From Longispora fulva (GTDB taxonomy: Bacteria > Actinomycetota > Actinomycetes > Mycobacteriales > Micromonosporaceae): a DNA stretch of 64,000 nt. Positions 1 through 64,000 of this stretch are shown one piece after another. Under the pieces are notes generated by a model. The model did not search any database, was not told the DNA's origin, and saw only the letters and a list, made by a program, of their open reading frames with translations. The first letter of the stretch is position 1. Every line of letters begins with the position of its first letter. The stretch is from the NCBI RefSeq assembly GCF_015751905.1, contig NZ_JADOUF010000001.1, forward strand, positions 8,059,501-8,123,500, read 5' to 3'. The position numbers were made by a program, and so were the translations under genes.

Positions 1-14
1 CGTGTCGCTGGTGC

Positions 15-1463
15 CTAGCCCGGCAGCCGGGGGCCGGCCTCGCGCTGGGCGGCCATCCACGTCTCCACCTCGGTGGCGGTCCGGGGCAGGCCGGCCGACA
101 GGTTCACCGAGCCGTTCTCGGTGACCTGGATGTCGTCCTCGATCCGGATGCCGATCCCGCGCAGCTCGGCGGGGACCAGCTCGTCCTCCGCCTGGAAGTA
201 CAAGCCCGGCTCGACCGTGAGCACGTAGCCCGTGTCGAGCTTGCCGTCGGTGTACATCTCCTTGCTGGCGTGCGCGCAGTCGTGCACGTCGAGGCCCAGC
301 ATGTGGCCGAAGCCGTGCAGGGTCCAGCGCCGGAAGAACTGGCCGTCCTTGTCCAGGGCCTCCTCGACGGAGCCCGGCAGCACCCCGAGGTCACCGAGAC
401 CCTCGGCGAGCACCCGGTTGCAGACGTCCCGGATCTCCTTGTACTCCACGCCCGGCTTGATCGCCTCGATGCCGGCCTGCTGCGACGCGTACACGATGTC
501 GTACACGCTGCGCTGCAGGTCCGTGAAGCGGCCGGTCACCGGCAGGGTCCGGGTGACGTCGGCGGTGTAGAGGTTGTTGTTCTCCACGCCCATGTCCATC
601 AGCAGCAGATCGCCGGGCCGCGTCTGGCCGTTGTTGCGGGTCCAGTGCAGGATCGTGGCGTGCGCGCCGTTGCCGACGATCGAGCCGTAGCCGACGTCGT
701 TGCCGTCGTGCCGGGCCCGGGTCGCGAACACGCCGTCGAGGAGCCGCTCCGAGACCGGCCGGTCGGCCGGCAGGATCCGGGCGACGTCCTCGAAGCCGCG
801 CACCGTGGCGTCGATCGCGTCCTGGAGCTGGGCGATCTCCCACGCGTCCTTGACCAGACGCAGCTCGGAGAGCACCTTGGCCAGCTCGGTGTCGCGGGCG
901 GCGTCTGTCACCAGGACCGCGCCGTCGACCAGGGCGTCGTAGCCGCGCAGCACCCGGGACTTCCCCGGGGCCAGGTCGGCCAGCGCCTTGGGCAGGTCCG
1001 CCAGGTCGGCGGTCGCCAGGCCCAGCTCGGTGGTCTTCTCCGCCAGGGTGTGCCGGCGGCCGACCCACAGCTCGCCGTGCTCGGCGTTGCGGAAGAAGGC
1101 GTCGGTGTCCTTGGGCGAGCGGGGCCGCACGTACAGCACCGCGTCGTGGCCGGTCGCCGTCGGGTGCAGGATCAGCACCGACTCGGGGTCGTGCTCGCCC
1201 GTGAGCCACATGAAGTCGCTGCCCGGGCGGAACGGGTAGGAGGTGTCGTTGGCCCGGACCTGCTCGCGGCCGGACGGGACGACCAGGTTCTCGCCGGGGA
1301 AGGCGGCGGACAGCTGGTCACGCCGGCGCGCGTGGTGCGCCGACTGGGGGAGGGCGAGCACGTTCAGGGGCGATTCCGCCCAGCCGGTCCGCATGAACTC
1401 CAGGAACTTCTCCGGGAACATCGGGTCGTGGCTGCGCTCACCCTCGGGGCGCTCTTCGGTCAT
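15..1463 (-). CDS. pepP: Xaa-Pro aminopeptidase (M24B)
   Basis: Cytoplasmic dinuclear-metal peptidase that removes an N-terminal residue preceding proline. The 482-residue protein has an N-terminal AMP_N domain (about 45-180) followed by the pita-bread M24 domain. All five metal ligands are visible: Asp290 and Asp302 (MDMG and YTADVT), His387 (HGFGH), Glu418 (TVEPGLYF) and Glu442 (RIEDD). I chose the ATG at 1463 because GAGGAG lies 8 nt upstream; an in-frame start at 1529 would add 22 residues but has no comparable site. Length is normal for the family. It is transcribed away from the window's left edge neighbour and looks monocistronic. Confidence 0.93.
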   Translation of the reverse strand: MTEERPEGERSHDPMFPEKFLEFMRTGWAESPLNVLALPQSAHHARRRDQLSAAFPGENLVVPSGREQVRANDTSYPFRPGSDFMWLTGEHDPESVLILHPTATGHDAVLYVRPRSPKDTDAFFRNAEHGELWVGRRHTLAEKTTELGLATADLADLPKALADLAPGKSRVLRGYDALVDGAVLVTDAARDTELAKVLSELRLVKDAWEIAQLQDAIDATVRGFEDVARILPADRPVSERLLDGVFATRARHDGNDVGYGSIVGNGAHATILHWTRNNGQTRPGDLLLMDMGVENNNLYTADVTRTLPVTGRFTDLQRSVYDIVYASQQAGIEAIKPGVEYKEIRDVCNRVLAEGLGDLGVLPGSVEEALDKDGQFFRRWTLHGFGHMLGLDVHDCAHASKEMYTDGKLDTGYVLTVEPGLYFQAEDELVPAELRGIGIRIEDDIQVTENGSVNLSAGLPRTATEVETWMAAQREAGPRLPG

Positions 1464-1565
1464 CTCTTGGGCTCCTCGCGGTAGTACGGCTAGAGCCAAC
1501 TTACTCCTTACGGCCCGGTAATGTTCCACCGCTTCATAACAGTTGTTCGGTAACTTTCGCCACCG

Positions 1566-2141
1566 TCAGCGGAGCCGGGCGTCGACGATCATCAGCAGGT
1601 CCTCGCGGACGTCCTCCAGGGACCGGTCCGGTGAGTAGACGAGCCAGTCGAGGGCCACGGCCAGCACCACCCCGAACAGGGCGGACGCCCCGAACCGGAC
1701 GTCGACCCGCTTGTCGAACTCGCCGGCGTCCACCCCGCGCTGGATCACCTCGGCGATCGCGGTCACGGCCTCGTCGCGCAGGGCGTGCAGGGTGGGCTGC
1801 CACTCGCGGTTGGTGCGCCACATCTCGGCCATCAGGAGCTGCGCGAAGGGTTGGTACCGCTGGATGTAGCGCAGCTGGGCCGTCGCGACCGCGTGCACCC
1901 CGTCCGGCCCGGACAGCCCCTCGGCCGCCGCGCGCAGCTCCGTGGTCAGCGCGCCGATCCCGTGCCGGAGCAGCTCGGTGAACAGCTCCGGCTTGGAGGT
2001 GAAGTTGTAGTACACGGTGCCCTTGGCCACCCCGGCTGCCGCCGCGATCTCGTCCACGGTCGTCGAGGAGTAGCCCCGCTCGGCGATCAGCGTGATCGCC
2101 GCGTCGAACAGGCGTTGCCGGGTGTCCTCGCGTCGGCCCAT
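1566..2141 (-). CDS. TetR-family regulator of the YhgE/Pip exporter
   Basis: 191-residue TetR repressor. The N-terminal helix-turn-helix spans about residues 5-50 (motifs TTVDEIAAAAGVAKGTVYYN); the rest is a helical ligand/dimer domain. It is the last gene of a three-gene minus-strand operon, starting 8 bp after the permease stop. The ATG at 2141 follows a GAGAG-like ribosome site. A perfect palindrome in front of the operon (4945-4958) has the half-site typical of TetR operators, so autoregulation of the whole operon is likely. Inducer unknown. The ORF is open further upstream but that region is the permease gene in another frame. Confidence 0.88.
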   Translation of the reverse strand: MGRREDTRQRLFDAAITLIAERGYSSTTVDEIAAAAGVAKGTVYYNFTSKPELFTELLRHGIGALTTELRAAAEGLSGPDGVHAVATAQLRYIQRYQPFAQLLMAEMWRTNREWQPTLHALRDEAVTAIAEVIQRGVDAGEFDKRVDVRFGASALFGVVLAVALDWLVYSPDRSLEDVREDLLMIVDARLR

Positions 2142-2149
2142 GGTCGCTC

Positions 2150-4291
2150 TCACATCTGCAGGTCGGGGTGCAGTTTGCTCGGGGTGAGCCGCCGGGAGCG
2201 CCGCAGCACGAGGGTGGTCAGCCCCAGCGCCCCGGCCGTGAAGGCGATCAGCACAGCCACAGCCTGCCACACCGGGCCGGCCGCCCCGCCGTTGATCAGG
2301 TGCCGCAGGCCACGGACGACATAGGTCATCGGCAGGTACGGGTGCAGCGCGCGGAGGAACCCGGGCGACGTCTCGATCGGGTACGTGCCCCCCGACGACG
2401 TCAGCTGCAGCATCAGCAGCATCAGGGCCAGCACCCGGCCGGCCGCGCCCAGCTTCGCCCCGATCAGCTGGAGGATCGCGGTGAACGCGCCCACGGTCAG
2501 CACCAGCAGCCCGCCGGCAGCCCAGGGCCGTTCCAGGTTCAGCCCGAGCGCGAAGTGCAGCACGGCGAGCAGCACCGCCGCCTGCACCATCCCGACCGCG
2601 AACCCGGGCAGCCAGCCGGCCAGGGCCACCCGCCAGGCGGGCGCGCCGGAGGCCAGGTGCCGGGAGTTCACCGGCCGCAGCAGCATGTACGCGAGCATCG
2701 CGCCCACCCACAGCGCCAGCGCGATGAAGTAGGGCGAGAAGCCGACGCCGTACGTCGAGGCGGCGTTCTTCGCGCTCCGCTGCAGGGCCACCGGGTCGCC
2801 CATGATGTCGGAGCGCTGGGCGCGCGCGTCGGCGTCGTACCCGGGAATGCGCCCCTCGGCGTCGGTGAGCCCTGTGGCGAGTTTGCCGGCCCCGTCGTGC
2901 AGGGTGACCAGGCCGCCTGCCAGCTCGCCGGCCCCGCCGGACAGCGCGCCGACGCCGGAGTCGAGCTGCCGGGCGCCGGTGGACAGCCGGTACAGCCCGC
3001 CGGACAGCTCCTTCATCGCACCCGTCGCGCTGGTCACGCCGGTGTGGATCCGGTTGGCTCCGGTGGCGATCTGCTCGGACGCGGCGGCCAGGGCGTTGAC
3101 CGAGGTCCGGGCGCCGGCCACGTCGTCGGCCAGGTGCGGGGCGGCCTGCTGCAACGCGCGGGCCTTCGTGGCGACGTCGCGCAGCTTCGTCTTCAGGGCC
3201 GTGAACGCCCCGGGATCGTTGTTCAGGGCCGCCTGCACGGCCTTCGCCGCGTCCACGGTCCTGTTCGCGGCGTCGAGCGCGGCCTTGTAGGTCGCGTCGG
3301 TCTTCAGCTCCGGCCGCTCCTCGCCGAGCTGGACGACGGAGCGCTGGACCTGCTGGGCCTGGGTGGTCGCGTCCGTGACCAGGTTCGGCAGCGAGTCCAG
3401 CTTGTTCGCGATCAGCTCGGCCCCGTCGGCGACGATCCCGGCCGCCGTGCCGATGTCCCCGCCGTGTTCGCGGAGGAACGGCTCGATCTGGTCGGCCGTG
3501 CCGGACAGCTTCGTGGCCAGGGCCCGGTTGCCGGCGGCGAGCTTCGTGGTGCCGTCGGCCAGCTGGCCGGTACCGGCGTTCAGCGTCACCAGCCCGGCCG
3601 TGATCTTCTGCGCACCGGAGTTCGCGCTGGCCAGGCCGTCGGCGAGCTGGGTGGAGCCGGTGTGCGCGGTGCCGAGGCCGTTGTCGAGCCTGTTCGCACC
3701 GTCGCTGAGCTTCCCGGAGCCGTCATTCAGCTGCCCGGCCCCGTTCGCCGCGTCGCCGATGCCCTTCTTCAGCTCGGTGAAACTCAACAACATCTTGTCC
3801 AGGTACTTCTTCGTCGTCTTCCCGCTCGCGCCGGCCCGGATCTCCGTGAACGCCGACCGGGCGAGCATCCCCGACAGGTAGTTCGTCGCGTCGTTCGTCA
3901 CGACCCGCAGCTCACCCCGGTGCGGGGCGTTGACGGTGTCGGCCGGCGAGTTCAGCGCGGCGGAGAAGTCCTTCGGGATCGTGAACACCAGGTGGTACGT
4001 GCCGTCGTCGAGCCCCCTGGCCGCGTCGCGCGCGTCGGTGACCTTCCAACCGAACACCTGCCGGTCGATCAGCGTCTCCTGGAGGTCCGCGCCGGCGTGC
4101 ACGTCCCCGGCCCGCTGGTCCTCGTTGACGATGGCCACCGGGATCCGCTTCAGCTGGCCGTACGGGTCCCAGAACGCCCACAGGTACAGCGCCCCGTACA
4201 GCAGCGGCACCAGCATCAGCACGACCATGGCCGCCCGGGTGAGCCGGGCTCGCATGAACCGGCGCAGCTCGAACCTCGCCAGCGTGAACAT
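2150..4291 (-). CDS. YhgE/Pip-type ABC-2 membrane protein
   Basis: 713-residue exporter or membrane-scaffold protein of the YhgE/Pip (phage infection protein) family. One membrane segment lies near the N-terminus (about 20-42). A long extracytoplasmic region follows (about 43-480), rich in heptad-like repeats of the type GAxQLxDGxxKLxDG that predict a long helical stalk. About five or six membrane segments form the ABC-2-like C-terminal half. The start ATG at 4291 overlaps the stop of the ATPase gene (ATGA), showing translational coupling. It probably works with the adjacent ATP-binding protein; the substrate cannot be read from sequence. In Gram-positive bacteria relatives are linked to phage sensitivity and to secretion. 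Confidence 0.87.
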   Translation of the reverse strand: MFTLARFELRRFMRARLTRAAMVVLMLVPLLYGALYLWAFWDPYGQLKRIPVAIVNEDQRAGDVHAGADLQETLIDRQVFGWKVTDARDAARGLDDGTYHLVFTIPKDFSAALNSPADTVNAPHRGELRVVTNDATNYLSGMLARSAFTEIRAGASGKTTKKYLDKMLLSFTELKKGIGDAANGAGQLNDGSGKLSDGANRLDNGLGTAHTGSTQLADGLASANSGAQKITAGLVTLNAGTGQLADGTTKLAAGNRALATKLSGTADQIEPFLREHGGDIGTAAGIVADGAELIANKLDSLPNLVTDATTQAQQVQRSVVQLGEERPELKTDATYKAALDAANRTVDAAKAVQAALNNDPGAFTALKTKLRDVATKARALQQAAPHLADDVAGARTSVNALAAASEQIATGANRIHTGVTSATGAMKELSGGLYRLSTGARQLDSGVGALSGGAGELAGGLVTLHDGAGKLATGLTDAEGRIPGYDADARAQRSDIMGDPVALQRSAKNAASTYGVGFSPYFIALALWVGAMLAYMLLRPVNSRHLASGAPAWRVALAGWLPGFAVGMVQAAVLLAVLHFALGLNLERPWAAGGLLVLTVGAFTAILQLIGAKLGAAGRVLALMLLMLQLTSSGGTYPIETSPGFLRALHPYLPMTYVVRGLRHLINGGAAGPVWQAVAVLIAFTAGALGLTTLVLRRSRRLTPSKLHPDLQM

Positions 4292-4929
4292 CACTTCTCC
4301 TTGGTGAGCGTGAGAACGGTGTCCGCCACGGGCGAGGGCTCCCGGCTGGCGGCGACGACGGCGATCCCCGAGTCGGCGACCTCGCGGAGCATCGCCCAGA
4401 ACGAGGCCTGCTCGTCGGCGGTCAGCGCGGCGTCGACGTCGTCCACGACGATCAGCCGGGGCCGGCCGAGGAGCGCGAGTTCGAGGCACAGCACATGCCG
4501 CTGGAACGGTGACAGGTCCCGGGCCAGGGTCCGGTCGGTGTTGCGCTCGCCCTTGCGGCCCAGGAGCACCCGGCGCTCGCGGAAGTGCTCGCCGACGGTC
4601 AGCGCGGGCTCGGGCTCGTGCACGCCGGGGACATAGCCGAGGGCCAGGTGCTTCCAGTGCTGCTTCGGCAGGGTGAGCGTGCCGTGGTTCGTGGTGAACC
4701 GGCCGGCCAACGCCAGCAGCAGCGAACTGCGCCCGCTGGCGGCGGGCCCGGCCAGGCAGATCATCTCGCCCGGGTGCACGGCCAGCGTCACGTCCCGGAA
4801 CACCCAGCCCCGCCCGGTGCGCAGGCCGAGGTTGTGCGCGGCGACGACGGGCAGCGGGGCCCGCTCGATGATCGCCTCGGCCTCCTCGACGACGTCGGCC
4901 TCCGTCGCTACCACGGGCTCGTCGGTCAC
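4291..4929 (-). CDS. ABC-type ATPase with degenerate motifs
   Basis: 212-residue ABC nucleotide-binding protein, first gene of the exporter operon. The fold is recognisable, but every catalytic motif deviates. The Walker A (residues 61-68, GPAASGRS) has Arg67 where Lys is expected. The signature reads LSPFQ (139-143) instead of LSGGQ. The Walker B carries Asp163-Asp164, so the catalytic Glu is Asp. Arg196 sits where the H-loop His should be. The GTG start at 4929 has AAGGAG 7 nt upstream. It could be a weak ATPase or a non-hydrolysing regulatory subunit of the YhgE/Pip protein. The degeneracy is seen directly; its consequence is inference. Confidence 0.85.
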   Translation of the reverse strand: MTDEPVVATEADVVEEAEAIIERAPLPVVAAHNLGLRTGRGWVFRDVTLAVHPGEMICLAGPAASGRSSLLLALAGRFTTNHGTLTLPKQHWKHLALGYVPGVHEPEPALTVGEHFRERRVLLGRKGERNTDRTLARDLSPFQRHVLCLELALLGRPRLIVVDDVDAALTADEQASFWAMLREVADSGIAVVAASREPSPVADTVLTLTKEK

Positions 4930-4944
4930 GACACCACTCCTTGA

Positions 4945-4958
4945 ACTGACCGGTCAGT
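4945..4958. promoter_or_regulatory. TetR-type operator palindrome
   Basis: Perfect 14-bp palindrome ACTGACCGGTCAGT directly upstream of the ribosome-binding site of the ABC-ATPase gene. Half-sites of this kind (GACCGGTC core) are common TetR-family operators. It sits where a bound repressor would block the operon that ends with its own tetR gene. Confidence 0.7.
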
Positions 4959-5055
4959 ACAAAAATAAAGGTAGTGAAAGGCCGCTGTTTCTGTCCAGTC
5001 GAGTGACCAGGGTCATGCGCTACCGTCGAATCACCTACGTCCCCGGGAGGGCCGA

Positions 5056-5766
5056 ATGGGCTGGGTCGCACTGTTCTGCGGAATCGGTCTGGCGTGTCTG
5101 ATCTGCGCGACCCTGAACAAGGAGATCCAGATCTGGGAGATCGTGCTGCCGTCCCCGGCGAGCATTCCCCGAGCCAGGGTGCTGCTCGCGATCCTGGGCG
5201 TATTGTCCCTGGCCATCGCCGGCGTCTTCTTCGTGTACCGCGAGGGCGGCCCCGCCTCGACCGCGGCGGCCGTGCCGACGCCGACCGGGGCCCAGCCCAC
5301 GGCGAAAGCCGGGCCTGGGGCGCCGCCCACGGGGCCGTCCTCGCCGGGAACGGCGGCCGGGTACACGCAGACCTTCAGCCGGACCCGGGTCACCGTCCCG
5401 GCCGTGAACTGCTACGCCGAGATCGACCTGGACACCCCGGCCGTCGCCGAGGGGCTCAACAGTCTGCCGGGCGCCGATCTGCGGTTCGGCGCGGGCTCGA
5501 TCTGCGGCCCGGACCAGCTCCAGGGCCAGGAGGCGAAGTTCTTCGGCCACGGTCCGGCCGCCGAGCCGACTGGGGAACAGTGTGCCGGCGCGGCGAAGGC
5601 CCAGGCGTCGGGGCCGGTGCTGAACCGGGCGATGACGGCCGGGGAGACGGCGTTCTGCGTGATCACCGATCAGGAGAACGTGGCGTGGGTGCAGGTGACG
5701 GAGGTCAGCAGGGAAACGGGCCACGGCCTGGCCCTGGCCGTCACCCTGTGGACCCCGAACCCCTGA
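5056..5766 (+). CDS. Membrane-anchored protein of unknown function
   Basis: 236 residues; I recognise no family. Two hydrophobic segments (about 2-19 and 42-61) are followed by a Pro/Ala/Gly/Thr-rich linker (about 68-108) and a globular C-terminal domain of about 125 residues. That domain has four cysteines (near 117, 154, 176 and 198), which could form disulfides if it is extracytoplasmic. The ATG is preceded by GGGAGGG. It is divergent from the ABC exporter operon and convergent with the hydroxyproline operon, from which a strong hairpin separates it. Confidence 0.75.
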   Translation: MGWVALFCGIGLACLICATLNKEIQIWEIVLPSPASIPRARVLLAILGVLSLAIAGVFFVYREGGPASTAAAVPTPTGAQPTAKAGPGAPPTGPSSPGTAAGYTQTFSRTRVTVPAVNCYAEIDLDTPAVAEGLNSLPGADLRFGAGSICGPDQLQGQEAKFFGHGPAAEPTGEQCAGAAKAQASGPVLNRAMTAGETAFCVITDQENVAWVQVTEVSRETGHGLALAVTLWTPNP

Positions 5767-5775
5767 GAACGGCCG

Positions 5776-5808
5776 CGGCCCCGGACCGCGTGGTGCGGAC
5801 CGGGGCCG
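5776..5808. terminator. Bidirectional hairpin terminator
   Basis: Two 14-nt arms (5776-5789 and 5795-5808) pair with a single mismatch around the 5-nt loop GTGGT. It lies between two convergent genes and has no T-tract, as is usual in high-GC actinobacteria. Confidence 0.75.
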
Positions 5809-5820
5809 GGAAACGCTCGA

Positions 5821-6813
5821 CTACAGCTCGAAGCCCGTGGGGAACGGGTCGCGCGGGTCCAGGAGGTACTGGGCCATCCCCGTGATCCACGCCCGCCCCG
5901 TCACGGTCGGCACCACCGCCGGATACTCCCCGACCGTGGTCTCCTCCACCAGCCGCCCGATGAACCGGGTCCCGATGAACGACTCGTTGACGAAGTCGTC
6001 CCCGAGCGCCAGCTCCCCGCGCGCCCACAGCGACGCCATCCGCGCCGACGTGCCCGTGCCGCACGGCGACCGGTCGAACCACCCCGGGTGGATGGCCATC
6101 GCGTGCCGGGAGTGCTTCGCGTCGGAGCCGGGCGCCGCCAGGTACACGTGGTGCACGCCCTGCATCGTCGGCAGCAGCGGGTGGGTCGGGTTGGGGATCG
6201 CGTCCATGATGGCCAGGCCGGCTTTCAGGAGCGACTCCTTGGCGGACCGGTCGAACGGCAGGCCCAGCTCGTCGAGCTGGACGATGGCGTAGAAGTTGCC
6301 GCCGTAGGCCAGGTCGTAGCGGACCGTGCCGTAGCCGGGAACGTCGACCGTGGCGTCCAGGGCCACCGAGAAGGCGGGCACGTTGGTGAACGTGACCGAC
6401 TCGGCCCGGCCGTCGCGGACCGCCACCGAGGCGACCACGAGGCCGGCCGGGGTGTCCAGCCGGACCGTGGTCACCGGCTCGGTGACCGGCACCATGCCGG
6501 TCTCCACCAGGACCGTCGCCACGCCGATCGTGCCGTGCCCGCACATCGGCAGGCAGCCGGACACCTCGATGAACAGCACGCCGAAGTCGGCGTCCGGCCG
6601 GGTCGGGGGCTGCAGGATCGCGCCCGACATGGCGGCGTGGCCGCGCGGCTCGTTCATCAGGAACTGCCGGATGTGGTCCATGTTGGCGATGAAGTGTTCG
6701 CGGCGCTCGGCCATCGTCGCGCCCGGGATCACGCCCATGCCGCCCGTGATGACCCGGGTGGGCATGCCCTCGGTGTGCGAGTCGACGGCGGTCAGGTAGC
6801 GGGAGAAGTTCAT
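5821..6813 (-). CDS. 4-hydroxyproline epimerase / proline racemase family
   Basis: 330-residue cofactor-independent epimerase. Both catalytic cysteines are present: Cys91 in MCGHG and Cys251 in CGTGTS. This fits proline racemase or 4-hydroxyproline 2-epimerase and argues against trans-3-hydroxyproline dehydratase, which has Thr at the second position. The neighbours favour epimerisation of trans-4-hydroxy-L-proline to cis-4-hydroxy-D-proline, the first catabolic step. The ATG overlaps the upstream gene's stop (ATGA at 6810-6813), and it is the last gene of the four-gene operon. A HypE/LhpA-type label is likely but depends on context. Confidence 0.88.
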   Translation of the reverse strand: MNFSRYLTAVDSHTEGMPTRVITGGMGVIPGATMAERREHFIANMDHIRQFLMNEPRGHAAMSGAILQPPTRPDADFGVLFIEVSGCLPMCGHGTIGVATVLVETGMVPVTEPVTTVRLDTPAGLVVASVAVRDGRAESVTFTNVPAFSVALDATVDVPGYGTVRYDLAYGGNFYAIVQLDELGLPFDRSAKESLLKAGLAIMDAIPNPTHPLLPTMQGVHHVYLAAPGSDAKHSRHAMAIHPGWFDRSPCGTGTSARMASLWARGELALGDDFVNESFIGTRFIGRLVEETTVGEYPAVVPTVTGRAWITGMAQYLLDPRDPFPTGFEL

Positions 6814-7718
6814 CGCCCGGCCAGGTACGAGATCGCCTTGTCCATGTCCGCCTTCACCTGTGCCGTCTGGGTCTCGCTCAGCGGCCCGCGCGGCGGCCGG
6901 CACGCGCCGCCGACCCGGCCGACGAGCTCCTGACCGAGCTTGATGGCCTGCACGAACTCGGTGCGCGAGTCCCAGCGGAACGCGGCGACGAGCGGCTCGT
7001 AGATCGCCCGGGCCCCGGCGACGTCGCCAGCGGTGGCGAGCGTGTACAGCTCCACCGACTCCTTCGGGAACACGTTCGGGAAGCCGGCCAGCCAGCCGAC
7101 GGCGCCCATCAGCAGACTCTCCAGGACCACGTCGTCGGCGCCGGACACGACGTCGAGGTCGGGGGCCGCCTCGCGGATCTCCAGCACGCGGCGGACGTCG
7201 CCGGAGAACTCCTTGACCGCGACGATGTTGTCCAGGGTCGCGATCTCGGCGAGCACGTCCGGGGTCAGGTCGACCTTGGTGTCGATCGGGTTGTTGTAGA
7301 CCATCACCGGCAGGCCGACCTCGGCGATCTCGGCGAAATGCGCGACGACCTCGGAGCGGTTCGCCCGGTACATGGTCGGCGGCAGAGCCAGCACGCCGTG
7401 CGCGCCGGCCTCGGCGGCCTGCTCGGCCCACAGCCGGGCCTGGTGCGAGCCCGGCGCGGACACCCCGGCCACGACGACGCCGTCGGAGCCGACCGCCGCG
7501 ACGGCGGTGCGCACGACCCGGGCGCGCTCCTCGTCGGTCAGCGACGAGTACTCACCGAGCGAGCCGTTCGGCGTCACACCCCGGCAGCCGTTGGCGACGA
7601 GCCACGCGCAGTGCTCGGCGTACGCGTCGTAGTCGACCCGCAGGCCGGCCGGGGCGGCGGCGTCGGTGGCGTAGGGCAGGGTGGTGGCGACGATGACGCC
7701 GCGCAGATCCGTACTCAT
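6810..7718 (-). CDS. DapA-family aldolase, probable pyrroline-hydroxycarboxylate deaminase
   Basis: 302-residue class I aldolase of the dihydrodipicolinate synthase/N-acetylneuraminate lyase family. The Schiff-base Lys169 is in VKEFSGD, and the partner Tyr141 is in YNNP. In bacterial hydroxyproline pathways a DapA homologue deaminates 1-pyrroline-4-hydroxy-2-carboxylate to alpha-ketoglutarate semialdehyde, and this operon supplies the epimerase and oxidase that would make its substrate. It starts by ATGA overlap with the upstream flavoprotein gene and ends by ATGA overlap with the epimerase. Other DapA-family reactions are possible, but the setting makes lysine biosynthesis unlikely. Confidence 0.86.
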   Translation of the reverse strand: MSTDLRGVIVATTLPYATDAAAPAGLRVDYDAYAEHCAWLVANGCRGVTPNGSLGEYSSLTDEERARVVRTAVAAVGSDGVVVAGVSAPGSHQARLWAEQAAEAGAHGVLALPPTMYRANRSEVVAHFAEIAEVGLPVMVYNNPIDTKVDLTPDVLAEIATLDNIVAVKEFSGDVRRVLEIREAAPDLDVVSGADDVVLESLLMGAVGWLAGFPNVFPKESVELYTLATAGDVAGARAIYEPLVAAFRWDSRTEFVQAIKLGQELVGRVGGACRPPRGPLSETQTAQVKADMDKAISYLAGR

Positions 7719-9448
7719 TGGGGGTCCTTTGCTGAGGCGAGATCGCCGAGGGTGATGGGTGTTGCGATCGGACGGTGGTCGGCGGCCGGCAGGCCCGCGA
7801 GGTCGGCGACGTTGCGGCCGCAGACCCGGCCCTGGCACCAGCCGAGGCCGGCCCGGGTGCACAGTTTGAGGGTGCGCAATCCGGTGACCTGGTCGTCGAG
7901 GGCGTCGCGCAGCGTGCCGCACGTGACCTCCTCGCACCGGCAGACCAGGGTGTCGTCGGCGAGCCAGCTCCGCCAACCGGGCTTCACCGGATACACGGCG
8001 TCGAGCGCGGCGGCGAACCTGGTGTAGGTGGCCCGGGTCCTCGCGGTCCCCGGGTCGGGGGCGGCCCCGGCGGCGGCCAGGCCTGCGAGCCGGCCCTCGG
8101 CGGCGGACAGCACCGCGCCGCCGATGCCGGTGAGCTCGCCGGCGGCGTACACGCCGGGCACGGTGGTGCGCTGCTCGGCGTTCACCTGGACGAAGGTGTC
8201 CACGGCGCAGCCCAGGGCCGTGGCCAGCTCCAGTTGGGGGGTGAAGCCGTAGCCGACCGCGACGGCGTCGACCTCGACCGTGCGGGTCGACGCGATGGTC
8301 CAGTCGGGGCGCAGCTTCGCGATCGTGGCCGCCTCGACCCGGTCGGTGCCGTGCACGGCGACGACGGCCTGCCCGTAGCGGACGACCGTGCCGCGCCGGG
8401 CGAGCAGGGCGTTGTAGCGGACCGCCTCGGCGAGCTTGACCGGGACCCGCAGGAGATCGGCCGGCCGCCGCAGCCACGCGCCGGCGATCCGGTTGGCCTC
8501 CAACACCCCTTCGACGTGTACGCCGGCGGCCAGCAGCCCGGCCGCCACCGGCAACAGGAACGGCCCGGTACCGCCGACCAGCATCCGCGCGCCCGGCCGG
8601 ACCCGCTGCCCCTTGACCAGCGCCTGGGCGGCCCCGGCGGTGTAGACGCCCGGGAGGTCCCAGCCGGGGAACGGCACGGCCCGGTCGTACGCCCCGGTGG
8701 CCAGCACGACGGCGGCGGCCGTGACGGCTCCCGCCGAGCGCCCGTCGGTGAGCAGGTGCAGCACGTGACCCGGATGGCCGTCGGAGCCGGCCGACCCCGG
8801 TTCCGCCGCCCAGACCGTGGTGTTCGTCCGGTGCTCGATCCGGCTGTGCGCGACCACCCGGGCGATCAGGTCGGCGGCGGCCGGCTGGTCGGAGTGGGCC
8901 CGTTCGGGGCGCGCGGCCCGGAAGCTCCTCGGCAACTGCCGGTGGTACTGCCCACCGGCCTGCGGGTTGGCGTCCAGCAGCAGCACCCGGGCCCCGGCGT
9001 CGGCGGCGGCGAGCGCGGCGTGCATCCCGGCCGGCCCGGCCCCGACGACGACCACGGCCCAGCCCCTGGCCGTCGACGGCCTCGGGCCCCGGACCCCCGA
9101 GCACGGGGACGGGAGGTCGGGCTCCGGGGCCGGCACGCCGGGCCGGGTGCTGACCGCGTCGCCGTCGGCCACCGGGCGCAGGCACGCCCGGACGTCCGGC
9201 TCGTCGTTGACCGTGACCAGGCAGTCGAAGCACGCGCCGATCCCGCAGAACACCCCGCGCGGCTTTCCGCCGAAGCGGGTGGTCCGCCACGCCGCGCGCC
9301 CGTCGGCGATCAGCGCCGCGGCGACCGACTCGCCCTCCCGAGCGGCCAGCGGCACGCCGTCGACGGTGACGGTCACGGGTACGGCGTCGACGCCGACCGG
9401 ATCGTCGTGAATCCGGCCCGCCCCGTGGCCGGCGGTGGGCGCGGTCAC
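7715..9448 (-). CDS. Iron-sulfur flavoprotein dehydrogenase, fused alpha/gamma type
   Basis: 577-residue fusion. An N-terminal 2Fe-2S domain (about 25-105) carries Cys68, Cys73, Cys76 and Cys89. A central FAD/NAD-binding oxidoreductase has VVGAGPAGM near residue 130. A C-terminal BFD-like 2Fe-2S domain has a CRCEE motif and a later CxxxxC pair. This is the HcnA-HcnB / opine-oxidase architecture in one chain. With the DAO-type protein encoded next door it should form a membrane-linked D-hydroxyproline dehydrogenase. The GTG at 9448 overlaps the upstream stop (GTGA) and has GGGAGG 5 nt before it; longer in-frame starts would run into the upstream gene. Confidence 0.85.
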   Translation of the reverse strand: MTAPTAGHGAGRIHDDPVGVDAVPVTVTVDGVPLAAREGESVAAALIADGRAAWRTTRFGGKPRGVFCGIGACFDCLVTVNDEPDVRACLRPVADGDAVSTRPGVPAPEPDLPSPCSGVRGPRPSTARGWAVVVVGAGPAGMHAALAAADAGARVLLLDANPQAGGQYHRQLPRSFRAARPERAHSDQPAAADLIARVVAHSRIEHRTNTTVWAAEPGSAGSDGHPGHVLHLLTDGRSAGAVTAAAVVLATGAYDRAVPFPGWDLPGVYTAGAAQALVKGQRVRPGARMLVGGTGPFLLPVAAGLLAAGVHVEGVLEANRIAGAWLRRPADLLRVPVKLAEAVRYNALLARRGTVVRYGQAVVAVHGTDRVEAATIAKLRPDWTIASTRTVEVDAVAVGYGFTPQLELATALGCAVDTFVQVNAEQRTTVPGVYAAGELTGIGGAVLSAAEGRLAGLAAAGAAPDPGTARTRATYTRFAAALDAVYPVKPGWRSWLADDTLVCRCEEVTCGTLRDALDDQVTGLRTLKLCTRAGLGWCQGRVCGRNVADLAGLPAADHRPIATPITLGDLASAKDPQ

Positions 9449-10560
9449 GCGAACCTCCCGGGGGAGAAGGGGATGGGGTCGACGGTCGGGGTGCCGCCGG
9501 TGAGCAGGGCCGCGAGCAGCGCGCCCGTGGCGGGGGCCAGGCCGATGCCGGCGCCCTCGTGCCCCGTCGCGTACCACAGCCCGGGGTGGTGCGGGTCCTC
9601 GCCGATCACGGGCAGGTGGTCGGGGGCGTACGGGCGGAAGCCGCCGTAGGCGCGCATCACGCGTACCCCCGAAAGGGCGGGGAAGAGGGAGACCGCGCCC
9701 TGGGCGAGGATCCGCAGGGCCGCCACCCGGATCGTGGCGTCGAAGCCGATCCGTTCGCGGGTGGAGCCGATCAGGATCGGGCCGGCGGGGGTGCCCTCGA
9801 CGACGGCCGAGGCCTGCAGGCCGGCGTCGTCACTGGCGACGGCGGCGAGGTAGCTCGCGTCGTACACCTTGTGGTGGACCATGGTGGGCACCGGGGACGT
9901 CACGAGGACCACGCCGCGCCGGGGCTGGATCGGCAGGTCGGCCCCCGCCAACGCGGCGACGGAGCCCGACCAGGGGCCGGCGGCCACGACCACCTGGGCG
10001 GTGGAGACCGTGCCGCGGGAGGTGTGCACCGCACGCCCCGGTTCGATCCCGGTGACCGCGGCCCCGGTCATCAGGACCGCGCCGAGGCGGCGGGCGGCGG
10101 TGAGCAGGGCAGCCGTGGCGAGCACGGGCTGGACCTGGCAGTCCTCCGGGTAGTGCGCGGCGGCGGCCACGTCCCGGGTGAGGTGCGGCTCGCGTTCGGC
10201 CAACTCCTCGGGGGTGATGTCGCGGGCGTCGACGCCGACCTCGCGGTGGGTCTTGGTCAGGTGCGCGAGCGCGGTGGCGGCCTCGGGGGTCCGGGCGACC
10301 AGGATGCCGCCCTTGTCCTCCAGTTCGACCTCGGGGCCGAAGCCGAGGGTGTGCCACCGGGTGAGGGAGTCGCGGGCCAGGTCGAGCTCCGGACCGGGCG
10401 GCTTGTCCGAGACGAGCAGGTTGCCCTCGCCGCCGGAGGTGGTGCCCCCGGCGAGCGCGCCCCGGTCGACGACCGTGACGGACACTCCGAGGCGGGCCAG
10501 CTCATACGCCGTCGCGGCGCCGATGATGCCGGCCCCGATGATGACGACGTCGCTGTTCAC
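9445..10560 (-). CDS. FAD-dependent oxidase (DAO family), probable D-hydroxyproline dehydrogenase catalytic subunit
   Basis: 371-residue flavoprotein with an N-terminal Rossmann motif (VVIIGAGIIGAA) and a C-terminal DAO fold including GHEGAGIGLAP. It resembles glycine/sarcosine oxidases, HcnC and the beta subunit of D-hydroxyproline dehydrogenases. It is the first gene of the operon, so it probably oxidises the D-imino acid made by the epimerase and passes electrons through the fused iron-sulfur flavoprotein. I prefer the GTG at 10560, which has AGGAG just upstream. The longer start at 10599 would lie on the -10 promoter box. No alpha-ketoglutarate semialdehyde dehydrogenase is encoded nearby. 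Confidence 0.86.
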   Translation of the reverse strand: MNSDVVIIGAGIIGAATAYELARLGVSVTVVDRGALAGGTTSGGEGNLLVSDKPPGPELDLARDSLTRWHTLGFGPEVELEDKGGILVARTPEAATALAHLTKTHREVGVDARDITPEELAEREPHLTRDVAAAAHYPEDCQVQPVLATAALLTAARRLGAVLMTGAAVTGIEPGRAVHTSRGTVSTAQVVVAAGPWSGSVAALAGADLPIQPRRGVVLVTSPVPTMVHHKVYDASYLAAVASDDAGLQASAVVEGTPAGPILIGSTRERIGFDATIRVAALRILAQGAVSLFPALSGVRVMRAYGGFRPYAPDHLPVIGEDPHHPGLWYATGHEGAGIGLAPATGALLAALLTGGTPTVDPIPFSPGRFA

Positions 10561-10569
10561 CGCTCTCCT

Positions 10570-10627
10570 GTTCGCTATACCGAACGCTCTGTTCGACACA
10601 GTAGGCCTGTCACATGTGCTACGTCAA
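10570..10627 (-). promoter_or_regulatory. Promoter and operator-like repeats of the hydroxyproline operon
   Basis: On the minus strand TTGACG (10622-10627) and TACTGT (10598-10603) are separated by 18 nt, a good sigma-70-type promoter. Downstream of it are the inverted repeat GTTCG-N6-CGAAC (10570-10585) and a second CTGTTCG copy (10589-10595). These form plausible repressor sites between the transcription start and the GTG start. Confidence 0.6.
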
Positions 10628-10669
10628 ATATTACCGGCTGGCGGAACCCTGCCATCATCCTCGCGGTCC

Positions 10670-10685
10670 GAGCGGGGTCCCGCTC
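10670..10685 (-). terminator. Hairpin after the XRE-cupin gene
   Basis: GAGCGG-GGTC-CCGCTC forms a perfect 6-bp stem with a tetraloop. It lies between the end of the XRE-cupin gene and the promoter of the next operon on the same strand. Confidence 0.55.
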
Positions 10686-10697
10686 TTGAACTGAGGC

Positions 10698-10730
10698 TCT
10701 TGATCTAACGTCTTGGCCCTCAGCGGGCCC
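10698..10730. repeat. Dispersed repeat: 22-bp tag plus GGCCC-TCAGC-GGGCC hairpin
   Basis: The 22 bases at 10698-10719 recur exactly, in reverse complement, at 38114-38135. Next to the tag is a 5-bp stem hairpin, GGCCC-TCAGC-GGGCC (10715-10729). In the 38-kb copy the tag is followed by the same hairpin read in the opposite loop orientation. Both copies are intergenic, downstream of a stop codon. Function unknown. Confidence 0.7.
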
Positions 10731-10736
10731 CACCCA

Positions 10737-11282
10737 CTACGCCGAGTGCTGGAGGATGAGCGTCGAGAGCACGGGGCCGTCCACGGCCTCGTAGCTGTGC
10801 GGGATGCTCGCGGAGAAGCACACGTAGTCCCCGGCCCGCAGTTCGAACGGGTCGCTCGGCGGCCCCACCCGCAACACGCCGGACACCACGTGGATGTGTT
10901 CGAGCCCCGGATGCCCCTCGGAGTGCTGGACGGCGCCGGGGCGCACCCGCTGCTCGTACACCTCGATGATCGTGCGGCCCGCGTCGAGCCGGTGCAGGAG
11001 TCGAAGGTCGACCGCCGCCCCGCTGATCTTCGTGCCCTCACCGGCCCTGACCAGGGCGATCGCGCTGCGCTCCGCCTCGCTCACCAGGGCGGAAACCGGG
11101 ACGTCCAGGGCGCGCGACAAGGAGAACAACGTCTCGATCGTCGGGTTCCCGCCGGGCCCCTCCAACTGGGACAGGGTGGCCTTTCCGATGCCGGAACGCC
11201 TGCTCAGCTCCGAGAGCGAGATGTTGCGGGCGGCGCGCAGGGTGCGCAGGTTCGCGGCGAGGACGGCTTGCATCGTGGACAC
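10737..11282 (-). CDS. XRE-family regulator with C-terminal cupin
   Basis: 181 residues. The helix-turn-helix (about 5-65; motifs SLSELSRRSGIGKATLSQLE) precedes a small cupin sensor domain (about 105-180; HSEGHPGLEHIHVVSG supplies the His/Glu cluster). Proteins of this build commonly control amino-acid or amine catabolism. It lies just upstream of the hydroxyproline operon on the same strand, so it is a candidate regulator of it, though a hairpin separates the two. I favour the GTG at 11282 as a leaderless start because TACGCT ends 7 nt before it and no Shine-Dalgarno is seen; ATG 11273 is the alternative. Confidence 0.85.
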   Translation of the reverse strand: MSTMQAVLAANLRTLRAARNISLSELSRRSGIGKATLSQLEGPGGNPTIETLFSLSRALDVPVSALVSEAERSAIALVRAGEGTKISGAAVDLRLLHRLDAGRTIIEVYEQRVRPGAVQHSEGHPGLEHIHVVSGVLRVGPPSDPFELRAGDYVCFSASIPHSYEAVDGPVLSTLILQHSA

Positions 11283-11289
11283 GCCCAGC

Positions 11290-11295
11290 AGCGTA
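11290..11295 (-). promoter_or_regulatory. -10 box for leaderless XRE-cupin mRNA
   Basis: TACGCT on the minus strand ends 7 nt before the GTG at 11282. The spacing predicts that transcription begins at or next to the start codon. Confidence 0.4.
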
Positions 11296-11353
11296 GCCGG
11301 GCGCTTTCCGCCGAGCGGTCGGGCGTTCGCGACAGCATGGCAGGATAGGGAGC

Positions 11354-13297
11354 ATGTGTGGACTGCTCACCTTCGTCAGCGCTCTCGGAGCGGCACCCCT
11401 GCAGCAGGCGGCGTTCACCGCGGCCCTGGACACCCTTCAGCACCGCGGACCGGACGAGACCGAGGTGACGCGGGCCGGGCACGACGTGCTGCTCGGCTTC
11501 CAGCGCCTGTCGATCATCGACGTGGAGAAGAGCCACCAGCCGATCTGGTACGACCACGACCGGTACGTGATGACGTTCAACGGCGAGATCTACAACTACA
11601 TCGAGTTGCGCGAGGAGCTGACCCGCCAGTTCGGCGCGGAGTTCCGCACGGACGGCGACTCGGAGACCATCGTCGCGGCGTACCACTACTGGGGCCCGCA
11701 GGCCGTCAAGAAGCTCCGCGGCATGTTCGCGTTCCTGATCTGGGACACCCAGTCGAAGACGGCGTTCGGCGCGCGCGACCCGTTCGGCATCAAGCCGCTG
11801 TTCTACACCCTCACCGAGGACGGCCTCTACGTCGCGAGCGAGAAGAAGGCGCTGATGCCCTTCTCCGCCGCCGCGCGGACCGGGGACGCCGGCATTGACG
11901 GGGCGAACCTGTCGCACTACCTGACCCTGCAGTACGTGCCGGAGCCCGGCACGATGACCAAGGGCATCTCGCGGCTCGGGTCGGGTGAGTGCTTCACCTA
12001 CCAGCCGGGCGGCTCGATGGAGGTCATGCGGTACTGGAAGGCGGAGTTCCGGCCGACCCCCGTGTCGGACCCCGAGCGCAAGTACGCGGAGATCCGCGAG
12101 GCGCTGCGGGAGAGCGTGCGGATCCACATGCGCTCGGACGTGCCGGTCGGCGCGTTCCTGTCCAGCGGCATCGACTCCACGGCCGTCGTCGCGCTGGCCA
12201 GGGAGTTCAACCCGAACATCCTCACCTTCACCGCGGCCCTGGACGTCGAGGGCTACTCGGAGCTGGACGTCGCCCAGGACTCGGCGCGGCACCTGGGCGT
12301 GAAGACGTACCCGGTGGTCGTCACCGCCCAGATGATGATGGACGCGCTGCCGAAGATCGTCTGGCACCTCGACGACCCGGTCGCCGACCCGGCCCTCGTC
12401 CCGCTCTACTACGTCGCGAAGCTCGCCAGCGAGCACGTCACCGTGTCCCTGTCCGGCGAGGGCTCCGACGAGTTCTTCGGCGGCTACACCATCTACCGCG
12501 AGCCGCTGTCCCTGCGCTCCATCACCGGCCTGCCCGACGGGGTGCAGAAGGGCCTGCGCGCCGTCTCGAAGGTGATCCCCGAGGGCGTGAAGGGCAAGAG
12601 CTTCCTGGAGCGGGGTACGACGCCCCTGACCGAGCGGTACTACGGCAACGCGAAGATCTTCACCGAGGACGAGAAGCGCGACCTGATGCGCCGCTACGAC
12701 CCCTCGGTCCGCTACACCGACGTCACCGACGGGATCTACACCGAGGCCGCGCACCTCGACGACGTGACGAAGATGCAGTACATCGACCTGTACACCTGGC
12801 TGCGGGGCGACATCCTCGTCAAGGCCGACCGGATGTCGATGGCCAACTCGCTCGAGGTCCGGGTGCCGTTCCTGGACTACGAGGTGTTCAACGTCGCCGC
12901 CGACCTGCCGGTGGATCTCAAGCTGCCGCCGCGCTCCACGGACACCAAGTACGCGCTGCGCCAGGCCCTGCGCGGGGTCGTCCCGCCGGAGATCGTCAAC
13001 CGGGTCAAGCTCGGCTTCCCGACCCCGATCCGGGTCTGGCTGAAGAACGAGATGTACCAGTGGGCCCGCGAGATCTTCGCCAGCTCCGGGGCCGGCAGCC
13101 TGATCGACCTTGGCTACGCGCAGCGGCTGCTCGACGCGCACAAGGCCGGCGAGGGCGACCAGAGCCGCAAGGTGTGGACGATCCTGTGCTTCTGCCTGTG
13201 GTACGCGATCTACGTCGACCGCACCCTCGACCCGGGCGTCCAGCACAACGCCTCCCAGCTCAAGCTCAAGCCCCGGGTCGACCGCGTGGTCGCGTAG
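11354..13297 (+). CDS. asnB: Asparagine synthetase (glutamine-hydrolysing)
   Basis: 647-residue class II glutamine amidotransferase that makes asparagine from aspartate, ATP and glutamine. Cys2 (MCGLL) is the glutaminase nucleophile after Met removal, which fixes the start. NGEIYNY and the glutaminase fold fill residues 1-200. The synthetase domain (about 235-600) has the PP-loop SSGIDS and SGEGSDEFFGGY. Length is normal for the long actinobacterial AsnB type. It is divergent from the XRE-cupin gene and ends 3 bp before a response-regulator gene, so read-through into that gene is likely. Confidence 0.94.
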   Translation: MCGLLTFVSALGAAPLQQAAFTAALDTLQHRGPDETEVTRAGHDVLLGFQRLSIIDVEKSHQPIWYDHDRYVMTFNGEIYNYIELREELTRQFGAEFRTDGDSETIVAAYHYWGPQAVKKLRGMFAFLIWDTQSKTAFGARDPFGIKPLFYTLTEDGLYVASEKKALMPFSAAARTGDAGIDGANLSHYLTLQYVPEPGTMTKGISRLGSGECFTYQPGGSMEVMRYWKAEFRPTPVSDPERKYAEIREALRESVRIHMRSDVPVGAFLSSGIDSTAVVALAREFNPNILTFTAALDVEGYSELDVAQDSARHLGVKTYPVVVTAQMMMDALPKIVWHLDDPVADPALVPLYYVAKLASEHVTVSLSGEGSDEFFGGYTIYREPLSLRSITGLPDGVQKGLRAVSKVIPEGVKGKSFLERGTTPLTERYYGNAKIFTEDEKRDLMRRYDPSVRYTDVTDGIYTEAAHLDDVTKMQYIDLYTWLRGDILVKADRMSMANSLEVRVPFLDYEVFNVAADLPVDLKLPPRSTDTKYALRQALRGVVPPEIVNRVKLGFPTPIRVWLKNEMYQWAREIFASSGAGSLIDLGYAQRLLDAHKAGEGDQSRKVWTILCFCLWYAIYVDRTLDPGVQHNASQLKLKPRVDRVVA

Positions 13298-13300
13298 CCC

Positions 13301-13924
13301 GTGATCCGGGTGATGGTGGTCGACGACCATCCGATGTGGCGGGACGGGGTCGCCCGCGACCTCGCCGCCGCCGGCTACGACGTCGTCGCCACCTGCGGCG
13401 AGGGCCGGCAGGCGGTCCGGATCGCCCCGGCCGTCCGGCCGCAGGTCGCCGTGCTCGACCTGCAACTGCCGGACCTGTCCGGGGTGGACGTGGTTCGCGG
13501 CCTGGTCGCCGCCGATCCGGAGATCAGGATCCTGATGCTCTCGGCGGTGGACGAGCGCCAGGCCGTCCTCGACGCGGTGAAGGCCGGCGCGCTCGGCTAC
13601 CTGCTCAAGTCGGCGCACACCGAGGAGTTCCTGGCGGCGGTGCGGGCCACCGCGGCGGGGGAGGCCGTGTTCTCGCCGGGGCTGGCGGCGCTGATCCTGG
13701 GGGAGTACAGGCAGATCCCGGCCGGCGGGCCCCAGTTGACCGACCGGGAGACCGAGGTCCTGCGGTTCGTCGCGAAGGGGCTCAGCTACCGGCAGATCGC
13801 CGAACGCCTGGTCCTGTCGCACCGCACGGTGCAGAACCACGTGCAGAACACCCTCACCAAGCTCCAACTGCACAACCGGGTCGAGCTGGTCCGGTACGCG
13901 ATCGAGAACGACCTCTACGACTGA
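13301..13924 (+). CDS. NarL/LuxR-type response regulator
   Basis: 207 residues: receiver domain 1-120 with the acidic pair (VDDH), phospho-acceptor Asp53 (VLDLQLPD) and Lys103 (LLKSAH), then a LuxR-type HTH at about 140-205 (LTDRETEVLRFVAKGLSYRQ). The GTG start lies 3 bp after asnB. Its probable kinase is encoded on the opposite strand at 14346-15476, with a small membrane protein gene in between. Target genes cannot be inferred. Confidence 0.9.
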   Translation: MIRVMVVDDHPMWRDGVARDLAAAGYDVVATCGEGRQAVRIAPAVRPQVAVLDLQLPDLSGVDVVRGLVAADPEIRILMLSAVDERQAVLDAVKAGALGYLLKSAHTEEFLAAVRATAAGEAVFSPGLAALILGEYRQIPAGGPQLTDRETEVLRFVAKGLSYRQIAERLVLSHRTVQNHVQNTLTKLQLHNRVELVRYAIENDLYD

Positions 13925-13972
13925 GTGCTCCTGCGCTATGTTGGCTGTGTCCGGGCGTCAGGAGTGCCGCAC

Positions 13973-14419
13973 ATGAGACGTCAGCTCGTGGTCTGCGCCG
14001 CTGTCGGGATCGGCTCGGCCCTCCTGTGGCTGTTCGGCGGCTGGGGGATCGGGTCGCTGATCCCGTGCGAGATGGCCGGTTTCGGCTGCCTCGGGACGGT
14101 CTTCGTGGCCCTGGTCGTCGCCGTGCCGGTCACCATGGCGGTCAGCTGGCTCGCGCTGCGGCTCCTGGGGGCGCGCGGCCCGGCCCTGGTCGCCGTGCTC
14201 GGTCCGGTGGTGACCACGCTGTTCGTCGTCGGGTTGGACCGGCTGCACGTGTGGTCGCTGACCAGCCACGTGCCCGGCCTGTCCGCGGTGCTGGGCACGG
14301 TCCCGGCCCTGCCGGCCGCCGCGGCGTACGCGCTGGTCGGGTGGCTCACCGCCGCGCTGTCCGGTCCGCGCGACGCGGCACCCGGAACTCCACCTCCGTC
14401 CCCTGACCCGGAGCCGTGA
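13973..14419 (+). CDS. Small multi-spanning membrane protein
   Basis: 148 residues with four hydrophobic segments (about 5-22, 34-58, 66-86 and 100-130) and a short Pro-rich tail. No recognised family. The ATG at 13973 has AGGAG 8 nt upstream, so I reject the in-frame start at 13925. Its last 74 bp overlap the 3' end of the histidine-kinase gene on the other strand. Its place between the regulator and kinase genes suggests an accessory or sensed membrane component, which is inference. Confidence 0.65.
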   Translation: MRRQLVVCAAVGIGSALLWLFGGWGIGSLIPCEMAGFGCLGTVFVALVVAVPVTMAVSWLALRLLGARGPALVAVLGPVVTTLFVVGLDRLHVWSLTSHVPGLSAVLGTVPALPAAAAYALVGWLTAALSGPRDAAPGTPPPSPDPEP

Positions 14420-15476
14420 CCAGGGACATCGTCCCGCCGAGGTCCTCGGCCCTGCCCCGCATCGACTGGGCCACCCCCAACCGTCCGGACGCCGCGGCCC
14501 CTTCGACCTGGTCGGCGGTCGCGCCCCGGCCGTCGTCGCGGACGGACACCAGGACGTCGGCGCGTTCCTCCTCGACGGTCACCCACGCCCGGGCCCCGGG
14601 GCCGGCGTGCCGGGCGACGTTGTCCAGGGCCGCAGCCACCGCCGCGACGAGTTCGGCGGCCCGGTCGGCCGGCAGCAGGACGGGTACGGCCGGCCCCGAG
14701 ACGCTGACCTGGGTGGAGGCGAAGCCCGTGAGCAGCGCGGACAGGTCCGCCTCCCCGACCGGGGCGACCGGGCTGTGCGCGCCGAGGACCAGCCCGCGCA
14801 GGGCGGCCTCCTGCTCGCCGGCCAGCCGGGCCAGTTCCGCGCCGTCCGGGCCGAGGTCGGGGCCCCTTCGGTGCACGAGCGTGAGCACCTGCAGTACCCC
14901 GTCGTGCACGATCCGGGCCAGCCGTTCGCGCTCGTTGACCGCGGCCTCGCGTTCCGTCAGCAGGGTCATCCGCCACTCGGCGTCGCGCAGCAGCTGGGAC
15001 ACCAGGCCGACGACGCCGCCGCCCATCAGGAGCATCACGACGTCGTACAGCGTGTTCTGGCTCGGCGGCACGCCCGGCAGGACGCACGTGATCACGATGA
15101 TCACGAGGCTGGCCGCCATGCCGCGCCACGGGCCGCCGAGGATCGCGCACGCCAGCACGGCCGCCGACACCCAGGGGCCGGTGACGGTGGCCTCGGGGTC
15201 GCCGCCGCCGAGGACGTAGTACGTCATCACGAGAAGCACGGCGCTCACGGTCAGGTCGGCCAGGCACACCACCCAGCGCCGGCCCCGGTCCAGGGCGTTC
15301 GCCGCGGTCATCGCGACCGTCCACAGCACCATCGTCACGAACACCGCGAGGGCGAGCCGCCGGTCGGTGTACACCGGCCAGTAGTGCACGGTCTGCATGG
15401 CGGCGTAGCCGAGCAGGATCACGCGGTACGCGATCAGCGCCCGCCACAGCGGCGTCGCGAACCCCAGCCTCTTCAC
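14346..15476 (-). CDS. Sensor histidine kinase (HisKA_3 type)
   Basis: 376 residues. The N-terminal half (about 12-165) has six hydrophobic segments, resembling the MacS/DUF5931 sensor region. The dimerisation/phospho-acceptor helix carries His191 (ARIVHDGVLQVL). A HATPase_c domain follows (about 260-370) with ALDNVARHA as N-box and RDDGRGA as G-box. It should phosphorylate the NarL-type regulator at 13301-13924. The two genes are convergent rather than in one operon, and its 3' end overlaps the intervening membrane-protein gene by 74 bp. Confidence 0.9.
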   Translation of the reverse strand: MKRLGFATPLWRALIAYRVILLGYAAMQTVHYWPVYTDRRLALAVFVTMVLWTVAMTAANALDRGRRWVVCLADLTVSAVLLVMTYYVLGGGDPEATVTGPWVSAAVLACAILGGPWRGMAASLVIIVITCVLPGVPPSQNTLYDVVMLLMGGGVVGLVSQLLRDAEWRMTLLTEREAAVNERERLARIVHDGVLQVLTLVHRRGPDLGPDGAELARLAGEQEAALRGLVLGAHSPVAPVGEADLSALLTGFASTQVSVSGPAVPVLLPADRAAELVAAVAAALDNVARHAGPGARAWVTVEEERADVLVSVRDDGRGATADQVEGAAASGRLGVAQSMRGRAEDLGGTMSLVTAPGQGTEVEFRVPRRADRTARR

Positions 15477-15539
15477 CGGCCCATAGTGCCATTCGCGCCG
15501 GTCGACGTCAGCCCACCCACCGGACCCCGGCCCGGAGGG

Positions 15540-16355
15540 TCAGCTCCGACCCGACAACTCCACGAACCCGCGACTGACCGCCTCCAACGCCGAGGCCGCC
15601 CCCAGCTCCGGCCACCGGCTCAACGCCAGCTCGGCGATCGCGGACACGTCAGCCCCGTCGGCGTGCCCCTCCCGGATCGTCCAGTCCAGGGTCGCCAGGT
15701 CCTTGCGCTGCCGCTCCACGAACTCCCGGTTCACCACGTCCCCGTGTCCGGGCACCACCGGCCCGTCCCCGCACAGCTCCAGCAGGGCGGCGAGCGCGTC
15801 GGGCCACGACAGCGGGTACGCGTCGTCGAACGCCGGCGGCGCCCCCTCCTCCACGATGTCGCCGGCCACCACCGCGTCGTCGACGACCACCACGAGGTCG
15901 CCGGGGCTGTGTCCGAGGCCCAGGTGGCGCAGGTGCACGGCCCGGTCGCCGATGTCCAGGGTGTGCGAGGTGCGCACCTGGTGGGTCGGGGGCGTGACGA
16001 CGACGTCCAGCAGGCCGTCGAGGCCGGGGGTGGAGCCCCAGCGTTCGTACACCCGATGGGTCAGGGTTTCGGAGTTCTCCGCCAGCCGGTTGGCGGTGGC
16101 CTCGTGCGCCCAGATGTCGCAGTTGGCGAACGAGGCGTTGCCGAAGCAGTGGTCGAAGTGCGCGTGGGTGTTGACGACGGTCAGCGGCAGGTCCGTGACG
16201 GTTCGCACCGCGACCTCCAGCTCCGCGGCCTGCCGGGGCGTGGACAGGGTGTCCACCAGCACGGCGCCGGTCCCGCCGAGGATCAGGGTGACGTTGACGT
16301 CGAGCACCGGGTACCGCCAGACCAGCACCCCCGGGGCGATCTCACGAAATGCCAT
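15540..16355 (-). CDS. Metallo-beta-lactamase-fold hydrolase
   Basis: 271 residues. The metal-binding motif HAHFDH lies at 64-69, with further ligands expected at the GHSPGD histidine, the aspartate of VAGDIV and the final VPGHGD histidine. No signal peptide, so it is cytoplasmic, closer to glyoxalase II or quorum-quenching-type hydrolases than to secreted beta-lactamases. It starts inside the last 14 bp of the upstream hot-dog thioesterase gene, so the two are coupled and may act on related thioesters. Substrate unknown. Confidence 0.85.
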   Translation of the reverse strand: MAFREIAPGVLVWRYPVLDVNVTLILGGTGAVLVDTLSTPRQAAELEVAVRTVTDLPLTVVNTHAHFDHCFGNASFANCDIWAHEATANRLAENSETLTHRVYERWGSTPGLDGLLDVVVTPPTHQVRTSHTLDIGDRAVHLRHLGLGHSPGDLVVVVDDAVVAGDIVEEGAPPAFDDAYPLSWPDALAALLELCGDGPVVPGHGDVVNREFVERQRKDLATLDWTIREGHADGADVSAIAELALSRWPELGAASALEAVSRGFVELSGRS

Positions 16356-16728
16356 GCGCCTTCTCCACGAATCGGTGCCGGTCGACGACGAGCCGTTCGA
16401 TCCGGCCCTCGGCGACGAGCGTGTCGGCGTCGTGCAGGGTCACCGTGAAGATCAACCGGCGGCCCTGGACGTCGGCGAGGATGGCCTCGCAGACGACGGT
16501 GTGCCCGATCACGGACGGCGCGAGGTGCGAGAACTCGACATGCACGCCCACCGTGGTACTACCACTGTTGATCTTCCGGGCGGTCGCGGCCACCGTGGCG
16601 GCCTCGGCCAGGCCGAGTGCCCGGGGCGTGCCGAGGACCGGAACGTCCCCGGAACCCATCGCCTGGGCGGTGTCGGCGTCCGTCACGGTCATCTCGAGAC
16701 GGGCTGACAGGCCCGGCAGCAGCTCCAT
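16342..16728 (-). CDS. Hot-dog thioesterase of the FlK-like type
   Basis: 128 residues with the fold and residue pattern of fluoroacetyl-CoA-thioesterase-like proteins: a Thr/Glu-bearing helix (TPRALGLAEAAT) and VEFSHLAPSVIG with the conserved His. It should hydrolyse or bind an acyl-CoA; that it uses fluoroacetyl-CoA is not implied. No Shine-Dalgarno is present, but TAGGCT ends 6 nt before the ATG, so the mRNA is probably leaderless. It overlaps the downstream metallo-hydrolase gene by 14 bp. Confidence 0.8.
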   Translation of the reverse strand: MELLPGLSARLEMTVTDADTAQAMGSGDVPVLGTPRALGLAEAATVAATARKINSGSTTVGVHVEFSHLAPSVIGHTVVCEAILADVQGRRLIFTVTLHDADTLVAEGRIERLVVDRHRFVEKAHGIS

Positions 16729-16734
16729 GTGCTC

Positions 16735-16772
16735 AGCCTAACGGTGGAAGGCCCCCGGGCACCCGATAGGCT
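16735..16772. promoter_or_regulatory. Divergent leaderless promoters
   Basis: Two identical -10 boxes, TAGGCT, face outward. One is on the minus strand at 16735-16740, 6 nt before the thioesterase ATG. The other is on the plus strand at 16767-16772, 9 nt before the PAP2 ATG. The whole divergent region is 53 bp and neither gene has a clear Shine-Dalgarno sequence. Confidence 0.5.
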
Positions 16773-16781
16773 TGCCCGGCT

Positions 16782-17747
16782 ATGGCAGCCGAGGAAACCG
16801 ACACCGCAGGTGCGTCCCGCCGTCGCCGGATCATCGGCATGGGCGTGTGGGCGGCCGCGTTCGTCGTCGGCTGGCTCGTGATCGGCCTGCCCACCGACCC
16901 GATCTACGCGTTCGGCTGGCTGTGGGCGGCCACCGTGGCCTGGAACAGCGCCCGGCCGTGGCGCTACCACCTCGGCTTCGTCCGCGACTGGCTGCCGATC
17001 GTCTCCCTCCTGGTGATCTACAACCTGTCGCGCGGCTTCGCCGGCAAGGGCGTGCCGCACGTGTACGAGCTGGTCCACGCCGACACCTGGATGTTCGGCT
17101 GGGCCACCGGCGGCCTGACCCCCACGGTCTGGCTGCAACGGGAGCTCTACGACCCGGCCGTCATCCACTGGTGGGACATCCTGGGCAGCTGGGTCTACTT
17201 CTCGCACTTCGCTGCCGCGCTGGTGGTGGCGGTGGTGCTCTGGCTGCGCAGCCGGGAGCTGTGGGCCCGGTTCATCCGGCGCTGGTTCTTCCTGTCCTTC
17301 ATCGGCCTGATCACGTACTTCGCGTACCCGGCGGCCCCGCCGTGGTGGGCCGGCAAGTACGGCGTCGTGGACGAGGTGGCCCGGATCTCCACCCGGGGCT
17401 GGCAGGCGATGGGCCTGCACGGCGCCGGCAACATGCTCAACGCCGCCCAGGTCAACGTGGCCAACCCGGTCGCGGCGATGCCGAGCCTGCACACGGCGTT
17501 CGCGCTGCTGGTGGTCGCGTTCTTCTTCACCAGGGTCCGGAGGCGCTGGATCCCGGTGCTGCTGCTCTACCCGTTGGCCATGACGTTCACCCTGGTCTAC
17601 TCGGGCGAGCACTGGATCATCGACGTCCTCGTCGGCTGGTTGTACGTCGGCGTCACGTTCGCCGCCTGCGCCCTCGCCGAGCGCTGGTGGGCCGGGCGGA
17701 AGGCCAGACGCGCCACCGAGGCTAAGGAACCGGTCCCGGTCCCGTGA
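16782..17747 (+). CDS. PAP2-superfamily membrane phosphatase/transferase
   Basis: 321 residues with about six membrane segments. The PAP2 catalytic signatures are present: MPSLHTAFA near residue 231 and SGEHWIIDVLVGW near 275, giving the two His and the Asp of the acid-phosphatase mechanism. The architecture resembles actinobacterial inositol-phosphate transferase / Ipt1-like PAP2 proteins, so the substrate is probably a lipid phosphate. It overlaps bluB by 4 bp (GTGA), which is likely an operon of convenience. Confidence 0.85.
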   Translation: MAAEETDTAGASRRRRIIGMGVWAAAFVVGWLVIGLPTDPIYAFGWLWAATVAWNSARPWRYHLGFVRDWLPIVSLLVIYNLSRGFAGKGVPHVYELVHADTWMFGWATGGLTPTVWLQRELYDPAVIHWWDILGSWVYFSHFAAALVVAVVLWLRSRELWARFIRRWFFLSFIGLITYFAYPAAPPWWAGKYGVVDEVARISTRGWQAMGLHGAGNMLNAAQVNVANPVAAMPSLHTAFALLVVAFFFTRVRRRWIPVLLLYPLAMTFTLVYSGEHWIIDVLVGWLYVGVTFAACALAERWWAGRKARRATEAKEPVPVP

Positions 17748-18373
17748 GGTTCGACGACGCCTTCCGGGCCGAGTTCGACACCCTGTTGCGCTGGCGGCGC
17801 GACGTGCGGCACTTCTCGACCGAGCCCCTGCCCCCGGCCCTCGTGGAGGACCTGCTGGACGCGGCGTGCCTCGCGCCGAGCGTCGGCAACGCCCAGCCGT
17901 GGCGGTTCGTGTCCGTGGACTCCCCGGACCGCCGGGCCGCGATCGGGGCCAACTTCGAGGTCGCCAACCAGGCCGCGCTTTCCGGATATTCCGGTGAGAA
18001 AGCACAGATCTACGCGACCCTCAAGCTGGCCGGGCTCCGCGAGGCGCCGCAGCAGTTCGCCGTGTTCTGCGACGAGACCACCGCCCAGGGCGCCGGCCTG
18101 GGCCGGGCCACCATGCCGGAGACCCTGCGCTACTCGGCCGTCCTCGCCGTGCACACCCTGTGGCTGGCCGCCCGGGCCCGGGGCGTCGGCGTCGGCTGGG
18201 TGTCGATCCTCGACCCGGTGGCCGCCGCCGCGAGCCTGGAGGTGCCGCCCTCGTGGCGGCTCGTGGCCTACCTGTGCCTCGGCTACCCGCTCGTCGAGTC
18301 GGAGACCCCGGAACTCGAACGTCTCGGCTGGCAGGCCCGCACCAGCGCCTGCCGCGCGGTCCTGCACCGCTGA
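17744..18373 (+). CDS. bluB: 5,6-dimethylbenzimidazole synthase
   Basis: 209-residue nitroreductase-fold enzyme of the BluB branch, which cleaves reduced FMN with oxygen to form the lower ligand of vitamin B12. Supporting features are the RRDVRHF phosphate-binding N-terminus, SVGNAQPWRF, and RYSAVLAVHTLWLAARARGV with GVGWVSILDP. The GTG start overlaps the PAP2 stop. No other cobalamin gene is in the window. A generic nitroreductase is the alternative, but the conserved segments match BluB well. Confidence 0.87.
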   Translation: MRFDDAFRAEFDTLLRWRRDVRHFSTEPLPPALVEDLLDAACLAPSVGNAQPWRFVSVDSPDRRAAIGANFEVANQAALSGYSGEKAQIYATLKLAGLREAPQQFAVFCDETTAQGAGLGRATMPETLRYSAVLAVHTLWLAARARGVGVGWVSILDPVAAAASLEVPPSWRLVAYLCLGYPLVESETPELERLGWQARTSACRAVLHR

Positions 18374-18415
18374 AAAACCCTTTCCACTGTTACGGAGACA
18401 CCCGACCCGGGTCCG
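18372..18415. terminator. Terminator-like repeat, copy 1
   Basis: Lies between convergent genes (bluB and the PH-domain gene). It contains AAAAACCCTTT, then TTACGGAG, then the palindrome GACCCGGGTC. The same order of blocks recurs at 56446-56489, also between convergent genes, suggesting a conserved terminator or small dispersed repeat. Confidence 0.5.
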
Positions 18416-18424
18416 GCCAGTGGG

Positions 18425-19705
18425 TCAGTGCCGCGCCGCGGCGGCCCGGGCGTGCAGCTCCGCCGCGAGCCAGTTGGCCTCGGCCACGGTCCGGTAGTCG
18501 GCCGCCACCCGCGCGCCCCCCGCCGTGTGCACCCGGACCGACGCGAGCCCCAGCCACCGCTGCCACGGCCCCTGTTCGAGGCTGACGGCCTGGATCCGGG
18601 AGAACGGCACCACGGTCACCCGGGGACTGAACAACCCCGACCGGGTCACGAACAGGTCGGGAGTGAGCCCGAAGCCCAAGGTCCGGGCCCGGACCGGCGC
18701 GCGCCACCTGGCCACGTCCGGGGCGGGTGCCAGCGGCATCGTGGCGGCCCCGGCGGCCCCCGGCAGCGCCCGGTCCAGGATCGGCCAGGCCGTGGCCGGA
18801 TCGGCGACCGGCAGCAGGGTGTCGTCGGCGACCGCCTCGCCCTCACCGGTGCGCACCCCGGCCACGTGGAGCTCGCAGGCCACCCAGCCCTCCGACCGCC
18901 ACAGCAGCGGCCGCACGAGGGCGACCGACTGCACCCTTTCCATCGGTACCGTCTGGTGCCGGGTCTCCGTCGCGCCATGGCTGATCCGCAGCCCCTCGGG
19001 CACCCGCGCGACGGTGAAGCCGTAGAACCGCAGGAACCGGCGGACCGGGGTGCCCAGCGTGCCCAGCGCGGCGGTCACGGTGCCGGCGATCCCGACGAAC
19101 GACAGCTCCGGTCGGTACGCGAACAGCGCGACCGGGACGGCGAGCGCGAACGGCGACAGGATCGTCGACCAGGTCAGCGCCTGGGAGATCGCGAGGTCGC
19201 GCAACGGCACCCTGTGCAGCACCTCCTCGCCGGACCCAGCGGCAACCGGTTCCGGGAGGGGGTCCGTGGCGGTCGCGCTCTGTTTCAGCGCCAGCAGCTC
19301 GACCCGCAGCCGCTCGGCGTCGGCCACCGGCAGGTACGCCAGCCGCGCCTCCGACTTGTCCCCGCCCACCACCTCGATCCGCAGCTCCGCGAGCCCGGTC
19401 AACTGGGCGAGCAGCGGTCGGATCACCTCGATGGACTGCATCCGCTCCAGCGGCACCGCCCGGTTACGCCGGACGACGAGCCCCTCCTGGATCCGCAGCT
19501 CCCGGTCCACCACCGCGAAGCTGCTCACCCGCCACACCACGAACGAGTACAGCAGCGCGCCCAGGCCACCGAGCGCGACGATGACCGCGCCGCGTTGGAC
19601 CCCGAACCGCGCGAAACCCTGCCAGGACAGCGCGGCGATCACCACCCAGAAGGCCCGGACGCCCTTGAGGAGCGGGGTGAGCGGGTGCAGCCGCTGGGGC
19701 TTCAC
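18425..19705 (-). CDS. Membrane protein with bacterial PH domains (YdbT-like)
   Basis: 426 residues with paired hydrophobic segments near 18-58 and 185-230. Bacterial PH (bPH2) domains follow each pair and occupy the C-terminus; motifs such as RNRAVPLERMQSIEV and ETRHQTVPMERVQSV are repeats of the same domain, and a third copy reads SRIQAVSLEQGP. The family is of unknown function; Bacillus YdbS/YdbT-type pairs are the closest analogues. It starts with GTG in a GTGA overlap with the shorter PH gene upstream, and the two products probably form one membrane complex. Confidence 0.82.
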   Translation of the reverse strand: MKPQRLHPLTPLLKGVRAFWVVIAALSWQGFARFGVQRGAVIVALGGLGALLYSFVVWRVSSFAVVDRELRIQEGLVVRRNRAVPLERMQSIEVIRPLLAQLTGLAELRIEVVGGDKSEARLAYLPVADAERLRVELLALKQSATATDPLPEPVAAGSGEEVLHRVPLRDLAISQALTWSTILSPFALAVPVALFAYRPELSFVGIAGTVTAALGTLGTPVRRFLRFYGFTVARVPEGLRISHGATETRHQTVPMERVQSVALVRPLLWRSEGWVACELHVAGVRTGEGEAVADDTLLPVADPATAWPILDRALPGAAGAATMPLAPAPDVARWRAPVRARTLGFGLTPDLFVTRSGLFSPRVTVVPFSRIQAVSLEQGPWQRWLGLASVRVHTAGGARVAADYRTVAEANWLAAELHARAAAARH

Positions 19706-20202
19706 AATCCCTCGGTCCCGTGCCGGCCGAGCGCGGCGAGCCGGTCGCGCAGCCGTACGGCCTCGGCGGGTTCGAGGCCGGGCACGGTCGCGTCCGCCCC
19801 GACCGCCGCGGTGTGCATCTGCACCGTGGCCAGCCCGAACAGCCGCTCCAACGGCCCCACGGCCACGTCGACGAACTGCATCCGGGCATACGGCACGATG
19901 GACAGTCGCCGGACCATGAGCCCGTGCCGGACGAGCAGGTCGGCGTCGCGCTCGGCGTATCCCCACGACCGGACCTGGCGGATCAGGAACGGCGCGCGGA
20001 CCAGCGCGAAGAGCACGACGGCCCCGGCGCAGCCGAGCGCGAGCGGCCACTCGGCGACCAGCCAGCCGAACACCGCCGCCGCGGCGAGCGCCAGGGCCCC
20101 GGTGGCCAGGGAGATCAACCGGACCAGCACGTACCTCGGGGAGAGTCTCTGCCAGGTGAGGTCGGGCAACGGGTCCAGCGGGCTCGTGCTCGGGTCGGTC
20201 AT
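19702..20202 (-). CDS. Short PH-domain membrane protein (YdbS-like)
   Basis: 166 residues: two membrane segments (about 25-70) and one bPH2 domain (about 75-150; motifs RRLSIVPYARMQFVDV). It is the small partner of the adjacent triple-PH protein. Its ATG overlaps the stop of the Cys/His mini-protein upstream (ATGA) and its stop overlaps the next start (GTGA), so three genes form one tightly coupled operon. Confidence 0.82.
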   Translation of the reverse strand: MTDPSTSPLDPLPDLTWQRLSPRYVLVRLISLATGALALAAAAVFGWLVAEWPLALGCAGAVVLFALVRAPFLIRQVRSWGYAERDADLLVRHGLMVRRLSIVPYARMQFVDVAVGPLERLFGLATVQMHTAAVGADATVPGLEPAEAVRLRDRLAALGRHGTEGL

Positions 20203-20432
20203 GACTCCACGGTATCCGCCGGCCCGCCCGGTTCCGGGGCGGCGACACCCAACGGCTCGACGCCCAGCAGGAAGCCGCGCAGGTCGAGGAACGCGGACAG
20301 GGAGGTGCGGTGCTCGTCGCAGGCGACCCAGATCTTGCGCCGGTCGGGCGCGTGCAACTTGGGATTCCGCCACACGACGGACCAGCTGGCGGGGTTCTTG
20401 CAATGTCGGGCGGAGCAGATCACGTCGCTCAT
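20199..20432 (-). CDS. Small Cys/His protein often mislabelled acetone carboxylase
   Basis: 77 residues. Two Cys and a His near the N-terminus (ICSARHCKNP) and a Cys-x2-His pair (ACDEHR) look like a treble-clef-type metal site; the end has a conserved LDLRGFL segment. From memory, actinobacterial databases call this family acetone carboxylase, but the protein is far too small and lacks any carboxylase feature. The ATG at 20432 gives the start of the conserved region; the longer frame to 20534 would cross a hairpin and promoter. First gene of the PH-domain operon. Confidence 0.7.
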   Translation of the reverse strand: MSDVICSARHCKNPASWSVVWRNPKLHAPDRRKIWVACDEHRTSLSAFLDLRGFLLGVEPLGVAAPEPGGPADTVES

Positions 20433-20458
20433 GACGCCCAAGTCTGAAGCATAAGGAG

Positions 20459-20490
20459 CGCCGGGCAGCCACGGGGGAAGCTGCCCGGCG
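20459..20490 (-). other. Perfect 11-bp hairpin in a probable 5' leader
   Basis: CGCCGGGCAGC and GCTGCCCGGCG pair perfectly around a 10-nt loop. The hairpin lies 27 nt before the Cys/His mini-protein start. It immediately follows the predicted transcription start, so it would form the 5' end of that mRNA. It may be a stabiliser, attenuator or operator. Confidence 0.6.
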
Positions 20491-20499
20491 TCGATGCCA

Positions 20500-20530
20500 A
20501 TGTTACACGCGGCCCGGGGGGCGATGTCCA
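20500..20530 (-). promoter_or_regulatory. Candidate promoter for the PH-domain operon
   Basis: On the minus strand TGGACA (20525-20530) and TAACAT (20500-20505) are separated by 19 nt. The predicted transcription start falls directly before the hairpin at 20459-20490. Confidence 0.4.
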
Positions 20531-20656
20531 GCACAGGTTGCGGTGCGGGGCCAGAATTTACCGGGGCCGAACGGAGCCGGTCGCGGTGCGCACGGCGGGC
20601 TGGTACCGGCGTGTAATGCTGGGGGTCGACAAGCTCACCATCACCGTGGAGGTTCC

Positions 20657-21739
20657 GTGTCGACCCAGCAGACCACGCCCGCCCAGGACGCGACGCTCCT
20701 CGAGAAGGCGTTGTTCGAGGTCAAGCGCGTGATCGTCGGTCAGGACCGGATGATCGAGCGGATGTTCGTCGCGCTGCTGGCCAGGGGGCACTGCCTGCTG
20801 GAGGGCGTGCCCGGCGTGGCGAAGACCCTGGCGGTGGAGACCCTGGCCAAGGTCGTCGGAGGTTCGTTCTCCCGGGTCCAGTTCACCCCGGACCTGGTGC
20901 CCGCCGACCTGGTCGGGACCCGGATCTTCCGCCAGTCCAGCGAGAGCTTCGACGTCGAGCTCGGCCCGGTGTTCGCCAACTTCCTGCTCGCCGACGAGAT
21001 CAACCGCGCTCCCGCCAAGGTGCAGTCGGCGCTGCTGGAGGTCATGGCGGAGCAGCAGGTGACGATCGGGGGCAAGGCGTACAAGGTGCCCACGCCGTTC
21101 CTCGTGATGGCCACCCAGAACCCGATCGAGCAGGAGGGTGTCTACCCGCTCCCGGAGGCCCAGCGCGACCGGTTCCTGCTGAAGATCCAGGTGGGCTACC
21201 CGACGGACGCCGAGGAGCGCGAGATCGTCTACCGGGTGGGCGTGGCCACCCCCGAGCCGAACGTCGTGTTCGCCCCGGAGGACCTGACCAACCTGCAGAA
21301 GAAGGCCGACGAGGTCTTCGTGCACAACGCGCTGGTGGACTACGCCGTCCGGCTCGTGCTCGCCACCCGGTCGCCGGGCGAGGCGGGGCTGCCGGAGATC
21401 GCGCCCCTGATCCAGTACGGGGCGAGTCCGCGCGCCTCGCTCGGCATCGTCCGGGCCACCCGGGCACTGGCGCTGCTCCGGGGCCGCGACTACGCGCTGC
21501 CGCAGGACGTCCAGGACATCGCCGCCGACATCCTCCGCCACCGCCTGGTGCTGTCCTACGACGCGCTCGCCGACAACATCCCGGCCGAGCAGATCGTCGA
21601 GCGGGTGCTGCAGGTCGTGCCGGTGCCCACGGTCGCGCCCCGTCAGCAGGCCGTGGCCCACCCGGCCCCGAACGGCGCCCCCGCCCCGGTGTACGCGCCG
21701 GCCGCCCAGCCCGCCCCGGCCAGCCCGGGCGCCTGGTGA
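20657..21739 (+). CDS. MoxR-family AAA+ ATPase
   Basis: 360 residues. Walker A GVPGVAKT near residue 51 and Walker B LADEIN near 113, plus the MoxR-typical ATQNPIEQEGVYPLPEAQRDRF. A Pro/Ala-rich tail (about 325-360) is extra to the core. MoxR proteins act as chaperones for VWA-domain partners, and the next two genes (DUF58, VWA) are the usual partners. The GTG at 20657 has GGAGG close upstream; the open frame to 20543 has no supporting site. First gene of a three-gene operon with 4-bp overlaps. Confidence 0.9.
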   Translation: MSTQQTTPAQDATLLEKALFEVKRVIVGQDRMIERMFVALLARGHCLLEGVPGVAKTLAVETLAKVVGGSFSRVQFTPDLVPADLVGTRIFRQSSESFDVELGPVFANFLLADEINRAPAKVQSALLEVMAEQQVTIGGKAYKVPTPFLVMATQNPIEQEGVYPLPEAQRDRFLLKIQVGYPTDAEEREIVYRVGVATPEPNVVFAPEDLTNLQKKADEVFVHNALVDYAVRLVLATRSPGEAGLPEIAPLIQYGASPRASLGIVRATRALALLRGRDYALPQDVQDIAADILRHRLVLSYDALADNIPAEQIVERVLQVVPVPTVAPRQQAVAHPAPNGAPAPVYAPAAQPAPASPGAW

Positions 21740-22644
21740 GCCGGGCGCAGTCCACGGAGAGGGCCGACGTCGTCCTCTCCAAGCTCCAGCTCCTGATCAC
21801 CCGCAAGCTCGACGGCCTGCTCCAGGGCGACTATCTGGGGCTGCTGCCCGGGCCGGGCTCGGAGCCGGGGGAGTCGCGGGAGTACCGACCGGGGGACGAC
21901 GTCCGGCGGATGGACTGGCCGGTCACAGCCCGCACCACGGTGCCGCACGTCCGTCAGACGGTGGCCGACCGGGAGCTGGAGACCTGGCTGGCCGTGGATC
22001 TGTCGGCCTCGCTGGACTACGGCACCGCCGACTGTCTCAAGAAGGACCTCGTGATAGCCGCGTCGGCGGCGCTCGCGCATCTGACGGTGCGCGGCGGCAA
22101 CCGGATCGGCGCGGTGGTCGGCACCGGCGACGGCGTGACCCGGCTGCCGGCCCGGCCGGGCCGCAAGGAGGCCGACGGGCTGCTCCGCCAGCTCGCCAGG
22201 ACCGAGATCCGTCCCGGGCGCGCCGACCTGGGCACGCTGATCGACAAGCTCAACTCGTCGCCCCGACGGCGGGGGATGGCCGTGGTGATCTCCGACTTCA
22301 TGACACCGACCGGCTGGGAGCGCCCACTGCGCAAGCTGGCCGTCCGGCACGAGGTGCTGGCCATCGAGGTGGTCGACCCGACGGAGCTGGAGCTGCCGGA
22401 CGCCGGCGTGCTGACCCTGGTCGACCCGGAGACCGGAGCCTCGCACGAGGTGCAGACCGGTGACGCGAGATTGCGGGCCCGCTACGCCGCCGCCGCGGCC
22501 GAGCAGCGCGCTACGATCGCGCGGGAAATCCGGCGTGCCGGCGCGGCCCAGTTGCGGCTGCGCACCGACTCCGACTGGCTACTCGACATCGTGCGTTTCG
22601 TCGCCGCCCAACGGCACGCGCGCACCAGGGGGACCACCCGATGA
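21736..22644 (+). CDS. DUF58 protein
   Basis: 302 residues of the DUF58 family, with the defining segment SREYRPGDDVRRMDWPVTAR (about 52-71) and a degenerate VWA-like fold behind it (LAVDLSASL). It starts with GTG overlapping the moxR stop (GTGA). In MoxR-DUF58-VWA operons the proteins are thought to assemble or activate a membrane complex; the specific client is not evident here. Confidence 0.9.
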   Translation: MSRAQSTERADVVLSKLQLLITRKLDGLLQGDYLGLLPGPGSEPGESREYRPGDDVRRMDWPVTARTTVPHVRQTVADRELETWLAVDLSASLDYGTADCLKKDLVIAASAALAHLTVRGGNRIGAVVGTGDGVTRLPARPGRKEADGLLRQLARTEIRPGRADLGTLIDKLNSSPRRRGMAVVISDFMTPTGWERPLRKLAVRHEVLAIEVVDPTELELPDAGVLTLVDPETGASHEVQTGDARLRARYAAAAAEQRATIAREIRRAGAAQLRLRTDSDWLLDIVRFVAAQRHARTRGTTR

Positions 22645-23591
22645 TCCGTTTTCTCGAGCCCTGGTGGCTGCTGGCGGTCCTGCCGGTGCTGGCGCTGGCG
22701 GGCGCGTACGTGTGGCGCCAGCTCCACCGGCAGGCGTACGCGCTGCGGTTCACCAATGTGGACCTGCTCAAGACCCTGGCCCCCCGGGGCCTGGGCTGGC
22801 GGCGGCACGCGGCGGCCGTGGCGCTGCTGATGAGCCTGCTGGTGCTGTCCACGGCGATGGCCCGGCCGTCGACGGACGCGAAGACGCCGATGGAGCGGGC
22901 CACGGTGATGATCGCGCTGGACGTGTCGCTGTCGATGCAGGCCAAGGACGTGTCCCCGACCCGGATCCAGGCGGCCAAGGACGCGGCGAAGGACTTCGTC
23001 AAGCAGCTGCCGAAGACGTTCAACATCGGCCTGGTCTCGTTCGCCAAGAGCGCCAACGTGCTGGTGTCGCCGGTGAAGGACAAGGACGCCGTGGTGGCGG
23101 CGATCGACGGGCTGCAACTGGCCGAGTCCACGGCCACCGGCGAGGCGGTGTTCACCTCGTTGCAGGCCATCCAGTCCGTGCCGGCCGACGGGGCGCAGGG
23201 TGCTCCGCCGGCCCGGATCGTGCTGATGTCCGACGGCTTCCGGACGTTCGGCCGGTCGATCGAGGAGGCCGGTCAGGCGGCGGCGACGGCGAACGTGCCG
23301 GTGTCCACGATCGCGTTCGGGACGGACGAGGGCACGGTGGACATCAACGGACAGACCACCCGGGTGCCGGTGGACCGGGTGTCGCTGGAGAAGCTGGCCA
23401 CCTCGACCAAGGGCCACTACTACCAGGCGGTCACGAGCGAACAGCTCAAGCAGGTCTACCAGGACATGGGCCACTCGATCGGGTACCGCACGACGTCCCG
23501 CGAGGTGAGCCAGTGGTTCATCGCCCTGGGGTTGTTGTTCGCTTTCGCGGCGGCCGGTATGAGTTTGCTCTGGACGTCCCGACTGCCATAG
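22641..23591 (+). CDS. VWA-domain membrane protein (BatA-like)
   Basis: 316 residues with membrane segments at about 8-25, 55-72 and 293-311 flanking a von Willebrand factor A domain. The MIDAS motif DVSLS and the later LMSDGFRT are intact. The ATG overlaps the DUF58 stop (ATGA). It is the usual third member of a MoxR operon. A second VWA gene (batB-like), often present, is missing here. Confidence 0.9.
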   Translation: MIRFLEPWWLLAVLPVLALAGAYVWRQLHRQAYALRFTNVDLLKTLAPRGLGWRRHAAAVALLMSLLVLSTAMARPSTDAKTPMERATVMIALDVSLSMQAKDVSPTRIQAAKDAAKDFVKQLPKTFNIGLVSFAKSANVLVSPVKDKDAVVAAIDGLQLAESTATGEAVFTSLQAIQSVPADGAQGAPPARIVLMSDGFRTFGRSIEEAGQAAATANVPVSTIAFGTDEGTVDINGQTTRVPVDRVSLEKLATSTKGHYYQAVTSEQLKQVYQDMGHSIGYRTTSREVSQWFIALGLLFAFAAAGMSLLWTSRLP

Positions 23592-23607
23592 CACGTCGGG
23601 TATCACC

Positions 23608-23633
23608 TGCGAAGGAAAGTTCCTAACTTCGCA
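23608..23633. promoter_or_regulatory. Inverted repeat before the DUF11 gene
   Basis: TGCGAAG (23608-23614) and CTTCGCA (23627-23633) flank a nested GGAA-AG-TTCC. It lies 17 bp after the VWA stop and about 35 bp before the next start, at the position of an operator over the promoter; it could equally terminate the upstream operon. TAAGTT at 23655-23660, 7 nt before the ATG, is a candidate -10 box. Confidence 0.45.
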
Positions 23634-23667
23634 AAACAAATGTCCGTTTGATAGTAAGTTCCCGCGC

Positions 23668-26600
23668 ATGGGGATGAAGCGGCTCGCTCGGTGGTGTGTC
23701 CTGGCTGTCGTGGCGTCAGGGCTGGTCGTGGTGCCGGGGCTCCCGGCTCAGGCGGTGGTCGTCTCGCCGCTGACGCTGTCATATGACAAGAAGATCTACG
23801 GCCGCTTCATCACGAACGGCAACGGGGTGATGCAGTGCCCGCCGGCCGGCACGCCCCAGATCGGGACGACGTCGTGCTCGGGCGGGGCGGCGCGCACCGA
23901 CGCGAACGCGGTCAACGACTGGTTCTCGATGGAGTACGCCAACTCGGACTCCGATCCGCTGACCTTCAACTCCAGCCAGGCGGTGATCCCGATCCCGCCG
24001 GGCTCGACGATCGACTACGCGAAGCTGGGTTGGGCCGGCGATGTCGGGGTCGTTGGAGCCAACGGCGGCGGCGTGATCGCACCGGCCTGCACGGCCAACA
24101 CGCCTCCGAGTCCCCTGCCCCGGGCCGTCCTTCCGCCGGGTTCCCCCTCGACCCAACAGCTCCAGGTCACGGTCGGGACGGGCGGACCGACCACCTCGGT
24201 CCCGCCGGCCGTGTTCGTCACCGAGCCGACCCCGGGGCCGGGCGAGCCGCAGTACTACAGCGCCCAGGCCAACATCACCGGGTTGTTCGCCGGGGTCAGC
24301 GGCAACACGACGGTGACGGTCGCCAACGTCTGGACGCCGACCGGCTTCAACTGCTTCGGCGGCTGGTCGCTGACGGTGGTGTACAAGTTCCCGGTCCCGG
24401 ACCCGACGTACGCGCCGGAGCTGCGGGAGATCTTCATCTACGACGGTCATGTCCGCCAGGGTCGCAACGACGCCCCGACCGACACGACGATCACCGGTTT
24501 CAAGAACGCCGGCGGCATGGTCCGGGCGGGGGCCACCGCCTACGAGGGCGACTTCGGGATCGTCGGCGACCAGTTCCTGATCAACGACCAGGTGATGGCC
24601 GAGCCCGCCACCGGCAAACTGGACAACTTCTTCATCAGTGACGCGGAGAACGCGTCGAACCCCAACAACCCGAACAACTACTCGGTGGACGCGAAGTCCT
24701 TCCAACTGCCGGCCGGCGTGGTGAACGCCGGCGATACCTCCGTGAAGCTGACCGTGAAGACCAGCGGCGACTCCTACATGACCACCCAGGTCGTGTTCTC
24801 GGTGCCGATCGCCGAACTGCGGGTCCTCAAGGAGGTCTGCCAGTCGAGGGTGGTGGCCGCCTGCACCGGGCCGAGCGGCGCGGGCCCGTGGGCCCCGTCG
24901 GTCAACCTGCTGCCCGGCGACACCGCCTACTGGCGGATCACGGTGAAGAACATGAGCGCCGGTAACGCCAACAACGTGGTCCTCAACGACCCGGCCGAGG
25001 CGTCGTGCGTGACCGCCGCCGGCACGTTCATGGTGCCGGCCATGTCCAACAAGGTGTTCTACTGCTCCACCGCGAACGTGCAGGACACCAAGCCCAACAC
25101 CGTGACCAGCAGATTCCCGGCCCCGGACGACCCACCGGGCGTGCTGCGGGAGTCGCCGCCGTCGACGGCCACCGCGTACGTCGCGCGGATGACCCTGAAC
25201 AAGGAGGTGTGCCAGTCCCAGACGGTCGCCGACTGCCAGAGTCCGACCGGCCCGTGGGTGAAGGCCACCAACATCCCGTACAACTCCAGCGCGCGATGGC
25301 GGATCACGGTCACCAACACCGGTGGGGTGGCGCTGACCAATGTGGCGATCGCTGACGCCACCGAGGCCTCCTGCGCGACGACGCTGGACCTGGCGATCGG
25401 CGAGACGAAGTACGTCTACTGCGCCACGGCCAACGTGACCGGCGACAAGACGAACACGGCCAGCGCCGAGTTCCCGGCGCCGCCGGGCTCCCCGCCGACC
25501 ACGCCGTCCACGAAGGTGCCGGAGAGCAGCGCGAGCGTCGGGACGTACCAGGTCGTACTCGTCAAGGAGGTCTGCACCTCCACGACGGTGGCTGACTGCC
25601 AGAGCCCGACCGGCCCGTGGGTGAAGACGACGAACGGTCCGGTCGGCTCGACGGCGTACTGGCGGCTCACCCTCACCCACCGCGGCTCCGTGCCCGTCAC
25701 CGGCATCACGGTCACCGACCCGGGGCAGACGACCTGCGCGCCGCCCGGCACGGTGAACCTGGCCGTGGCGGAGACGAAGTACTACTACTGCAACACCACG
25801 AACGTGACGGCGGACAAGACGAACACGGCCACGGCCAGCTACATCCCGCCGGCCGCGCCGCAGGGCACCCCGCCGACCACGGTGACCGACTCGGCCACCT
25901 ACCGGGTGTACGGCCTGACGATTCTCAAGGAGGTCTGCACCTCGACCGACCCGACGGACTGCGGCCAGGGCGGTAGCGGCCCCTGGGCGGCGGCGGCCAC
26001 CGGCCCGGTCGGCTCGACGGCGTACTGGCGGATCACCGTGGCCAACACCGGCTCCCTGAACCTGACCGGGATCACGCTCGCGGACCCGAAGGAGTCGGGC
26101 TGCGTCACGATCGCCGGCTCGTTCGACCTGGCGGCCCACGTGACGAAGATCTTCTCCTGCTCGACGGGCCCCGTGACGGACAACATCACCAACACGGTGA
26201 CGGCGAGCTTCGTCCCGCCCGGGGGCACGACGACCGTGACGACGCCGCCGTCGAGCGCGACGTACACCGTCTACGCGCTGACCCTGGAGAAGGAGGTCTG
26301 CACGTCCGCGACGGCCGCCGACTGCCAGTCGCCCGGCGTGGGCCCGTGGGCGAAGGTGACGACCGTCCCGGTCGGTACGACCGCCTACTGGCGGATCACG
26401 GTCACCAACACCGGCAAGGTCACGCTGACCGGCATCACGGTCGCCGACGCCACCGAGGCGACCTGCCAGACGGCCGCGACCACCGCGGGGGCGTTCAGCC
26501 TCGCCCCGGCGGCCACCAAGGTGCTGTACTGCTCCACGGCCGCCCTGACCGGCGACAAGACCAACACGGCGACGGCCACGTTCACCCCGCCGGGCACGGA

Positions 26601-28566
26601 GACGCCGCAGACGGCCACGTCCTCGGCGACGGCGCACACCCAGGGCCTGACGATCGTGAAGAAGGTGTGCACCGGCACCGGGGCGGACTGCGCCGGGGCG
26701 ACCGGGCCGTGGGCCCCGACCGCCACCGGACCGGTGGGCTCGACGGCCTACTGGCAGATCACGGTCACCAACACCGGCTCGGTGAACCTGACCGGGGTGC
26801 AGATCGCCGACCCGCTCGCCCCCGGGTGCGTGAAGACCCTGGACGTGCCGACCGGTACCCCGCAGGTGTTCTACTGCTCCAGCGCGGACGTCCAGCACAA
26901 CCTGACGAACGTCGCGAAGGCCACCTGGACGGTCGACGGCCGGACCAGCAGCACCCCGGACGCGTCGGCGACCTACAAGGTGTACGCGCTGACCGTCCTC
27001 AAGGAGGTCTGCCAGTCGCTGACGCCCGCGAACTGCGGCAGCGGCGGCACCGGCCCGTGGGGTCCGAGCACCACCGTGCCGAAGGGCGGCACGGCGTACT
27101 GGCGGATCACGGTCACCAACACCGGTGACGAGACCCTCACGGCCATCACGCTGACCGACAGCGTCGAGCCGGCGTGCGCCACGGCGATCGGCGGCCCGTT
27201 CACCCTGGCCAAGGCGGCGGTGAAGCAGGTGTACTGCTCCACGTCGAACGTCACCGCCGACACCGCCAACACGGTCACCGGCACGTTCACCCCGCCGGAC
27301 AAGCCGCCGGTGACGGTGCCGCCGACCACGGCGGAGGTCAAGGTGTTCGCGATGACCCTGCTCAAGGAGGTGTGCACCTCCGCGGACCCGGCGAACTGCG
27401 GCTCGGGCGGCATCGGCCCCTGGGCGGCGGCGGGCACCGGCCCGGTCGGATCGACCGCGTACTGGCGGCTGACGGCCACCAACACCGGGACGGTGGCCCT
27501 CACCGGGATCACGGTCGCCGACGTGGCCGAGCCGGGCTGCGCGACGGCGGCGGGGACGTTCGCCCTGGCCGTGGCGGAGACGAAGCGGTTCTACTGCTCG
27601 ACCTCCGCGGTGACGGCGAAGAAGACGAACACCGCGACCGCCACGTTCACCCCGCCGGGCGTGCCCGGTGCGTCGCCGGTGACGACACCGCCGACCACAG
27701 CGACGTACGACGTGTTCGGGTTGACCGTCCTGAAGGAGGTCTGCCTCTCGGCCAAGGCGTCGAACTGCGGTACCGGCGGCACCGGTCCCTGGGGGCCGAC
27801 GACCACCGTGCCCGTCGGCGACACCGCGTACTGGCGGATCACGGCCACCAACACCGGTTCCGTGACGCTGACGGCGATCACGCTCACCGACGCCGGTGAG
27901 GCGAGCTGCGGCACGGCGATCGGCGGCCCGTTCGACCTGGCCGGCGGGGCGTCGAAGGTCTTCCCATGCTCCACGGCCAAGGTCGGGGCGAAGAAGACCA
28001 ACACCGTGACGGGTACGTTCACCCCGCCCGACAAGCCGCCGGTGACGATCCCGCCCACGACGGCGACGGTCGAGACCCACGGGGTGACCCTGCTCAAGGA
28101 GGTCTGCCCGACGGACGACACGTGTTCGGCATCGGCGACCGGGGAGAACGGCTCCACGGCGCACTGGCGGATCACGGTCACCAACATCGGCAGCGTGCCG
28201 CTGACCGGGGTCACGGTGGCCGACCCCGCCGAGCCGTCCTGCGTGGCCACGATGGACCTGGCACCGGGCGAGGTGAAGTACGTCAAGTGTTCGACGGCCA
28301 ACGTCACCGCGAAGAAGGTGAACACCGCGACGGCCACGTACACGCCGCCGAGCTGCCAGAAGACGGAGGCCACGTGCGCCGCGGTGACGACGCCGCCGTC
28401 CACGGCGACCTACGACGTGCCGCCGGTGGTCCCGCCGGTCGTGCCGACCCCGAAACCGATGCCGGTGACCGGTTCCTCGGTGGCACCGCTGTTCCCGCTG
28501 GGCGGGTTGCTGGTGGCCGCGGGTGGACTGCTGCTGTGGCTGGTGCGCAGGAGGCGCTCGGCCTAG
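23668..28566 (+). CDS. Giant cell-wall protein with ten DUF11-like repeats
   Basis: 1632-residue secreted protein. The signal peptide is about residues 1-32 (basic start, hydrophobic core, cut near LPAQA). A unique N-terminal domain (about 33-380) with several Cys precedes ten repeats of about 121 residues. Each repeat opens with a LTVLKEVC-like strand, has GPW, then AYWRITVTNTG and an LTGITVxD segment, and ends with YCST and TNTxTATF; the four Cys per repeat probably form disulfides. The tail has a Pro-rich stretch, then MPVTGSS, a membrane segment and RRRRSA, a sortase-type signal. It probably acts as an adhesin or sheath-like surface protein. ATG 23674 is an alternative start. Confidence 0.88.
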   Translation: MGMKRLARWCVLAVVASGLVVVPGLPAQAVVVSPLTLSYDKKIYGRFITNGNGVMQCPPAGTPQIGTTSCSGGAARTDANAVNDWFSMEYANSDSDPLTFNSSQAVIPIPPGSTIDYAKLGWAGDVGVVGANGGGVIAPACTANTPPSPLPRAVLPPGSPSTQQLQVTVGTGGPTTSVPPAVFVTEPTPGPGEPQYYSAQANITGLFAGVSGNTTVTVANVWTPTGFNCFGGWSLTVVYKFPVPDPTYAPELREIFIYDGHVRQGRNDAPTDTTITGFKNAGGMVRAGATAYEGDFGIVGDQFLINDQVMAEPATGKLDNFFISDAENASNPNNPNNYSVDAKSFQLPAGVVNAGDTSVKLTVKTSGDSYMTTQVVFSVPIAELRVLKEVCQSRVVAACTGPSGAGPWAPSVNLLPGDTAYWRITVKNMSAGNANNVVLNDPAEASCVTAAGTFMVPAMSNKVFYCSTANVQDTKPNTVTSRFPAPDDPPGVLRESPPSTATAYVARMTLNKEVCQSQTVADCQSPTGPWVKATNIPYNSSARWRITVTNTGGVALTNVAIADATEASCATTLDLAIGETKYVYCATANVTGDKTNTASAEFPAPPGSPPTTPSTKVPESSASVGTYQVVLVKEVCTSTTVADCQSPTGPWVKTTNGPVGSTAYWRLTLTHRGSVPVTGITVTDPGQTTCAPPGTVNLAVAETKYYYCNTTNVTADKTNTATASYIPPAAPQGTPPTTVTDSATYRVYGLTILKEVCTSTDPTDCGQGGSGPWAAAATGPVGSTAYWRITVANTGSLNLTGITLADPKESGCVTIAGSFDLAAHVTKIFSCSTGPVTDNITNTVTASFVPPGGTTTVTTPPSSATYTVYALTLEKEVCTSATAADCQSPGVGPWAKVTTVPVGTTAYWRITVTNTGKVTLTGITVADATEATCQTAATTAGAFSLAPAATKVLYCSTAALTGDKTNTATATFTPPGTETPQTATSSATAHTQGLTIVKKVCTGTGADCAGATGPWAPTATGPVGSTAYWQITVTNTGSVNLTGVQIADPLAPGCVKTLDVPTGTPQVFYCSSADVQHNLTNVAKATWTVDGRTSSTPDASATYKVYALTVLKEVCQSLTPANCGSGGTGPWGPSTTVPKGGTAYWRITVTNTGDETLTAITLTDSVEPACATAIGGPFTLAKAAVKQVYCSTSNVTADTANTVTGTFTPPDKPPVTVPPTTAEVKVFAMTLLKEVCTSADPANCGSGGIGPWAAAGTGPVGSTAYWRLTATNTGTVALTGITVADVAEPGCATAAGTFALAVAETKRFYCSTSAVTAKKTNTATATFTPPGVPGASPVTTPPTTATYDVFGLTVLKEVCLSAKASNCGTGGTGPWGPTTTVPVGDTAYWRITATNTGSVTLTAITLTDAGEASCGTAIGGPFDLAGGASKVFPCSTAKVGAKKTNTVTGTFTPPDKPPVTIPPTTATVETHGVTLLKEVCPTDDTCSASATGENGSTAHWRITVTNIGSVPLTGVTVADPAEPSCVATMDLAPGEVKYVKCSTANVTAKKVNTATATYTPPSCQKTEATCAAVTTPPSTATYDVPPVVPPVVPTPKPMPVTGSSVAPLFPLGGLLVAAGGLLLWLVRRRRSA
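24817..28410 (+). repeat. Ten tandem DUF11-like coding repeats
   Basis: Repeat units begin near 24817, 25189, 25552, 25915, 26278, 26647, 26989, 27352, 27721 and 28084, a period of 342-372 bp, most often 363. DNA identity between units is high in the AYWRITVTNTG-coding segment and lower in linkers, consistent with duplication followed by divergence. The last unit is the shortest at its start, lacking part of the GPW segment. Confidence 0.85.
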
Positions 28567-28579
28567 CCCGCGAGGGGTC

Positions 28580-28600
28580 GGCGCGCCATCCCGGCGCGCC
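28580..28600 (+). terminator. Hairpin after the DUF11 gene
   Basis: Two GGCGCGCC arms pair around ATCCC, 14 bp after the stop codon. No T-tract. Confidence 0.55.
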
Positions 28601-28615
28601 GGCCCGCCAGGCGGT

Positions 28616-28702
28616 TCAGCGGGTGTGGTTGATGAGGATCACCACGACGGCGACCCAGACGGATGCCAGCGCGAAGCCGAGACGGGGGAGAAAACGGAGC
28701 AT
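28616..28702 (-). CDS. Possible 28-residue membrane peptide
   Basis: A short frame encodes a basic start (MLRFLPR), one hydrophobic helix of about 17 residues and a polar end. GGAAGG lies 9 nt before the ATG, a proper ribosome site, which is why I list it despite its size. It occupies the gap between the DUF11 gene and fabG on the opposite strand. It could be chance coding; conservation would decide. Confidence 0.35.
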   Translation of the reverse strand: MLRFLPRLGFALASVWVAVVVILINHTR

Positions 28703-28824
28703 GGCGGTGACCTTCCAGCGGGAAGAGGGAACAAGGAACGCTGGAGGCACGGTCGAGAACTGACCGACGTGCGTCGCCGGTCGTCACAGGGTGTGAGGAA
28801 AACCCAGCTCAGGCTCGACCGCGA

Positions 28825-28863
28825 CTAGGAGGATCGCTATCTCGCACAGCGATCACCTCCTAG
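28825..28863. other. Long stem-loop in the gap before fabG
   Basis: CTAGGAGG-ATCGCT (28825-28838) pairs with AGCGAT-CA-CCTCCTAG (28848-28863), a 14-bp stem with a 2-nt bulge and 9-nt loop. It sits about 115 bp before fabG in an otherwise empty 411-bp gap (28567-28977). That gap also holds the DUF11 terminator, the 28-residue frame and, near 28939-28944, TAGTCT as a weak fabG -10 candidate. The hairpin may be a terminator, a leader element or an operator. Confidence 0.55.
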
Positions 28864-28977
28864 GGTCAGGGCACACACTCAGGGCCGGCAACATCGTACA
28901 CGCAACCCCGGTGTTTCCGGTACTTGGCGGTAGCGCCTAGTCTCCTTCACGACTGTGCAGAAGGCTTGGGAGGACGC

Positions 28978-29682
28978 GTGGCGCGTACGGTACTGGTCAC
29001 TGGCGGTAATCGTGGCATCGGGCTGGCGATCGCGCAGGCGTTCGCCAAGCAGGGCGACCGGGTCGCCATCACCCACCGGGGCAGCGGCGCGCCGGACGGC
29101 ATCTTCGGGGTCCGGTGCGACATCACGGACGCCGCACAGGTCGACGCGGCGTTCACCGCGATCGAGGCTGAGCTCGGCCCGGTCGAGGTGCTGGTCGCCA
29201 ACGCCGGCATCACCGCGGACACCCTGCTGATGCGGATGAGCGAGGACCAGTTCGGCAGCGTCGTGGACACCAACCTCGGCGGCGCGTGGCGGTGCGCCAA
29301 GCGCGCGTCGAGCAAGATGCTCCGCGCCCGCTGGGGCCGCATGATCTTCATCTCCAGCGTCGTCGGCCTGTACGGCGGCGCGGGCCAGACCAACTACGCC
29401 GCGTCCAAGGCCGGCCTCGTCGGCCTCGCCCGGTCGATCACCCGCGAGCTGGGCGCGCGCAACATCACGGCCAACGTCGTCGCACCCGGCTTCATCGAGA
29501 CGGACATGACGGCCGAGCTGGCGGAGAACCTGCGGGAGCAGTACGTCAAGGCGATCCCGGCCGGCCGGATGGCCACCGCCGAGGAGGTCGCCAGCGTGGT
29601 CACCTGGCTCGCCAGCGACAACTCGGCATACGTCACCGGGGCGGTCATCCCGGTCGACGGCGGCCTCGGCATGGGTCACTAG
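28978..29682 (+). CDS. fabG: 3-oxoacyl-ACP reductase
   Basis: 234-residue short-chain dehydrogenase that reduces 3-oxoacyl-ACP in type II fatty-acid synthesis. It has TGGNRGIG for NADPH, NAG in the NAGIT segment, and the Ser...Tyr-x3-Lys triad (SSVVGLYG, NYAASKAG). The GTG at 28978 has GGGAGG just upstream; the frame upstream of it is open but unsupported. The order fabG-inhA-ferrochelatase is the same as mabA-inhA-hemZ in mycobacteria, so this is the MabA orthologue. Confidence 0.92.
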   Translation: MARTVLVTGGNRGIGLAIAQAFAKQGDRVAITHRGSGAPDGIFGVRCDITDAAQVDAAFTAIEAELGPVEVLVANAGITADTLLMRMSEDQFGSVVDTNLGGAWRCAKRASSKMLRARWGRMIFISSVVGLYGGAGQTNYAASKAGLVGLARSITRELGARNITANVVAPGFIETDMTAELAENLREQYVKAIPAGRMATAEEVASVVTWLASDNSAYVTGAVIPVDGGLGMGH

Positions 29683-29698
29683 AGGGAGTACACGAAAA

Positions 29699-30469
29699 AT
29701 GTCTGGACTGCTCGCCGGCAAGCGCATCCTCGTCACCGGCATCATCACCGACGCGTCCATCGCGTTCGCGACGGCCAAGCTCGCCCAGGAACAGGGCGCC
29801 GAGGTCGTCGTCACCGGCTACGGCCGGCTGTCCCTCGTGGAGCGGATCGTCAAGCGGCTGCCGAAGCCGGTCGGCGCGGTCATCGAGCTGGACGCGACCA
29901 ACCCCGAACACCTGGCCGGCCTGGCCGACAAGGTCCGCGAGCAGGTCGACGGGCTCGACGGCGTGGTGCACGCCATCGCGTTCGGCCCGCAGGGCGCGCT
30001 CGGCGGCGGCTTCATGACCGCCTCCTGGGAGGACGTCGGCACCGCGATCCACGCGTCCACCTACTCCTACAAGGCGCTCGCGACGGCCTGCCTGCCGCTG
30101 ATGCGGCCGGGCGGCTCGATCGTCGGGCTCACCTTCGACGCGACCCTCGCCTGGCCGGTGTACGACTGGATGGGCGTCGCCAAGGCCGGGCTGGAGTCGA
30201 CGTCGCGCTACCTGGCCCAGTACCTGGGCGAGAAGGGCATCCGGAGCAACCTGGTCTCCGCCGGCCCGCTGCGCACCATGGCCGCCAAGTCGATCCCCGG
30301 CTTCGAGAAGTTCGAGCAGTCGTGGGTCGACCGCGCGCCGCTCGGCTGGGACCTGACCGACTGCGAGCCGACCGGCAAGGCCGTCTGCGCGCTGCTGTCC
30401 GACTGGTTCCCCGCGACGACCGGCGAGATCGTGCACGTCGATGGCGGCTTCCACGCGATCGGCGCCTGA
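29699..30469 (+). CDS. inhA: Enoyl-ACP reductase, InhA/FabI type
   Basis: 256-residue NADH-dependent enoyl-ACP reductase, completing each elongation cycle with FabG. N-terminal ITDASIAF binds NADH. The catalytic Tyr and Lys are in YDWMGVAKAGLES, as in mycobacterial InhA. GAGGGAG precedes the ATG by 12 nt, and the gene follows fabG by 16 bp. InhA in mycobacteria is the isoniazid target; nothing here shows drug response. Confidence 0.93.
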   Translation: MSGLLAGKRILVTGIITDASIAFATAKLAQEQGAEVVVTGYGRLSLVERIVKRLPKPVGAVIELDATNPEHLAGLADKVREQVDGLDGVVHAIAFGPQGALGGGFMTASWEDVGTAIHASTYSYKALATACLPLMRPGGSIVGLTFDATLAWPVYDWMGVAKAGLESTSRYLAQYLGEKGIRSNLVSAGPLRTMAAKSIPGFEKFEQSWVDRAPLGWDLTDCEPTGKAVCALLSDWFPATTGEIVHVDGGFHAIGA

Positions 30470-30491
30470 GGGCACAAATTTACGGTACTCC

Positions 30492-30533
30492 CCGGCCCCT
30501 GATGTCCCAGTTTTGCGGGATATGAGGGGCCGG
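30492..30533. terminator. Long hairpin between inhA and the ferrochelatase gene
   Basis: CCGGCCCCT (30492-30500) pairs with AGGGGCCGG (30525-30533), and inside an internal loop TCCC pairs with GGGA around AGTTTTGC. It interrupts the fabG-inhA-ferrochelatase operon, so it may reduce downstream transcription or end the fatty-acid transcript. Confidence 0.6.
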
Positions 30534-30615
30534 AATTCCGTGATCAACGAAATTGAGAGATCAACCCGCGCTTCCCAGTGGTGCGAAGCGCGCCGAGATC
30601 GGACAGGATGTCGGA

Positions 30616-31626
30616 GTGACCTACGACGCCTTCCTCCTCGTCTCCTTTGGCGGCCCCGAAGGGCCCGACGACGTGGCGCCGTTCCTGGCGAACGTGACGC
30701 GCGGCAGAGGAGTCCCCCCGGAGAGGCTCGCCGAGGTGGCGGAGCACTACCGGCACTTCGGCGGGGTGTCCCCGATCAACGAGCAGTGCCGGCTGTTGAT
30801 GGCCGGGCTCCGCGACCGGATCGACCTTCCGATCTACTGGGGCAACCGCAACTGGCGGCCGTATCTTGTCGACGCGCTCCGGGACATGCGCGACGCCGGC
30901 ATCCACCGGGTGCTGGCGTTCGTCACCAGCCCGTACGGGTCGTACTCGTCGTGCCGGCAGTACCTCGACGACATCGCCGCCGCCCGCGCGGCCCTCGGCG
31001 AGCGGGCCCCCGAGGTCGACAAGCTCCGGCACTTCCACGACCATCCGCTGTTCATCGCCGCGCACGTCGACGCGGTGAAGGCGGCGCTGGCCACCCTGCC
31101 GGACCCGGCCAACGCCCGGCTCGCGTTCACCGCGCACAGCATCCCGGTGTCCATGGCGGACACGGCCGGCCCGGTGCGCAACGGCGGCCGGTACGTGGCC
31201 CAGCTGCGCGAGACCGCCCGGCTGGTCGCCGCCGCCGCCGCCCCGGACCTGCCCTACGAACTGGTCTGGCAGTCCCGGTCCGGCCCGCCGGTCATCCCGT
31301 GGCTGGAGCCCGACGTCAACGACCACCTGGCGGCGCTGTCGGCCGAGGGGGTCACCGGGGTCGTGGTCAGCCCGATCGGGTTCATCTCCGACCACATCGA
31401 GGTGCTCTGGGACCTCGACCACGAGGCGGCGGAGACGGCCGAGAAGCTCGGACTCGCCTACGCCCGGGCGGCCACGCCCACCGACGACCCGCGCTTCATC
31501 GACATGCTCGTCGAGCTGATCGAGGAGCGGCGCAGCCCGGGCGGCGACCGAGCGGCCCTCGGCGAGATCCCCACCTGGGACCGGTGTGCCCCCGGGTGCT
31601 GTCCGGCACCGCCGAAGCGTCGATAA
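30616..31626 (+). CDS. hemH: Ferrochelatase (coproporphyrin type likely)
   Basis: 336-residue class II chelatase that inserts iron into a porphyrin. It has SFGGPEGPDD, the catalytic HSIP segment (TAHSIPVSMAD) and SPIGFISDHIEVLWDLD. Cys in SYSSCRQY and a C-terminal CAPGCC cluster fit the 2Fe-2S ligand set of actinobacterial ferrochelatases. Actinobacteria generally use the coproporphyrin branch, so the substrate is probably coproporphyrin III (CpfC), which is knowledge, not visible here. GTG 30616 matches the start of conservation; the ribosome site is weak. The 146-bp gap and hairpin upstream suggest its own promoter. Confidence 0.9.
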   Translation: MTYDAFLLVSFGGPEGPDDVAPFLANVTRGRGVPPERLAEVAEHYRHFGGVSPINEQCRLLMAGLRDRIDLPIYWGNRNWRPYLVDALRDMRDAGIHRVLAFVTSPYGSYSSCRQYLDDIAAARAALGERAPEVDKLRHFHDHPLFIAAHVDAVKAALATLPDPANARLAFTAHSIPVSMADTAGPVRNGGRYVAQLRETARLVAAAAAPDLPYELVWQSRSGPPVIPWLEPDVNDHLAALSAEGVTGVVVSPIGFISDHIEVLWDLDHEAAETAEKLGLAYARAATPTDDPRFIDMLVELIEERRSPGGDRAALGEIPTWDRCAPGCCPAPPKRR

Positions 31627-31627
31627 T
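31622..31627 (+). promoter_or_regulatory. -10 box for a leaderless mRNA
   Basis: GATAAT, overlapping the ferrochelatase stop codon, ends 7 nt before the ATG at 31635, where no Shine-Dalgarno is visible. Confidence 0.4.
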
Positions 31628-31634
31628 CGATGTC

Positions 31635-32432
31635 ATGACCTCCGTCCACCGCCGCGCGGCTGACCGGACCCGGCACGCGGCCCGGTTCGTGGCCTGGGCG
31701 CGCGCGTGGCGGGCCGGGTTCGTCTCCTACGACGAGGTGGGCCCGGCGGTCACCGGGGGCGAGGAACACATGGTCATCGACCTCCCCGGCCAGACCGGGC
31801 TCTTTCAACCGACGGAAGTGCCGCTCGGCACGGCCCTGGTGGCCCTGTCCCGGCTGCGTGCCGACGACCTGCGGCTCGTGCTGCCCGCACCCGGCGACCC
31901 GCGCGGCCTGCCCGGGCCGGGGGCGTTCAGCAGCGCGGCGCTCGGCGCCGGGGAGGGCGTGATCGCCGGGGAGTTGGGGCTGGTGCCCGCGACCAGGGAG
32001 CACGTCTCCGGGTCGGGGGACACCTGGCAGACGGTGCGGTGGCAGGTGCTGCCGGTGCCCAGCGGGGCGCGGGCGGAGTACATCGCGCCGGGGGAGGCCG
32101 AGCTGGACCTTGCCCGGGAGCTGACCGGGGCCGCCGACGCGCTGACCAGGCTCGACGTGGCCCGCTGGCAGCCGGAGCTGGCCGGGGCGCTCGCGGCGCT
32201 CCGCAAACCCGGGGCCGGGGCCGATCTGCCGCCGGGCTTCGACCCCCGGTCCCGCCGGCTGTACGCGCGGGCGGCGATGCTCGACGGGGTGCTCGTGCTG
32301 GCCGACCACAACGCGCCGGGCGGGGCCGTCACGGCGCACGAGGCGCACCAGCGCTCGGAGGTGCTGCGGCCGCTGCGGACGGCGTGCCGGCGGGCGCTGA
32401 TGGCGGCGTGCAACGCTCCTCTGGGGGCCTGA
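31635..32432 (+). CDS. Conserved actinobacterial protein of unknown function
   Basis: 265 residues, soluble, rich in Ala, Gly and Leu; I recognise no domain. It contains WARAWRAGFVSYDEVGPAV near the start, which I recall from uncharacterised actinobacterial proteins located beside ferrochelatase. No signal peptide or membrane segment. It begins 8 bp after the ferrochelatase stop, and a GATAAT box suggests an independent leaderless transcript. It ends convergent with the pentapeptide-repeat gene. Confidence 0.75.
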   Translation: MTSVHRRAADRTRHAARFVAWARAWRAGFVSYDEVGPAVTGGEEHMVIDLPGQTGLFQPTEVPLGTALVALSRLRADDLRLVLPAPGDPRGLPGPGAFSSAALGAGEGVIAGELGLVPATREHVSGSGDTWQTVRWQVLPVPSGARAEYIAPGEAELDLARELTGAADALTRLDVARWQPELAGALAALRKPGAGADLPPGFDPRSRRLYARAAMLDGVLVLADHNAPGGAVTAHEAHQRSEVLRPLRTACRRALMAACNAPLGA

Positions 32433-32473
32433 GGCCCACCCCGCTGGGCGGTGCCGGCGCGGTCGTAACCGTC

Positions 32474-33145
32474 CTATTCTTCCGCGATGACGATGCCCAG
32501 GGCGTCGGCGAGGGCGTAGGACAGCGCCACCAGGTCCGCGCTCTCCAGCCGGGCACCGGCGAAGCTCGTCACCCCGCCCAGGTCGGACAGCTCGCACCGG
32601 CTGAACACGGTGCCGTCCATCAGCGCGTTGTGGAACTGCGCCCCGGCCAGGTCGCACCCGACGAACCGGGCCCCGCGCAGGTCGGCGTTGGTGAAGTCGG
32701 CCCGGGTCAGGTTGCACCCGGTGAACACGACGTCCTTGAACTTCGAGAACCGGAACGTGCACAGGTCCAGCCGGCACTCGGCGAGGGCCACGTCCTGCAA
32801 CGCCCCGTCGATCCACTGCAGGCCGGTGGCGCGGCTGGCGGCCACGGACACCCGGCGCAGGGTCGAGCCGGTGGTGCGCAGGTTGGCCAGGTTGGAGTTC
32901 CCGATCGCGCAGTCGGTGAACCTGGCCCGGTCCAGGCTCGTGCCCGACAGGTCCACGGAGGTCAACCGGCACTGCTCGAACTCCACGAGCTCGGCGACCC
33001 GGCGGGACAGGTCCTGGTCGGTGAAGGCGAGTTGCCAGTACGACGCCTCGCTGTCGAACACGCCACTCTCCGGCCCGGCGGGGGAGATCCTGTCGGGGAC
33101 GGCCGGCTGCAGAGGGCTCTTGGGGGCGCGGGTCTTCGGCGGCAT
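32474..33145 (-). CDS. Pentapeptide-repeat protein
   Basis: 223 residues. From about residue 55 to 200 the chain follows the A(D/N)LXX-type five-residue period (for example DLSGTSLDRARFTDC, NLTRADFTNADLRGARF), predicting a right-handed quadrilateral beta-helix. The first 50 residues are not repetitive. Some such proteins mimic DNA and shield gyrase; others have unknown roles, and nothing here decides. A TAGTGT box 6 nt before the ATG suggests a leaderless mRNA divergent from the DUF3097 gene. Confidence 0.87.
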   Translation of the reverse strand: MPPKTRAPKSPLQPAVPDRISPAGPESGVFDSEASYWQLAFTDQDLSRRVAELVEFEQCRLTSVDLSGTSLDRARFTDCAIGNSNLANLRTTGSTLRRVSVAASRATGLQWIDGALQDVALAECRLDLCTFRFSKFKDVVFTGCNLTRADFTNADLRGARFVGCDLAGAQFHNALMDGTVFSRCELSDLGGVTSFAGARLESADLVALSYALADALGIVIAEE

Positions 33146-33151
33146 GGATGA

Positions 33152-33187
33152 ACACTAGCTGTCCGGGGTGTGATGAGGCTCTACCCT
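33152..33187. promoter_or_regulatory. Divergent leaderless promoters
   Basis: TAGTGT on the minus strand (33152-33157) ends 6 nt before the pentapeptide-repeat ATG. TACCCT on the plus strand (33182-33187) ends 7 nt before the DUF3097 ATG. The intergenic gap is 49 bp. Confidence 0.45.
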
Positions 33188-33194
33188 GTTTCGC

Positions 33195-33995
33195 ATGGAC
33201 GTCTTGGCGGGTGACTGGCGGCGGCGGCGCGAGGTGCCGACCGTGGAGGCTGAGCTGGACCTCGTCGTGGAGGACGCCACCGGCGACTTCTGCGGAGCGG
33301 TGGTCGGCTACGAGGCCGACGGCGTGGTCCTGGAGGACCGCAGGGGTCGGCGGCGGGTGTTCCCGCTGCTCCCGGCGGCGTTCCTGCTCGACGGCGCCGT
33401 GGTGACCCTGATCCGGCCCGCGCCCGGCCCGGTGGCCCCCCAGAAGCGGCGCACCGCCTCGGGTTCGGTGGCCGTGCCCGGCGCGCCCGCCCGGGTGGCC
33501 CGCGCCGGACGGATCTGGGTGGAGGGCATCCACGACGCGGCCCTGGTCGAGCGGATCTGGGGCGACGACCTGCGGGTCGAGGGCGTCGTGGTCGAGCCGT
33601 TGGACGGCGTCGACGACCTGCCGGAGGCGGTCCGGGCCTTCGATCCCGGTCCGGGCGCGCGGTTGGGCGTCCTCGTCGACCATCTGGTCGCGGGGAGCAA
33701 GGAGTCCCGGATCGTCGCTTCCGTGACGAACCCGCACGTCCTGGTCACCGGCCATCCCTATGTGGACATCTGGCAGGCCGTGAAGCCCGCCCGGCTGGGG
33801 ATCGCCGCGTGGCCGGTGGTGCCGCGCGGTCAGCCCTGGAAGGAGGGGGTGTGCGCCGCGCTCGGGGTCGCCGAGCCGTACGAGCTGTGGCGGCGGATCC
33901 TCGCCAGCGTCCGCGACTTCCGGGACGTGGAGGCCCCGTTGCTGGGCGCGGTGGAGCACCTGATCGACTTCGTCACGGAGCCGGCGGAACGGTAG
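33195..33995 (+). CDS. DUF3097 protein
   Basis: 266 residues of an actinobacterial DUF3097-type family. The central segment IWVEGIHDAALVERIWGDDL and the downstream LGVLVDHLVAGSKESRI resemble a Toprim-like fold, which would suggest a nucleic-acid link, but function is unknown. Leaderless start inferred from TACCCT 7 nt upstream. Only 3 bp separate its stop from that of the convergent acyltransferase gene, with no hairpin between. Confidence 0.82.
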   Translation: MDVLAGDWRRRREVPTVEAELDLVVEDATGDFCGAVVGYEADGVVLEDRRGRRRVFPLLPAAFLLDGAVVTLIRPAPGPVAPQKRRTASGSVAVPGAPARVARAGRIWVEGIHDAALVERIWGDDLRVEGVVVEPLDGVDDLPEAVRAFDPGPGARLGVLVDHLVAGSKESRIVASVTNPHVLVTGHPYVDIWQAVKPARLGIAAWPVVPRGQPWKEGVCAALGVAEPYELWRRILASVRDFRDVEAPLLGAVEHLIDFVTEPAER

Positions 33996-33998
33996 GGC

Positions 33999-35090
33999 TC
34001 ACGACGCGTGCGTCAGGGCGTCCTGCTCGACGGGGCTGGCCGGCGGCGTGGTGGCCGGCTTCGGGGGTGCGGTCAGGCGCCGGCCGAGCCGGATCATCGG
34101 CTGTTCGACCACCCGGTACATCAGGTCGGCCATGCCCAGGGCGATCGCGGCGACCAGGAGCGCGTTGCGGGTGGTGCCCGGCGCGGCGAGCACGCCACCG
34201 GCCATCAGACCGGCCAACGGCTGGAGCAGGTACAGCGCGTAGGATCGGTCCCCGATCGCGGCGAGCGGGCGCTGGGCGAGCAGCCACGGCACCGGGCCGG
34301 CGCCCAGTAGCGCGGGCAGGCCGAGGGCGATCAGCACGCCGTAGGCGGCGATCACGGGCGGCTCGGTGCCGACCCACGGGACGGCGAACCGGATGGAGAC
34401 CTGGCCGGCGACGAGGGCGACGGCGACCAGGGTGCCGGCCACGGGATGGGTCAGGGGCCGCAGCAGGGCGAAGCCGCGCCGGTGGTGCAGGACGACGGCC
34501 AGCAGCGCGCCGGTCAGCATCACGAGGTAGTGCACCGGCCAGCCGCCGTCGACCAGCGGGAACAGGCACAGCACCAGGGCGGTCGTGCCGACGGTCACGG
34601 CCAGCCGGGCGCGGAACCCGAGCGCGACGGCGAAGGCGAGCAGCGGCCAGAACAGGTAGAACTTCTGCTCGATGCCCAGCGACCAGGAGACGATGAAGGC
34701 CGACGGGTCGGCGAACTCGTTGAAGAACGTCAGGTAGTACGGCATCGCGGCGTGCAGGCCGCTGGCGTCGTACTCGCCGCGCAGGCTGAACACAGCGACG
34801 ACGGCGGCGAACGTGATCACGTAGACCGGGATGATCCGGAAGAACCGCCGCAGGTAGAAGTTGCGCAGCGAGATCTTTCCGGCGCGGTCCTGTTCCCGCA
34901 GCAGCAGGGTGGTGATCAGGAAACCGGACAGCACGAAGAAGACGTGCACCCCGCTCCAACCGGACAGAAAGCCCCAGCGGGTGCCCCCGAAATGGAAGAA
35001 CACCACCATGAGGGCGGCAACGGCGCGCAGCCCGTCCAATGCGGGGAACCGGCGCATGGCCAGGTATTCGCGATGGGTCAGAGTGTGCAC
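33999..35090 (-). CDS. Acyltransferase family 3 membrane protein
   Basis: 363 residues with about ten membrane segments. The family signatures are present: LDGLRAVAALMVVFFHF with the catalytic His, RRFFRIIPVY, and SWSLGIEQKFYLFWP. Such proteins O-acylate surface glycans, lipids or secreted natural products. GTG 35090 has GAAAGG upstream; ATG 35057 is the alternative. It stands alone in the operon sense, and the acceptor is unknown. Confidence 0.9.
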   Translation of the reverse strand: MHTLTHREYLAMRRFPALDGLRAVAALMVVFFHFGGTRWGFLSGWSGVHVFFVLSGFLITTLLLREQDRAGKISLRNFYLRRFFRIIPVYVITFAAVVAVFSLRGEYDASGLHAAMPYYLTFFNEFADPSAFIVSWSLGIEQKFYLFWPLLAFAVALGFRARLAVTVGTTALVLCLFPLVDGGWPVHYLVMLTGALLAVVLHHRRGFALLRPLTHPVAGTLVAVALVAGQVSIRFAVPWVGTEPPVIAAYGVLIALGLPALLGAGPVPWLLAQRPLAAIGDRSYALYLLQPLAGLMAGGVLAAPGTTRNALLVAAIALGMADLMYRVVEQPMIRLGRRLTAPPKPATTPPASPVEQDALTHAS

Positions 35091-35104
35091 GACGGCCTTT
35101 CCGA

Positions 35105-35133
35105 ATACTGTTCGCCAAATCGTCGGACAGTAT
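35105..35133. promoter_or_regulatory. Inverted repeat before the acyltransferase gene
   Basis: ATACTGT (35105-35111) and ACAGTAT (35127-35133) are perfect 7-bp arms 15 bp apart, located 15-43 bp before the GTG start in an AT-richer gap. The layout fits an operator overlapping the promoter. Confidence 0.4.
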
Positions 35134-35168
35134 CAGGACCGGCCGCTCGGGGCCATCCGGGCGGACCG

Positions 35169-36383
35169 CTACCAGTTGGCCTCGGCCCGGCGCGCCGGCA
35201 GCGGCACGTCCTCCCGCCGGATCACGTACACGATCCCACCGCTCGCCCCGAGCCACGCCTTCTCCAGTTGCCCGCGCCGGTACACCCGGCGGACCGAGCC
35301 GCTGTCCGGGGCCGCCGGGTCGTGGCAGACCACGTCGCCGCCCGGGGTGAAGCCGGCAATGACCAGCAGGTGCCCGCTCGCCGTGTACCCCGCGCCGTCC
35401 AGCTCCCCGGCCACCACCCGGATCGAGGCGACCAGGGGGATGCCGGCGGCGATGAACTCCTCGGCCTCGCGCAGGTCCCGCAGCCGGGTCACGAACGCGT
35501 CGAGCCCGTACCGGGCCGCGTACGCGGTGTTGAACGACCAGTTGCCGGCCCCGCCGTAGGAGTAGTCGTAGCAGTGCCGGACGGCGTGGTGCACGTGCCG
35601 GTCGACGTAGTCCGGTTCGACCCAGTCGAACTCGTCGGGGTGCGGGCCGTCCGTCCAGTACCGCAGGACCATGCTCGTCGACGTCGGCGAGCACCACGAG
35701 TCGCCGCCGCCGTCCCAGTGCGGGTACTGCCCGGCGTGCAGCCGCTGCGAGTACGACGGCACGTCCAGCACCCGGCCGACGGTCGGCCCGGGGGCACTCG
35801 GCCCGGGGACCTCCGACGGCAGCGCCGACACCATCGCGCCCAGGTACCGCAGCGTGGGGAACAGCTCCGTGCCCGCCGGGCGCATCAGCGTCACCCGCAG
35901 CCGCCAGCCGACGCCCTCGTTGCCGTCGGCGGCCAGCCAGGCGTCGGTGGACACCCGGCCGGTGGCCTCGCGCTGGCCGGGCACCGACGTCGGGTGCACG
36001 GTGGAGTCGTCGCCGGACCACCGGGCGAGGGTCAGCCAGCTCGACGTGCCGGCCGTCCCGCGCACCTGGGCCGCGATCTCGATCCAGGTGCCCTCGGGGG
36101 TGTCCGCGTACCACGACGCGATCAGGTCGGTGAACCCGAACGGCGCGACCACCTCCGGCGTCGTCCACTGCCCGTACTCGAAGTCCTGTGCCGCCGCGTG
36201 CGCCACGAACGGGTCCGTGTAGGACACTGTGCCGACCGGCGCGGTGAGGATGACGGCCCCGCGCGAGTAGCCGGCGCCGGCACCATGGCCCCCGGCGAGA
36301 TCCACCGCCCGGTACGCGACGTGGCGGGGCGGCCCCGAGGGTTCAGCGGGCACCAGGGACTCCGAATACGTGGCATACCTCAT
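35169..36383 (-). CDS. Peptidase C39-like protein
   Basis: 404 residues. The N-terminal half (about 1-195) is beta-rich and unassigned. The C-terminal half is a papain-like C39 domain: catalytic Cys in DSWCSPTSTSMVLRYW, His in ASGHLLVIAGF, Asp in VCHDPAAP. No signal peptide is evident at the chosen ATG, which has GGGGAG 9 nt upstream; relatives are often secreted, so an unrecognised export route or cytoplasmic role is open. It is followed by the acyltransferase gene on the same strand, 78 bp further. Confidence 0.8.
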   Translation of the reverse strand: MRYATYSESLVPAEPSGPPRHVAYRAVDLAGGHGAGAGYSRGAVILTAPVGTVSYTDPFVAHAAAQDFEYGQWTTPEVVAPFGFTDLIASWYADTPEGTWIEIAAQVRGTAGTSSWLTLARWSGDDSTVHPTSVPGQREATGRVSTDAWLAADGNEGVGWRLRVTLMRPAGTELFPTLRYLGAMVSALPSEVPGPSAPGPTVGRVLDVPSYSQRLHAGQYPHWDGGGDSWCSPTSTSMVLRYWTDGPHPDEFDWVEPDYVDRHVHHAVRHCYDYSYGGAGNWSFNTAYAARYGLDAFVTRLRDLREAEEFIAAGIPLVASIRVVAGELDGAGYTASGHLLVIAGFTPGGDVVCHDPAAPDSGSVRRVYRRGQLEKAWLGASGGIVYVIRREDVPLPARRAEANW

Positions 36384-36512
36384 CCGCGGCTTCTCCCCAA
36401 AGGCCGGCCCAACCGGGCAATTTTCTAGCGGCACACTAGCAACTTCACCTGGACGTACCCCGAAACACCTCAGCGACTCGCAGTCCCCCCGCAAACCTGT
36501 CACGATCGAGGC

Positions 36513-36944
36513 GTGGAGTCGGCGGTGGTATGGATCGTCATCGGGATCGCTCTGGCGGTCGCCGAGGTGTTCACCATGACGTTCGTCCTTCTCATGTTCG
36601 GCGTCGGGGCGCTCCTGGCCGCCGGCACTGCCGCCCTGGGCGCACCCGTCTGGGCGCAGCTCGTCGTCTTCGGGATCGGCTCCGGCCTGTCGCTCGCGCT
36701 GCTGCGCCCGGTGCTGACGAAGCACCGGCTGAACCAGCACGGCGCGATCGCGGTCGGGGTGGAGGCGATCGAGGGTTCCGACGCGATGGTCCTGAGGACC
36801 GTCACGGCGGACGAAGGAATGATCAAAATCGGGGGCGAGATCTGGACGGCCCGGGCCTATGACGCCACCCAGGTGTTCGAGACCGGAGAGCACGTCCAGG
36901 TCATGAAAATCGATGGCGCCACGGCGCTGGTGTGGAGGAACTGA
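36513..36944 (+). CDS. NfeD-like membrane protein
   Basis: 143 residues: two or three membrane segments (about 5-70) followed by an OB-fold domain (about 85-140; IKIGGEIWTARAYD). Short NfeD proteins pair with SPFH/stomatin proteins, and the next gene encodes one, overlapping at TGATG. The GTG start at 36513 opens the hydrophobic segment. They probably form a membrane-microdomain complex. Confidence 0.88.
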   Translation: MESAVVWIVIGIALAVAEVFTMTFVLLMFGVGALLAAGTAALGAPVWAQLVVFGIGSGLSLALLRPVLTKHRLNQHGAIAVGVEAIEGSDAMVLRTVTADEGMIKIGGEIWTARAYDATQVFETGEHVQVMKIDGATALVWRN

Positions 36945-37948
36945 TGGGCAACCTGATCCTGGTGGTGGTCGCCGCCCTGGTATTCCTGCTGGTGGTGATG
37001 CTCGTGCGCGCGGTGCGGATCGTCCCGCAGCAGCGGCACGACATCGTCGAGCGGCTCGGCAAGTACAACCGGACGCTCACCCCGGGTCTGAACCTGCTGA
37101 TCCCGGTGATCGAGTCCGTGCGCGCCAAGGTCGACATGCGCGAGCAGGTCGTCAGCTTCCCGCCGCAGCCGGTGATCACGTCCGACAACCTGGTCGTCTC
37201 GATCGACACGGTGCTCTACTTCAAGGTCATCGACCCGGGCCGCGCCACCTACGAGATCGCCAGCTTCCTGCAGGCCATCGAGCAGCTCACGGTCACCACC
37301 CTGCGTAACGTGATCGGCTCGCTGGACCTGGAGAAGGCCCTGACCAGCCGGGACCAGATCAACCAGCACCTGAGCGTCGTCCTGGACGAGGCGACCGGCC
37401 GCTGGGGCATCAAGGTCACCCGGGTCGAGATCAAGGCCATCGAGCCGCCGCCGAGCATCCGCGACTCCATGGAGAAGCAGATGCGCGCCGAGCGGGACCG
37501 CCGGGCCGCGATCCTGACCGCCGAGGGCGTCAAGCAGTCCCAGATCCTCACCGCCGAGGGTGACCGCCAGGGCCAGGTCCTGCGGGCCCGGGGCGACCGG
37601 GAGGCCCGGATGCTGCGCGCCGAGGGTGAGGCGAAGGCCATCCAGACCGTGTTCAACGCGATCCACGCGGCGAACCCGGACCCGAAGCTGCTGGCGTACC
37701 AGTACCTGCAGACCCTGCCGCAGATCGCCAACGGCCAGGCCAACAAGGTGTGGATCATCCCGGCGGAGCTGACCCAGGCCCTCGGCGGGATCGGCCAGGC
37801 GCTCGGGGGCGCGTTCGGAGACCTGAGCAACCCGAGCCCGACGCCGATCACCTCGCCCCCGGAGGCCGTCGACCCGGAGATCCAGCAGATCGAGGAGGCC
37901 GCCGCCGCAGAGGTCGCCGCGATCGAGGAGTCGGGCAAAGCAATCTAA
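36944..37948 (+). CDS. SPFH/Band 7 (stomatin-like) protein
   Basis: 334 residues: one N-terminal membrane helix (about 4-25), the SPFH domain (about 25-185, with RIVPQQRHDIVERLGKY) and a coiled-coil rich in Ala, Glu and Arg (about 185-245; repeated AEGDRQGQ-like units), ending with an acidic Ala/Glu tail. ATG 36944 has GGAGG 4 nt upstream and overlaps the nfeD-like stop. QmcA/stomatin relatives organise membranes or regulate FtsH-type proteases. Confidence 0.92.
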   Translation: MGNLILVVVAALVFLLVVMLVRAVRIVPQQRHDIVERLGKYNRTLTPGLNLLIPVIESVRAKVDMREQVVSFPPQPVITSDNLVVSIDTVLYFKVIDPGRATYEIASFLQAIEQLTVTTLRNVIGSLDLEKALTSRDQINQHLSVVLDEATGRWGIKVTRVEIKAIEPPPSIRDSMEKQMRAERDRRAAILTAEGVKQSQILTAEGDRQGQVLRARGDREARMLRAEGEAKAIQTVFNAIHAANPDPKLLAYQYLQTLPQIANGQANKVWIIPAELTQALGGIGQALGGAFGDLSNPSPTPITSPPEAVDPEIQQIEEAAAAEVAAIEESGKAI

Positions 37949-37969
37949 AACCATTATTTTGTACGATGC

Positions 37970-38004
37970 GTGACCGGCCTGCCGTCCGACGGCGCGCCGG
38001 TCAC
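37970..38004 (+). terminator. Extended hairpin terminator after the SPFH gene
   Basis: GTGACCGGC pairs with GCCGGTCAC (37970-37978, 37996-38004), and nested inside GCCGTC pairs with GACGGC around one C. This 35-nt structure begins 21 bp after the stop codon. Confidence 0.75.
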
Positions 38005-38018
38005 GCGCTTTGGGAGTG

Positions 38019-38135
38019 GGCCCGCTGAGGGCGACGATGCGCGCGTTGTCAGGAACCCGGCATACAACACCGGTATGCCGGAACCCTTCCGCCTTCGCCT
38101 CCCCGCCCTCAGCGGGCCAAGACGTTAGATCAAGA
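38019..38135. repeat. Nested inverted-repeat element with dispersed tag
   Basis: Outer arms GGCCCGCTGAGGGCG (38019-38033) and CGCCCTCAGCGGGCC (38104-38118) are perfect complements 70 bp apart. Inside is a hairpin, CCGGCATAC-N7-GTATGCCGG (38057-38081). Directly at the right arm lies the 22-bp tag 38114-38135, found in reverse complement at 10698-10719. No coding frame crosses it. It resembles a small non-autonomous repeat or a structured RNA; origin unknown. Confidence 0.7.
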
Positions 38136-38193
38136 ACTCCAGAGCGCATGGGCGCGGGCGCGCCGACCACGGACCGTCAGCGACAATGAAACC

Positions 38194-38982
38194 GTGCCTA
38201 TCGTGATCACCGACCCCGACGACCCGCGCCTCGCCGACTACCGCGCGCTGACCGACGTCTCCCTGCGCACGGTCTTCGAGCCGCCGAACGGCCTGTTCGT
38301 CGCGGAGGGTGAGCTGGTGCTCCGCCGGGCACTGCGGGCCGGCTACCGCCCCCGGTCGTTCCTCGTCGACGCCAAGCGGGTCGACCAACTCCCGAACGCC
38401 GACGCGCCGGTGTACGCCGCCGACCAGGCCGTCCTCGAGCAGATCACCGGATTCCACGTGCACCGCGGCGTCCTGGCCTCCTTCCACCGCAAGGAGCCCT
38501 TGGTCGCCGCCGACCTGCTGGCCACGGCGCGGCGGGTCGCGATCCTGGAGGACGTCAACAACCACACGAACCTGGGCGCGATCTTCCGGGGCGCGGCCGG
38601 ACTGGGCATCGAGGCGGTGCTGTTGTCCCCGTCGTGCGCCGATCCGCTGTACCGGCGGGCGGTCCGGGTGAGCATGGGCGAGGTGTTCGCCGTCCCGTAC
38701 GCGACCCTGGAGCCGTGGCCGGCCGCGCTCGCCGACGTCCGCGCGCACGGGTTCGCGGTGCTGGCGATGACCCCGGGTCCGGAGGCGGTGCCGTTGCACC
38801 GGGCGGTGAAGACCGACCGGACGGCCATCCTGCTCGGCGCGGAGGGTCCGGGGCTGTCCCGGCACGCGATCGAGGCCAGCGACACCCCGGTCCGGATCCC
38901 GATGCGCCGGGGCGTCGACTCGTTGAACGTGGCCGCGGCAGCCGCCGTCGCGTTCTACGAGCTCGGCCGTGAAGACGACTGA
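38194..38982 (+). CDS. SpoU/TrmH-family RNA 2'-O-methyltransferase
   Basis: 262-residue SPOUT methyltransferase. An N-terminal substrate-binding domain (about 25-95) precedes the knotted domain with motif 1 (EDVNNHTNLGAIFRGAAG), motif 2 (ILLGAEGPGLS) and motif 3 (IPMRRGVDSLNVAAAAAV). The target is probably rRNA or tRNA. The start is GTG, without a strong ribosome site. The stop is next to the start of the PucR-type regulator gene. Confidence 0.9.
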   Translation: MPIVITDPDDPRLADYRALTDVSLRTVFEPPNGLFVAEGELVLRRALRAGYRPRSFLVDAKRVDQLPNADAPVYAADQAVLEQITGFHVHRGVLASFHRKEPLVAADLLATARRVAILEDVNNHTNLGAIFRGAAGLGIEAVLLSPSCADPLYRRAVRVSMGEVFAVPYATLEPWPAALADVRAHGFAVLAMTPGPEAVPLHRAVKTDRTAILLGAEGPGLSRHAIEASDTPVRIPMRRGVDSLNVAAAAAVAFYELGREDD

Positions 38983-38983
38983 C

Positions 38984-40591
38984 ATGTTTCCCACCGTCCG
39001 GGACGTGCTGGTCCTCGACCCGGTGCGGTACGGTGCCCCACGCGTCGTCGCCGGGCACGCCGGCCTGGAGCGCCCGGTCCGCTGGGTGCACTCCGCCGAG
39101 GTGCCCGACATCGCCGGCCTGCTCCGGGGCGGGGAGCTGGTGCTCACAACCGGGATCGGGATGCCCGCCAGCGACTCCGGGCTGCGCACGTTCATCGCGG
39201 AGCTGGCCGAGGTCGGGTGCGCGGGGCTGGTGGTCGAGCTGGGCCGGCGGTACACGGGCGGGGTGCCGAAGTCGATGGCCATCGCCGCCGAGCGCGCAGG
39301 GCTGCCGCTGATCGAGTTGCACCGGGCCACGCCGTTCGTCCCGATCACCGAGGCCGTGCACGCGCTGATCCTCGACGCGCAGCTCGCCGAGCTGACCGCC
39401 ACGGAGGCGATCCACCAGCGGTTCACGGAGCTGACCGTGGAGGGCGCGGACCCGGCGGAGGTGGTCCGGGAGGTCGCCCAGCTCGCGCACGGCCCGGTGG
39501 TGCTGGAGAACCTGGCCCGCCAGGTGCTCAGCTACGACGCGGCCGGCGACCGGCCGGAGATGCTGCTCGACGGCTGGGAGGCGTTCAGCCGGGGCCTGCG
39601 GGTCGAGGGCCGGACCGGGTTCGACCCGGCGACCGGATGGCTGGCCACCGTGGTCGGGGCCCGGGGGCACGACTGGGGTCGGCTGCTGCTGCGCTGCGGG
39701 GGCGACGGCCCGCCGCCGTCCCGCCTGATCATCCTGCTCGAACGGGCCGCCTCGACCCTGGCCCTGGACCGGCTGGTCCGCCGGGACGAGGAGGGCCTGG
39801 AACGCCAGGTGCACCGCACCCTGCTCACCGGCCTGCTGGAGCACTCCCGCTCCGCGGCGGAGATCGCGCTGCGGGCCAAGGCGCTCGGCGTGCCCCTGGA
39901 GCGGCGCCGGCTGGTCGGCATCGTGCTGCGCAGCCGGGAGGACGAACGCGGCCCGGTCGCGGCGCACCTGCAACTGCGGGAGCTCACGGACAGTGTCGGC
40001 GAGGCGCTCCGCGAGACCCGGCTGGCGGGGCTGTGCGGGGCGCTCGACGAGCACGCGGTGGGCGTGCTGCTGGCCCTGCCGGGGGCCGATCGGGAGCCGT
40101 CGGCGCTCGCGTCGTTCGCCGAGTGCGTGCACCGGATGAGTACAAGACCGGTGTTGATCGGGGTCGGCTCAGGGGTGGACGAGATCCGGGAGGCGCGCCG
40201 GAGTCTGCTGGAGGCCGGCCAGGTCGCCCAGGTGGCCAGGCATGCGACCCGACCGGCCCCGTACTACCAGCTCACCGACGTGGGGCTGCGCGGGTTGCTG
40301 CACCTGTTGCGGGGCGACGCGCGGCTGCAGACGTACGTCGAGCGCGAGTTGGGGCCCCTGTTGGCGTCCCGGGGCGGGGTGCCGGGGGAGGAGCTGCTCG
40401 GCGCGCTGCGGGCCTACCTGGCCCACGGGAGGAACAAGTCGGCGGCGGCTGCCGCCCTGCACCTGTCCCGGCCGGCGTTCTACGAACGGCTGAACCGGAT
40501 CGGCCGGCTCCTCACCGTCGACCTCGAGTCGGCGGAGGACTGCCTGTCACTCCACGTGGCGATCTTGGCGCTCGACGCCCTCCGCGACTGA
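38984..40591 (+). CDS. PucR-family transcriptional regulator
   Basis: 535 residues: the PucR N-terminal sensing domain (about 5-130; FPTVRDVL, then ELVLTTGIGM), a central GGDEF-like or linker region, and a C-terminal HTH_30 (about 460-525; LRAYLAHGRNKSAAAAALHL). Relatives regulate purine, amino-acid or polyamine catabolism. I chose ATG 38984 because family members start MFPT; GTG 38969 is possible and would overlap the methyltransferase gene. No catabolic operon adjoins it, so its target is probably remote. Confidence 0.87.
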   Translation: MFPTVRDVLVLDPVRYGAPRVVAGHAGLERPVRWVHSAEVPDIAGLLRGGELVLTTGIGMPASDSGLRTFIAELAEVGCAGLVVELGRRYTGGVPKSMAIAAERAGLPLIELHRATPFVPITEAVHALILDAQLAELTATEAIHQRFTELTVEGADPAEVVREVAQLAHGPVVLENLARQVLSYDAAGDRPEMLLDGWEAFSRGLRVEGRTGFDPATGWLATVVGARGHDWGRLLLRCGGDGPPPSRLIILLERAASTLALDRLVRRDEEGLERQVHRTLLTGLLEHSRSAAEIALRAKALGVPLERRRLVGIVLRSREDERGPVAAHLQLRELTDSVGEALRETRLAGLCGALDEHAVGVLLALPGADREPSALASFAECVHRMSTRPVLIGVGSGVDEIREARRSLLEAGQVAQVARHATRPAPYYQLTDVGLRGLLHLLRGDARLQTYVERELGPLLASRGGVPGEELLGALRAYLAHGRNKSAAAAALHLSRPAFYERLNRIGRLLTVDLESAEDCLSLHVAILALDALRD

Positions 40592-40617
40592 GCCCGCCGC
40601 GTCCCTCCCCCGGCCGG

Positions 40618-40635
40618 CCCCGCCGGCCCGCGGGG
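40618..40635. terminator. Hairpin between convergent PucR and oxidoreductase genes
   Basis: CCCCGC-CGGCCC-GCGGGG is a perfect 6-bp stem between convergent stops. Confidence 0.5.
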
Positions 40636-40676
40636 CGGATCGGCTCGGCGACGCGTCCGTCGGACCGGGCCGGGGG

Positions 40677-41621
40677 TCAGGCGACCCGCACGACCGTCCG
40701 GCCGACGGTGGCCCGGTCGGCCATCGCGGCCACGGCCGCGGCGACGTCGGCCAGCTCGTACTCCGCGGTGATGTCCAGCCGGACCCGGCCGTCGACGACC
40801 AGCGCCAGCGCGCGCCGGGCCGAGTCGGCGAGCCGCCCGGGATCGGTGTGGCTGAGGGTGAAGCTGCTGTAGCCGAGCACCGCCTGGTTGGCCATGGTCA
40901 GCTCGGTCGCCGGGACGCTGAACTCCTCGCCGCCGGCCGTGCCGAACGCGACCAGCCGGCCGCCGCCGGCCAGTAGGTCCAGGCTCGCCCGGCTGGTCCG
41001 GCCGCCGACCGAGTCGAGGACCACGTCGAAACGCTCCCCGGCCAGCAGGTCCCGGAACCCGGAGGACGGCACGACCTCGTCGTAGCCGAACCGGAGCGCG
41101 TAGTCGACCTTGGACGGGGAGCCGACCACGCCGACGATGCGGCCCGCGCCGGCGAGTCGGGCGAACTGGGCCGCGGCGGTGCCCACCCCGCCGGCGGCGG
41201 CGTGGATCAGGACGCTCTCGCCGGCCGCGAGCCGGGACACGGTGTGGATCAGGTCGTAGGCGGTGGTGGCGCCCCAGCCGAAGCCGGCCGCCTCGGCGGA
41301 GGACAGCCCGCCGGACGGCAGGGCGAGCACGGTGGGGACCAGGACCGTCTCGGCGTACCCGCCGCCGGTGGCCAGCGCGGCCACCCGCTCCCCGATCCGG
41401 CCCGGGTCGACCCCTTCGCCGACGGCGTGGATCCGGCCCGACACGTCGAACCCCGCGACGAAGGGCCGGGGCACAGGGAAGCGCCCGTCGCGGATCAGCG
41501 CGTCGCCCCACTGGACCCCGACGTGGCCGACCCGGATCGCCACCTGGCCGGGGCCGGGGGTCGGCTCGTCCAGCTCGGTGAGGCGGTACTGGTTGTCGGT
41601 GTCGAGCACGATGGCCTTCAT
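40677..41621 (-). CDS. Quinone oxidoreductase-like MDR protein
   Basis: 314-residue medium-chain dehydrogenase/reductase without zinc ligands: N-terminal GroES-like domain (about 1-120, GFDVSGRI) and NADPH Rossmann domain (about 125-255) with HAAAGGVGTAAAQFARLAG. It reduces quinones or other enone electrophiles. ATG 41621 has AGGAGG 8 nt upstream; the longer frame to 41693 crosses operator sites. It is divergent from a MarR gene and shares three operator-like sites with it. Confidence 0.9.
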   Translation of the reverse strand: MKAIVLDTDNQYRLTELDEPTPGPGQVAIRVGHVGVQWGDALIRDGRFPVPRPFVAGFDVSGRIHAVGEGVDPGRIGERVAALATGGGYAETVLVPTVLALPSGGLSSAEAAGFGWGATTAYDLIHTVSRLAAGESVLIHAAAGGVGTAAAQFARLAGAGRIVGVVGSPSKVDYALRFGYDEVVPSSGFRDLLAGERFDVVLDSVGGRTSRASLDLLAGGGRLVAFGTAGGEEFSVPATELTMANQAVLGYSSFTLSHTDPGRLADSARRALALVVDGRVRLDITAEYELADVAAAVAAMADRATVGRTVVRVA

Positions 41622-41642
41622 GTTTGCAGCCTCCTGGCATGA

Positions 41643-41708
41643 ATCAGTACCCTGATAATCGACGACGCTAGGGTTATCAGGTACCTGATACAAGTCAGTA
41701 CCCTGTTA
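41643..41708. promoter_or_regulatory. Three MarR-type operator sites
   Basis: A perfect 16-bp palindrome, TATCAGGTACCTGATA (41675-41690), is flanked by ATCAG-TACC-CTGAT (41643-41656) and TCAGTACCCTGTTA (41695-41708), imperfect copies of the same sequence. All three lie in the 101-bp gap between the oxidoreductase and marR genes, so one repressor can control both. Consensus: ATCAGGTACCTGAT. Confidence 0.8.
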
Positions 41709-41722
41709 TAAGGATCACACGG

Positions 41723-42166
41723 ATGACCGAGGTGCACCTCTGCTCGCAGATCAGGCGGGCCGACCAGGCGCTGGCCGCCCGGCACGAGGCGGTGCTGCGG
41801 GGGTTCGGGCTGACGATGGCGCAGTACATGGTGCTGCTGCACCTGAGCGAGGCGACCAGCATGTCCGGGGCGCAACTCGCCCGGGCCAGCGGCGTCACCC
41901 CGCAGACGATGGCCCCGATGCTGGCCACCCTGCGCGAGAAGGGCCTGATCGCCCGCGAGCCGTCCGCCGTGCACGGCAAGGTGATGATCGCGTCCCTCAC
42001 CGGCGAGGGCCGCGCCGTGCTCGAGCGCGCCCACCAGCAGGTCGTCGTCCTGGAGGAGGCCTTCTATGCCGCCTTCTCGCCCGCAGAGCGCGTGACGCTG
42101 GCCGGGCTGCTGGAGCGGGCGGCGGCGGTGCTCGCCGAGCAGGCGGCGGCCCACAGATCGGCCTGA
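41723..42166 (+). CDS. MarR-family regulator
   Basis: 147-residue winged-helix repressor: LARASGVTPQTMAPMLATLR is the recognition region, flanked by dimerisation helices. It very probably binds the three operator-like sites in front of it and derepresses itself and the divergent quinone oxidoreductase when a phenolic or electrophilic ligand arrives; the ligand class is inference. AAGGA lies 9 nt before the ATG. Confidence 0.9.
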   Translation: MTEVHLCSQIRRADQALAARHEAVLRGFGLTMAQYMVLLHLSEATSMSGAQLARASGVTPQTMAPMLATLREKGLIAREPSAVHGKVMIASLTGEGRAVLERAHQQVVVLEEAFYAAFSPAERVTLAGLLERAAAVLAEQAAAHRSA

Positions 42167-42272
42167 CCCGGATCCCCCGTGATGGCGGCCCGAGGGGTAA
42201 GGCCCTGGTCCCCGAACCGGACGGCACGCGGCCGCCGGTCGGCCGGGCGGTGGGTGGTCGGTCGCGTGGGAT

Positions 42273-43229
42273 TCAGGATCCCGTCGCGCGCACCGTGGAC
42301 GGGTGCGGAGCCGACGGGTCCAGGCTGAGCGCGGCGAGCCAGGCCGCCCCGGCCGCCCCGTCGGTGGCCGTGACGAGTGCGGCGCCCGGCCAGCGCGCGG
42401 CGAGCTCCTCCCGTACCCGCTGAGCCAGGGGTGTCGCGACGGTCAGCAGCGACCCGGCCAGGGCGATGGGGCCCGTCTCGGCCGGCCCGCGGACGGCGGC
42501 GGTTGATCGGAGCAGGTATCCGGCGGCCTCGGTAATAAGGTTTTTCGCCACCGGGTCGCCCGCTGCGGCAGCATCAAGAACTAATGGTGCAAATCTAGAT
42601 AAAGTGACCGGTGGCTCGGCGTGCGCGGCCGCGATCATCGCGCTCACGAGTTCCCGGCGGGTTCCGAACACGGACTGCCCGATGAGTTTGTCCCTGATTA
42701 GTGAGGTAAGGGAGGTTCCGATGCCCTCCTCGAGGTCGGCGAGTGCCGCCCGAACGGCGTGCAGTCCTAACCAGAATCCGGAGCCCCGGTCACCGAGCAG
42801 CCAGCCGTGCCCGTCGGAGATCAGGCCCAGCCGGCGGTCGACGATCTGGCCGGCGATCGCCCCGGTGCCGGCGATCAGCACGGTCCCGTCCGGGTCCGCC
42901 GTGCCGGCGGCGAAGGCCACGACCGCGTCCCCGACCAGCCGGACCGGGCAGGTGATTCCGTGGTCCGGCCACACCTCGTCCAGGGCTTTTCGCATCTGGG
43001 TGCCCCCGGCGAGCCCGATCACGGCCGCCAGGATCCGGCCGGGGTCGACGCCGGCCAGGGCCGCGTCGATCGCGGTGCCGATGGCCGACGCCGCGGCGGC
43101 CGCGCCGTGCGCCACCGGGTTGCCGCCGCCGCCGCGGCCGGTGCCGAACCGGACACCGTTGAGGTCGGTGACCACTACTCGGGACGAGGTACCCCCGACA
43201 TCCAACCCAATGACCAACGGATCGGACAC
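42273..43229 (-). CDS. N-acetylglucosamine kinase-like (BadF/BadG family)
   Basis: 318-residue ASKHA-fold kinase with GLDVGGTSSRVVV for phosphate binding and the adenosine segment LIAGTGAIAGQIVD, LLGDRGSGFWLG. Relatives phosphorylate GlcNAc or related amino sugars to the 6-phosphate. It is divergent from an rpiR gene and lies beside an NgcEFG-like importer, which supports an amino sugar as substrate. GTG 43229 has GGGAGGGG upstream; TTG 43235 would add two residues. Confidence 0.88.
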   Translation of the reverse strand: MSDPLVIGLDVGGTSSRVVVTDLNGVRFGTGRGGGGNPVAHGAAAAASAIGTAIDAALAGVDPGRILAAVIGLAGGTQMRKALDEVWPDHGITCPVRLVGDAVVAFAAGTADPDGTVLIAGTGAIAGQIVDRRLGLISDGHGWLLGDRGSGFWLGLHAVRAALADLEEGIGTSLTSLIRDKLIGQSVFGTRRELVSAMIAAAHAEPPVTLSRFAPLVLDAAAAGDPVAKNLITEAAGYLLRSTAAVRGPAETGPIALAGSLLTVATPLAQRVREELAARWPGAALVTATDGAAGAAWLAALSLDPSAPHPSTVRATGS

Positions 43230-43320
43230 GATCAACCCCTCCCTGTGGCGTGGAGCACTTCCATGTCATATTGTGCGCGGTAGAAGCAAGCAGCAAGCAG
43301 TAATGGGCATCGAGCTGGGA

Positions 43321-43334
43321 CTGTTAAGTAACAG
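43321..43334. promoter_or_regulatory. Inverted repeat in the kinase-rpiR divergent region
   Basis: CTGTTA-AG-TAACAG, a perfect 6-bp inverted repeat, 92 bp before the kinase GTG and 92 bp before the rpiR ATG. It is the best candidate for an RpiR operator. Confidence 0.5.
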
Positions 43335-43356
43335 TTTGAAAACCTGAACCACATGC

Positions 43357-43385
43357 TTGACTTGATGGTCGCTTCGGTAATAATT
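43357..43385 (+). promoter_or_regulatory. Promoter of the rpiR-led amino-sugar operon
   Basis: TTGACT (43357-43362), 17-nt spacer, ATAATT (43380-43385): a near-consensus promoter 41 bp before the rpiR start, in an AT-richer stretch. Confidence 0.65.
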
Positions 43386-43425
43386 TTCGCCACAGGGCAC
43401 GAGGTCGAAGGAAGGGGTGAGGATC

Positions 43426-44382
43426 ATGGCCGAGCAGGTCCCGAGCTACGCGACGGAACTGGCCGTCGGCGAGAACGTCCTCATCCGGATCCGCTCTCTG
43501 CTGCCCGAGCTGACCGGCGCCCTGCAGAGGGTCGCTGAGCAGGTCCTGGCCGACCCGCTGCGCGCCGCGCGGGCCACGATCGTCGAGCTGGCCGAGCGCA
43601 GCGGCACCTCCCCGGCCACCGTCACCCGGTTCTGCCGGGCCCTGGGCTTCGAGGGGTACGCGGAGCTGCGGCTCGCCGTCGCCGCCGAGGCGGGCGCGGC
43701 CACCCGGGCCGCCGGCTGGAGCGTGGACATCGGCCGGGAGATCCTGCCGACCGACCCGCTGGACCGGGTGCTCAACCAGATCATCGTCGCCGACGCCCGC
43801 GCGATCGAGAGCACGGCGGCGCTGCTGGACCTCGACGCGGTGGACGCGGCGGCCACGGCCATCGCCAACGCCAACCGGGTCGACATCTACGGCATCGGCG
43901 GCAGCGCCCTCGTCGGCGCGGAGCTGCAGATCTGTCTGCATCGGATCGGCGTCGCCTCCTGGGCCTGGACAGAGGTGCACCTGGGCCTCGCCAGCTCCGC
44001 GCTGCTCGGCCCCGGCGACGTGGCCCTCGGGGTGTCGCACTCCGGCGGGGCCCGCGAGACGATCGAGATGCTCGCCGAGGCCGGCAGCCACGGCGCGACC
44101 ACGATCGCGCTCACCAGCTTCCCCCGCTCTCCGCTCGGCGAGCTCGCCGACATCGTGCTCACGACGGCGGCCACCGAGATCGCGTTCCGCCCGGACGCGC
44201 TGTCCGCGCGGCACTCGCAGCTGGTCGTCCTCGACCTGGTGTACGTGGCGGTGGCGCAGCGCACCCACGACCGCAGCCACGCCGCGTTCCAGCGCACGGC
44301 ACACGCCGTCGCCGCGCACCGCGACGAGCAGACCGCCAGCCGGCGGCGCGGCCGGGCCGTCCCCACGGTCGGGGGCGAGTGA
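43426..44382 (+). CDS. RpiR-family regulator (HTH plus SIS domain)
   Basis: 318 residues: N-terminal HTH_6 (about 20-90; VELAERSGTSPATVTRFCRA) and a C-terminal SIS sugar-phosphate-sensing domain (about 125-265; YGIGGSALVGAEL, GVSHSGGARET). It is expected to sense GlcNAc-6-phosphate or a similar sugar phosphate. ATG 43426 has GGTGAGG 3 nt upstream. The gene overlaps the following SIS gene (TGATG) and is divergent from the kinase gene, so it probably controls both directions. Confidence 0.9.
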   Translation: MAEQVPSYATELAVGENVLIRIRSLLPELTGALQRVAEQVLADPLRAARATIVELAERSGTSPATVTRFCRALGFEGYAELRLAVAAEAGAATRAAGWSVDIGREILPTDPLDRVLNQIIVADARAIESTAALLDLDAVDAAATAIANANRVDIYGIGGSALVGAELQICLHRIGVASWAWTEVHLGLASSALLGPGDVALGVSHSGGARETIEMLAEAGSHGATTIALTSFPRSPLGELADIVLTTAATEIAFRPDALSARHSQLVVLDLVYVAVAQRTHDRSHAAFQRTAHAVAAHRDEQTASRRRGRAVPTVGGE

Positions 44383-45122
44383 TGACCGAGTTTCTCGCTG
44401 TCGTGCACGAGGCCTTGGACAAGGTCGCGGGCACGCAGGCGGACAGGATCCAGCGGGCGGCGACGGCCATCGTCGACTCGCTGGCGGCAGGCGGGGTGGT
44501 GCAGACCTTCGGGGCTGGCCACTCCGAGGGCCTCGCGATGGAGATCGCGGGCCGGGCCGGTGGGCTCGTTCCCACCAACCGGATCGCGCTCCGGGACATC
44601 GTCATCTACGGGGGAGAACCCCCCGAGGTGCTGTTCGACGCCTTGCTCGAACGTCAGCCGGGGATCGCGCACCGGTTGTACGAGCTGGCGGCTCCGCGTC
44701 CCGAGGACGTGTTCGTGCTCGCCTCGCAGTCCGGCATCAACGGCAGCGTGGTCGAGTTGGCGTTACTGATCAAGGAACGCGGTCACCCGTTGATCGCGAT
44801 CACGTCCGTGGAGCATTCCTCCGCCGTCCCGCCGCGTCACCCTTCGGGGCTGAAGCTGGCGGAGCTCGCGGACGTGGTGCTCGACAATGGCGCGCCGTAC
44901 GGCGACGCGGTGCTGCCGCTGGAAGGCGGCGGTGCGGTCGGCGCGGTCTCGGCCATCACGGGTGCGCTGCTGGCGCAACTCGTGACGATCGAGGTCGTCC
45001 GACAGATCCAGGCTGCGGGCAACACACCCCCCGTGTACCTGTCCGCGAACGTCCCCGGTGGGGACGAACACAACACATCCCTCGAGTCGCGGTACGCCGG
45101 ACGTATCCGGCGCACCGCCTGA
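44382..45122 (+). CDS. SIS-domain sugar-phosphate protein (UPF0309-like)
   Basis: 246 residues with one SIS domain: FGAGHSEGLAMEIAGRAGG and ASQSGINGSVVEL bind a phosphosugar. It resembles the UPF0309/sugar-isomerase group near MurQ but lacks proof of etherase activity. It sits between rpiR and the importer genes, so it may isomerise, de-ether or bind the imported amino sugar once phosphorylated. Confidence 0.85.
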   Translation: MTEFLAVVHEALDKVAGTQADRIQRAATAIVDSLAAGGVVQTFGAGHSEGLAMEIAGRAGGLVPTNRIALRDIVIYGGEPPEVLFDALLERQPGIAHRLYELAAPRPEDVFVLASQSGINGSVVELALLIKERGHPLIAITSVEHSSAVPPRHPSGLKLAELADVVLDNGAPYGDAVLPLEGGGAVGAVSAITGALLAQLVTIEVVRQIQAAGNTPPVYLSANVPGGDEHNTSLESRYAGRIRRTA

Positions 45123-45144
45123 CCCGAACCGAGGAGAGAACACA

Positions 45145-46578
45145 ATGTCCAAGACCCCTGACCTGCCTGGTGAGGTTTCCCGTCGCACGGTGATCACCCG
45201 GGCCGCGGCCATCGGTGCCGCCATTCCGGCCGCCGGCCTGCTCGGCGCCTGCGCCGGCGGCGGAAGCTCCGACTCCGGTACCGACTCCAAGACCTCGAAC
45301 GACCCGAAGAACCCGTTCGGTGTGAAGGACGGCGACCCGTTGGAGGTCGTCATCTTCAACGGCGGCTACGGCGAGAAGTACGCCAAGGACATCCACGAGC
45401 CGATGTACAAGGCCGCCTTCCCGAAGTCGGAGATCAAGCACTCCGCCCCGACCGAGATCAGCACCACCATCCAGCCGCGGTTCGCCGGTGGCAACCCGCC
45501 GGACTTCCTGAACAACTCGGGCGCCAAGGCGATCGACATCGGCTCGCTCGTCGGTGACGGCCAGCTGCTGACGCTGGACAAGCTGTGGGCGGCCCCGTCC
45601 TACGACGACCCGAAGAAGACGGTCAAGGACACCCTGATTCCGGGCACCATCGAGTCGGGCGAGTTCGACGGCAAGTCCGTCCAGCTCAACTACGTGTTCA
45701 CGGTCTACGGCATCTGGTACAACGCGAACCTGTTCTCCAAGAACAGCTGGGTCGCGCCGAAGACGTGGGACGAGACCACGGCGCTGTTCGACAAGATCAA
45801 GGCCGCCGGTATCACGCCGTACGCCTACGCCGGCGCCAACGCGTCGTACTACCAGTTCGAGGTCATCCTCTCCAACGCCGCCAAGATCGGCGGGGCGGAC
45901 GTCCTGAAGAACATCGACAACCTCGAGGACGGCGCCTGGCAGGTGCCCGCGATCAAGGACGCCCTGGACTTCTGGGCCGGCATCGGCGCGAAGTACATGG
46001 ACAAGTCCCACGAGGGCCTCAAGCACACCGAGGTCCAGCTCCAGCAGAACCAGGGCAAGGTCGCGTTCTACCCGTCCGGCTCCTGGCTCGAGAACGAGCA
46101 GGCCAAGGAGACCCCGGCCGACTTCAAGTACGCGATGACCCTCGTGCCGAGCAAGGGCAGCGGCGACAAGATCCCGTTCACCGGTATCCACGCCACCGCC
46201 GGCGAGCCCTACGTCATCCCGGCCAAGGCGAAGAACCCGAACGGCGCGCTGGAGTACATGCGCATCATGCTCTCGAAGAAGGGCGCCAACGAGTTCGTCA
46301 AGCTCAACGGCTCGCTGACCTCGGTCATCGGCTCCTCGGACGGCGCGACGCTCACCCCGGGCACCGCCTCGGCCAAGACCGCTCTCGACGCGGCTGGCAA
46401 GGACGTCTTCACGTTCCACGTCAACGACTGGTACGCGGACATGAACACCGAGATGAAGGCCGCCACCAACGCCCTCATGTTCGGGCACCAGAACACGGCG
46501 CAGTTCATCGAGCGGGTCCAGAAGGCTGCGGACAAGCTGAAGAAGGACTCCAGCATCAAGAAGAACAAGGTCAAGTAG
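45145..46578 (+). CDS. ngcE: GlcNAc/chitobiose-binding lipoprotein, NgcE-like
   Basis: 477-residue extracellular solute-binding protein. The N-terminus has a twin-arginine motif (SRRTVITRA) ending at lipobox LLGAC, so it is exported folded and lipid-anchored at Cys36. The long binding domain resembles NgcE of Streptomyces, which binds GlcNAc and chitobiose. GGAGAG lies 5 nt before the ATG. Two permease genes follow; no ATPase is encoded, as expected if the shared MsiK ATPase serves it. Confidence 0.9.
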   Translation: MSKTPDLPGEVSRRTVITRAAAIGAAIPAAGLLGACAGGGSSDSGTDSKTSNDPKNPFGVKDGDPLEVVIFNGGYGEKYAKDIHEPMYKAAFPKSEIKHSAPTEISTTIQPRFAGGNPPDFLNNSGAKAIDIGSLVGDGQLLTLDKLWAAPSYDDPKKTVKDTLIPGTIESGEFDGKSVQLNYVFTVYGIWYNANLFSKNSWVAPKTWDETTALFDKIKAAGITPYAYAGANASYYQFEVILSNAAKIGGADVLKNIDNLEDGAWQVPAIKDALDFWAGIGAKYMDKSHEGLKHTEVQLQQNQGKVAFYPSGSWLENEQAKETPADFKYAMTLVPSKGSGDKIPFTGIHATAGEPYVIPAKAKNPNGALEYMRIMLSKKGANEFVKLNGSLTSVIGSSDGATLTPGTASAKTALDAAGKDVFTFHVNDWYADMNTEMKAATNALMFGHQNTAQFIERVQKAADKLKKDSSIKKNKVK

Positions 46579-46606
46579 TAAAAGACCCGAGCGGAGAGCA
46601 CAGGTC

Positions 46607-47512
46607 ATGCGGCACGGTAGAAATCCCTTTATCGTCGGCTTCTTGACGGCGCCAGTAATTCTGTACGTGTTCTTTGTAATTCTGCCTTACGTCGAGGCAT
46701 TCTATTACTCGTTCACGAGCTGGCACGGTTTCCAGAAGGCCGAGTGGGTCGGCATCGACAACTACAAGAAGATGTTCGACGACGACACCTTCTGGAAGGC
46801 CGTCACGCACAACGGGATCATTCTGCTGCTCCTGCCGCTGGCCACTCTCATCATCGCGCTGTTCTTCGCCTTCCTCCTGAACGTCGGGGGGAAGGCGAAG
46901 GCAGGGGTCTCGCAGGGGGTCCGGGGGTCGAAGTTCTACCGCCTGGTGTTCTTCTTCCCCCAGCTCCTGGCGGTCCCGATCGTCGCGGTGCTCTTCCAGT
47001 CCGTGTACCGGCCGGACAAGTCCGGCGTCCTCAACGGCATCCTCGGCTTCTTCGGCGTCAAGCCGGTCGGCTGGCTGATCGAGCCGAACATCGCGCTGCT
47101 CATGCTCATCGCCGTGATGGTCTGGCAGGCGATCGGCTTCTACGTGGTGCTGTTCTCGGCCGGCATGTCCTCGATCCCCGCCGAGATCTACGAGGCGGCC
47201 GAACTCGACGGCGCCACCCCGGCGACCACGTTCCGCCGGATCACACTGCCGCTGCTGTGGGGCAACATCCAGACCGCGTGGGTGTACCTGGGCGTCGCGG
47301 CGTTCGACGCCTTCGCGATCGTCGACGTGCTCTCCAACAACCAGGGCGGCCCCGACTTCAGCACCACGGTGCTGTCGGAGGAGATCTACAAGGCCACCCT
47401 GGCCGGCAAGTACGGCTACGCGACCACGCTCGGTGTCGCCCTGTTCTTCCTCACCGCGACGTTCGCCGTGATCGCGTTCACCACCACCAAGCGCGAAACG
47501 ATCGAGTACTGA
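46607..47512 (+). CDS. ngcF: Sugar ABC permease, NgcF-like
   Basis: 301-residue membrane permease with six membrane segments. The EAA loop (EAAELDGATPATTFRRITLP) contacts the ATPase. Follows the binding-protein gene by 28 bp and overlaps the second permease gene by one base (TGATG). Base composition is slightly less GC-rich at its 5' end than its neighbours. Confidence 0.9.
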   Translation: MRHGRNPFIVGFLTAPVILYVFFVILPYVEAFYYSFTSWHGFQKAEWVGIDNYKKMFDDDTFWKAVTHNGIILLLLPLATLIIALFFAFLLNVGGKAKAGVSQGVRGSKFYRLVFFFPQLLAVPIVAVLFQSVYRPDKSGVLNGILGFFGVKPVGWLIEPNIALLMLIAVMVWQAIGFYVVLFSAGMSSIPAEIYEAAELDGATPATTFRRITLPLLWGNIQTAWVYLGVAAFDAFAIVDVLSNNQGGPDFSTTVLSEEIYKATLAGKYGYATTLGVALFFLTATFAVIAFTTTKRETIEY

Positions 47513-48396
47513 TGGGAACCCACATGACCAAGAAGCCGCGCGGCAAGTCCAGCGCCTTCATGAGCCTCGGTCACGTCGCGCTCGCGGGTTTCGCCGTGAT
47601 GGTCGTGCTGCCGATGCTGTGGGCGTTCGTCTCCTCGTTCAAGAACAACACGGAGATCTTCGACAACGCCTTCACCTGGCCGGCGAAGTTCCGCTGGTCG
47701 AACTGGGTCGACGCGTGGGAGACCGCGCACATCGGCACCTACTTCTTCAACACCGTGATCGTGGTGTTCTTCGGTGTCGCCGGCACGATGCTGCTGGGCT
47801 CGATGGCGGCCTACGTCCTGTCCCGGTACGACTTCGTCGGCAACAAGGTCATCTATTACACCATCATCGGCGGCCTCGGCTTCCCGGTCTTCCTCGGCTT
47901 CGGCCCGCTGTTCAAGCTCGTGCAGATGACCAAGGACATTCCGTTCATCGGCCCGCTGCTCGGCCTGAACTCCTACGTCAGCCTGGTGCTGGTGTACATC
48001 GCCTACTCGCTGCCGTTCACGGTGTTCTTCCTGTCCGCCTTCTTCCGGACCCTGCCCACCTCGGTGGCCGAGGCCGCGATGATCGACGGCTGCTCGCACA
48101 CCCGGCTGTTCTTCCGGGTGATGCTGCCGATGGCCAAGCCCGGCCTGGTCGGCATCACGATCTTCAACATCATCGGGCAGTGGAACCAGTACATGTTCCC
48201 GACGCTGCTGATCAGTGACCCGGACAAGTGGCAGCTCACCCAGGGCATCGCCCGGATCTCCACCACGGCCGGCTACGAGGCCAAGTGGGGACCGCTGTTC
48301 GCCGGCATCTGCATGGCGATCATCCCGATGATCCTGATGTACGCGTTCTTCCAGCGCCAGATCCAGTCGGGTCTGACCCAGGGCGCCGTCAAGTAA
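47512..48396 (+). CDS. ngcG: Sugar ABC permease, NgcG-like
   Basis: 294-residue partner permease with six membrane segments and an EAA-type loop (EAAMIDGCSHTRLFFRVMLP). It starts at ATG 47512 overlapping the ngcF-like stop; ATG 47524 is also possible. It is the end of the operon, followed by a strong hairpin. Confidence 0.9.
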   Translation: MGTHMTKKPRGKSSAFMSLGHVALAGFAVMVVLPMLWAFVSSFKNNTEIFDNAFTWPAKFRWSNWVDAWETAHIGTYFFNTVIVVFFGVAGTMLLGSMAAYVLSRYDFVGNKVIYYTIIGGLGFPVFLGFGPLFKLVQMTKDIPFIGPLLGLNSYVSLVLVYIAYSLPFTVFFLSAFFRTLPTSVAEAAMIDGCSHTRLFFRVMLPMAKPGLVGITIFNIIGQWNQYMFPTLLISDPDKWQLTQGIARISTTAGYEAKWGPLFAGICMAIIPMILMYAFFQRQIQSGLTQGAVK

Positions 48397-48409
48397 CACC
48401 GGAGGCCGC

Positions 48410-48444
48410 GCGGCCCCGCACTGCCGACCGGCGTGCGGGGCCGC
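48410..48444. terminator. Hairpin terminator of the amino-sugar operon
   Basis: GCGGCCCCGCA and TGCGGGGCCGC form a perfect 11-bp stem with a 13-nt loop, between the ngcG-like stop and the convergent Nudix gene. Confidence 0.8.
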
Positions 48445-48453
48445 TGCACGTCC

Positions 48454-48921
48454 TCAGACGGCCGCGAAGTACGCCGCGGCGACCGCCGTGTGGTTGGGGA
48501 ACGCCAGCTCGGTGGGGGCGAAGATGACCTCGTACCCGCTGGTCTCCTCTGTCAGTTCCGTCGGCGCGGCCTCGATCTCCGGCAGCAGCCCGAACACCAG
48601 GATGTGCCACTGGCTGCTCTGCACCGCGTGCAGCCGCACCTGCTCGGCGCCGAACACGATCGTGGTCTCCTCGCGCAGCTCGCGGACCACCGACTCCTGC
48701 CACGACTCGCCGAACTCCATGAACCCGCCCGGCAGGCACAGGTGCCCGCGCTGCGGCTCGATGTCGCGGCGCACCGTGAGCAGCCCGCCGCCCTGGACGG
48801 GGACGACGGCGAGGGCCACGGGGAGCGGGTTGCGGTAGGTGAACTCGCCGCAGCCCTGGCAGTGCCGGGGCCAGACATCGTTCGTGAACTTGGTGCCGCA
48901 GTGGGTGCAGAAGATCGCCAT
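48454..48921 (-). CDS. Nudix hydrolase with zinc ribbon
   Basis: 155 residues. A Cys4 zinc ribbon opens the protein (FCTHCG and HCQGCG), followed by the Nudix box GFMEFGESWQESVVRELREE (residues about 67-86, complete G-x5-E-x7-REUXEE pattern). The ribbon recalls NADH-pyrophosphatase NudC-type proteins, but the chain is half their length, so the substrate is open. Divergent from the polymerase gene by 39 bp. Confidence 0.88.
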   Translation of the reverse strand: MAIFCTHCGTKFTNDVWPRHCQGCGEFTYRNPLPVALAVVPVQGGGLLTVRRDIEPQRGHLCLPGGFMEFGESWQESVVRELREETTIVFGAEQVRLHAVQSSQWHILVFGLLPEIEAAPTELTEETSGYEVIFAPTELAFPNHTAVAAAYFAAV

Positions 48922-48960
48922 ACGCAGATCCTGTCAGAGGGCTGTGGCACAGTCAGTGCC

Positions 48961-50676
48961 GTGGAGCGGATCGCGGTGGTGGAGACCCCTGAGGGGGGCT
49001 TCCGGCTGCGCGCCCTCGATCGACCCGGCGCGCCGACGGAGCAGGTCACGGGCCCGGCGGCCCTCGACCGGCCAGGCGTGCGCTGGGTGTGGGCCGACAC
49101 GACGGCGATCTACCCCAAGCTGCTCGCCGCCGGGGTGCGCGTCACCGCCTGCCACGACGCCGCGCTCACCGAGGCCCTGCTGTCCGGGCACGACGGCCGC
49201 TGGGGGGAGCCCCGGGCCCTGCGCGCCGCGTGGGCCCGGCTGACCGGCGCGCCGGTGCCGGCCGACCCGCCGGTCCGGGAGCGCGACACCCAGCCGACCC
49301 TGTTCGAGCCGTTCGACGACGGGGTGCCCACCGGGGTCGACGCCCTCGACGTGCTGGCTGCCGTGCACGCCGCGCAGGTCGACCGGATGCCGGACGCGGC
49401 GTTCCGGCTGCTCGTGGCCGTCGAGTCCGCCGGTGCCCTGGCCGCGGCGGAGATGGGCCACGTCGGGCTGCCCTGGCGGGCCGACGTGCACGACGCGCTG
49501 CTCGTCGAGCTGCTCGGCGAGCGGGCCGGGCCGGGCATGCCGCCCCGCCGGCTCACCGAGCTGGCCGCGCAGGTGGTCGCCGCCCTCGGCGGGCCGGTGT
49601 TCCACGTCGACTCGCCGGCCGAGGTGATCCGGGCCTTCGCCCGGGTCGGGATCCGGCTGCCGTCGACCCGCAGCTGGGTGCTGAAGGACGTGGACCATCC
49701 GGCGGTCGCGCCGTTGCTGGCCCACAAGGAGCTCTACCGGTTGTACGTGGCGCACGGGTGGAACTGGCTCGACACCTGGGTCTCGGCCGGCCGCTTCCGC
49801 GCGGAGTACGTGGCGGGCGGGGTCGTCACCGGCCGGTGGGCCACCCGGGGCGGGGCGGCCCTGCAGATCCCCAAGGTGGTGCGCCGCGCCGTGGTGGCCG
49901 ACCCGGGGCATGTGCTGGTGTGCGCCGACGCCGGGCAGTTGGAGCCGCGGATCCTGGCGGCGATGGCCGGCGACCACCGGCTGGCCGAGGCGGCCCGGGA
50001 CGCGGATCTGTACGCGCGGCTGGCCGCCGAGGCGTTCGGCGGCGACCGGCAGCGCGCGAAGATCGGCATGCTCGCCGCGATGTACGGGCAGACGTCCGGC
50101 GAGGCCGCGGCCCCGCTGGCGACGCTGCGTCGGCGGTTCCCCGTGGCGCTCGAGTGCGTGGAGCAGGCGGCCCGGGCGGGGGAGGAGGGCCGCCTGGTCC
50201 GGTCCCGCCTGGGCCGGACGTGCCCGTCGCCGTCGGTGGGCTGGTGGGGTGCCGTCGGCGAGGTGGGTGGCGGGGGTGAGGGCGGCTCCGCGGAGTGGGG
50301 TGCGGGCGGCGGAGGTTTCCAGGATGGTCAGGCCCAGGCGGACCAACAGACAGACGCGGGTGGCCGCGACGGCGGGTCGCGGGCCCGGGCGCGGGGACGG
50401 TTCACCCGGAACTTCGTGGTGCAGGCGACAGCGGCCGAGTGGGCGTTGGCGCTGGTCGCGGGGCTGCGGCGGGAGTTGATGGCGATTGACGGGGCGGAGC
50501 TGGTGTTCTTCCAGCACGACGAGGTGATCGTGCACTGTCCGGCGGGGGTGGCCGAGCGGGTCACGGCCGCGGTCGCGGAGGCCGCCCGGCGGGCCGGGGA
50601 GCTGCTGTTCAGGGACACGCCGGTGCTGTTCCCGGTCGGCGCGGTGGTCGTGGACTCCTACGCTGACGCGAAGTAG
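48961..50676 (+). CDS. Divergent family-A DNA polymerase (bifunctional 3'-5' exonuclease/polymerase annotation)
   Basis: 571 residues. The polymerase half is intact in outline: motif A reads ADAGQLEPR with the catalytic Asp, motif B has QRAKIGMLAAMYGQ, motif C is QHDEVIVH. The N-terminal half sits where the exonuclease should be but shows no clear DEDD residues. A Gly/Ser/Ala-rich insert of about 55 residues (about 420-475) splits the fingers region from RARGRFTRNFVVQ. Shorter than Pol I and without a 5' nuclease. It may serve in repair. GTG 48961 chosen by conservation; no good ribosome site. Confidence 0.83.
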   Translation: MERIAVVETPEGGFRLRALDRPGAPTEQVTGPAALDRPGVRWVWADTTAIYPKLLAAGVRVTACHDAALTEALLSGHDGRWGEPRALRAAWARLTGAPVPADPPVRERDTQPTLFEPFDDGVPTGVDALDVLAAVHAAQVDRMPDAAFRLLVAVESAGALAAAEMGHVGLPWRADVHDALLVELLGERAGPGMPPRRLTELAAQVVAALGGPVFHVDSPAEVIRAFARVGIRLPSTRSWVLKDVDHPAVAPLLAHKELYRLYVAHGWNWLDTWVSAGRFRAEYVAGGVVTGRWATRGGAALQIPKVVRRAVVADPGHVLVCADAGQLEPRILAAMAGDHRLAEAARDADLYARLAAEAFGGDRQRAKIGMLAAMYGQTSGEAAAPLATLRRRFPVALECVEQAARAGEEGRLVRSRLGRTCPSPSVGWWGAVGEVGGGGEGGSAEWGAGGGGFQDGQAQADQQTDAGGRDGGSRARARGRFTRNFVVQATAAEWALALVAGLRRELMAIDGAELVFFQHDEVIVHCPAGVAERVTAAVAEAARRAGELLFRDTPVLFPVGAVVVDSYADAK

Positions 50677-50937
50677 GGACGGACCGACGCGCGCCGGCCC
50701 AGGGACGCTGCGTAACCGGAAAATGCTCTGCAGGGGGTGACGGCGACGGGCGCACCTGCGGCGACCCGGCTGCGGGCCACGGGACAGCTGCGCCGGACGG
50801 TGCCACCGACGAGGTGGCCTTGGACCCGGTCGTGCGTATCGGGGCGGCCGGGGCCGGTGGCCTGGCCGCGCGCGGTGGGTCCGCCGCTCCGCGTGACGGG
50901 ACACGGCGGGGCGGGGCGGGCCCGCCGCGCGCGGTGA
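50677..50937. other. Intergenic stretch, nothing convincing
   Basis: 261 bp between the polymerase and the convergent eCIS-linked membrane protein gene. It is GC-rich and repetitive (GGGGCGGGGCGGG-like runs). A 66-codon frame is open (50737-50937) but is Arg/Pro-rich and lacks an appropriately spaced ribosome site. Confidence 0.5.
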
Positions 50938-52188
50938 TCACGGGGCGGTGTGGCTGACCCCGGTGAGGAGGAGCCAGACGCGGCAGTTGTTGGCCGACGT
51001 GCCCGCCAGGGGTGCGCCGGCCGTCGTGCAGGTGGTGCGGAGCGTGACCGTCTTGCCGGCCGGGACGTCCACCGGGGTGCCGAGGTGGTGGTCGAGGTCG
51101 CGGAAGTTGGCCAGCGACAGCGTCATGATGACCTGCCCGTCGACGAGCACCTCGACCTTGCCGGTGTCGCCCTGCGGCGCCTGGAAGATCATGTCGGTGA
51201 CGCTCAGTGACGTCTTCGCGCCGAGGGTCAGGGGCGTTCCGGAGGCGGTGGCGCCGTTGGCGGCGAGGTTCTCCAGCCGGAACCGGTAGTTCGCGTGCAC
51301 GGTGGCCGGGGGCTGCACGGGCGGCGGGGGCGGCGGTGGTGAGCCCTCGGCCTTCGCCTTGGCCTCCTTGGCGACCTGCTCGGCGTTGTCGGCCTTCTCC
51401 GCGACCTGGGTCAGCGGCGCCCTCACCGACTCCTTGGCCGTGGACTTCACAGCCGGCTTGAGCAGCAGGAACCAGACGGCGGCCCCGGCCAGGACCAGGG
51501 CGAGCGCGCCGGCGACCAGGCGGGCCAGGGTCCGGGAGAACACCGGGTTCTGCACGATCGCGCCGTCGAGCGCGATCGGCCGGGAACCGTCGTCGGCGGT
51601 GACCGTGACCTGGAAGGGGTGCGTCACGGGCTGCCCGCGCCACAGCCGGCTGTTCGCGCGCACCACGACCCTCGCGAACACCGCCTGGCCGGGGGGCACC
51701 GTGAGGATCGACGGCCGGGGCGAGACCAGCAGCTTGCCGTCCGGGTCGCCGCCGGCCACCTGGACGGTGACGGGCACGTTGCCCCGGTTGTCGACCGCCA
51801 GCTCGTGCCGGGCGCGCCGGCCCTGCGAGGTGCGCGGGGTGAGTTCGGCCCCGGTGTCGGTGAACGGGAGGACGTGCAGCACGCCCTCGGGGGCGACGGC
51901 GGACCCGGGGTGTTCCGTGGGCAGTACCCGGACGGCGAAGGGCAGCTCGCCGGCCGGTACGGACCCCGAGCGGGGCGGGTGGAAGGAGACCACGACGACG
52001 GTCTCCGCACCGGGGTAGAGGCTCACTACCGCCGGTTCGACGGCGGCGAAGGGCGCGGCGTCGCCGACGACCTCGAACCGGTACTCCTCGACGACGTCGC
52101 CGTTGTTGCGCAACGTCAGTTCGCAGGTGGTCTGCGAGCCAGGGGCGACTTCGAGCATGGTGGATGTCAGTACGGCCAGGGTCGTCAT
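50938..52188 (-). CDS. eCIS-associated membrane protein (COG1470-like, often named hydrolytic protein)
   Basis: 416 residues. Two Ig-like beta domains (about 1-110 and 115-215) resemble NEW3/COG1470 sheets; a membrane helix follows (about 225-247), then an Ala/Lys/Glu coiled stretch, a Pro7 run and a beta-rich outer domain (about 305-416). I recall proteins with this N-terminal pattern in Streptomyces contractile-injection loci under the name hydrolytic protein; no hydrolase motif is seen. TAACCT ends 7 nt before the ATG, suggesting a leaderless mRNA. Divergent from the LuxR gene. Confidence 0.7.
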   Translation of the reverse strand: MTTLAVLTSTMLEVAPGSQTTCELTLRNNGDVVEEYRFEVVGDAAPFAAVEPAVVSLYPGAETVVVVSFHPPRSGSVPAGELPFAVRVLPTEHPGSAVAPEGVLHVLPFTDTGAELTPRTSQGRRARHELAVDNRGNVPVTVQVAGGDPDGKLLVSPRPSILTVPPGQAVFARVVVRANSRLWRGQPVTHPFQVTVTADDGSRPIALDGAIVQNPVFSRTLARLVAGALALVLAGAAVWFLLLKPAVKSTAKESVRAPLTQVAEKADNAEQVAKEAKAKAEGSPPPPPPPVQPPATVHANYRFRLENLAANGATASGTPLTLGAKTSLSVTDMIFQAPQGDTGKVEVLVDGQVIMTLSLANFRDLDHHLGTPVDVPAGKTVTLRTTCTTAGAPLAGTSANNCRVWLLLTGVSHTAP

Positions 52189-52341
52189 GATCACGAGGTT
52201 ATGAACCGTTTTGGCGAGCCGGTACGGGCGACCGGGAACACTTTCGGGCATAAGTTCTGCCCGTTGACCCCACGTTGACTGGACGCTGAGGGGCATCGGT
52301 CATGCTCTCCCCAGGTGTCCCTCTGGCACGGGGAGCAATTC

Positions 52342-52971
52342 ATGTTGATCAGTAGAATCCCGGTGTACCTGCACGCCGTCGACCCGATCTCGCACGCGGG
52401 TGTCGCCGGCCAGTTGCGCCCCCGCCCGGAGATCCAGATCCTCGGCGAGGCGGAACTCGATCTGGCGAAAGTAGCACTGATGGTCGTCGACACGGTCGAC
52501 GACGAGGTTCTGCGCCTGCTGCGCAGCCTCCGGTGCGGCGGCGTGCACCAGCTCGTCGTCGTCGCCCGGCAACTCGCCGACTCCGACCTCGTCTCGCTCG
52601 TCGAGGTGGGCGTCGGCGGCCTGATCCGGCGCTCCGAGGCCACCTCGGACCGGCTGGTCTCGGTGATCATGAGCGCGGCGGCCGGCGAGGGCGTCATCCC
52701 GCCGGACCTGCTCGGCCGGCTGTTGTCCCAGGTCGGCCAGGTGCAGCGCCAGGTGCTCGGGCCGCGCGGCCTGACCTTCTCCGGGCTCGCCGAGCGCGAG
52801 ATCCAGGTGCTCAAGCTCGTCGCCGACGGCCTGGACACGGCGGAGATCGCGCTCAAGCTGTCGTACTCGCAGCGCACCGTGAAGAACGTGCTGCACGACA
52901 TCACCAGCCGGCTGCACCTGCGCAACCGGTCGCACGCCGTGGCGTACGCGCTCCGGCACGGGCTGATCTGA
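52342..52971 (+). CDS. LuxR-type regulator with atypical receiver domain
   Basis: 209 residues. The C-terminal LuxR HTH is standard (LAEREIQVLKLVADGLDTAE). The N-terminal half folds like a receiver but lacks the acidic pair, has only one Asp near the phospho-site (LMVVDTVDDE), and shows Arg where Lys is expected (GLIRRSE), so phosphorylation is doubtful. GGGGAG lies 6 nt before ATG 52342. It leads the eCIS gene group and overlaps the DUF4255 gene by one base, making it the likely activator of that operon. Confidence 0.85.
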   Translation: MLISRIPVYLHAVDPISHAGVAGQLRPRPEIQILGEAELDLAKVALMVVDTVDDEVLRLLRSLRCGGVHQLVVVARQLADSDLVSLVEVGVGGLIRRSEATSDRLVSVIMSAAAGEGVIPPDLLGRLLSQVGQVQRQVLGPRGLTFSGLAEREIQVLKLVADGLDTAEIALKLSYSQRTVKNVLHDITSRLHLRNRSHAVAYALRHGLI

Positions 52972-53630
52972 TGATCCACGAGGTGGACGACGGGCTGCGC
53001 AGGCTCCTCCGCGAGGAGGCGCTGCGCGGCACCGAGGTGGAGATCGCGCTCGACGCGCCCACGAAGGACTGGGCGGCCCGGCGCAACGCGCCCACCGTGA
53101 ACATGTACCTCTACGACATCCGCGAGGACATGCGCCGCCGGCAGCGGGGCATGCTCAACGAGTACGGCGGGGACGGGAACGTGGCGGCCCGGCACGCGCC
53201 GCCCCGGTACCTGAAACTGTCGTATCTCATCACCGCGTGGACCCAGCGGCCCGAGGACGAGCACCGGCTGCTGTCGAACCTGCTCGTCTGCCTGCTGGGG
53301 CACGAGGCGCTGCCGGCGGCGGTGCTCAGCGGGTCGCTGGTGGCCTTCGGGCTGCCGGTGCCGCTGACGTGCGCGCTGCCGCCGCCGGAGGACCGGGCGT
53401 TCGCCGACGTCTGGACCGCGCTCGGTGGCGAGCTGAAGCCGTCGTTGGACGTGGTGATCAGCGCGCCCGTGGACCCGGGTCGCCGGTTCCCGGTCGGGCC
53501 GCCGGCCGAGGGCGGAATGCTGCTGAAGATGGGTGGGGACAGTGTCGGGCACGAGGTGCCGGCGGACGCGACGCCGGGGGAGCCGAGGGTGGCGATGATG
53601 CGGTCGCGGCAGGGGAAGGGGACGACGTGA
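52971..53630 (+). CDS. DUF4255 protein, eCIS tail-terminator type (Pvc16-like)
   Basis: 219 residues of the DUF4255 family: NAPTVNMYLYDIREDMRRR and RYLKLSYLITAWTQRPEDEH are its conserved blocks. In extracellular contractile injection systems the DUF4255 protein caps the sheath-tube end. TGATG overlap with the LuxR gene and GTGA overlap with the ATPase gene show one translationally coupled unit. No sheath or tube gene is next to it. Confidence 0.86.
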   Translation: MIHEVDDGLRRLLREEALRGTEVEIALDAPTKDWAARRNAPTVNMYLYDIREDMRRRQRGMLNEYGGDGNVAARHAPPRYLKLSYLITAWTQRPEDEHRLLSNLLVCLLGHEALPAAVLSGSLVAFGLPVPLTCALPPPEDRAFADVWTALGGELKPSLDVVISAPVDPGRRFPVGPPAEGGMLLKMGGDSVGHEVPADATPGEPRVAMMRSRQGKGTT

Positions 53631-55684
53631 GCGCCACCTCCGGGCCCGCCTCCGCGTCGGGCCTCGTGCCGGGCCCGGTGCCGGTCGATGACGGGCTCGC
53701 CCAGCTGCTCGCCCTCCTCGCCGGCCTCGAACAACGCGTCCGGGTGGCCGTCGCGGCCCGCCGCGCCGCCGACCCGGCCCCCGACGACCCGTTCCGCGGC
53801 CTCTACCTCTCCGACGAGGCCATCGACGCCCTTCTCGACGCCCGCCGCGACCCGTGGCCCGCCGACGGGCCCGGCCCGACGCACGGTCGGCTCGCCGCCC
53901 TGGTCACGGCCGCGGCCCTCGAGCCGCTCGACGGGGAACTCCTCCTCGTCGCGCTCGCCCCCGACGTGGACAGCAGGTTCGAGCAGTTCTACGGGTACCT
54001 CAACGACGACGTCACCCGGCGGCGGGCCAGCGTCGGGCTCGCGCTCCGGCTGGCCGGGCTCCCCGAGGGGGCCGGCGCGGGCCGGGCCCGGTTCGACGCG
54101 GGCGCCCCGCTGCTCACCGCGGGCCTGCTCGTCGTCGAGGAGCCCGACCGGCCGCTGCTGTCCCGGCAGCTGCGGGTGCCCGACCGGGTGGTCGCGCACC
54201 TGCTCGGCGGCGACCTGCTCGCCCCTGCGCTGACCGGGCTGCTCGCCGACGCGCGCCCCGAGCCCCTGCTCACCGCCCAGCCCGACGCCGTCCGGCTGGG
54301 GCGGGCGCTGTCGGGCGGGGCTCTTTTGGCGTACCTGCGGGAACGCGGCGGCGGCTCCGGTCAGGCCCTGGGCGTGGCGGCCCTCGCCGCGGCCGGCCGG
54401 CCGGCGCTCGCCGTGGACGCCGCCCGGTACGCCGCGGGCCCGGCCGGCACCGCGCTGGTCCGCGAGGCGGTCCTGCGCGGGGCCGGTGTGGTGTTCGGGC
54501 CGGTCGACGGCCACGACCCGACGGAGCTGCTCGACCTGTTCGACCGGGTCGGGGTGCCGCTGCTGCTGTACGGCACGGTCGGTTGGGACCCGCGCTGGAC
54601 GCACCGGCCACCGCTCAACATCACCGTCGAGGCCGTGTCGGCCGCCCTGCGCGCGGAGCTGTGGCGCACCGCCCTCGACGGGGCCGCGCTCGGCGACGGG
54701 GTGGATCCGGCCGCCGTCACCGCGCACTTCACCCTCGGTCCGCCCCAGATCCGCAGGGCGGCGCGTGCGGCGACCCTGGCGGCGTACGGCGACGACGGCG
54801 TGGTGCGGCCCGAGCACCTGCGGCACGGCGCGCGCAGTCAGAACGCCGCCGGCCTCGAACGCCTCGCCCGCCGGATCGAGCCGGCCGTCGGCTGGGCCGA
54901 CCTGGTCCTGCCGCCCGCCGTCACCGGCCAGCTCCGCGAGCTCGCCGGCCGGGCCCGGTTCCGCGACCGGGTGCTCGACGAGTGGCGGATGCGGCCCGGC
55001 GGCGGGCGCGGCCGGGGCGTGACCGGGCTGTTCGCCGGGGACTCCGGTACCGGGAAGACCATGTCCGCCGAGGTGATCGCCGGGTCGCTGGGCCTGGACC
55101 TGTACACGGTGAACCTGGCGACGGTCGTGGACAAGTACGTGGGCGAGACGGAAAAGAACCTCGAACGGATCTTCACCGAGGCCGCCGGGGTGAACGGGGT
55201 GCTCCTCTTCGACGAGGCAGACGCCATCTTCGGCAAGCGGTCGGAGGTCCGCGACGCGCACGACCGGTACGCCAACATCGAGTCCGCCTATCTCCTCCAG
55301 CGGCTGGAGACGTTCGACGGGCTGGCCATCCTCGCCACGAACCTGCGGGCCAACCTCGACGACGCGTTCACCCGCCGGATCGACATCGTGGTGGACTTCC
55401 CGCTGCCGGAGGCCGAGCTGCGCCGCGCCCTGTGGGACGGCTGCCTCGGCCGGCTCGCGCCGCGCGGCGCCGACCTGGACCTCGACTTCGTGGCAGGCGC
55501 GTTCGAGTTGGCCGGCGGGCACATCCGGTCGGCGGCGATCACCGCCGCCTACCTCGCGGTCGAGGCCGACCGGCCGGTGGCGATGGCCGACCTGATCGGG
55601 GCGGTGGCCCGCGAGTACCGGAAGCTGGGTCGGCTCTGCCTGGAGCGCGAGTTCGGCGGCTACCTTGCCCTCTTGGGCACCTGA
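53627..55684 (+). CDS. AAA+ ATPase of eCIS loci (Pvc15-like)
   Basis: 685 residues. The last 250 hold the AAA+ core: Walker A GDSGTGKT, Walker B LLFDEADAIFGKR, sensor-1 ATNLRANLDDAF with an arginine finger (FTRRIDI). The N-terminal 440 residues are an Ala/Leu/Arg-rich, partly degenerate AAA-like region. In eCIS such ATPases assist particle assembly or cargo loading. GTG 53627 overlaps the DUF4255 stop. Confidence 0.87.
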   Translation: MSATSGPASASGLVPGPVPVDDGLAQLLALLAGLEQRVRVAVAARRAADPAPDDPFRGLYLSDEAIDALLDARRDPWPADGPGPTHGRLAALVTAAALEPLDGELLLVALAPDVDSRFEQFYGYLNDDVTRRRASVGLALRLAGLPEGAGAGRARFDAGAPLLTAGLLVVEEPDRPLLSRQLRVPDRVVAHLLGGDLLAPALTGLLADARPEPLLTAQPDAVRLGRALSGGALLAYLRERGGGSGQALGVAALAAAGRPALAVDAARYAAGPAGTALVREAVLRGAGVVFGPVDGHDPTELLDLFDRVGVPLLLYGTVGWDPRWTHRPPLNITVEAVSAALRAELWRTALDGAALGDGVDPAAVTAHFTLGPPQIRRAARAATLAAYGDDGVVRPEHLRHGARSQNAAGLERLARRIEPAVGWADLVLPPAVTGQLRELAGRARFRDRVLDEWRMRPGGGRGRGVTGLFAGDSGTGKTMSAEVIAGSLGLDLYTVNLATVVDKYVGETEKNLERIFTEAAGVNGVLLFDEADAIFGKRSEVRDAHDRYANIESAYLLQRLETFDGLAILATNLRANLDDAFTRRIDIVVDFPLPEAELRRALWDGCLGRLAPRGADLDLDFVAGAFELAGGHIRSAAITAAYLAVEADRPVAMADLIGAVAREYRKLGRLCLEREFGGYLALLGT

Positions 55685-55726
55685 CTGTGCCCGCCAGTCG
55701 GCCGGGACCTGGGGCATCCTGAGGGC

Positions 55727-56440
55727 ATGCGTGGGCATGAGCACGACGTCGAGGAGAGCGCCCGGCCACGGGGCGACCGGAGCACGTCAGAGGACACCGA
55801 CCTGCTGGGGCGCGCCGCCGCGGCCGGCCGTCCCGACGTGCTCGGCGCCGCCGGGCTCCTCGGGTTGCAACGGGTCGCCGGCAACGCGGCGGTCGGGGAC
55901 GTGGTCGACGAGTCGCCGGTGCACGGGGTCGTCAACTCCGGCGGCGGGACCGGCCTCGACCCGGACACCCGGGGCGACATGGAGTCCCGGTTCGGCCAGG
56001 ACTTCGGGGACGTGCGGGTGCACACCGACGGCGCGGCGCACGACTCGGCGAAGGCCGTCAACGCGCAGGCGTACACGGTGGGCTCGAACATCGTCTTCCA
56101 GCGCGGCATGTACGACCCCGGGTCCAGCCAGGGTCGGCACATGCTCGCGCACGAGCTGACCCACGTGGTGCAGCAGCGCAACGGGCCGGTGGACGGCACG
56201 GACGTCGGTGGCGGGGTGCGGGTCAGCGACCCGGGGGACCGGTTCGAGCGCGAGGCGGTGTCCAACGCCGACCGGCTGATGTCCGGGCCGGCCCCGACGA
56301 CGGCGGAGGCTCCCGCCGGGGGCGGCTCCGTGCAGCGGCACGCCGAGGAGGACGCCGACGTCCAGCGGATCGAGGACGGGGCCCCGGCGGTGCAGCGCGA
56401 GGAGGAGGCCGGCGTGGAGGAGGAGGAAGCCCCGGCCTGA
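55727..56440 (+). CDS. DUF4157 (eCIS core) protein with HExxH motif
   Basis: 237 residues. The DUF4157 core (about 75-150) contains FGDVRVHTD, AYTVGSNIVF and AHELTHVVQQR, a zincin-type HELTH motif. The N-terminus is charged, the C-terminus very acidic (Glu-rich) and disordered. DUF4157 is a marker of eCIS loci and often fuses to toxins; here no toxin domain follows, so it may be a bare metallopeptidase-like factor. Starts 42 bp after the ATPase gene. Confidence 0.87.
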   Translation: MRGHEHDVEESARPRGDRSTSEDTDLLGRAAAAGRPDVLGAAGLLGLQRVAGNAAVGDVVDESPVHGVVNSGGGTGLDPDTRGDMESRFGQDFGDVRVHTDGAAHDSAKAVNAQAYTVGSNIVFQRGMYDPGSSQGRHMLAHELTHVVQQRNGPVDGTDVGGGVRVSDPGDRFEREAVSNADRLMSGPAPTTAEAPAGGGSVQRHAEEDADVQRIEDGAPAVQREEEAGVEEEEAPA

Positions 56441-56445
56441 GGACC

Positions 56446-56489
56446 GAAAACCCCTTCATGCGATTACGGAGGGGCCCGACCCGGGCCCC
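56446..56489. terminator. Terminator-like repeat, copy 2
   Basis: GAAAACCCCTT, TTACGGAG, then GGGGCCCG-ACC-CGGGCCCC, a perfect 8-bp stem (56471-56489). Same block order as 18372-18415, again between convergent genes. Confidence 0.7.
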
Positions 56490-56505
56490 GTCGGCCCGAC
56501 CCGCC

Positions 56506-57309
56506 CTACTCCAGCGTGACGCGGTCGCCCACCCGCACCGGACCGGGCTCGACCACCTTCAGATAGATCCCCATGCAGGCCAGTTTTCCCAGGTCCAGCA
56601 CCTGGACCCGGTGCTCGGCCGCCACGGTCCGCATCACCGACGGGTCGGCAGGCAGGTCGCCGTGGGCCAGGGTCGGCACCACGCACCGGGGCGTGGGCAC
56701 GAGGACCTCCAACCGCGCGGTCGACCCGATCCGCACGGTACGGCCCACCCACTCGTCCTCGGGGAACCCGGGACCGTCCGCCGCGACGACCAGGTTCGGC
56801 CGGAACCGGGCGGCGTCGCCGGGATACCCGACCTCGGCGAGGCTGGCCGTGCTGACCAGGTGCACCGGCCCGAAGTCGAAGAACGTCCCGGCCGCCGTCC
56901 GCCCGGTGGTGATCGCCGCGCCGGTGCCGTCGACCACCGCCCGCGCCGGCCGGTCCTCGACCTCGGGCACGGCGCGTTCGAGGACCCCGACGGCTGGCGG
57001 GACCGCCGACAGAGCCACCGGTCGGCCGAGCAGGGTCGACAGCCGGGCGTCGAGTTCCGGCGCGCCGGCGGCGTGTTCCGTGCCGTCGGGGAGCCGGACC
57101 CGGGTGGCGCCGTCGACGGTGTTGGCCGTGCAGGTCAGTAGCTGGCCCCATTTGCGGGGGTGCTTGGCGCTGCACACGGTGTCGCCGGCCGTTGCGGCGT
57201 AGACGCGGTCGCCGGCCAGTCCTCGCGGGGTGAGCTCGCCTGCGGGGAGCCGCTCGCCGAGCATGGACTTGACCGGGTACCGGCGGATCTCCAAGATCGT
57301 TCCCGTCAT
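56506..57309 (-). CDS. MOSC-domain molybdenum-type protein (mARC-like)
   Basis: 267 residues: MOSC_N barrel (about 1-110) and MOSC domain (about 120-265). The conserved Cys is in VPTPRCVVPT, which in mARC-type enzymes coordinates molybdenum. Likely reduces N-hydroxylated or related substrates, or acts on sulfur-linked groups. ATG 57309 has AGGA 6 nt upstream. Convergent with the eCIS core gene. Confidence 0.86.
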   Translation of the reverse strand: MTGTILEIRRYPVKSMLGERLPAGELTPRGLAGDRVYAATAGDTVCSAKHPRKWGQLLTCTANTVDGATRVRLPDGTEHAAGAPELDARLSTLLGRPVALSAVPPAVGVLERAVPEVEDRPARAVVDGTGAAITTGRTAAGTFFDFGPVHLVSTASLAEVGYPGDAARFRPNLVVAADGPGFPEDEWVGRTVRIGSTARLEVLVPTPRCVVPTLAHGDLPADPSVMRTVAAEHRVQVLDLGKLACMGIYLKVVEPGPVRVGDRVTLE

Positions 57310-57379
57310 GGGGCGATCCTGCCACGGGGACGGACCGTGCGACGAGCCTGTTTCGCGGCCCGGCCGCCGCGCGGGTCGA

Positions 57380-58930
57380 TCAGGGGATCAGGACCCCCGG
57401 GTTCAGGATCCCGGTCGGGTCCAGGGTGGACTTGACCGCCCGGAGCACGGCCACGCCCAGCGGCCCGACCTCGTCGGCGTACCACGGCTTGTGGTCCCGG
57501 CCGATCGCGTGGTGGTGGGTGATCGTCGCCCCGGCCGCCGCGAGCGCGTCGCTGGCCGCCCGCTTGGCCGCGTCCCACTGGGCGAGCGGGTCGGGGCCCT
57601 GCGCGGCGGTGACCGTGAAGTACAGCGAGGCGCCGGTCGGGTACACGTGCGAGATGTGGCACAGCACCAGCGGCGGGGTGTCCTGTTCCACGAGCGCGTC
57701 GACGAGGGCCTCGCGGACCGTCTCGTACACCGTCGGCAGGGTCGACCAGAAGCCGGCTGTCTCCAGGGTCTCCACCAGCGCGCCGGCGTCGAGCAGCGCG
57801 TCGCGCAGGTACGGCGCCGCGAACCGGCCGGCCGCCCACGCGTCGCCCGGCCCGGTGCCGAGCGGCTCGCCGCCGAGCGCCCGCAGCCGGTCGGCGGCGA
57901 GGGACTGGCGGGCCGCGACGTCGTCGGCGGTCCCCTCGAAGCCGATCAGCAGCTGACAGCCGCCGGCCCCCGAGCCGAGAGCGCCGGGCCGGGACAGGCC
58001 GATCGCCGTCTCGTACTCGTCGGACAGCCGCAGCACCGTGGGGGCCGGGCCGTCCTGGGCGACCGCGCGCATCGCCGCCGTGCCCTCGGAGAAGTCCTCG
58101 AAGGTCCACGCCTCGTAGTGCCTGACCTCCGGCACGGGGCGGATCCGCACCGTGAGCTCCGTGAGGATGCCGAACGCGCCCTCGGAGCCGAGCAACAGCT
58201 GGCGCAGGTCCGGGCCGGCCGCCGAGCGCGGGGCCCGGCCGGCCTCGATCGTGCCCGTGGGGGTGGCCGCCCTCAGGGCGACGACCAGCTCGTCGAACCG
58301 GCCGTAGCCGGCGGAGGACTGGCCACTGGACCGGGTCGCGGCGAACCCGCCCAGCGTCGCGTACTCGAAGCTCTGCGGGAAGTGGCCCAGCGTGAAGCCG
58401 TGTTCGGCGAGCAGCCGCTCGGCCTCCGGCCCCCGGACGCCCGGCTCGAACGTCGCGGTCCGCGACACCGGGTCCAGGCTGACCAGGCGGCTCATCCGGG
58501 ACAGGTCGACGGCGAGCACGCCGGCGAAGCCCTCGCGGTCGGCGACCAGGCCGCCCACCACGGAGGTGCCGCCCCCGAAGGGCACGACCGCGAGGCGGTG
58601 CTCGACGGCGACGGCCAGCAGGTCCAGCACCCCCTGGTGGGAGTCGGGCCGGGCCACGGCGTCGGGTGCGTCGGCGGCGTCGCCGGACCGGATCCGGAGC
58701 AGGTCCGGGGTCGACTTTCCGCGCAGGTGGGAAAGCCGGTCGGCGTGGGATGTGCTCACGTCGCCGAGCAGGGCGAGCACATCCGCCGGGATCCGGCAGG
58801 GCTCCAGCGGCAGGTCGGCGGGGATCGGCGCCCCGGGAGCCTCGACGCCCAGCGCCTGGCCGAGCAGGCCCCGGATGGAGTCGGACAGGGTCGCCGCGCG
58901 GTCCGGGTCGCCCCAGCCGCCCCAACGCAT
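57380..58930 (-). CDS. ADHAP-synthase-like FAD oxidoreductase
   Basis: 516 residues of the VAO/PCMH FAD family, close to alkyldihydroxyacetonephosphate synthases. The FAD-binding segment is VPFGGGTSVVGG; the C-terminal HHHAIGRDH matches the His-rich catalytic motif of ADHAP synthase. It may form or cleave an ether or oxidise a D-hydroxy acid; GlpD nearby handles glycerol-3-phosphate/DHAP, which fits ether-lipid chemistry. ATG 58930 suits a short leader; the ATG at 58942 would add four residues. Confidence 0.85.
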   Translation of the reverse strand: MRWGGWGDPDRAATLSDSIRGLLGQALGVEAPGAPIPADLPLEPCRIPADVLALLGDVSTSHADRLSHLRGKSTPDLLRIRSGDAADAPDAVARPDSHQGVLDLLAVAVEHRLAVVPFGGGTSVVGGLVADREGFAGVLAVDLSRMSRLVSLDPVSRTATFEPGVRGPEAERLLAEHGFTLGHFPQSFEYATLGGFAATRSSGQSSAGYGRFDELVVALRAATPTGTIEAGRAPRSAAGPDLRQLLLGSEGAFGILTELTVRIRPVPEVRHYEAWTFEDFSEGTAAMRAVAQDGPAPTVLRLSDEYETAIGLSRPGALGSGAGGCQLLIGFEGTADDVAARQSLAADRLRALGGEPLGTGPGDAWAAGRFAAPYLRDALLDAGALVETLETAGFWSTLPTVYETVREALVDALVEQDTPPLVLCHISHVYPTGASLYFTVTAAQGPDPLAQWDAAKRAASDALAAAGATITHHHAIGRDHKPWYADEVGPLGVAVLRAVKSTLDPTGILNPGVLIP

Positions 58931-58942
58931 GGTCGTATTCAT

Positions 58943-58959
58943 GAGTTACACTGTGACAC
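58943..58959. promoter_or_regulatory. Compact divergent promoter-operator
   Basis: Only 17 bp separate the outermost start codons. It holds GTTACA-C-TGTGAC, an imperfect inverted repeat, and TACACT on the plus strand, 8 nt before the tetR ATG. TetR bound here would cover both start sites. Confidence 0.5.
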
Positions 58960-59544
58960 ATGACGTCCAGTCGTAACAACCCGACCCGCGCGGACGAGGA
59001 CCTCCTTCTCGACGCCGCGCGCGACCGGATCACCGCCGTCGGCCTGCGCCGGGCCACCCTGACCGACATCGCGCGGCGTGCCGGGGTGTCCCGGATGACC
59101 ATCTACCGGCGGTGGCCGGACATGGCGGCCCTGGTCGGCGACGTGATGACCCGCGAGTGGGTCGGCCTGATCGGCGCGGTCGGCGCGGCCGCGACCGGGG
59201 CGCACACCCGCGAGCGCCTGGTCACCGGCGTCGTCGAGGGGGTGCGCACGATGCGCGAGCACCCGATGTTCCGCCGGATCGTCGACCTCGACCCCGAGGT
59301 CCTGCTGCCCTACCTCGTGGACCGGCGCGGCGCGAGCCAGGACGCGATGCTCGCCCAGATCTCCGCCGGCGTCGTCGCAGGCCAGGCCGACGGCTCGGTC
59401 CGGGCCGGCGACGTGGCGGTCCTGGCCCAGTCGGTGCTGCTCACGCTCCAGTCGTTCGCGCTGTCAGCGCCCATCATGGGCGGGTCCATCGCCGCGCTCG
59501 ACGCGGAGCTGGCGACCCTCCTCGACCGGTACCTGGCGCCGTGA
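58960..59544 (+). CDS. TetR-family regulator
   Basis: 194 residues with TetR HTH (about 15-60; LTDIARRAGVSRMTIYRRWP) and a helical ligand domain. No ribosome site; leaderless start from TACACT. It overlaps glpD by 4 bp (GTGA) and is divergent from the ADHAP-synthase-like gene, so it probably represses both units. Confidence 0.9.
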   Translation: MTSSRNNPTRADEDLLLDAARDRITAVGLRRATLTDIARRAGVSRMTIYRRWPDMAALVGDVMTREWVGLIGAVGAAATGAHTRERLVTGVVEGVRTMREHPMFRRIVDLDPEVLLPYLVDRRGASQDAMLAQISAGVVAGQADGSVRAGDVAVLAQSVLLTLQSFALSAPIMGGSIAALDAELATLLDRYLAP

Positions 59545-61049
59545 ACACCTCGCTGAACCGGGCCCGGCGGGCGGCGGAGCTCGCGGCCCTCGACGAGGTG
59601 GACGTCCTCGTCGTCGGGCTCGGGGCGACCGGGGCCGGAGCCGCCCTCGACGCCGCCTCCCGGGGGCTGCGGGTCGCGGCCGTCGACACCCACGACCTCG
59701 CTTTCGGTACGAGCCGGTGGAGCTCCAAGATGATCCACGGCGGCCTGCGGTACCTGGCCCAGGGCCAGCTCGGCGTCGCCTACGAGAGCGCCGTCGAACG
59801 CGGCACCCTGCTCACCACCACCGCCCCGCACCTGGTGCGGCCGCAGCCGTTCGTGCTGCCGCTCACCCCGGACGTGAGCGCCGGCAAGGCCGCCGTCACC
59901 CGGATCGGCCTGGGGCTCGGCGACGGGCTGCGCCTGCTCGCCGGCACCCCGGGCCGGGTGCTGCCCCCGCCCCGGCGGATTTCCGTCGCCGAGACCCTGC
60001 GGCTCGCCCCCGGGCTGCGGGCCGAGGGGCTGCGCGGCGGCCTGCGGCACTGGGACGGCCACGTTGTCGATGACGCCCGGCTCGTCGTCGCCCTCGCCCG
60101 CACCGCCGCCGGGCGCGGCGCGTCGATCCTCACCCGGTGCCGGGCGCTGTCCCTCGGCCCGGTGTCCGTGCTCCGCGACGAACTCACCGGCGACACCTTC
60201 GAGGTCCGGGCCCGCGCGGTGATCAACGCCGCCGGGGTCTGGGCCGGCCAGCTCGACCCGACGCTGCGGCTGCGGCCATCGCGCGGCGCGCACCTCGTCC
60301 TGCCGTCGGCGCTGCTGGGCGACCCGACGGCCGCGCTGAACATCCCGGTGCCCGGCGAGCGGTCCCGGTATGTGCTGGTGCTGCCCCAGGGCGACGGCCG
60401 CACGTACGTGGGCCTCACCGACGTGCCCGTCGACGGCGACCCGCCGGACGTGCCGGTGCCCTCCGCCGAGGAGGTGGCGTTCCTGCTCGACGCCGTCCGG
60501 GCGGTGTTCGCCACCCCGATCGGCGAGACGGACGTGATCGGCGCGTTCGCCGGGCTCCGGCCCCTGCTCGCCGCCGACGGGCGCACCGCTGACCTGTCCC
60601 GCCGGCACGCCGTCCGGGTGTCGCCGAGCGGGGCGGTGACGATCGTGGGCGGGAAGCTGACCACGTACCGGCGGATGGCCGCCGACGCCGTCGACCGGGC
60701 TGTGGGGCTCGCCGGGCTGCGGTGCGGGCCGTGCGTGACCCGCCGGCTGCCCCTGGTGGGGGCGGGAAACCCGGATGACGGGTACGACGTCGGTGCCGGT
60801 GCCGCCGACCCGTCGGTCCCCGCCCGGCTCGTGGCCCGGTACGGCACCGAGGCCGCGCTGCTGGCCAGGGGCGACCTGACCCCGGTCGCGCCAGGCAGCG
60901 ACGTGACCCGGGCGGAGCTGGACTGGGGGGTCCGGCACGAGGGCGCCCTCGACGAGGGCGACCTGCTGGACCGGCGGACCCGGATCGGGCTGGTGGACGG
61001 GGACCGGGCGGCGGCGCTCCCGGCGGCCCGGGCGGCGCTGGCAGCCTGA
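59541..61049 (+). CDS. glpD: Glycerol-3-phosphate dehydrogenase (FAD)
   Basis: 502 residues. N-terminal FAD motif VLVVGLGATGAGAALDAASRG, the GlpD signature SRWSSKMIHGGLRYL and a shortened C-terminal domain (about 385-500). It oxidises sn-glycerol-3-phosphate to DHAP, feeding electrons to quinones. GTG overlap with tetR. In context DHAP supply to the ADHAP-synthase-like enzyme is plausible. Confidence 0.9.
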   Translation: MNTSLNRARRAAELAALDEVDVLVVGLGATGAGAALDAASRGLRVAAVDTHDLAFGTSRWSSKMIHGGLRYLAQGQLGVAYESAVERGTLLTTTAPHLVRPQPFVLPLTPDVSAGKAAVTRIGLGLGDGLRLLAGTPGRVLPPPRRISVAETLRLAPGLRAEGLRGGLRHWDGHVVDDARLVVALARTAAGRGASILTRCRALSLGPVSVLRDELTGDTFEVRARAVINAAGVWAGQLDPTLRLRPSRGAHLVLPSALLGDPTAALNIPVPGERSRYVLVLPQGDGRTYVGLTDVPVDGDPPDVPVPSAEEVAFLLDAVRAVFATPIGETDVIGAFAGLRPLLAADGRTADLSRRHAVRVSPSGAVTIVGGKLTTYRRMAADAVDRAVGLAGLRCGPCVTRRLPLVGAGNPDDGYDVGAGAADPSVPARLVARYGTEAALLARGDLTPVAPGSDVTRAELDWGVRHEGALDEGDLLDRRTRIGLVDGDRAAALPAARAALAA

Positions 61050-61066
61050 CCCGGGCCCCGCTCCCG

Positions 61067-63742
61067 CTACGGCTCCAGGGCCACGCTGTCGTACACCGTG
61101 GTCGACAGGTCGTTGGGGTTGCTGTCGGCGTGACTGGTCAGCGCGACCGTGTACGCGTGCCCGGCGACGACCGGCGCGCTGATCCGGGTGAACGCCGACT
61201 GGGTCGCGCACGTCTTCGGCAGCACCGTCGTCGTCCCCCCGGTGGTGGTGTCCGTCAGGATCACCGTCGCCCAGTCCCACTGCACGGTGTCGGGGCAGGT
61301 CATCCGGTACCACACGGCGAGGGTCGCCGAACCGGTCGGCACCGTGAACGTCTGGGTCAGCGTCGAGTCGCTGTTGACCGCCCCGAGCTTCGCCGCGAAC
61401 GCGCCGGCCTGCACGGGGGAGCCGACCGCCGCGCCGGTGCCGGTCACCGACCAGCCGGCCAGGGTGCCGGTCTCGAAGCCGCCGTTGGTGAGCGTGCCGC
61501 CGCCCGTGGTCAGCGGTACCCGGTAGATCCCCCGGCCGAACGTCGCGGCGAACACGGCTCCGGTGCCGGCGTGGTACTCGAGGTCCGTCACCGGCGCCAG
61601 CGGCAACCCGCTGCCCAGCCGGGACCAGTTCCCGGACCGGCCGGCGGCCGTGAACACCCCGACGTCGGTGGCGGCGAGCAGGGTGTCCCCGGGCGCGACC
61701 ACGAGGTCGTTCACCGGAGCCGGCGGAAGGTTGCCGGTGATGTTCTGCCAGGTCGTACCCCCGTCGGCGGTCGTCAGGACCTGGGGGGCGTTGCTCCCGG
61801 AACGGTAGCCGGACAACGTCACGTAGGCGCGGGTCCCGTCGATCCTCACCCGGGAGACCCAGGGCTGGCCGGACAGGACGAGCCGCCAGGTGGCCCCGCT
61901 GTCGGCGCTGGTCCAGACCCGGCCGTCGTCGGTGCCGGCGTAGATCGCGGCCCCGCTGGCGGCGACCGTGGTCAGGGTGCCGAACGGGTAGTCGGGGTCC
62001 CGGCCGGGGCCGCCGGTCAGGTCGGGGCTGACCACGGTGAAGGACTGGCCGCCGTTCGTGGACCGGTTGAGCCGGTTGCCGCCGAAGTACACGGTGTTCG
62101 GGTTGTCGGAGGCGAACTCCATCGGCGTGAACCAGTTGTAGCGGGCCGACGTCGCGGCCCCCAGCGACTGCATCGACGTGCCGCCGTTCGTGGACCGGCC
62201 GCAGGAGCCGTTCTGCGAGCACGCGAACACGTTGTTGGCGTTGGTCGGGTTGATCAGGGTCTGCTCGCCGTCGCCGCCGTAGAAGGAGTTCCAGCCGGTG
62301 CCGCCCCAGGTGCGCAGCGAGCCGTTGTCCTGGGCGCCGCCGGAGATCCGGGTGGCGTCGGTGGCCGCGACCGCGACGCTGTAGAACTGGGTGAACGGCT
62401 GCACCGTGCCCTTGGTCCACCCGCCGCCGGAGTTGTCCGACCGGTACGCGCCGCCGTCGTTGCCCTCGTACACCCGGCCGGCCACCTTCGGGTCCCAGGC
62501 CATCGCGTGGTGGTCGGCGTGCAGGCCCGACGCGGACTTCCAGGAGCCGCCGCCGTTCGTCGACTCGCGCACGTCCACCCCGGGCACGAACACGTGCTGG
62601 GCGTTGGCCGGGTCGACCCACACCTTGCCGGTCCACCACAGCGAGCCCCCGGCGGCGGGCAGCGCCGTGGTCGCGAAGCTGGCGCCGTTGTCGGTGGAGG
62701 CGTAGAAGCCCTTCTCGCCGCCGAAGGGGCCGTATGTGGAGGTGACCACGTAGACCTTGCCGGTGCTCGCCACGCCCACGCCGATCCTGCCGAGCTGGGC
62801 GCTGGAGTCCAGCCCCACGGTGTCGCCGGGGCTCTTCGCCGTCACGTTGGCCAGCCGCGTCCAGGTGGCCCCGCCGTCGGTGGAGCGGTACAGGCCGGAG
62901 CCGGTGCCGCCGTACCTGCGCAGGTCGGGCTCGCGGAGCCGGTCCCACATCGTGGCGTAGACCCGGTTGTGGTCGCTCGGGTCCACGACGACGTCGACCG
63001 CGCCCGTGGTGCCGTTGGCCCCGGTGAGCACCCGCTGCCAGGTCGCGCCGGCGTCCGTGGAGCGGTAGACGCCCCGGTCGCCGCCCGACCGGAACAGGGA
63101 ACCGGTCGCGGCCACGAAGATCCGGGCCGGGTCGGTCGGGTCCACGCTGATCGCGCCGATCGTGGCCGAGGCGGGCAGGCCGACGTTGGTCCAGGTCACG
63201 CCCCGGTCGGTGGAGCGGTAGACGCCGTCGCCCTCGTACGTCATGCTGCCGCCGCCGGGGTTGGCCTCCCCGGTGCCGGCGTAGAGGGTCCCGTCGCCGG
63301 CCGCCGCGACCGCGCCGATCGCCTGGGGGTTGTCGGCCGGCCACAACGGCTGCCAGGTGCCGCCCTTGTCGGTGGAGCGCCAGACGCCGCCTGTGGCCGC
63401 GCCCAGGTAGACGGTGTCGGCGAGCGCGGGGTCCACGGCGAGCCCGGTCACCCGGCCGCCGACGTTGGTGGGGCCCTGGGTGGTCCAGGCCGGCCCGACC
63501 GTGGGGAGTGCCCGCGCCCGGGCGGCAGCCCGGAGCAGTGCCTGCCGGGGGAGGCCGTGTCCGGCGGAGGTGTCCTGTCTGGCCTTCCACTCGCCGGGGG
63601 CCTGCGGGCCGCACCACTGTTCGCAGTCTTCCTCTGCGAGGGTGTGGGCGGCCGGTGTGGCGGCGGCCGGGAGCGTTCCGGCGAAGGTCAGACCGCCGGC
63701 GAACAGGAGCAACGCGAGAATCCGACGCACCGGACACCTCAT
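61067..63742 (-). CDS. Secreted BNR/VPS10-type beta-propeller protein
   Basis: Up to 891 residues. Signal peptide about 1-30. Then ten or more BNR/sortilin repeats (SxDxGxTW: STDKGGTW, STDRGVTW, STDAGATW, STDGGATW) forming propellers, as in glycosyl-hydrolase-like sialidase and xyloglucanase folds, followed by a C-terminal carbohydrate-binding-like beta domain (about 740-891). Catalytic residues are not evident. ATG 63742 or GTG 63730 (GAGGTG upstream) may start it. Confidence 0.85.
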   Translation of the reverse strand: MRCPVRRILALLLFAGGLTFAGTLPAAATPAAHTLAEEDCEQWCGPQAPGEWKARQDTSAGHGLPRQALLRAAARARALPTVGPAWTTQGPTNVGGRVTGLAVDPALADTVYLGAATGGVWRSTDKGGTWQPLWPADNPQAIGAVAAAGDGTLYAGTGEANPGGGSMTYEGDGVYRSTDRGVTWTNVGLPASATIGAISVDPTDPARIFVAATGSLFRSGGDRGVYRSTDAGATWQRVLTGANGTTGAVDVVVDPSDHNRVYATMWDRLREPDLRRYGGTGSGLYRSTDGGATWTRLANVTAKSPGDTVGLDSSAQLGRIGVGVASTGKVYVVTSTYGPFGGEKGFYASTDNGASFATTALPAAGGSLWWTGKVWVDPANAQHVFVPGVDVRESTNGGGSWKSASGLHADHHAMAWDPKVAGRVYEGNDGGAYRSDNSGGGWTKGTVQPFTQFYSVAVAATDATRISGGAQDNGSLRTWGGTGWNSFYGGDGEQTLINPTNANNVFACSQNGSCGRSTNGGTSMQSLGAATSARYNWFTPMEFASDNPNTVYFGGNRLNRSTNGGQSFTVVSPDLTGGPGRDPDYPFGTLTTVAASGAAIYAGTDDGRVWTSADSGATWRLVLSGQPWVSRVRIDGTRAYVTLSGYRSGSNAPQVLTTADGGTTWQNITGNLPPAPVNDLVVAPGDTLLAATDVGVFTAAGRSGNWSRLGSGLPLAPVTDLEYHAGTGAVFAATFGRGIYRVPLTTGGGTLTNGGFETGTLAGWSVTGTGAAVGSPVQAGAFAAKLGAVNSDSTLTQTFTVPTGSATLAVWYRMTCPDTVQWDWATVILTDTTTGGTTTVLPKTCATQSAFTRISAPVVAGHAYTVALTSHADSNPNDLSTTVYDSVALEP

Positions 63743-63829
63743 CTCATAGAGATTCGTCGATGCGTGAGTATGTGAGGCCCCACCGGGCGAAATCAAGATG
63801 GTTGGCATGATCCGTGCGGAACCGGTCAC

Positions 63830-63857
63830 GGCCCGCCAAGGTCACCCCTGGCGGGCC
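63830..63857 (-). terminator. Hairpin terminator of the SGNH hydrolase gene
   Basis: GGCCCGCCA and TGGCGGGCC form a perfect 9-bp stem with a 10-nt loop, 7 bp after the stop codon at 63865. Confidence 0.75.
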
Positions 63858-63864
63858 GGCCGGA

Positions 63865-64000
63865 CTACCAGCCGAAGCCGGCGGCGTACGTCGTCTCCGC
63901 GAGCACCCGCTGGCCCTCGGCGTTCGGGTGGAAGTAGTCCCAGGTCGAGACCTGCGACAGCTGGAACGGGTAGTTGAACACCGCGTTGCCGTCGAACTTG
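63865..64000 (-). CDS. SGNH/GDSL hydrolase, C-terminal fragment
   Basis: Only the last 45 codons lie in the window; the gene runs off the right edge. The translation contains DYFHPNAEGQ, the block V Asp-x2-His of SGNH hydrolases, followed by a short C-terminus ending GFGW. Probably a secreted esterase or lipase, judging from the family; the rest cannot be seen. Confidence 0.75.
   Translation of the reverse strand, partial: KFDGNAVFNYPFQLSQVSTWDYFHPNAEGQRVLAETTYAAGFGW

What the first reader, a model, noticed from the sequence alone, without database searches (positions are those of the whole stretch)
50938..56440. eCIS accessory genes without a contractile machine
COG1470-like membrane protein, LuxR regulator, DUF4255 cap, AAA+ ATPase and DUF4157 protein are contiguous and translationally coupled, but sheath, tube, spike, baseplate and tape-measure genes are absent: housekeeping-type genes follow on both sides. 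Either the structural part lies elsewhere and this is a split locus, or these proteins form a reduced, repurposed system.
Basis: partly seen in the sequence, partly recalled or inferred. Interest (0 to 1): 0.8.

Follow-up and report, generated by a model that had tools for sequence, protein, structure and literature searches.

The report
Injection machine split across the chromosome
In a soil actinomycete the genes for a phage-tail-like injection machine sit in two blocks about 363,000 bases apart, and both blocks carry the same short DNA site, so a machine normally built from one gene cluster can apparently be kept as two clusters under shared control.

Summary
The five genes are real.

The same chromosome carries the missing part 363 kb away: sheath, two tubes, hub/spike, PAAR, gp25, gpJ and Tail_P2_I, with no cap or ATPase found there. 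The genome has one cap match (in the window) and one sheath match (in the other block). The only congener held, Longispora albida, has the same split (435 kb) in matching surroundings, and both halves are under purifying selection. In the other 119 genomes of the family examined, no cap lay further than 29 kb from a sheath on one contig. Actinokineospora enzanensis shows a second, different split.

New here: a 27-bp operator-like site, TGCCC-N4-GGGCA-N8-TGCCC. Its core precedes the sheath in 59 of 60 named loci and the DUF4157 gene in 40 of 51, but tube1 in 0 of 56. The window has an exact 27-bp copy before its DUF4157 gene; the structural block has one-mismatch copies before its first gene and its sheath.

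Most likely the block's LuxR protein switches on both halves in trans; this is inferred from published Streptomyces genetics. Binding, expression and particle formation are untested.

The parts
50938..52296 (-). Membrane protein with Ig-like (Cep192/HYDIN-like) domains, one TM segment and a proline-rich stretch; likely start 52188
   Evidence: Pfam Cep192_D3 E=3.6e-12; homologues in most contiguous relatives fetched; paralogue in the structural block, 38%
52246..52262 (.). GGGCA-N7-TGCCC palindrome between the divergent Ig gene and LuxR
   Evidence: Only exact match in the window; exact upstream of LuxR in 17 of 41 named loci
52342..52971 (+). LuxR/NarL-type regulator
   Evidence: GerE E=3.1e-12; NarL/NarP models below cut-off; 90% identical in L. 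albida
52971..53630 (+). Cap (tail terminator), DUF4255/Pvc16 type
   Evidence: Pvc16_N E=4.1e-44; only match in the genome; best PDB match is chain 9gts_0A of the S. coelicolor CIS cap entry, E=2.1e-60
53627..55684 (+). AAA+ ATPase (Cis15/Pvc15 position) with winged-helix domain
   Evidence: AAA E=2.2e-22, WHD E=6.5e-22; Walker A invariant in 10 relatives aligned
55666..55692 (+). Operator-like site TGCCC-N4-GGGCA-N8-TGCCC (exact), overlapping the ATPase 3' end, before the DUF4157 gene
   Evidence: Only exact match in the window; core conserved before this gene in 40 of 51 named loci
55727..56440 (+). DUF4157/eCIS_core (Sle2-type) protein with VQR motifs
   Evidence: eCIS_core E=1.6e-33; only match in the genome

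Best explanation
This is the cap/ATPase/effector-core/regulator block of an actinobacterial contractile injection system of the S. coelicolor CIS (SLP) kind. Its particle genes lie in a second block 363 kb away on the same chromosome. Shown by sequence: the two blocks complement each other, correspond to one contiguous locus in relatives, and are unlinked in both Longispora genomes held. Shown by counts: a palindromic operator-like site (core TGCCC-N4-GGGCA, full form with N8-TGCCC) precedes several CIS transcription units across actinobacteria and is present in both Longispora blocks. Inferred: the block's LuxR protein binds this site as a dimer and activates both blocks in trans, so linkage is not needed for co-expression. 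The cap made from the window would terminate particles made from the other block, and the DUF4157 protein would tether cargo. Not shown: binding, expression, particle formation, or which cargo is used.
For: Single sheath, cap and DUF4157 matches genome-wide, in complementary blocks. Structural block content. Nine relatives with joined loci. Same split and matching surroundings in L. albida. dN/dS 0.10-0.45 for 12 genes, no stops. Both gene sets pair the two Longispora in trees. Operator-like site: sheath 59 of 60, DUF4157 40 of 51, cap 40 of 79, against tube1 0 of 56, gpJ 0 of 14, LuxR 3 of 41, random windows 100 of 2400; spacer 4 stands alone among 0-10. Copies in both Longispora blocks and both A. 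enzanensis halves. In S. coelicolor, sheath-gene (SCO4253) transcription depends completely on the LuxR regulator SCO4263.
Against: No expression or particle data. This genome has no match to the Sle1-type effector piece searched, so the particle may be empty or carry an unknown cargo. No LuxR relative is seen in the fetched flanks of 36 of 80 named loci, although 32 of 33 of these with a readable sheath upstream have the site; the binder could be another protein. The recognition helix of LuxR does not separate loci with and without the site. LuxR itself lacks the site, and the cap has it in only 40 of 79 loci. Sites with one mismatch are not rare by chance (about 4% of 250-base windows); an exact 14-mer is expected 0.18 times in the window. 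Deeper nodes of the cap/ATPase/DUF4157 tree are weak (18-69).
Confidence: 0.8

Rival explanations
1. The block is a reduced, repurposed system (cap, ATPase and DUF4157 protein working without a contractile particle), and the structural cluster elsewhere is a separate system.
For: The block is compact, partly translationally coupled and 363 kb from the particle genes; in G026 and G007 it stands apart from the structural genes within the locus.
Against: The structural cluster has no cap or ATPase of its own and the genome no second cap match. Both halves match one contiguous locus in nine relatives and share the operator-like site.
Confidence: 0.06
2. Both halves are remnants of a dying system: unlinked, cargo lost, no longer making particles.
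For: No match to the Sle1-type effector piece in this genome, while L. albida keeps one about 11 kb from its sheath; the corresponding place here lacks it.
Against: No stops and dN/dS 0.10-0.45 in 12 genes of both halves, similar to two flanking genes at 0.22 and 0.41; operator-like sites kept in both halves.
Confidence: 0.1
3. The palindrome is an RNA hairpin (attenuator or leader element), or the binding site of another protein such as the BTAD regulator, and not the LuxR operator.
For: TGCCC-N4-GGGCA can form a 5-bp hairpin, and the commonest deviation (T at position 5, 12% of sites) would keep a wobble pair. A BTAD regulator lies beside the structural block. No LuxR relative is seen in 36 of 80 fetched loci.
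Against: The two central bases are A or T in about 90% of 136 distinct sites, and a third half-site stands 8 bases on, 22 bases from the first, as expected of proteins on one face of DNA. Sites start mostly about 106-136 bases before the sheath ATG, whereas S. coelicolor sheath transcription starts 32 bp before it. LuxR deletion abolishes that transcript.
Confidence: 0.25
4. The split is an assembly artefact.
For: G000 is one unnamed assembly and its raw reads were not seen; A. enzanensis is a draft in scaffolds.
Against: Two separately assembled Longispora genomes show the same separation, with both halves on one contig in each and matching neighbours around each half.
Confidence: 0.02

Closest known systems
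CIS of Streptomyces coelicolor (CISSc; described as type IId eCIS) and SLP of S. lividans
   Same: Best PDB matches of cap and sheath are in S. coelicolor CIS entries; one cap protein, one main sheath gene, no tape-measure gene recognised; LuxR regulator, DUF4157 protein, and a membrane protein with a glycan-binding-like end after the baseplate genes, in the position of CisA.
   Different: Here cap, ATPase, DUF4157 and LuxR genes are 363 kb from the particle genes; no Sle1-type effector match; an operator-like site not described in the passages read.
Sle1/Sle2 effector pair of actinobacterial CIS (PMC13277306)
   Same: A DUF4157 (Sle2-type) gene is present; many relatives have the large Sle1-type gene between it and the sheath.
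   Different: The DUF4157 gene here is 363 kb from the sheath and no Sle1-type match exists in the genome; L. albida keeps one near its sheath.
Afp and PVC of Serratia and Photorhabdus (classical eCIS)
   Same: Same machine plan; the cap matches Afp16 and Pvc16 chains weakly, E=4.2e-5 and 9.1e-5.
   Different: One sheath gene, no recognised fibre or tape-measure gene, and two loci; far lower sequence similarity than to the Streptomyces system.

Membership tests
Contractile injection system of the CISSc/SLP kind | Sheath, tube, hub/spike, PAAR, gp25 and gpJ/Tail_P2_I baseplate genes in the genome | tested here: met
   All found in the block at 8,479,383-8,494,053
Contractile injection system of the CISSc/SLP kind | DUF4255 cap and AAA+ ATPase genes in the genome | tested here: met
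   In the window; the cap is the only match; AAA+ genome count not obtained (searches failed)
Contractile injection system of the CISSc/SLP kind | Closest solved relatives are the S. coelicolor particle proteins | tested here: met
   Cap: 9gts, E=2.1e-60; sheath: entry set with 9gtp, E=7.6e-214
Contractile injection system of the CISSc/SLP kind | Core genes linked (within 12 kb of one another in the survey definition) | tested here: not met
   Blocks 363,443 bases apart; survey rule seen in passages of PMC8213781. This is a search rule, not a mechanistic requirement
Contractile injection system of the CISSc/SLP kind | Contractile particles are made | not testable with these tools
   Needs electron microscopy or proteomics
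Sle1/Sle2 effector pair | Sle1-type tape-measure-like effector gene in the genome | tested here: not met
   0 matches in G000 to a 401-aa piece; 1 each in G040 and G056
Reduced, repurposed system without particle | No structural genes of the same kind elsewhere in the genome | tested here: not met
   Sheath and the rest of the particle set found

The most novel reading that the evidence does not exclude
Actinobacterial injection systems are a trans-controlled regulon rather than a single operon: several CIS transcription units carry their own copy of a 27-bp operator read by one LuxR-type activator. This frees the cap/ATPase unit to leave the particle genes, which has happened at least twice (Longispora; Actinokineospora enzanensis), and systems dispersed in this way escape linkage-based surveys.
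Probability: 0.55. Interest if true: 0.7.

Novelty: new variant of a known kind. Interest (0 to 1): 0.62.

Why it matters
The eCIS survey whose passages I read groups core genes by 12-kb linkage and asks for at least ten of them (PMC8213781), so a split system would be missed or reported in part. The operator-like site offers a sequence handle to find dispersed parts and unknown cargo genes across actinobacteria, and makes the published dependence of sheath transcription on a LuxR regulator testable at the level of DNA. That cap and ATPase can leave the particle genes, in two lineages and with different breaks, also bears on how the late parts of such machines are supplied.

Tried and rejected
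Rejected: the reduced/repurposed reading; decay of the shared genes; a simple inversion as cause of the split, since both halves keep the order and orientation of the joined locus in both Longispora genomes.

Considered and dropped: control by a TTA (bldA-type) codon. None in the Ig, LuxR, cap, ATPase, DUF4157, Ig-paralogue or sheath genes; the one in the BTAD-regulator ORF (codon 80) lies before the part that aligns to homologues. The LuxR recognition helix does not separate loci with and without the site. The Ig gene is a poor control: its upstream window was set from residue 1 (2 of 42); reset near residue 37 it gives 5 of 42. A genome-wide count of AAA+/WHD proteins failed. The first motif search mixed two patterns, one upstream of LuxR and the palindrome upstream of the sheath. 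A literature search with general terms for split loci returned mostly unrelated papers. No structure was predicted.

Not in print, as far as searched: the listings (open-licence PubMed Central only) and the passages read show neither a CIS split in two loci nor this site. Casu et al. 2023 (recalled) was not read, and figure 5E of PMC2000904, the sequence upstream of SCO4253, is not held.
Full report
OBSERVATION. LuxR/cap and cap/ATPase overlap by 1 and 4 bases; the DUF4157 gene starts 42 bases after the ATPase. In the window the structural-half queries find only the Ig protein, a paralogue at 38%. Beyond the block lie a DNA-polymerase-A-domain gene on one side and MOSC and FAD-oxidase genes on the other.

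THE MISSING PART EXISTS. The window lies in a single-contig genome of 8,676,660 bases with one sheath match, one DUF4255 match and one DUF4157 match. The sheath lies in a block at about 8,479,383-8,494,053, 363,443 bases beyond the window's block. There I find a zinc-ribbon paralogue of the Ig protein, sheath, gp19-type tube, a 990-aa low-complexity protein whose ends are conserved, a second tube, a CIS_tube/LysM protein, a hub with spike domain, PAAR, gp25, gpJ (TIGR02243), Tail_P2_I, a membrane protein with a glycan-binding-like end, and a BTAD-type regulator. Of the window block's proteins only the Ig protein matches there: no cap, ATPase, LuxR or DUF4157. Each half lacks what the other has. 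A genome-wide count of AAA+ proteins of this kind was not obtained.

RELATIVES. In nine genomes of the family (G036, G030, G056, G015, G008, G082, G026, G007, G029) largely the same genes form one locus of roughly 20-35 kb, though single genes were not detected in some. In G026 and G007 the LuxR-cap-ATPase-DUF4157 unit stands after the structural genes, inverted in G026, so it already behaves as a module. In 121 family genomes the cap profile hits 50 and the sheath profile 68. Of 57 cap matches, 48 have a sheath within 15 kb; 4 lie at 16.6-28.6 kb; 3 are on contigs without a sheath-profile hit (G007:C6, where tblastn does find a sheath; G062 and G088, fragmented assemblies); and 2 are far: this genome (369 kb) and G040 (439 kb). 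G040 is the only other genome held from the genus; contig length and position identify it as Longispora albida DSM 44784. Of the best 80 of 379 named ATPase loci, 60 have a sheath within the fetched flanks and 20 do not. Of these 20, 13 are short loci cut by contig ends. Of the other 7, two are the same genomes as G026 and G007; three have a sheath about 11-21 kb from the ATPase, if contig numbers correspond; one is L. albida; one is Actinokineospora enzanensis.

THE SPLIT IS SHARED AND BOTH HALVES ARE KEPT. In both Longispora genomes the halves keep the same order and orientation and sit among matching genes on both sides, so most simply the split predates their divergence. dN/dS (a simple Nei-Gojobori estimate) is 0.10-0.45 for 12 genes of both halves, without stops; two flanking genes give 0.22 and 0.41. 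Trees of cap+ATPase+DUF4157 and of sheath+gpJ+hub both pair the two Longispora (94 and 100); deeper nodes of the first tree are weak, 18-69 for three of them.

A SECOND SPLIT. In A. enzanensis (draft, scaffolds) cap and ATPase stand at C2:433,074-435,742 of 572,116 bases. Same-kind structural genes, with a DUF4157 gene, a LuxR gene (51%) and an Ig protein, stand at about C1:400,476-420,961 of 671,370 bases. No cap or ATPase gene matched in C1:364,001-460,000. Measured to the contig ends, the halves are at least about 387 kb apart. The four other Actinokineospora loci fetched have the sheath within 4 kb of the ATPase match. The break differs from that in Longispora: only cap and ATPase have left. 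This genome has further CIS loci of other kinds on C3 and C5.

AN OPERATOR-LIKE SITE. A motif search on upstream regions of nine genomes showed a palindrome before the sheath. In the named loci, TGCCC-N4-GGGCA with at most one mismatch lies within 250 bases upstream of the sheath in 59 of 60 loci (28 exact; 15 genus or group labels among the 60), of the DUF4157 gene in 40 of 51 (30 exact), and of the cap in 40 of 79 (31 exact): 3 of 10 where a LuxR gene ends within 400 bases upstream, 37 of 69 elsewhere. It precedes LuxR in 3 of 41, tube1 in 0 of 56, gpJ in 0 of 14, and the Ig gene in 2 or 5 of 42 depending on the start taken. Random 250-base windows of the same loci, which include the sites themselves, give 100 of 2400 (43 exact); shuffled upstream regions give 120 of 3800 (7 exact). 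For the sheath, spacers 0-3 and 5-10 give at most 2 of 60; for the DUF4157 gene and the cap at most 6 of 51 and 9 of 79. The loci are related, so these counts are not independent events, but spacer and flanks vary. The centre is A/T-rich, and a third half-site often follows 8 bases on: TGCCC-N4-GGGCA-N8-TGCCC.

The window holds one exact 27-mer, at 55666-55692, before the DUF4157 gene; with two mismatches allowed there are 3 matches against 0.88 expected, and one exact 14-mer core is expected 0.18 times, so the window match alone is modest and its weight comes from position and conservation. The structural block's stretch L002 has two matches with one mismatch, 107 bases before the sheath and 71 before the Ig-paralogue gene; 0.14 are expected with two mismatches allowed, and 1 of 200 shuffles has two. 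L. albida has the exact 27-mer before its DUF4157 gene and a one-mismatch core before its sheath. A. enzanensis has an exact core 114 bases before the lone cap gene and a one-mismatch core 115 bases before the sheath. A related outward palindrome, GGGCA-N7-TGCCC, occurs once in the window, between LuxR and the Ig gene, and is exact upstream of LuxR in 17 of 41 loci.

MECHANISM. In S. coelicolor, transcription of SCO4253 starts 32 bp before its ATG and depends completely on the LuxR regulator SCO4263 (PMC2000904, passages). SCO4253 is the tail-sheath knockout target in PMC10020575 (passages), which also reports normal-looking particles without the ATPase. Deletion of slpR, the S. lividans counterpart, removes the particles (PMC8505568, passages). 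With sites starting mostly about 106-136 bases before the sheath ATG (range 61-180), the site would lie upstream of such a start, in an activator's position. The simplest reading is one LuxR-type activator acting in trans on several units, which would let the locus come apart without loss of co-expression. That this LuxR is the binder is inference: no LuxR relative is seen in the flanks of 36 of 80 loci, although 32 of 33 of those with a readable sheath upstream have the site. That NarL-type regulators bind palindromes as dimers, and that the window's LuxR is the counterpart of SCO4263, are recalled or positional and were not tested.

CARGO. Many relatives carry a large Sle1-type gene: 47 of 80 named loci match it. 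In G008 and G056 it lies between the DUF4157 gene and the sheath, the place where Longispora is cut (compare PMC13277306, passages). L. albida keeps one about 11 kb beyond its sheath, with a WD40-type gene next to it. The window's genome has no match to the 401-residue piece searched, while L. albida and G056 match. What this system carries is open.

KNOWN OR NEW. By its proteins the system is a CIS of the S. coelicolor kind. New, as far as searched, are the split, its recurrence and the operator-like site; the searches are named under Tried and rejected.

Noticed in passing
window 52246-52262: An outward palindrome GGGCA-N7-TGCCC between LuxR and the divergent Ig gene, made of the same half-sites as the operator; exact upstream of LuxR in 17 of 41 named loci. 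It may mark autoregulation of LuxR.
   Followed up: partly
L066:2560-6132 and 6129-7055 (Longispora albida): A Sle1-type 1190-aa gene followed by an overlapping WD40-type gene, about 11 kb from the sheath; the window's genome lacks a match.
   Followed up: partly
L003:1628-4600 (structural block): A 990-aa low-complexity protein between the tube genes, with VQR motifs like those of the DUF4157 protein; relatives keep its N-terminus and its last ~35 residues.
   Followed up: no
L003:10611-12053: A zinc-ribbon, membrane-type protein with a glycan-binding-like end (NF047619) just after the baseplate genes, the position of CisA in S. coelicolor.
   Followed up: no
L032:2634-6353 and L039:1780-5523: In G036 and G008 a large PD40/VWA protein (1239-1247 aa) lies between LuxR and the cap, with an exact operator core before it; absent in the window.
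   Followed up: no
G121 (Actinokineospora enzanensis), L157-L164: Three sheath loci in one genome, one of them the split system described; the other two are of different kinds.
   Followed up: partly
G040:C25:62566-68014 (L026, L028, L029): L. albida has a second CIS-type locus with cap and two sheath matches (one below the family cut-off) close together; the window's genome has no second cap or sheath match.
   Followed up: no
window 48433-50676: A gene with a DNA-polymerase-A domain lies next to the block and is kept beside it in L. albida (83% identity); the ORF start is probably too far upstream.
   Followed up: no
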